Shown: piece by piece, positions 1 through 22,139 of the stretch | How positions within the stretch are numbered: position 1 is the first letter of the stretch | Layout: each line of letters begins with the position of its first letter | Source: Naegleria lovaniensis | Lineage: Eukaryota; Heterolobosea; Eutetramitea; Acrasida; Naegleriidae | NCBI RefSeq assembly: GCF_003324165.1 | Contig: NW_025407905.1 | Coordinates: forward strand, 1-22,139 | Direction of reading: 5' to 3' | DNA: 22,139 nucleotides | Translations under genes and position numbers: made by a program | The notes under the pieces: generated by a model | Told to the model about the DNA's origin: nothing | The model's input: the letters and a program-made list of their open reading frames with translations, nothing else | The model's database searches: none

Positions 1-1183
1 AGTGATTTATAAATCTTCCAATATTTCCCATCCATGTTGCGTCAATAATTTCATTCTCATTTAAATTCATGCAGTAGTGGTGAAGAGATTTGTGATATTT
101 TCTGCTTGTTCTTTTTTCAAATCTTTTGATTGAGATTACTTCTCCAACATACTCAGTGATGAATTCTCCCTTTTTGATGATGGGTTGATTGCACTTTACA
201 CCAATTCCTTTACCTTTGCTGTAAAAGCAAACAATATTTGGATACTGCATGTTGGTAAACATTTTGTTGTCACACAGCGAGCCACACTGACAATCTGAAG
301 AGCACTCCACTTGTGACAAGTAATTCAAACATTCATGCTTCACACATTTGCTGGTGCAGTTACATCGATTATCGTTATGAGCTGTTGGGAGTGTTTTAGA
401 ACTTCTTTCATTCTCTAAAATGTACACAAAATCGTCAGGTAATTTTAAATTTGGAAAATACTTTTCTATCAACTCAGGCTTGGCAATATTCTTTTCAGGG
501 TTTGCAATTTTCAATTTTAATTTCTTATAAACTTTCATAAATGGATTCTTTTTCTTTTTTACTTTCATGCCTGATGTGGTTGCTTTGGATGAAGTCGTGG
601 AAGTGTTACTTTTAGTGGTGCTGATCGAAGATGTTGATGATGATCTGGAAAGGAGAGCTGGCGGTGTGTTGGGAAGTGATGGAGATTCCGAGCTTGATGT
701 ATGGTGTTTTTCATTGGTAATAAAAGACAACGACGAAACCAATGGAATTTCAATCCTCTTCGTTCGATAGGTGCCTCCAATGTGATCATAAATCACGCAT
801 GTTTTTTCAATGGATACTGCATTAATTTGATAGTCTTGTTCTTGGGATGTTGGTTCCACGTCATCGAGTGCTGCTTTTTCATATTCTTGAAAAGTTTTAA
901 TTAAAGCCTGTAGTTGTTCGGAATTCCATGTGCATACCGTTGGTTTTTCAATTCGTCGGCGAGGCTTGTTGCTACATTCTCTAAATCGTTGCAACAGTGG
1001 TTTCTCTCGGAAAGCTTTTTTAACTGATGAATGGTGATCGGGATTGCTTCCATTTGTTGCTGGATGATTATGATCGGTTTTTGATGATGACTTTTCCTGT
1101 TTGTGATGAGATGACAGCTTGCTTTCCTTTTGATTCATTTTTTTAATGTCGACACAAACGTTTTTGACTTTCCATTGCCACAT
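1..1183 (-). CDS. AWS-SET domain histone-lysine methyltransferase (NSD/ASH1/SETD2 class), C-terminus beyond window
   Basis: The minus-strand frame is open from an ATG at 1183 (alternative in-frame ATG at 1138; an in-frame TAA lies just upstream) to the window edge, giving 394 codons with no stop. Residues 1-270 are low in complexity, rich in Ser/Thr and Lys, with no domain I recognise. From Cys274 an AWS zinc cluster follows: C-N-C, then CVKHECLN, EC, DCQCG and LCDN. A SET domain comes next, with GKGIGV near 321, GEFITEYVGE near 345 and GRFINH at the break. This cysteine pattern and the NQxxF/QYP-like linker are closest to NSD/ASH1/SETD2 enzymes, which methylate histone H3 lysine 36 in the nucleus. 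That activity is family knowledge. The catalytic NHSC..N motif and post-SET cysteines lie mostly outside the window, so activity cannot be judged. The start lies only 50 nt after the protease stop on the same strand. Confidence 0.88.
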   Translation of the reverse strand, partial: MWQWKVKNVCVDIKKMNQKESKLSSHHKQEKSSSKTDHNHPATNGSNPDHHSSVKKAFREKPLLQRFRECSNKPRRRIEKPTVCTWNSEQLQALIKTFQEYEKAALDDVEPTSQEQDYQINAVSIEKTCVIYDHIGGTYRTKRIEIPLVSSLSFITNEKHHTSSSESPSLPNTPPALLSRSSSTSSISTTKSNTSTTSSKATTSGMKVKKKKNPFMKVYKKLKLKIANPEKNIAKPELIEKYFPNLKLPDDFVYILENERSSKTLPTAHNDNRCNCTSKCVKHECLNYLSQVECSSDCQCGSLCDNKMFTNMQYPNIVCFYSKGKGIGVKCNQPIIKKGEFITEYVGEVISIKRFEKRTSRKYHKSLHHYCMNLNENEIIDATWMGNIGRFINH

Positions 1184-1215
1184 CAAACCACTGTCGTGAC
1201 ATTAAACACGAATAA

Positions 1216-1221
1216 TTTATT
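1216..1221 (-). promoter_or_regulatory. Candidate polyadenylation signal of the protease gene
   Basis: On the minus strand AATAAA occurs 12 nt after the protease stop (TAA, 1233-1235). It lies inside the 49-bp gap before the SET gene start at 1183, so cleavage would fall almost on the next gene's start codon. This is a motif match only. Confidence 0.45.
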
Positions 1222-1232
1222 TCTTGGTTGAT

Positions 1233-2532
1233 TTAAACAATTGAAGAGGATGGAACAGAGTTCAAACCGCACTTGCTCTTACCACGAATAATACGGAAAT
1301 ATCCATCTTCACCCCAATCTATTTGAGTGGGTTATTGGGTAGTCATAAAAAAATAATTCCTTAGTAAAAAACAATAAATTTTCACAAAAACATACCTGAA
1401 CCCAAGAGTTCTTAACAATCCAGTATGGTTCTTCGGATCCGAGCCAGCTCTTACCAACACCATAACCAACAATCAAAACACCGTGGTCCAAATCTTGAGG
1501 ATTACAGAACCATGGATCAGAGATACCAGAAGTGTAGTATTGCAACCATTCAGCATTGATAGCAATGGAGATTGGTCCGTTAGCAGCGAGCCAAGCAGCC
1601 ATTTGAGTTTCGTCGCTTGGAATTGAGGTCCAAGAGGAGATGGTGGCAACAACGTTGCTCTTGTTGAATCTGCAAGTGTCATCAACACCTTCATATGGAT
1701 AAGAGTCCTCAGTGACCAAACCACCGTTCTTGATGATGTATTGGAAGGCAGACCACATCAAACCGCCATTGCAACCAGAGTCACAAGCTTGTTGGTTTTG
1801 ATAAGTGACACAGTTGTGATCACAGTCAACCAATTGTTGTTCAGACAAGCTGACAAGTTTACCCTTCTTGATGGCCCATTGACCTTCAACGTTACCAGTG
1901 GTGGAGAAAGTCCAGCATGAACCACAAGCACCTTGATTCTTGACAGGAGTAACAGCTCCGTGTTGTCTCCAGTCGAAGGACTGTTGTTGAATTAACGGAA
2001 TGGTGTGATGATGAAATAGATAAAATTTAAGAGTTCAAATGAAGTGATGATGGAGGAATCATTCCAATTGCAATGATCAAAATTTGGAGATGTAAAAACG
2101 TGAAGGATGATACCGTTATGAAGTGTTAACAAAATCATCATAACAAAATATACGTACGGTTGGAGCAGCTTGGATATCCTTTTCAGAAACAACAACTTGT
2201 TGTGGAGCACCCAAAATCTTCTTGGCTTCCTCTGGAGTGTAAGTCTTCATCAAGAACATTCTCTTGAATTCTTCTGGAGTCAAATCAGCAAACTTGGTGA
2301 TACCGAAGTTTTCTCTCTTGCCAACATGGTTATAATATCTGGCCTTCTCAACGTTGGCCTTGAAAATTTGATATCTAGAATTATGTTCTTCAGTACCATA
2401 GAGTTTGGCATGTTTTCTAGAGAACTTGATGAAGAGCTTCTTCATTTCACTCTCGGCCAAAGGCTTGTACTCTTGAGCCAACACAACAGCGGCACAAGCA
2501 ATCAACAACACAGCAACAAGGACAGAACGCAT
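1233..2532 (-). CDS. Papain-family (C1A) cysteine protease, cathepsin L/F-like, three exons
   Basis: Exons are 2158-2532, about 1396-1980 and 1233-1318. ATG 2532 is chosen because it opens directly into a signal peptide (hydrophobic core, cleavage expected near AVVLAQE); an in-frame ATG at 2574 would place 14 polar residues in front of it. The propeptide has an ERFNIN-like helix (E, R, F, N spaced over EEHNSRYQIFKAN) and GITKFAD. The mature enzyme has QGACGSCW (oxyanion Gln141, catalytic Cys147), CNGG, DHG (His291) and KNSW (Asn316). The product should be a lysosomal or secreted endopeptidase of about 349 aa, normal for the family. Oddities: the usual Gly after KNSW is replaced, and the second intron does not join in frame with its best donor (see that entry). 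The gene is preceded by about 117 bp of host sequence before a transposon end. Confidence 0.92.
1319..1395 (-). other. Intron 2 of the protease gene, frame conflict
   Basis: The best donor is CAG|GTATGT (G at 1395) and the only usable acceptor is AAATAG (ending at 1319). That 77-nt intron would shift the reading frame by one base. The downstream exon is clearly coding only in the frame giving WGEDGYFRI and a TAA at 1233. A weaker donor four bases further on (GTTTTT, G at 1391; intron 1319-1391, 73 nt) restores frame and adds one residue between KNSW and WGE compared with the usual spacing. Either the weak donor is used or one base is missing from the sequence. Confidence 0.7.
1981..2157 (-). 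other. Intron 1 of the protease gene
   Basis: A 177-nt phase-0 intron with donor ACC|GTACGT and acceptor AACAACAG|TCC. It joins the propeptide end (QAAPT) to SFDWRQHG at the start of the mature enzyme. Reading through hits a stop soon after the donor, which supports removal. Confidence 0.88.
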
Positions 2533-2569
2533 TTTTTTCAGCTGTTTTACAATGGGATGTTGCGGGGAA

Positions 2570-2581
2570 TGCACTAGTGCA
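2570..2581. promoter_or_regulatory. Perfect 12-bp palindrome upstream of the protease start
   Basis: TGCACTAGTGCA is a perfect palindrome 38-49 nt upstream of the protease ATG. In a promoter this short it could bind a dimeric transcription factor, but it may be chance. No TATA box is evident. Confidence 0.25.
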
Positions 2582-2649
2582 AAGTCCCATCAACTCCGAT
2601 TGATTGCTCCTATTTGAACACAATCAATGGATACAAACAACGGCGTTTT

Positions 2650-2689
2650 CTCCTGGCGTTCCCAACTACCACTTCGCTGGTGTAACATT
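2650..2689 (+). repeat. Left terminal inverted repeat
   Basis: The core CTCCTGGCGTTCCCAACT (2650-2667) is identical to the reverse complement of 6522-6539. Further in, GGTGTAACATT (2679-2689) matches AGTGTTACAAT of the other end at 8 of 11 positions after a two-base gap. Confidence 0.88.
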
Positions 2690-2753
2690 CCTTTATTTGG
2701 TTCATTCGGGCTACGTCTCAGTGTTTTTGTTACATTAGCTTTTTGTTGTTCGC

Positions 2754-2801
2754 CCAGCAAAAGCTGCTTTGTCTTTGTTGAAGGACAAAGGCTTCTGCTG
2801 G
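2754..2801. repeat. Subterminal hairpin-forming inverted repeat inside the transposon
   Basis: The arms 2754-2773 and 2784-2801 are complementary except for one mismatch and a two-base bulge (CCAGCA.AAGC..CTTTGTC against its complement), around a 10-nt loop. It lies about 100 bp inside the left end, between the terminal repeat and the transposase stop codon. It may be a subterminal transposase-binding site or a transcript 3'-end structure. No clear counterpart was found at the right end. Confidence 0.6.
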
Positions 2802-2952
2802 AGCTATAATGAATAATAAAACGACTTGAGGTATGTTGTTGTGATTAGAAAAATACGGTGTAATTGTGGTCGGAAGAAATAAATAGGTGAACAATTTTAA
2901 ACGTGTTCCAATTTTTGGACGAACTTTTTTTGTGATGAAAAATGCTTGACAT

Positions 2953-2958
2953 TTTATT
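2953..2958 (-). promoter_or_regulatory. Polyadenylation signal overlapping the transposase stop codon
   Basis: AATAAA on the minus strand overlaps the TAA stop of the transposase ORF (stop at 2954-2956). An element that ends its transcript directly after the stop would be compact. This is a motif match only. Confidence 0.4.
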
Positions 2959-5900
2959 GCATGTCTTGAGACGAAGCCACCACCTGGCTCAGCTGGGAAT
3001 ACGAAACGAGGTTTTTTGTTTTCTTTGCAAATACGTAAAAAGGAGGTGACAACAACTGATAATTTCCAACAATCACAGCAATTTGTTTTTGATAAAGCTT
3101 GGTGCTGGTTGTTGATGAAAATTGTCCAATTAATTTAAATTTGAATGGATCCGTCTGATTTGGTGCCACAAATATTTTAAATGAGTTAATTGGTTCAGAA
3201 TGTCGAGATGCATTTTCATTGTTCTCATTGAAATTGCGAACCTCTACGGTTGCATTGCTCAAAGAAATATGATTAGTCTTAATTTCAAATTCTACGGGCT
3301 TTTTAAGCAAAAATGCCGCAATATGATTTTGAGCATGAATTAATGAGTCGTGTGTTTGAATAATGGTAAAACTGATGTCGTCGGTTAATGTAAGTCGTTC
3401 TGTTAAGTTTGGCAAAACTTCACTTGTTTCAATATGGAAAACAGGAAGTGAAATGTTGTAGTAATTGGAAATGCTTGTCTCCATGAAATCGGTGGCAAAT
3501 CCGGCCCTATAGTCATGTCTTGACTGATGGTATGATTGACGGATGGAGTTGACACGATGTTGTAAACATCGCAATTGTAAGTCTTTCGCACAAATTAAAT
3601 CTTGATCTGTAAAACTATAAGAAATGGATGTCACGCTTTCTCTAGCTTGCTTTCTTTCATTATTAAAGTCAACAAATTGTTTTTCAGTCATTCTCATCAA
3701 AATTTGTTGGTTAATTTGACTAGGGGCATCACAATATTTCCTCTTTCTATCGTTATTGTATGAAAGATATACACATTCTTTTTTCACTAATTTGATTTTC
3801 ATGTTTGAGTAACTTCTATGATAGTCCAATACTGTGGTTCTTTTTGAATAATCACGTGACTCTCCGAAAAATCCTTCAAGAGAACGTGTTCCCAATAAAG
3901 ACAAATCAAAAACTGCATCTTGTGGAATAATTCTGATCAATTTCTGAATTGTTTTGATGTTATGGATAATGATGTTTTTTGTGAGGGTTCCGGATAATGT
4001 AAAATTATTATTCTTATTGGAAATAATGACGTCTTGGAAAACGGTATCCCACTCATTCAAATAGTCCAAATTTTCCTTAAGAACTTGCAACACTTCGTGC
4101 AAATTGTGTGAAGATGTTCCATCATGATTTTTGTCATCGTAAACATGAAATAAATCATGTATCGCTTTTAAGTACTTATAGAATCCTAAATATCGATAGT
4201 TGGTTCTCTCGTTCAATAATCGTAATTTTTCAAGTAACTGTAAATTGCATACATCACGTAATACATCCTCAGATTGATCATCATATTTGATAAACGAGCT
4301 CCGTTTAACTATTTTACACCACTCTAAAGGTTGTTGTCTATATATTTCATCGAGTGTGTTCAATTCAAATCGTTGTAAAATAGAACAAGAAATTTTGGTG
4401 ACAGCTATGTCTTGATTGCTAAAATTTGCCACACACACTTTACCAATGTTAGTATGAAGGGTTTCACTCAACAACGTAACACTTAATTCGTTGTCATTGC
4501 TGCTATGATAGAAAGAAATGCCTCCAGAGTTAAAATTCCGTGGTTCTTTTTCTTTCCATTCAAATGAAATTGTGTCTTTGTCATTCACTATGAAGGAAAG
4601 TGGTATGTTGGTCGCTTGTGTTCTTTGAATAACAATTTTCATCAAATGGCAACCGTTTCCGTTGTCGTTGGAAGAAATACAAGCAGAGGAATGGCGTGCA
4701 ATTTGAAGGTTTGGAGCACCTACTTTAGTGGCAACCGGATATAATTTTGGTCTCCCATTAATTGCATTCCTCATGTTTTTGCAATGGTGACTGTAGCAAA
4801 AATGATGTAGTTCATTTGGGCTCGATGTGAAATATTTGTAATTAGCAGACCCTGCATCTGACACAGTACAGACGATGTTTCGAGTATATGTGTCACGAAA
4901 TTCAGAAATCGTGTCTCTAATGGTTTGTTCAGTTTCAGTAGTGCATACTTTGAAGTTTCCAGGAATTCGAACTTCACCGTTAATACTGCAATATAAAGTT
5001 TGAACAATTTTTTCAGCTAAAAAACCCTTGGGTGGAAAATTCGGACTCTGAGCTAGTGCAGTACAATCACTAATCTTCAATGGACCTTCATTGGCACCGT
5101 ATACAAGCCCAAGCTTGGTATTGATTCCTAAATGCGGTGTTACATCTACTGCATCAATTTGAACAAGACCAAAATTTTGATTTTCAATAACCTTCATTTT
5201 TTCTACTAGCTTATCAAAGTCATCTTTGTCTAGTTTAGTATTCCCTTCTCCATATGATGCGGTGTGAAAATGATGGTCGAGTGTGGATGAACAAGGTAGG
5301 ACTAAGTTACATCTTTCAGAAGAGGGTTCAAATTCTTGTCCTCGTTTCAACCCTCTCGCCAATGCTTCATACGCATTGTATCCCATGATAACCAATAAAT
5401 CTTGAGCAAAACAAAGAACAGATGGGCTCCATCTATGGCCTCTACTGTCTTTGCAAATTAATTGTGAAAAAGCATCACGAAGATATGTGAAAAAGAAAGT
5501 TCGAGGTACTAATTTGCGACTACCTAACACCTGAAAAAACAATTTTTTCAATTCTTGAATATCCTCATCAAATATATCACATTCCGAATAATAACTATCA
5601 TCATCGTTATTTTGTGATTTAAAATCAGCATGGTCTACAAAATTATGAGAGATGGTGTCGGACTTGGTATTTACAATTGATGAGTGTGTTGGAATAAATT
5701 TGTTGTTAATTAGTTGTTGCAGCATGTAATACGGTGCTGTTTGTTCTTTTGTTGAATATGACAACGTGATGTAGTCTTCAGCAAAACCATGATCCAGGAT
5801 TTTATGTAATTCAATAACGCCGACATTTTTTTCTGGTTCGAGTAATTTCATGATGGTTGAACTAGAATAACGTTGTGACGTTGTTGAGGTTTGAGGTGGG

Positions 5901-6394
5901 TCTTCGCAAGCTGTACTTGTTTTGGAGTGTTTACGTTTTTGACGAATTCGCATCAGCTCGTCATGACACTCTTTCAATTTCAAATAGCCTTGAAAATGTA
6001 GTTTGTTGATCCATTCTGATGTTAACTCTTGATTTTGTCTTTGATTTTGAAATTTTGGGTCAGAGTAAATGTTATAGATAGCACTATCCTCGTCCGGGTC
6101 AATGCAATCAGTAACATATTGTGCAATCTTTGTTGAATTGTCAACCTGGAATTTGCAACAGTATAGAACAAATGGGACTCGTTTGTTGTGTGTGATGAGG
6201 TATGAGAAATATAGTTCGAGATGGCGATGGATGGTATTAAAATCCTTGCGATGAAATCCACATTGATCAATAATATCTTCTATTAAATGTTCGACATTAA
6301 TATATTGATGGACTGCGAATAGCATTGTTTTGATGGCAACATGATATTCCGGTCTCAACAGACCGACAAAGGCGTTTCGTTCATGTTTTAACAT
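2954..6394 (-). CDS. DDE transposase, P-element/THAP9-like (tentative superfamily)
   Basis: The first ATG is at 6394 (1146 aa). The frame is open to 6496, but that upstream part begins with TTG after a TAG. Numbering from the ATG, residues about 330-356 (HRWSPSVLCFAQDLL, GYNAYEAL) followed by LPCSSTL resemble the segment before the catalytic core of P-type transposases. Candidate first Asp is D414 or D417 (QIDAVD). The second is D513 in VSDAGSANYKYF, followed by HHFCYSHHCKNMRN (compare H-L-x-K-N-x-R-N). The candidate Glu is E840 in GTRSLEGFFGESR. About 327 residues separate the second Asp and the Glu, a large insertion as in P elements, where that region binds GTP. I see no N-terminal THAP zinc finger. 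KRKH near 153-156 could be a nuclear signal. A beta-rich C-terminal tail contains SPPFYVFAKK. The ORF has no stop or visible frameshift. I recognise the layout, not a specific family member. Confidence 0.7.
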   Translation of the reverse strand: MLKHERNAFVGLLRPEYHVAIKTMLFAVHQYINVEHLIEDIIDQCGFHRKDFNTIHRHLELYFSYLITHNKRVPFVLYCCKFQVDNSTKIAQYVTDCIDPDEDSAIYNIYSDPKFQNQRQNQELTSEWINKLHFQGYLKLKECHDELMRIRQKRKHSKTSTACEDPPQTSTTSQRYSSSTIMKLLEPEKNVGVIELHKILDHGFAEDYITLSYSTKEQTAPYYMLQQLINNKFIPTHSSIVNTKSDTISHNFVDHADFKSQNNDDDSYYSECDIFDEDIQELKKLFFQVLGSRKLVPRTFFFTYLRDAFSQLICKDSRGHRWSPSVLCFAQDLLVIMGYNAYEALARGLKRGQEFEPSSERCNLVLPCSSTLDHHFHTASYGEGNTKLDKDDFDKLVEKMKVIENQNFGLVQIDAVDVTPHLGINTKLGLVYGANEGPLKISDCTALAQSPNFPPKGFLAEKIVQTLYCSINGEVRIPGNFKVCTTETEQTIRDTISEFRDTYTRNIVCTVSDAGSANYKYFTSSPNELHHFCYSHHCKNMRNAINGRPKLYPVATKVGAPNLQIARHSSACISSNDNGNGCHLMKIVIQRTQATNIPLSFIVNDKDTISFEWKEKEPRNFNSGGISFYHSSNDNELSVTLLSETLHTNIGKVCVANFSNQDIAVTKISCSILQRFELNTLDEIYRQQPLEWCKIVKRSSFIKYDDQSEDVLRDVCNLQLLEKLRLLNERTNYRYLGFYKYLKAIHDLFHVYDDKNHDGTSSHNLHEVLQVLKENLDYLNEWDTVFQDVIISNKNNNFTLSGTLTKNIIIHNIKTIQKLIRIIPQDAVFDLSLLGTRSLEGFFGESRDYSKRTTVLDYHRSYSNMKIKLVKKECVYLSYNNDRKRKYCDAPSQINQQILMRMTEKQFVDFNNERKQARESVTSISYSFTDQDLICAKDLQLRCLQHRVNSIRQSYHQSRHDYRAGFATDFMETSISNYYNISLPVFHIETSEVLPNLTERLTLTDDISFTIIQTHDSLIHAQNHIAAFLLKKPVEFEIKTNHISLSNATVEVRNFNENNENASRHSEPINSFKIFVAPNQTDPFKFKLIGQFSSTTSTKLYQKQIAVIVGNYQLLSPPFYVFAKKTKNLVSYSQLSQVVASSQDMQ

Positions 6395-6499
6395 TTTTAT
6401 TGAAAAAACCTCCAGCAAACACCAGAACAAAACTTCGACAGCCTGCTCGACCTTTTTTAAAATGGTTAGGATTCTAAAAAATAAAGTGCTTTCCAAATG

Positions 6500-6539
6500 C
6501 TATTGTAACACTATTTCTGGGAGTTGGGAACGCCAGGAG
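6500..6539 (-). repeat. Right terminal inverted repeat
   Basis: The core at 6522-6539 is the exact reverse complement of 2650-2667, with a degenerate inner extension to about 6500. The open upstream part of the transposase frame begins at 6496, just inside this repeat, so the transposase promoter must lie within about 150 bp of the end or outside the element. Confidence 0.88.
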
Positions 6540-6580
6540 GAGGGCTTTGAAGAACCAATGTGTTGAGAAGTCAATAAGAT

Positions 6581-8587
6581 TTAGAACTTTTTATGCTTCT
6601 TGTGGGCAGGTTTCACAGAGGACTCTGAACTGTCATTATTGTTGCTGGACCATGATGAGGATGATCTGTTATTATTGGACCAGTTGTTATTTCTTCCTCC
6701 CTTGTAACCACCACCAAAGGAATTGCCTCCTCTACCGCCTCGTCCTCTTCCACCCCCAAAACCACCATTATTCTTTGGGCTCTTGGACTCGAGAAATTCC
6801 ATCAAGCCTCTCTTCTTTGACCCACCATTCTCGTCTTCATTGGAGTCTCGTCCGTTGGAGTGATGACCATTGTTGTTACCATTGCCATTCGTGGATGTTT
6901 CAGCAGAATCTTCTTCATTATCAGCCTCTTCCTTATTGTTGAACTTGTTATATCCGTTGTTGTTGTTATTATAATTATTGTATGATCCACCCTTATTGTA
7001 GGATGAGGATTTATCAAAACTCTTCTTAAAGTTGGAACCTCCTTTACCACCCAATCCAAACGAAGATTTTAACCCTTCTTCATCAAAATCATTCATTTTG
7101 AAACCTAATTTTCGAGCAAACATGTTAAATACACTTCCATAAGTGTTTACAAGCTTGAAAACATCTCTACTCAATTGATTATTCGAGACAATACTTTGCA
7201 CTTCTCTATGAATATCGTTCATTTGCTTGTCTGTCACACTGTTATCTAACTCTTCAAGTTTTTCCCAATCTTTCTCATCTTCTTTGTCATTATTTAACAT
7301 CATGTTGAAATAGGAAAGAGCAACTTCTTTTTCTCTTGGAGTCAAGAACAAGACAGATACACCTTTTTTACCAGCTCGAGCAGTTCTTCCAGCTCGATGG
7401 AAATAATCAGCAGGTTGCTCAGGAATATCAAATTGAACAATTAAATCAACGTTAGGGAAATCGAGACCTCTGGCAGCAACATTGGTAGCAACGAGTACTC
7501 CTGGATTCTTATCTTCCATAAATTGGAAGAAAATTTCACTTCTCTTATTTTGGTTCATGTTACCAGAGAGTTGAACAACTTTTCCAATATTTGAAGTGTT
7601 TTCAAGAACACAAGTCACAAATTCAACAGATAATTTGGTGCTCACGAACACAATAATTTTCTTATCAACATTATTTCTCAATACTGAAATCAATGCTGCA
7701 AGCTTCTTATCATTTGGTACTTCGTAATACTTTTGTTCCAAGGTAGAAACCTTCTTTGAATTTGCATCATCCAAACCAAGTTTCACAATATCATTCTTGA
7801 GTGAGATGTGAGCTAAATCTTCAACTTTATCAGTCATGGTTGCAGAGAAGAGATAGGTTTGACGCTCTTTTGGAAGTTGCATGACAATCTTTTTCAAAGT
7901 TTCTTCAAAACCACTATCCAGTAATCGATCTGCTTCATCCAAAATGAAATATTTCAAGTGGGAAGGATCGAAGTTTTCTCTTTGAATGTGATCTAAACAT
8001 TTACCTGGAGAGGCGATCAATACTCTTACTTGTTCATTGGCTAACTCAGCTTGCTCTACAGAGACCTTGTTTCCTCCAATGACGCAAGCGGCCTTGTATT
8101 CAGTATGTTTTAATAGTTTATCAGCAACTTGTTGGATTTGTAAGGCTAATTCTCTTGTTGGAGCTAAAACGAGGATATAAATGCCTTGAACATTCTTTTC
8201 ATTCTCTAACATGCAGGAGAGTGATGGAACGAGGAAGGCAAGTGTTTTGCCCTGACCAGTTGCAGCTTGAGCAATAAAGTCTTTACCTTTTCCTTTCTCT
8301 CCGAGAGCAGTTGGAATTGTCAATTGTTGAATTGGGGTCATGCTTTCAAATCCGAATTCTTTCTTGATGGCTTTTAGTAGAAGTGGGTGAATTTGTGGTA
8401 CGTCCGAAAATTTAAGTGATGTTGCCAAAGCACCTGTGGATTGCGTTGTGTCAGCGAGTGAAATGGTCTCAACAGATTGTTTCTTTCTCAGCTGAACAGC
8501 TGATGAGGCCGAGAGGGTTGAAACGTTTCCGTTGGCATCTTTAAGTGTTTTGGTCCCGTTTGAGTTGAATTTGATGTGGGCTGGCAT
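6581..8587 (-). CDS. DEAD-box ATP-dependent RNA helicase with RGG/Asn-rich tail
   Basis: A 668-aa single-exon gene; ATG 8587 is followed by about 57 residues before the Q motif. Motifs in order: Q motif (TPIQQ, 84-88), Walker A ATGQGKT (109-115), PTREL (143-147), IGG (170-172), SPGK (193-196), DEAD (217-220), SAT (248-250), VFVST (313-317), ARGLD (372-376), HRAGRTAR (397-404). The protein should use ATP to unwind or remodel RNA. After the helicase core a low-complexity tail is rich in Gly, Asn and Ser with RGRGGRGG, then a basic end (KKHKKF), suiting RNA binding. ARGLDFP, the HRAGRTAR region and VEDLA-ISLKN recall Has1/DDX18 and Dbp4/DDX10 ribosome-biogenesis helicases, while other parts recall Mss116-type enzymes, so the subfamily is unresolved. 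TPGR is SPGK here and GSGKT is GQGKT. The stop is 41 nt from the transposon end. Confidence 0.93.
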   Translation of the reverse strand: MPAHIKFNSNGTKTLKDANGNVSTLSASSAVQLRKKQSVETISLADTTQSTGALATSLKFSDVPQIHPLLLKAIKKEFGFESMTPIQQLTIPTALGEKGKGKDFIAQAATGQGKTLAFLVPSLSCMLENEKNVQGIYILVLAPTRELALQIQQVADKLLKHTEYKAACVIGGNKVSVEQAELANEQVRVLIASPGKCLDHIQRENFDPSHLKYFILDEADRLLDSGFEETLKKIVMQLPKERQTYLFSATMTDKVEDLAHISLKNDIVKLGLDDANSKKVSTLEQKYYEVPNDKKLAALISVLRNNVDKKIIVFVSTKLSVEFVTCVLENTSNIGKVVQLSGNMNQNKRSEIFFQFMEDKNPGVLVATNVAARGLDFPNVDLIVQFDIPEQPADYFHRAGRTARAGKKGVSVLFLTPREKEVALSYFNMMLNNDKEDEKDWEKLEELDNSVTDKQMNDIHREVQSIVSNNQLSRDVFKLVNTYGSVFNMFARKLGFKMNDFDEEGLKSSFGLGGKGGSNFKKSFDKSSSYNKGGSYNNYNNNNNGYNKFNNKEEADNEEDSAETSTNGNGNNNGHHSNGRDSNEDENGGSKKRGLMEFLESKSPKNNGGFGGGRGRGGRGGNSFGGGYKGGRNNNWSNNNRSSSSWSSNNNDSSESSVKPAHKKHKKF

Positions 8588-8752
8588 GGTGATGAAAAGG
8601 ATTCTATTGATGGGACTCGGAGTGTGTTGAATGAGAGCAAAATTGTTTGTGAGGAGATTTGTTGGTGTTCAATTATTTTTTTGTTCAACAAAAATTTTGC
8701 TTTGTTCAAGGTTGAAGCAGCATGACAGTCTTTACTCAAGATTCTCTCCAGG
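8588..8752. promoter_or_regulatory. Helicase promoter region and 3' end of the LRR/EF-hand gene
   Basis: A 165-bp gap between two minus-strand genes. It holds an 8+1+8 palindrome, TTTTTGTT-C-AACAAAAA (8678-8694), about 90 nt upstream of the helicase ATG. I see no clear TATA box or AATAAA. The region must serve both as promoter and as the 3' end of the upstream gene. Confidence 0.4.
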
Positions 8753-11052
8753 CTACAAATCGTTAATGGAAAGAGAACTAGCTCCCAGTTGTTGTGATTT
8801 GTTGTTGTGATTGGCTGAAGCAGTTGTTGACATGACAATCATAGAGCTTTCGGAAGCTAGCTTTAACAAATCGGCACTCAAATACGTCACACATTCGGAG
8901 AAAGTAATTTGCTGATTGCTGTTTGGATCAATAATTGAAACAAAATTTTGATACTCTTCATCTGTTCCGTTCGGATTGATTGTAGTTAATAATTGTTTCA
9001 ATTCATGTTGATTCAAAATTCCATCCTTGTTACTATCTACCTCCCTAAACATTTTGACAAACTTGGACAGGAACTTCTCGTGTGATTCCAGTTGGAAGTC
9101 TAGCAAAACTTCTAAGAACGTCTTGTACGGAACTCTAGTGGCCTTTTCAAAGCTCTTATTCATGGTAGGTGATCCAAGTGTCATTTGAAGTTTTTGATGC
9201 TCTAGAATGGCGTCGTTGACACGAATGATTACAGTGAGTGAGTCTTCCTTGTTGTACATGTACTTGATAATATCTACCCATTCATCTTCATTAAGATCAC
9301 CATTTAACCTATTTTGAATGATTTGATGAATTTCATGATCAACCTTCTTGCTATATTTTCCTCTCAAAAATACCTTCAACAATTCTGCAGTAGTGTCCTT
9401 TAGCTGCTTTTGGACATATCTGAATTCTTCATCAATTTCGTTTTTAAGAATTTTGCCGAATACTTTGACTTCGTTGTCTTCTCTAGAGAATCTTTTCACA
9501 CCAAAATTGATAGCAGTAGCCCATTCAAAAATTAATGTTTTAAGGCCATACTTTTGATTGAGGAATGTGTACAAATGCTGTTCCATTGTTTCTCTTGGTA
9601 GTTTACTCTCTTGACATTTCTGATCAAATTTGTGCTTTGAGGTATAAATTTCCTCAATAATTTCTTTTAGTTGTTTCAAACTTAGAGGTTTTAACTTTAC
9701 CTGTTTTGAATCTTTTGGTTTTACCATGCTTTGAGAAAGAATTTGTTGTGGAGTTTGTGATACTTGCATTGACAGACGCTGTCTGTTGATTTGTACCTGA
9801 GCCAATCGATTTTTATATTCTGTTGGAGTCAAATTATTTCATTATACAACAAGTTCAACAGCAATGGTTCAACAAATACCAGTACTTACTTTCAATTTCT
9901 AGCTTTAAGACTCCAATTTCTTCAGATAATTGCTCTCGCTCTACTTCGTGTTGGCGAATCAATTTTGCCTTGGCTTCCTCGCTTTTAGATGCAACTTGTT
10001 GGAGCGACTCAGTTTCCTCTAGAAGATTGGCAATATCCTTATCAGCGCTATCCAAATCTTTCTGAAGAGTTGCCAGCTTTGAAAAGCAATCAGTGGAAAA
10101 TGTTTTGATCATTGAGTAGTACGATTCGCACATATCTGAGTATGAGTTCTTCACAATCATGAGAATGCTGGAGGCTTTTTTATCAACCTCAGAAATCTTG
10201 TCGATGACTTCCTCAAAATATACGTCAAACAATTGCCTTTTGCAATTCAATAACTCAATCTGGTAGGTCAGGGCCTCTTGTGGTGTTTCTTTTGATCTGT
10301 TGAGTTGTTTTAGGATTGGAGTGGTGCTTGGGTCAAACGGAGTTCTTTGTCCTAGATAGAGTCCAATAGAGTCATGGAGTCTCTTGAGATCCTTCAAGTC
10401 ATCGTTCGATGAGTCTACAACAGATAATACTTCTCCTGTATGTGTTGCAGCAGTGTTTGAAGAGGTCGCATTAGGCTTCGAGGGAGACTCTTTTTGCAAC
10501 GGTAATACTGAATCCTCAGTTTGAGGCTCGCCTTGATTCATAGATTGATTTTCGTTAGGTTGTTCAACCACCACAGAAGAGGGCTCTCTCTTGCCCTCAG
10601 CCATGGTGAAGTACAATGGTGGATCAACATCAGGAAGATCCGTTAAGGCTGATGATGAATGGATGTAAATCAAGCCAACAATCCTTAAAAAGTTACTTAC
10701 GAGTACCATTGAAAGACTCCAAATTGGATAATGAAATAATGATTTCGTCTTCTTCCTTTTCATCAAGGGTAATGTACAAATGTTTGAGATTTGGAAGCGA
10801 GAATAGCCCGGCTAACACGGATTGAGCGCTTTCAAACAGATTGTTTCTCAGATCTAGATATTCCACCTTTTGAAGCCCGCTCATATCAGATGGCAATGTC
10901 CGAAGGTTGTTGTTTGATAGCCTCAACACTTTGAGGTATTTGAGTTTGGACAAATCCACCAAAACTTCATCCAGAGTTCTTAATCCACAATGGTCCAAAG
11001 ATACCTCAATCGCATCGGGATACTTGTGCAAAATTGAATTCACTTTTTCCAT
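8753..11052 (-). CDS. Leucine-rich repeat, coiled-coil and EF-hand protein, three exons
   Basis: Exons 10701-11052, 9890-10648 and 8753-9819 join in frame (352+759+1067 nt) to give 725 aa ending at TAG 8753. Residues 1-120 are leucine-rich repeats (LKVLRLSNNNLRTLP, VEYLDLRNNLF) capped by LESFNGTPL, a typical LRR end that is completed only by splicing. Next comes an acidic, polar linker with FTMAEGK, then a long coiled coil (about 230-390). A conserved helical block contains LKQLKEIIEEIYTSK and LPRETMEQHLYTFLNQKYGL. A canonical EF-hand loop DSNKDGILNQHE lies at 632-643 and a weaker one, DPNSNQQITFSE, at 668-679 (no central Gly). The helical block looks like something conserved in flagellated protists, and a ciliary or cytoskeletal, calcium-responsive role is my inference. 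No enzyme motif is visible, and I cannot give it an established name. Confidence 0.85.
9820..9889 (-). other. Intron 2 of the LRR/EF-hand gene
   Basis: A 70-nt phase-1 intron, donor A|GTAAGT and acceptor CCAACAG|AAT. It joins LKLEIE to KYKNRLAQ within one continuous coiled coil, which strongly supports the splice. Confidence 0.9.
10649..10700 (-). other. Intron 1 of the LRR/EF-hand gene
   Basis: A 52-nt phase-1 intron, donor ACTC|GTAAGT and acceptor CATCATCAG|CCT. Splicing creates the Pro of FNGTPL, the expected LRR cap; reading through gives a stop two codons on. Confidence 0.9.
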
Positions 11053-11222
11053 GGCGTATGTTTCTTGGAAGAGGGAAATCGATGATAAGCTTCAACAATG
11101 CCGAATTAAGGGAAGGCTTAGTGATTATTTTTTTTAATTTTTAAAAAATATTCTCTTCTGCAACGTTCATATCTTCATTAGTTGGCATCATTAATTAACA
11201 TCTTCACCAATTAACATCATGA
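11053..11222. other. Intergenic gap with a short direct repeat
   Basis: 170 bp between the SZT2 stop and the LRR/EF-hand start. It contains AATTAACATC twice at a 16-nt spacing (11193-11202 and 11209-11218) just after the SZT2 stop, and a T/A-rich run near 11127-11150 (minus strand TTTTTTAAAAATTAAAAAAAA). It must hold the SZT2 3' end and the LRR gene promoter. No RNA gene is seen. Confidence 0.5.
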
Positions 11223-14200
11223 CTAAAAGCTAAGACGATACAGAACATAGCAGACGTGATTAACAAAGGAACCAATAAAATCTCGTTCTGTTTGATTTGG
11301 AATAATGATCAGAGATTGAGCACCTTCCGATTTTTGATCAACTCTTACGGCTGGTGATGGCATGTTGGTATTTGGTGATCTCAACATGGAAGCAGAATGA
11401 GTCTGATCTTGAAGAGGTTCAGGCTCGTTTGCAAGCTTCTTCTTACAGAAATAGATGATTACAGAGTTTTCCTTAATCTTGTAATGGATGTGCAACATGA
11501 AATCAGTGCTTCTATTACTTGGAGTAATGAGTAAATGTTGAGCAGTGCCATCCTTCTTGAATATACTTCCTGCCCTCTCTCCTCCATAAATATTCCATAG
11601 CTCAGAAATCACGTCATTCCATGGCACGTAGGTAGCCTCAAATATTGAGAGAGTAAAGTCATACTCAGTTATTTGAGTCTTAGTCCATAAAGCATCAAGT
11701 TCGTTGAATAAGTTTTCGCTCATCCTGAATTTAAGAGCCATATCCCATAAAATGTCCAGCTTGAATGAGTTTTTGACACTTTGTAGCAAATTTGCCAACT
11801 TTCTTTCGTATTGTTGAGCCATTTGTGTAATCACCTTGTACATGTTGTCTTTAGAGCCTTCAATCTCGCTATCATAAGGATGTCTATTCGTTGCATCTAC
11901 AAACACTATATACATGGTGAGATTCATTGTGCTATCTTCTTCTTGAGGACTTGGAGACCTTGATGAATTAGTTGATGAAGCTCCATGATATGAAAATGTG
12001 GTATGTGAATCAGAATGTACAACTGACTTTGTTACCAATACACAGTACGAGTAATCTGCTTCCTCATGAGAAATGTAAGTGTCAAGAATGAAACACTCTT
12101 TGCTCTTTTGACTGAATTTAACCTTATACTTGTCAGAGTGTTTGCAAATATATTCAAAGAAAAATTGAAATGGATCATTCAACATTTCTCGTCTCTCAGT
12201 ACTGTAGGATCGACCTCGTTCAAGAGATTTCATGCTACTTTTAGGTGTTGTTGCCTTTTCTCGCATAATTTCTGCAATGTCTTTAACATTCTCAAAAGTG
12301 ATGGTGTGTGAATGTAAGATATTTCTTGTATGGGGTGGAGGGTTTGGATAAAATTGATTAAAGTCTTTCAATAAACTCATAAAGCTCAAAGTTGATGGAA
12401 ATCCAGAGTAATCGGTTGTAAGATAATTCAAAAAATTTCTCAAGTGGAAATCATATGAAAATGAATTCATGTGCAGTGAGTGTTTGAATTGGCTCACTTT
12501 TTTCAAGAACTCTCCTCTGGTAGAGGCTCGAGGATTCAGCAAGGAAGGTCTTTGAGACGTAATGTCAGAAATATAAACATTTAGGTACACATAAATACTG
12601 TCAAGACCTAATTCTAAGAATAGTACTCCATCGTCCATTTGTTTATGGAAGTAAATAGTGGTGGGTTGGAGCTTAATAATTTGATTTCCCACAACTTGGA
12701 CAAGTGGAGTGGGCTGTGGTCTTGATTTGTTGTCCGTTGAGGTAGTAATTGGATTCATGTCACTTGGAGTTGAGGCTAATAATGGTGATGAATCATGCTG
12801 ATCTGAAGGATGCAAGAAAACGTCAGAAATATCCAATGACTTGATATACTCTACATATTCGCTCAAGAATGATTCAAATACCTTTCTGTGATAACCAATT
12901 TCACGAAGGTTGTTATTTTGTTGCTCCTCTACGCCTGTGACTCCCTCACTGTCAAGATGTTGAATAATAGCAGCAGAGGACGAAGAAATAAAAGATGATG
13001 GGCTAAATAATATTCTTCTCAATGGGTTAAACAGGAGAGGTACCCTGCAAAAGTGGATTAGTCTTGAAGTGTTCTTGATGAGTTGGAAGTCCTTAGATTT
13101 TAAGTTTGTAGATTGAGATTTGTTCCAAAATCCGTAAATCTTTGACACTTGCTGTTGTTCAACCTTCTTTTTGTAGTTCTGGTGCACGATGTGTTTAAAG
13201 TGAAGCCCATGAATAAGAAGCGGATCACGTGGTTTGTTGTCATTCATGGTTTTCTTGGCCAATTGTTTGCAAGGTGTCTTGTCTAAATCAAATATTCCTT
13301 TCAACAGGGATCCAAATTGATTTTTGCTTGAAGGAGGCTTCTTCTCTTTTCTTACTTTTTGAATATCTGTTTTTACAGAAATATCATTTACAGATGAAGT
13401 AACAAGTGTAGAATTCATGCCTGGATTTTTGAAACGATTGTACATTTGTCCTCCCCTCACGTCCAGAATTGGTTGTTTTGGTGGAATCATACTTCCTGTT
13501 GGATTGTTAGTTGTGGTGGATGTTGTTACGGCAGGAGTTGTTCTTCTCATAGTATTGGAAGACTTTGGATCGCTTGGAGCGCTCTGCTTATTGTAAATGA
13601 GCAAATCAATGTTGTTAAATGCAAATTGAACCTCTTTTTGTGGTTTCCCAAGAGGGATCAATAGGTTGGTTGGAACTGTTGCCAAGTTGGTTGAATGAGA
13701 ATGGTAAAAGAGTCCCAACTTTTGATGGAGTATGCTGTTAAGTAAGTGAGCTCGACATCTCAACCATGACACTGTTTGGTGCAAATGATACTTGAACTTT
13801 TCAAATTGTTGTGGCTTCCAATTGTATGCTATTACTTGCAATTCTGAACTCGTTAGTATAATGACAATACAGCATTTTCTGGTATATTTTATCGAATTTC
13901 TGTAACTGAACCCATCCAACGAGATGATATCGCCTATCTTGATATTTTCTCCAATATTAATAACCTTATCAGTTAAAACAGAAAAATTACCAGCCATCAT
14001 AACAAAACAAATGTTGCTTGAATCTACCAGATGATATTGTTCAATAAAATCATTGCTTCTTGAATATTTGACAAATGTTTGCCTGGTATCTTTGCTTACA
14101 AACGTAATTGGTCGCAATTTAAAACTGTATGCGGACAATAAATTGTACAAATCTCCAATAAATCTATTCATTTCCCACAACGGTAAAAATAGAGAAGCTC

Positions 14201-17200
14201 TATGCTCCATCAATGTTGGCGAGCTTATTCTACATGCCTTAATGGCCTGAGTTTGTAGTCTTACGAGAAAATAACGATTGAGTCCTTCTAGGTTTACAGG
14301 AGACGTGAAAAGTCCACACTCAATAATATAATCTATCAATGTTTGGTTAAGAGTGAGACAAAGCTTTTCAATAAGAGAAGCTAAATCTACGTCACCTTTT
14401 TTCCAAACTTCCAGAAGTATTTTACCGTTTTCACTTCGATGAGCTGCAGAAGCGCTCTTTTCAATGACATTTTCTTCATCGTCCTCATCATCTGAGTTAC
14501 TTCCCTCTTTACGAAGGATGGGAGCTCCAAAATCTGTATAAGCAATGTTTGATGGCTCCTCTTGAAGCAGACCCAATTGTGATACTCCGGTCAAATCGCA
14601 AGTGTATGGCTCTTTCATTGACGGGAAAACTGTTACCATCTCACCATCTTGATTTAGTAGCGTCATTTGTACACAAGCAATACCTCTGCAATTGACCTGA
14701 GACGTCATTGCTCTTGAGTATGTATTCTGAGTAACTGAGTTATATAAGAATGAAAAATCAGCTGCTTTGAAAACCATATCGTCTTCTTCATCTTCCGTGA
14801 AAGACATATACGAGATGGTACTTGGACTCTCTGCAGATTCATCGCTACTAGTCAGATATAATTGATTCATGTAAGTCAACATGTTATTTCTGGCAAATAA
14901 CATGAAAAGTAACTTGTTGTTAATAAATTTTGGAAGAGTAATGACAACGCTCTTGTGAGGTTGAGAGAGCAACGGTCTAATAAACTGCAAATCTTCAACT
15001 GTGATTTTAAATTGCCTATTTCTCAACAATAAATTGGAGATGATATTCATGGTGAGTGATGATAGCTTGGCTTCAATAAGATTCCTAAGTTGGGTTGTAA
15101 TCTCAATACTTGGTGGATATACACCGTAAACCTCCAAAATAACAGAAGAAATGTCATTCTTGATATCAAATTCAGCATAAAGGTATTGTCCCATACTGGA
15201 GAGAGAAATTGAATATTCTTTAAGCTTGGTTTTGTGTTCTTGCTCATCCCTAGCCGAGGAGACAAGAGTTGGAGACTCTTCACTCTTTGGAGTTTGAACG
15301 GTAGTAGAGTTTTGTTTGTTACCATCCGTGAGTTGAAGATAAAAAACACGACCACTCCTCTCCTTGTACACAAACATTTCACTTCTATTGGCAACAACGA
15401 AGGGATTGAAAACAACTTGATTCAAGTGGTTAATCGCCATTGCTGTTGATAGACGACTATGAAGAGGAAAAGAAATTTCAAAGGTCTTTTTGCATGCAAA
15501 ATCTCCCTCATTAAACTTGTCACTGCTTGGTTTCTCGTTGTCCTTACGTAAAAACTTCTTGTCAAGCACACTAACTTCAGAGACTGCCTTCTTATCTTTA
15601 TCCCTTCTAACAGGAAGAAGTAATGAACTGCAAATTCTTGTATCATGCAAATTTGAGAGAAGAAGTAGAGTATTGACTCTCTTACAAACTACTCCAACTG
15701 CTTTGAAAACAATATTTACCACGTCGTTAGCCTGTGAAATTGAAAGTGAGTTTGGAGAGTAAAACAGCATGGACATTGATTTCTTGCTCTCTGCTTTCAG
15801 AATGATCCAAAATGGTACTTCAATACAACTTCTTTCCATTTCTGTGTCATTATCGAACATTGTCATGTCCAAGTCATCGAGCTCCTTGCTGAAAATTTTA
15901 AATTTGTTTGGCGTGTCACCAGGGGGTAATTCATGCTCACATTTTCTGTCATACTCTTCAAATATGGCATGTTTTTGGCAGCAATTTCTTTTTCTAAAGT
16001 AAACAACGTAGTGGTTATCGATACTTTTGAAGACCACATTTTTGCATTTCAATAGCTCCTGGTGAAAGAGTTTAGCACCTTCAACTGGATCAATAAAAAA
16101 TAAAGGAATAGTATGCTTTTGATAGCATGATGCGGGAAGCTTTTCAACATTATCAAAAACTTTCTTAATAGAATATGATGTAATAGGGTGCGTCCTAAGT
16201 AATGCATTCAGTATTTCTTTGGAGACCAATGCTTGTAATCGTTTTTTAGTTCTGGAAACTATTCTTCGGATATGTCTCGGGAGGTAGCCCTTGTCTAAGT
16301 AAGGAGCTGCTTCATCGGTTGTGTCTCCATCAAAGACATCGTCTTCGAGTTCAAATTTACTTCTGGCATAAGCAGATTGGGTTTCAGACACATGACTTCT
16401 AAACATTCCCAGAACGTCCTTCTTTGAGGGCTCAAATCCATTAAACGAAGCGCAATATTTGTCAGGTGGTAACGTAATGCAATAAAATCTCAACGTTGTT
16501 TTTACGGTATTCAAAGAATTAATCCAGTCAAAATCCATTTCTGTTTTAAGTTTGCTTGGGGTAAAGTCTGATTCATCATCCTCTTCGCTATCCTCTTCTT
16601 TCTCACCAAATGAAGAAGAAAGCTTTGAAAAATCTCCATTACTGGATCTAATACTCTTTGAAATTCTCTCTATTGGGATATTTTTGATCGGAAGTTTAAG
16701 ATCATTTGCGTATTCATCTAAATCATCTAAATCTTCCCATTCTTCTTTTCCTCTTTTAATTGGAGTTAACACACACTCCATTCTCATGAATACAGGAATA
16801 GTGGAATTTTCCAGCTCTGTTAAATTAAAGGCATCACTAACTGAGGAGCCAGAACTTTCAGTGAGAGAGTCTGATTGGTGATCAGATGTTTGTACATCTC
16901 TCATTCCCGCAGAAAGGCTCGAAAGGGAATGTGTGGTCTCATCTTCACCACTGTGGAAACTATGAATCTCATCATCTGATACATCTTCATCGTAGTTTTC
17001 TTCGTTATCAATTTCTTCGAGATGGTCAAAGCTTTTCACGCTATTTTTCTTCTTTATGGGCTTTGGAACAGTTTTAGTAGATTTGGGAATGGAGCTTTCT
17101 CGTAGATAAAAATGGAATTTGGTTCCTTTGATTTCTTCAAAGTACTTTTCAATTATCGTTTTGAATGAATTAACCATGTTCTCGCATGGAGTCGTGTCAT

Positions 17201-20200
17201 TTTCAGATTTGTCAAAGAAATAGTTTCTAGATAATAATATGGCCTCAAAGAATTCGGTGAGATCAATTTCTTCTCTATATTCGTAGCAGGATTCAACAGC
17301 AGAGACAATGCTTTCTCGGTCTATCATTAATTTTTGGTTCAGATACTTGTAAACTCCATATGTAAAGCTGTATGCATGTAGGTTTGTAACGAAATCGCAA
17401 TATGTTGCTGATGAAGCGAGGGCATGTTCCTCATCATGCGCTAGTGCATGGTTACGTAGAATAGAAGGAGAATGTTTAGAGCAAACTACTCGTTCCATAT
17501 TTTCGTTTCGTTTCAATTTATCCACAAATAACAGCTGATCCTCTGTGCAAACACATACAATGATGGTAAAGTCTTTTTCTTCTCCTGTAACATGAGAAGG
17601 AACAATGGTTAAAAGAAAATCCTTTTGCTTGTCTGAGCCAATGTTTTCAAAAACTCGTGCAAAGCACCGAGCTTTCATATCTAAATTAAGAGGTATCCTA
17701 TCTAAACTTATTTCTACGTCATTAATGTTGCATAGAATTTTCAAAAGTCTGTCATATAAAGCTATATTGCTTTTCTTTGCTGTTTCAACATCAGTGTCGG
17801 TATGAGTAATAAATTTAAATACGGAAAATTTCAAATTTTGGTGTTCGGAGCGTTCAAAAACGCCTTTCAAGTTAAAAGGTGTAATGCTGCCAGGTTTATC
17901 AGGCTGAAAAACAGTGATCGAATTATTACCTTTACCAGATTTACAAGCAGTCACTATGTTTTCAAACGTAGAAAACAGTGAGATAACTTGCAAATCCAGA
18001 TTATGAAACCAATTATCACATAAATCTGTGCAAAATTGATTTGAATCCACATGAACGCCATTGGAGTATGTAACGTAGCCTGATTGTGGTTCAACCCACA
18101 CTTCTGTCACTAGTTTTTTCTCTTTCTTCAAAATGTGGATACAATAAAACAGAATAAGCTTAGATAAAAAGTCGCTATTCGAGAAATAATTCGTTTTCGT
18201 TATTTCTAACTCCTTGAAAAATACTACAGATTGCCGAGTGATCACTAGAGAAAACCCCTCGTTCACCCTTTGTGCGAGCAAACATGATAGAATTGCTGCA
18301 ATATTAAGCCTTCCTCCTATGGGCCATATCCAATTTCTGTGCTTTAGATATGAAGTAAAATGTGGTGAATGGCTGAATAAGGATTGTTGATATTGAGATT
18401 CGTCGTCTTTACAAATAGGAAGTCTGGCTACAATTTCTGAGAACGCAGAGTTCTCTATGAAATGTGCGTGAATATTTCTTTGATAAAAGAGTTTTAGAGC
18501 TTGTTCTTTAAAATGTCTTAGTACTCTAAATATTGTGAAAGAGGAAACGTTGAAAAATTGAAATTTAAGTTCTACGACGGATGTATAAGATTTTGCAATT
18601 TTCAATAAACAAAAACCACAAGAAACTGAGGTATCTTTTTCTTCCATTGTCAATAGTGTGGTATCATGAACGGTGTCGTACATGTAGCACGTGTGATCTT
18701 GTTCGGAAATAAATAGAATAAAAATATCATCTGAAATCTTGGTAGAGCACCAACCATTCTCACAAAATGATTTGAAGAGAGTGAGGTTGTTTTGTACAGT
18801 AGGAGAAGCATCACTTGTTCCTGTTTGGATCTGAGAGAGTATTTTTTGTATGGTTACATCTGACTTTTGAATATTCTCATCAGAGTTAAAACAAAGTGCT
18901 AGCTTTTGCGTCTCAAAGAAGCATTCTCGCTCGTGATCAAAATTAATATTGGGAATGTCCATTTTTCTTATTGAAGATCGATTGAGCCCAGAACAATTCT
19001 CTGACAGGTTAAAATACTGCTCAACGAGAACGTCTTCAATGTTGATAGACTGGATATATTCTTGCAAGTGTTTTAGAAATGGTTCTTTCGTTCGTTTTTT
19101 AAGGAAGGCTTTAAACTTTTCTAAATTGTTTTTGTGCATGAACACAGATATAGTAACTGAAATTTTAGCCTTATTGGCTTTAGAAATCCCAAACCCTGAA
19201 AAACTGTTCGATGAAAGTACATCAAGATCTTGGTCCTCCATACCAGGTCCAAATCGTTCAACATGTACCTTGTAAATTATTTCTAGGTTCCTTCGATAAA
19301 GTAGACTCATTTTGACGTACTTTAAATCCAACTTCTCATCTTCAGCTTTGAACTTGGATAATTTGTCTGTTGGATTAGTATATTTGATGTCAGTGATTCT
19401 AAACCCTTGGATAGCTCGCTTTTTCAAAATTGGGTCTACGCTTGACATGGTCAGATTATAGGTTAATACGTCATACTCAAAGAAATTCTTTCGAATATCT
19501 TTCTTGATTGAATCCGAAGGTATGCTAGGAAAAATACTCCCCTCGCTAGCTGATAAAATCAAGCTTTCGTTGTCTGCAATCAAGATTGACGGAGATTTCA
19601 GCAATAGCCCATATTGAAGTGCTTTTGTCTTTTTTTTTTCGTTCATTTCGTTTTCTGAGTTTGACATGTAATCAAAATCTATGTAAACTCCATCTGTACA
19701 CGCTACCAATGATTCGATCAATTCGGAGTCAGGCACATAACTATAAAGATGCCCGTGCCCATTGCTTTGGGAAGTAATGTTTAAAATAGCAATACTGACG
19801 TCACGTTGATTGATATCAAACACAATGTCTGAGTTCAAGTCTGAAAGGTTGAACACGCTGTCACTAACTAACATTAATATTGGACATGCGTCAGGAGGAA
19901 GGAATTCCAATGCTAAAAGAGAATCCTTAACATATTGACTAAATTTTAAATTTGTTGCCAAATTATCGTTAGCCTTAGAATTTTTGAGAGATGTAGAGGC
20001 TAAATTCTCCAGGTCACACAATTGTTGATAAATTTTCCCAAGCATTTCATTCAAGTTATATGTGGTAATGTGACAATCTTGAAATAGAGAAAAAACAGGC
20101 CTTCCTGCCATACCGATTGCAACACAAGTAACGTGAATCTCTGGAATGATCTCACCATTATAATTAGGAATGGTTAATGGCTGAATTAAATGTGTAATTA

Positions 20201-21317
20201 CGTTAGATATGGCAACAAAAACCCTGTCAAACAGAACTTCTCCTGTTGTTGGGTCCATTGCAAGCATTGAAGGACTAACATCTATCGTTAACACGAGTCC
20301 GTACTTGGAATAAATAGTATGAACGAGAGTGCTCGGTAGAAGCTCCATGTTATGTTCCTCTGAGCCAAACAACTCTTCATTGGATGCTATTGAACTAATT
20401 TCAAGGCTATTGAAAGATTCATGAAGAGTATGATGAACCCCTTTAGGAGATGAAGAAAATATCCCACCTTGGTCACCATAAAGATGAGAGGGTAATATTA
20501 CAACTCCACCTTGATTATTATTACTACCGTTGTAATGAATTTGGTCAATACTAATGCTTCTAACAATTCCATTATTTGTTGCTTGATTTAATTGGTCTAT
20601 GCTCATACTTCTTGGAAGTGATAACTCTCCAGGAAATGGATGAGTAATGCCATGATGATATTGGCTGATAAGAGAATCTTCGGACATGGATGGTGAATTT
20701 TGGATGGAAGAGTTTATCCGTTCATTAGTGTATTCAGGTGTATTAATTGATGAAATGATACTAGAAGATGTAAATCCAACTACCGATTCATCAAAGGAAG
20801 GATGAGTGTGATGATGAAAATGTGATGATGGCATATCCAATAAGTGGATGTTATTTCGTAAAAACCTATTCTTTCGCATAGAAAGCTCCTTCTGATGCTT
20901 TACGGATGATGCAATAACTTGGATATTTCGTGTGCTTAGAGAGGGTGATGAAGGAGAAGGTACATGAGATGAATTCATACTGTGTTCACTCTTTTGAATG
21001 AGTTGCTTGACATTGGCGTGAAGATGATTTAATTGCCAAACAAGTCTCTCCGTTTTTCTAAACAACGAATAGTCATGAGAATGAAGAAAGACATGTCTAG
21101 CTGCTCCTGCGTACAGAGAATTATGTATGGGCCTACTACTTGAATTATTATTGCCAGTGTTGGATCTCATGTTGTAATGATATGAAGTATCTACAATGCC
21201 ATCGTTGTTCAATGTACCATCGTTGGAATTTAAATTAGAAGTAATATTATCATTTGTGGAAATAATGAATTCGTGTTGCTGATGCGTGGGTGAAGTCGGA
21301 GATTGTTGTGCCCACAT
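11223..21317 (-). CDS. SZT2: SZT2-like protein, KICSTOR subunit orthologue
   Basis: A single uninterrupted ORF of 3364 aa, nearly the length of human SZT2 (about 3400 aa). In animals SZT2 is the largest KICSTOR subunit and brings GATOR1 to the lysosome so that mTORC1 is switched off without amino acids. Matches seen: RLVWQLNHLH (91-100), like the start of animal SZT2; a von Willebrand-A-like region opening with TIDVSPS (344-350) and TTGEVLFDRVF, then YQQLCDLE and a long conserved stretch through LLALEFLPP. Between the first two blocks is a Ser/Asn/His-rich insert (about 107-330) that holds two copies of RSxSIDQ. Residues about 1425-1590 are acidic and Ser-rich, probably disordered. A basic segment, GYLPRHIRRIVSRTKKRLQ, follows near 1680. 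ATG 21317 starts just after the divergent promoter. No membrane segment or catalytic motif was found. Function in this organism is inferred from orthology. Confidence 0.88.
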   Translation of the reverse strand: MWAQQSPTSPTHQQHEFIISTNDNITSNLNSNDGTLNNDGIVDTSYHYNMRSNTGNNNSSSRPIHNSLYAGAARHVFLHSHDYSLFRKTERLVWQLNHLHANVKQLIQKSEHSMNSSHVPSPSSPSLSTRNIQVIASSVKHQKELSMRKNRFLRNNIHLLDMPSSHFHHHTHPSFDESVVGFTSSSIISSINTPEYTNERINSSIQNSPSMSEDSLISQYHHGITHPFPGELSLPRSMSIDQLNQATNNGIVRSISIDQIHYNGSNNNQGGVVILPSHLYGDQGGIFSSSPKGVHHTLHESFNSLEISSIASNEELFGSEEHNMELLPSTLVHTIYSKYGLVLTIDVSPSMLAMDPTTGEVLFDRVFVAISNVITHLIQPLTIPNYNGEIIPEIHVTCVAIGMAGRPVFSLFQDCHITTYNLNEMLGKIYQQLCDLENLASTSLKNSKANDNLATNLKFSQYVKDSLLALEFLPPDACPILMLVSDSVFNLSDLNSDIVFDINQRDVSIAILNITSQSNGHGHLYSYVPDSELIESLVACTDGVYIDFDYMSNSENEMNEKKKTKALQYGLLLKSPSILIADNESLILSASEGSIFPSIPSDSIKKDIRKNFFEYDVLTYNLTMSSVDPILKKRAIQGFRITDIKYTNPTDKLSKFKAEDEKLDLKYVKMSLLYRRNLEIIYKVHVERFGPGMEDQDLDVLSSNSFSGFGISKANKAKISVTISVFMHKNNLEKFKAFLKKRTKEPFLKHLQEYIQSINIEDVLVEQYFNLSENCSGLNRSSIRKMDIPNINFDHERECFFETQKLALCFNSDENIQKSDVTIQKILSQIQTGTSDASPTVQNNLTLFKSFCENGWCSTKISDDIFILFISEQDHTCYMYDTVHDTTLLTMEEKDTSVSCGFCLLKIAKSYTSVVELKFQFFNVSSFTIFRVLRHFKEQALKLFYQRNIHAHFIENSAFSEIVARLPICKDDESQYQQSLFSHSPHFTSYLKHRNWIWPIGGRLNIAAILSCLLAQRVNEGFSLVITRQSVVFFKELEITKTNYFSNSDFLSKLILFYCIHILKKEKKLVTEVWVEPQSGYVTYSNGVHVDSNQFCTDLCDNWFHNLDLQVISLFSTFENIVTACKSGKGNNSITVFQPDKPGSITPFNLKGVFERSEHQNLKFSVFKFITHTDTDVETAKKSNIALYDRLLKILCNINDVEISLDRIPLNLDMKARCFARVFENIGSDKQKDFLLTIVPSHVTGEEKDFTIIVCVCTEDQLLFVDKLKRNENMERVVCSKHSPSILRNHALAHDEEHALASSATYCDFVTNLHAYSFTYGVYKYLNQKLMIDRESIVSAVESCYEYREEIDLTEFFEAILLSRNYFFDKSENDTTPCENMVNSFKTIIEKYFEEIKGTKFHFYLRESSIPKSTKTVPKPIKKKNSVKSFDHLEEIDNEENYDEDVSDDEIHSFHSGEDETTHSLSSLSAGMRDVQTSDHQSDSLTESSGSSVSDAFNLTELENSTIPVFMRMECVLTPIKRGKEEWEDLDDLDEYANDLKLPIKNIPIERISKSIRSSNGDFSKLSSSFGEKEEDSEEDDESDFTPSKLKTEMDFDWINSLNTVKTTLRFYCITLPPDKYCASFNGFEPSKKDVLGMFRSHVSETQSAYARSKFELEDDVFDGDTTDEAAPYLDKGYLPRHIRRIVSRTKKRLQALVSKEILNALLRTHPITSYSIKKVFDNVEKLPASCYQKHTIPLFFIDPVEGAKLFHQELLKCKNVVFKSIDNHYVVYFRKRNCCQKHAIFEEYDRKCEHELPPGDTPNKFKIFSKELDDLDMTMFDNDTEMERSCIEVPFWIILKAESKKSMSMLFYSPNSLSISQANDVVNIVFKAVGVVCKRVNTLLLLSNLHDTRICSSLLLPVRRDKDKKAVSEVSVLDKKFLRKDNEKPSSDKFNEGDFACKKTFEISFPLHSRLSTAMAINHLNQVVFNPFVVANRSEMFVYKERSGRVFYLQLTDGNKQNSTTVQTPKSEESPTLVSSARDEQEHKTKLKEYSISLSSMGQYLYAEFDIKNDISSVILEVYGVYPPSIEITTQLRNLIEAKLSSLTMNIISNLLLRNRQFKITVEDLQFIRPLLSQPHKSVVITLPKFINNKLLFMLFARNNMLTYMNQLYLTSSDESAESPSTISYMSFTEDEEDDMVFKAADFSFLYNSVTQNTYSRAMTSQVNCRGIACVQMTLLNQDGEMVTVFPSMKEPYTCDLTGVSQLGLLQEEPSNIAYTDFGAPILRKEGSNSDDEDDEENVIEKSASAAHRSENGKILLEVWKKGDVDLASLIEKLCLTLNQTLIDYIIECGLFTSPVNLEGLNRYFLVRLQTQAIKACRISSPTLMEHRASLFLPLWEMNRFIGDLYNLLSAYSFKLRPITFVSKDTRQTFVKYSRSNDFIEQYHLVDSSNICFVMMAGNFSVLTDKVINIGENIKIGDIISLDGFSYRNSIKYTRKCCIVIILTSSELQVIAYNWKPQQFEKFKYHLHQTVSWLRCRAHLLNSILHQKLGLFYHSHSTNLATVPTNLLIPLGKPQKEVQFAFNNIDLLIYNKQSAPSDPKSSNTMRRTTPAVTTSTTTNNPTGSMIPPKQPILDVRGGQMYNRFKNPGMNSTLVTSSVNDISVKTDIQKVRKEKKPPSSKNQFGSLLKGIFDLDKTPCKQLAKKTMNDNKPRDPLLIHGLHFKHIVHQNYKKKVEQQQVSKIYGFWNKSQSTNLKSKDFQLIKNTSRLIHFCRVPLLFNPLRRILFSPSSFISSSSAAIIQHLDSEGVTGVEEQQNNNLREIGYHRKVFESFLSEYVEYIKSLDISDVFLHPSDQHDSSPLLASTPSDMNPITTSTDNKSRPQPTPLVQVVGNQIIKLQPTTIYFHKQMDDGVLFLELGLDSIYVYLNVYISDITSQRPSLLNPRASTRGEFLKKVSQFKHSLHMNSFSYDFHLRNFLNYLTTDYSGFPSTLSFMSLLKDFNQFYPNPPPHTRNILHSHTITFENVKDIAEIMREKATTPKSSMKSLERGRSYSTERREMLNDPFQFFFEYICKHSDKYKVKFSQKSKECFILDTYISHEEADYSYCVLVTKSVVHSDSHTTFSYHGASSTNSSRSPSPQEEDSTMNLTMYIVFVDATNRHPYDSEIEGSKDNMYKVITQMAQQYERKLANLLQSVKNSFKLDILWDMALKFRMSENLFNELDALWTKTQITEYDFTLSIFEATYVPWNDVISELWNIYGGERAGSIFKKDGTAQHLLITPSNRSTDFMLHIHYKIKENSVIIYFCKKKLANEPEPLQDQTHSASMLRSPNTNMPSPAVRVDQKSEGAQSLIIIPNQTERDFIGSFVNHVCYVLYRLSF
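20541..20612 (-). repeat. Duplicated RS[MI]SIDQ motif within SZT2
   Basis: Residues 236-242 (RSMSIDQ) and 253-259 (RSISIDQ) repeat with different codons, so the peptide rather than the DNA is conserved. They lie in the disordered insert before the VWA-like region and could be phosphorylation or docking sites, which is inference. Confidence 0.5.
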
Positions 21318-21504
21318 TTGGGATTATTAAATAATTTCTAAATAATTATATGTTGAAGTTCTTGAATATATGACCTAATATTAGCGTTCAGATAAATAAC
21401 ATGATCGGAATGATTGAGAGTGATGATTGACGAATGAACACGTCGATGAAACAATTTTTTTTGAAAGGTATTGGATTGGCCAACAAAAAATTCCCCCCTA
21501 AACG
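21318..21504. promoter_or_regulatory. Divergent promoter between SZT2 and the GCP-like gene
   Basis: 187 bp between two start codons facing away from each other. It is AT-rich (for example AAATAATTTCTAAATAATTATATG near the SZT2 side) and must carry both promoters. No defined element can be named. The minus-strand 97-codon frame here (21338-21631) overlaps the GCP-like start and is not supported as a gene. Confidence 0.6.
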
Positions 21505-22139
21505 ATGAAGCAGGTGGCATGGGATGATGATTTGCTTGAAGAATACAAGAAATCGTTTGCTGATAGCAAATCTGATGATGAATTGAGTGATTGGTCGGAA
21601 GAGAACGACTCTGCCGAAGAAAGAGAATCAACGGAAATACAATTTAAAAATCAAAACGCCAAACAGAAATTCCCATTTCGGAACATTGAAGATCAATTCA
21701 TATCTGGATCATCAACCAATATTTCGGGTTTTTTTGGAACAATAGACGAAGGAGAAACATTACATGATCATAATATTGATGACACAAAATATTATAGCTC
21801 GCTTTTTGGTGATGAAAATGATCACCATGACACAGAATGTATCAATAACGTTCAATCAATACCCCTTGCCAAAAAAGAATTGTTTTATTCTCTCAATTTT
21901 GATCCTAACAAGTTAATAACTGTTCATGTCCCTTTTACTCACTTCCCACATCAGCAACTATTTGAACACTACACAATATACAAAATATCACAAACACCTC
22001 CTCTTGGAAATTATAGAGTCGTGACTCCTTGCAACCACATGGTAAAACAACATGATTTAATCAGAGAGATATTTTCAATGCTCAGGGGTCATGAAGGGTC
22101 TATATTCAAAATCAACAATCATGGATCTTTTGAACTATC
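21505..22139 (+). CDS. Gamma-tubulin complex protein-like (GCP5-type), N-terminal part
   Basis: ATG 21505 opens a frame of 211 codons that stays open at the window end. The first 50 residues are acidic (DDDLLEEYKKSF, DDELSDWSEEND), followed by a polar linker. Residues about 175-211 (VTPCNHMVKQHDLIREIFSMLRGHEGSIF) resemble the start of the GRIP1 module of GCP proteins, where a V-x-E-x-x-L-[IV]-R-E-[IV]-L-x-x-L-x-G pattern precedes the spectrin-like helices; the acidic head with a DWSE patch recalls GCP5/GCP6. Such proteins form the gamma-tubulin ring complex that nucleates microtubules at basal bodies and spindles. The bulk of the protein, including the GRIP2 domain, lies outside the window. 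The assignment rests on a short stretch. Confidence 0.55.
   Translation, partial: MKQVAWDDDLLEEYKKSFADSKSDDELSDWSEENDSAEERESTEIQFKNQNAKQKFPFRNIEDQFISGSSTNISGFFGTIDEGETLHDHNIDDTKYYSSLFGDENDHHDTECINNVQSIPLAKKELFYSLNFDPNKLITVHVPFTHFPHQQLFEHYTIYKISQTPPLGNYRVVTPCNHMVKQHDLIREIFSMLRGHEGSIFKINNHGSFEL

Follow-up and report, generated by a model that had tools for sequence, protein, structure and literature searches.

A recently active DNA transposon family in Naegleria lovaniensis, probably a highly diverged relative of the P element

The window, by which we mean the whole stretch of 22,139 nucleotides of Naegleria lovaniensis DNA analysed here, contains one copy of a DNA transposon family that we call family A. 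The element, its ends, and its frame are placed as follows:

2653..6536, minus strand (written along the gene): transposon, window copy of family A, 3,884 bp, with edges common to the two-ended copies
6522..6536, minus strand: 5' terminal inverted repeat CTGGCGTTCCCAACT, 15 bp
2653..2667, plus strand: 3' terminal inverted repeat CTGGCGTTCCCAACT, 15 bp, an exact match to the 5' end
6502..6511, minus strand: subterminal GTGTTACAAT, paired with GTGTAACATT near the opposite end, spotted by eye
2680..2689, plus strand: subterminal GTGTAACATT, spotted by eye
2954..6496, minus strand: transposase frame, 1,180 codons plus stop, unbroken, first ATG at 6394

Among the window's 12 inverted pairs, the arms at 2650-2671 and 6518-6539 (22 nt, 95%) come first. 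A first-pass annotation had described identical 18-bp inverted cores here; 15 bp of these form a real terminal inverted repeat and the remaining 3 bp are chance flank, since the bases beyond CTGGCG differ between family A copies, which places CTC/GAG outside the repeat. In the genome (30.69 Mb) the 15-mer has 38 exact matches and 2 with one mismatch, against 3 for a reversed control pattern, and all of its matches are ends of full, partial, or relict family A copies; chance repeats as the origin of the ends are ruled out by these genome-wide counts. The intact open reading frame of about 1,150 codons reported in the same annotation is there, with 1,146 codons from the first ATG. The two subterminal sequences fit GTGTWACAWT and are possible candidate sites for the transposase.

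Eighteen two-ended copies of family A lie in the genome, and the frame is encoded at 19 places with 100% identity over residues 1-1180, ruling out a single-copy host gene; a genome search with the terminal repeat and the frame, as the annotation had suggested, thus returned a multi-copy family with recurring ends. Eight of the 18 were fetched complete, the window copy included, and these eight, to which the statement of full-length identity is confined, are identical across 3,884 bp. Consensus polishing could inflate identity between copies. Plain 8-bp target duplications flank 9 of the 18; the C25 copy has one of 8 bp on the assumption that its 3' end has lost 3 nt, the C9 copy has one of 7 bp, and seven copies have none. 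For the C23 copy there is a precise empty allele at C73 with a single GGAATTAT (200/200 bp). Among the seven copies that show no duplication, 6 of 14 flanks have an unoccupied counterpart that diverges exactly at the element edge, and several of these copies have flanks traced to different loci. Genome-wide, the relict on C13 is the only short non-autonomous copy found apart from full copies, C38, and pieces at contig ends. The C38 copy is abnormal.

Identical copies, target duplications, and a precise empty allele together identify a terminal-inverted-repeat transposon that moved very recently. The recent activity proposed in the first pass is upheld by the 18 two-ended copies, the eight identical complete ones, the 8-bp duplications, and the empty alleles: family A is a recently active DNA transposon family, perhaps active still, and its intact frame makes autonomy plausible. 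The window copy has no target duplication, and its flanks are:

2645..2652, plus strand: left flank GTTTTCTC, occurring once at an empty locus on C12, about 559.7 kb
6537..6544, plus strand: right flank GAGGAGGG, occurring once at an empty locus on C2, about 195.5 kb

Because these flanks sit empty at C12 and C2, the window contig (C83) links two loci through the element, and this joining is either an assembly chimera or a real exchange.

The preferred insertion target of family A is GG-N-[8 bp]-N-CC, that is, a 14-bp palindromic GG-N10-CC, as read from 16 sites (the 9 plain 8-bp copies, 6 unoccupied counterparts, and 1 from an undisturbed end of family B, described below; C9 with its 7 bp, C25 with its edge loss, the abnormal C38, and unresolved flanks were excluded). 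G at -3 and -2 and C at +2 and +3 account for 18 and 17 of the 32 half-sites; among 20,000 random sets, drawn from window sequence beyond the element and from eight empty-site loci rather than the whole genome, the best G/C column reached 18 in a fraction of 0.0001 and the second reached 17 in none. The target of the fly P element is a 14-bp palindrome, and a palindromic target around 8 bp, a trait of the P superfamily, is present in family A.

The transposase carries the following motifs:

5279..5299, minus strand: LPCSSTL, residues 400-406, corresponding to the LPSRTTL of P transposase
5153..5155, minus strand: D448, putative first catalytic Asp
4856..4858, minus strand: D547, putative second catalytic Asp
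4787..4798, minus strand: C(2)H motif (C567-Y-S-H570, then HCKNMRN), as described in PMC8230255
3875..3877, minus strand: E874 in LEGFFGESR, putative catalytic Glu

The D...D...E layout noted in the first pass is thus found at D448, D547, and E874 of the window frame, and with C567(2)H570 the P-superfamily signature D, D, [C/D](2)H, E is present in order. The C(2)H motif is not unique to P transposases. AlphaFold, run on two pieces with single-sequence input, gave mean pLDDT values of 32.5 and 30.4, below 50 throughout.

Two other families of the same genome, B and C, share 21% and 23% identity with A across an aligned crop. Like A, family B (L067:990-4400) has an intact single frame, many near-identical copies, and the same ordered motifs, and 8-bp duplications flank 5 of the 6 copies checked; unlike A, it has long inverted ends starting CAGGGAGGG and an exonuclease-like C-terminus, the region at which a search with family B alone matched a DNA polymerase III chain (E=0.36). 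BLASTP aligns B with A at 22% over 273 aa (E=0.81), and hhalign on the single sequences gives no alignment. Both families match P-type RNase H models of Pfam weakly and below cut-off (B: PF21787, E=0.0028; C: PF21787, 0.07, and PF21789, 0.05). In plain alignments under two scorings all three pairs fall within their shuffles (of 300, 22 and 47 for A-B, 31 and 61 for A-C, and 244 and 288 for B-C). MAFFT alignments of longer stretches put the motifs wrongly and were left out.

The order of its motifs and a remote profile match suggest that family A is probably a P-like lineage, a highly diverged relative of the P element/THAP9 transposases. A profile of A, B, and C searched against the PDB (E up to 10) has one match, the Drosophila P transposase (6p5a, E=0.061), which aligns the LPS block, D1, D2, and the H..K block. 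Ordered blocks taken from B, C, and P (LPxxxTL, D448, D547, C(2)H, E874), with block limits and gap ranges set after A was viewed beside B and C, score 71.0 in A, against 50.8 for the best of 3,000 shuffles, none of which reaches A. With blocks from P only, kept in order, the score of A is reached by 66 of 3,000 shuffles (722 with longer blocks) and the H block lands at 617, not at C567(2)H570. Taken alone, the D2 block of fly P falls at D547 (85 and 495 of 2,000 shuffles match its score), and the D1 block does not fall at D448 (1,662 and 878 of 2,000). In a set of 2,065 sequences (A, reversed A, 2,000 shuffles, and window frames with their reversals), A ranks 67th by a B+C+P profile, 375th by C+P, and 579th by B+C, and is omitted by B+P.

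Transposase A alone has no relevant match in Pfam or the PDB, PF21787 and PF21789 do not match it at E up to 10 (HMMER filters permitting), and Pfam matches no THAP domain, a feature that animal P-superfamily members carry at the N-terminus, in its residues 35-330 or 35-498. The P transposase was not found in the PDB with A, A 441-913, C, A+B, A+C, or B+C; the top rows for A+B (12 prion chains), A+C (a Rossmann-fold protein), and B+C (a cytochrome) look like chance. A viral collection held no relatives of A or of the A+B+C profile. The earlier suggestion of a P-related or new lineage is borne out by the ordered motifs and the 8-bp duplications, though by no significant single-sequence, Pfam, or fold match.

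A rival placement, which we consider unlikely, puts active family A in a different superfamily that also makes 8-bp duplications and has a C/D(2)H-type transposase, for example hAT, from which it would have diverged too far for the models to detect it. Insertions of hAT elements also make 8-bp target duplications, which suit hAT equally, and a direct Pfam search of A matches neither P nor hAT models. However, family A agrees with P transposase in motif order and in its LPxxxTL block (with P-only blocks, partly), and the target preference is a 14-bp palindrome outside the 8 bp, not the hAT-typical T..A inside the duplication. Pfam also finds no hAT dimerisation region or BED finger in A, the former including its C-terminal piece, but this is a weak argument because the P models miss A too.

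We give still less credence to the idea that family A, by itself or together with B and C, founds a superfamily of its own and has only a general RNase H signature in common with P. The remote, profile-level likeness to P, the THAP domain not found in A, and the low identity of B and C to A would all fit such an origin, but LPxxxTL followed by D, D, H, and E in order and the weak matches that P-specific Pfam models give with B and C argue against it. That family A is no transposon, its copies, identity, and junctions being assembly artefacts, is extremely improbable: the 7 of 18 two-ended copies lacking a duplication, the short contigs with the element close to an end (C83, C85, C88, C92, C93, and C94), and the same 8 bp in the C48 5' and C93 3' flanks fit such a reading, but many real insertions are shown by the 8-bp duplications of 10 copies at different sites, by the precise empty allele, and by the unoccupied loci that match orphan flanks. 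An artefact probably accounts for the window copy's own junction and not for the family.

The single frame would yield a transposase that binds the 15-bp ends, and perhaps also the subterminal sites; an RNase H-type active site of D448, D547, and E874 would excise the element, by cut-and-paste rather than copying; and the element would be joined to staggered cuts 8 bp apart, preferably at GG-N10-CC. A broader picture is rather doubtful as a whole: A, B, and C may each represent a distinct branch of an ancient lineage of transposases next to P, with recent mobility in A and B at least; A would read the palindrome outside the 8 bp, insertions would still be polymorphic between the two haplotypes, and, if junctions of the C83 type are real, chromosomes would be rearranged.

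A family that is intact, has identical copies, and comes with an empty allele would be a convenient starting point for building a native mutagenesis tool for a non-model amoeba. The DNA elements in the repeat table of N. lovaniensis (PMC6125883, Table 3) include CMC-EnSpm and PiggyBac but no P class, and the surveyed passages of the Naegleria and Heterolobosea literature, with Repbase outside that survey, mention no P-like element for Naegleria. The MuDRF element of Naegleria gruberi, another DNA transposon from this genus, is of MuDR type with 9-bp duplications, unlike A. The non-animal P elements P-1_MLP and P-2_MLP of a rust fungus have 8-bp duplications like A, a likeness by description (both from PMC3164196). 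The P element and THAP9 share with A the 8-bp duplications and short terminal repeats, the latter being 31 bp in fly P and 13 bp in zebrafish, and P transposase uses GTP as cofactor and makes a 17-nt staggered donor cut (PMC7776569). Like A, P transposase has D-D-E with a long interval preceding E and [C/D](2)H following D2; the D1-D2 and D2-E spacings are 99 and 327 in A versus 73 and 228 in the fly (D230, D303, E531; PMC8230255). Family A differs from P/THAP9 in that THAP was not found, its ends start CTGG, and there is no direct sequence match. As a distant outgroup, it would help to tell which features of P transposition (GTP, the long staggered cut, THAP) are ancestral.

Element A is a real transposon with terminal inverted repeats, and it has been mobile very recently. 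The arms that the first-pass annotation pointed out rank top among the window's inverted pairs, and comparison of copies sets the element's edges at 2653 and 6536. The inverted terminal cores are thus real, but not to the 18 bp first proposed: the copies have only CTGGCGTTCCCAACT in common at both ends and vary outside it, and the window's additional CTC...GAG derives from two flanks and is not part of the element, since the empty loci carry these bases as flank.

Features of the window
2653-6536, minus-strand gene: element A, 3,884 bp, with a single intact frame, as the annotation had proposed, here of 1,180 codons
11223-21317, minus strand: unbroken frame of 3,364 codons that no Pfam model matches at E up to 1

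Searched as protein against the genome (30,690,286 bases), the A frame is found entire at 100% identity in 19 places. Partial copies lie on contigs C94 (at the contig end, with stops and gaps) and C92 (which begins within the element), and C13 holds a short relict, roughly 0.6 kb long, made of parts with 76-96% identity. A search for the 15-bp end gives 38 exact hits and two with a single mismatch, compared with three hits for its reversed control; these ends belong to 17 copies with both ends exact, to C25 (one exact, one altered), to C38, C92, and C94 (one exact each), and to C13 (one altered), so the two-ended copies number 18, with one more, C38, truncated at 3', and the multiple copies sought through the ends and the frame do exist. 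The eight copies compared in full are identical across 3,884 bp, and the remainder, compared in parts only, align at 100% save those on C94 and C13. Six contigs of 18-22 kb (C83, which is the window, C85, C88, C92, C93, and C94) carry whole or partial A at most about 6.5 kb from one end, and probably represent haplotype contigs that break off at the repeat.

Plain 8-bp duplications flank 9 of the 18 two-ended copies, C9 has a 7-bp duplication, C25 has one of 8 bp only if its last 3 nt are counted as lost, and seven copies (C22, C48, C70, C83, C85, C88, and C93) have none. The flanks of the C23 copy, joined with one 8-bp copy, agree with contig C73 at 200 of 200 bp, and separately they match it at 100% over 502 and 507 bp; C73 is the precise empty allele of this insertion. 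Together with the identity of the eight complete copies and the 8-bp duplications, this allele bears out the recent activity suggested at first reading. Joined queries also cross the join for the copy on C32 (163 kb), at C86 (98%, 127 bp) and C52 (93%, 140 bp), and match adjacent to the C26 copy itself (92%); these may be related repeats, and such lower-identity matches were left out of the empty-allele count. For the remaining joined queries, no empty place is listed among the 40 of 89 candidates scored. The C26 copy (C26:1-4750) lies within a tandem repeat, its joined flank sequence recurring nearby at 92% and 87%. On C38 (404055-407770), the copy breaks off at element position 3580, after which comes an approximately 40-bp repeat of its own 5' flank, the target, with the junction at a common ATGC; we take this to be an insertion that was aborted or repaired. 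Of ten insertion sites examined, three (C9, C21, and C23) lie in a frame open across the entire 1.4 kb inspected.

Among the duplication-less copies, that in the window has its left flank unoccupied on C12 (559712-560111, 400/400 at 100%) and its right flank unoccupied on C2 (195525-195920, 99%). Across 1.9 kb these matches run at 99.9% and 99.5%, and both diverge precisely at the element edge, so at these loci the sequence on the protease side does not adjoin that on the helicase side; the left flank is also present on C92, adjoining an element end. The seven copies have 14 flanks between them, and such unoccupied counterparts exist for six. The C48 5' and C93 3' flanks are apparent swapped partners: both edges, which now lie on separate contigs, carry the 8 bp CAGCCTAT, at a place where A inserted into the terminal repeat of an element of family B, another repeated family of this genome; the C22 5' and C88 3' flanks are likewise apparent partners (7 bp). 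No counterpart or partner among the 14 flanks compared was assigned to C48 3', C70 5', C85 3', or C88 5'. Heterozygous insertions combined with misjoining at an identical repeat account most simply for these junctions, and a real exchange in the cell is the less simple reading.

Across 16 sites, positions -3 and -2 relative to the 8 bp show an excess of G and positions +2 and +3 an excess of C, with half-site counts of 18/32 and 17/32. When 16 sites were drawn at random 20,000 times, a fraction of 0.0001 of the draws had 18 or more in their best G/C column, and none reached 17 in the second. The resulting target is a 14-bp palindrome, GG-N10-CC, which suggests that the transposase may meet it as a symmetric dimer.

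Two further families, B and C, were traced by searching the genome with P-type RNase H models from Pfam.

Features of families B and C
L067:990-4400 (C77): family B, element of 3,411 bp, with 12 further complete copies
L075 (C2:274531), C5:425386, and C11:307702: family C, three genome places of equal score

Family B was found via PF21787, which hit none of 14 control genomes, and family C via PF21789 (E=0.18), which had a sub-cut-off match in one of the 14. The B element has long inverted ends starting CAGGGAGGGTGAGCCA and a 1,010-aa frame with a C-terminal DnaQ-like exonuclease end (RNase_T, E=0.039); its protein matches PF21787 at E=0.0028, under the curated cut-off. Its 13 complete copies are 100% identical as rounded, one having a TAG, and 8-bp duplications flank five of six copies checked. 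The 539-aa frame of C carries P-type RNase H traces (E=0.07 for PF21787 and 0.05 for PF21789, both under curated cut-offs).

Kinship of the A transposase with that of the Drosophila P element (P) is likely, though not proven. Of the P-related assignment first proposed, ordered motifs and a profile match to P stand, but A as a single sequence has no relevant match in Pfam (the best, Styelin at E 0.012, is below its cut-off) and none in PDB. Aligned as crops, A, B, and C share 14 invariant columns, P, T, D, D, H, N, and N among them, and also keep F, E, R, and T around the Glu. The A+B+C profile, one of four run against PDB, has as sole match at E up to 10 the Drosophila P transposase 6p5a (E=0.061), aligned in order through the LPS block (LPxxxTL, around P401), the putative catalytic residues D1 (D448) and D2 (D547), and an H..K..RN block; the three pair profiles (A+B, A+C, and B+C) miss 6p5a. 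Across the whole of A, the fly D2 block finds its best local match at 541-557, with a score reached by 85 of 2,000 shuffles (495 of 2,000 with a second scoring), and the fly D1 block is not placed at D448. Profiles built from B, C, and P with A left out do not pick out A, nor do plain alignments.

Scored with ordered blocks drawn from B, C, and P, none of them taken from A, A reaches 71.0; the best of 3,000 shuffles scores 50.8 and the best of 14 decoys 33.2, the decoys being reversed A, the helicase, and overlapping segments of a single long window frame read in either direction. All five anchors are placed, at P401, D448, D547, H570, and E874. With P blocks alone, 66 of 3,000 shuffles reach A (722 with longer blocks), and P401, D448, and D547 are placed, with H at 617; with B alone 3 of 3,000 do, D1 and E being placed elsewhere, and with C alone 125 of 3,000, with D2, H, and E elsewhere. 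AlphaFold on the single sequence gave a pLDDT of 32.5 for residues 395-960 and 30.4 for 940-1180.

The genome is probably that of Naegleria lovaniensis; its enolase agrees with PDB 7ugh, the N. fowleri enzyme, at 282 of the 284 residues compared. The passages compared on Naegleria and Heterolobosea transposons (PMC6125883, PMC11702301, PMC3164196, PMC3537659, PMC4007536, PMC5704228, and PMC11043551), Repbase and subscription journals apart, name no P-like element in Naegleria; a MuDRF element is named in N. gruberi, and P elements in rust fungi (PMC3164196). Because the direct P family models and THAP, the N-terminal domain of animal P members, found no match in A when tested with Pfam, we set A beside the P superfamily rather than within it, its transposase being, on the order of its motifs, probably a remote relative of P.
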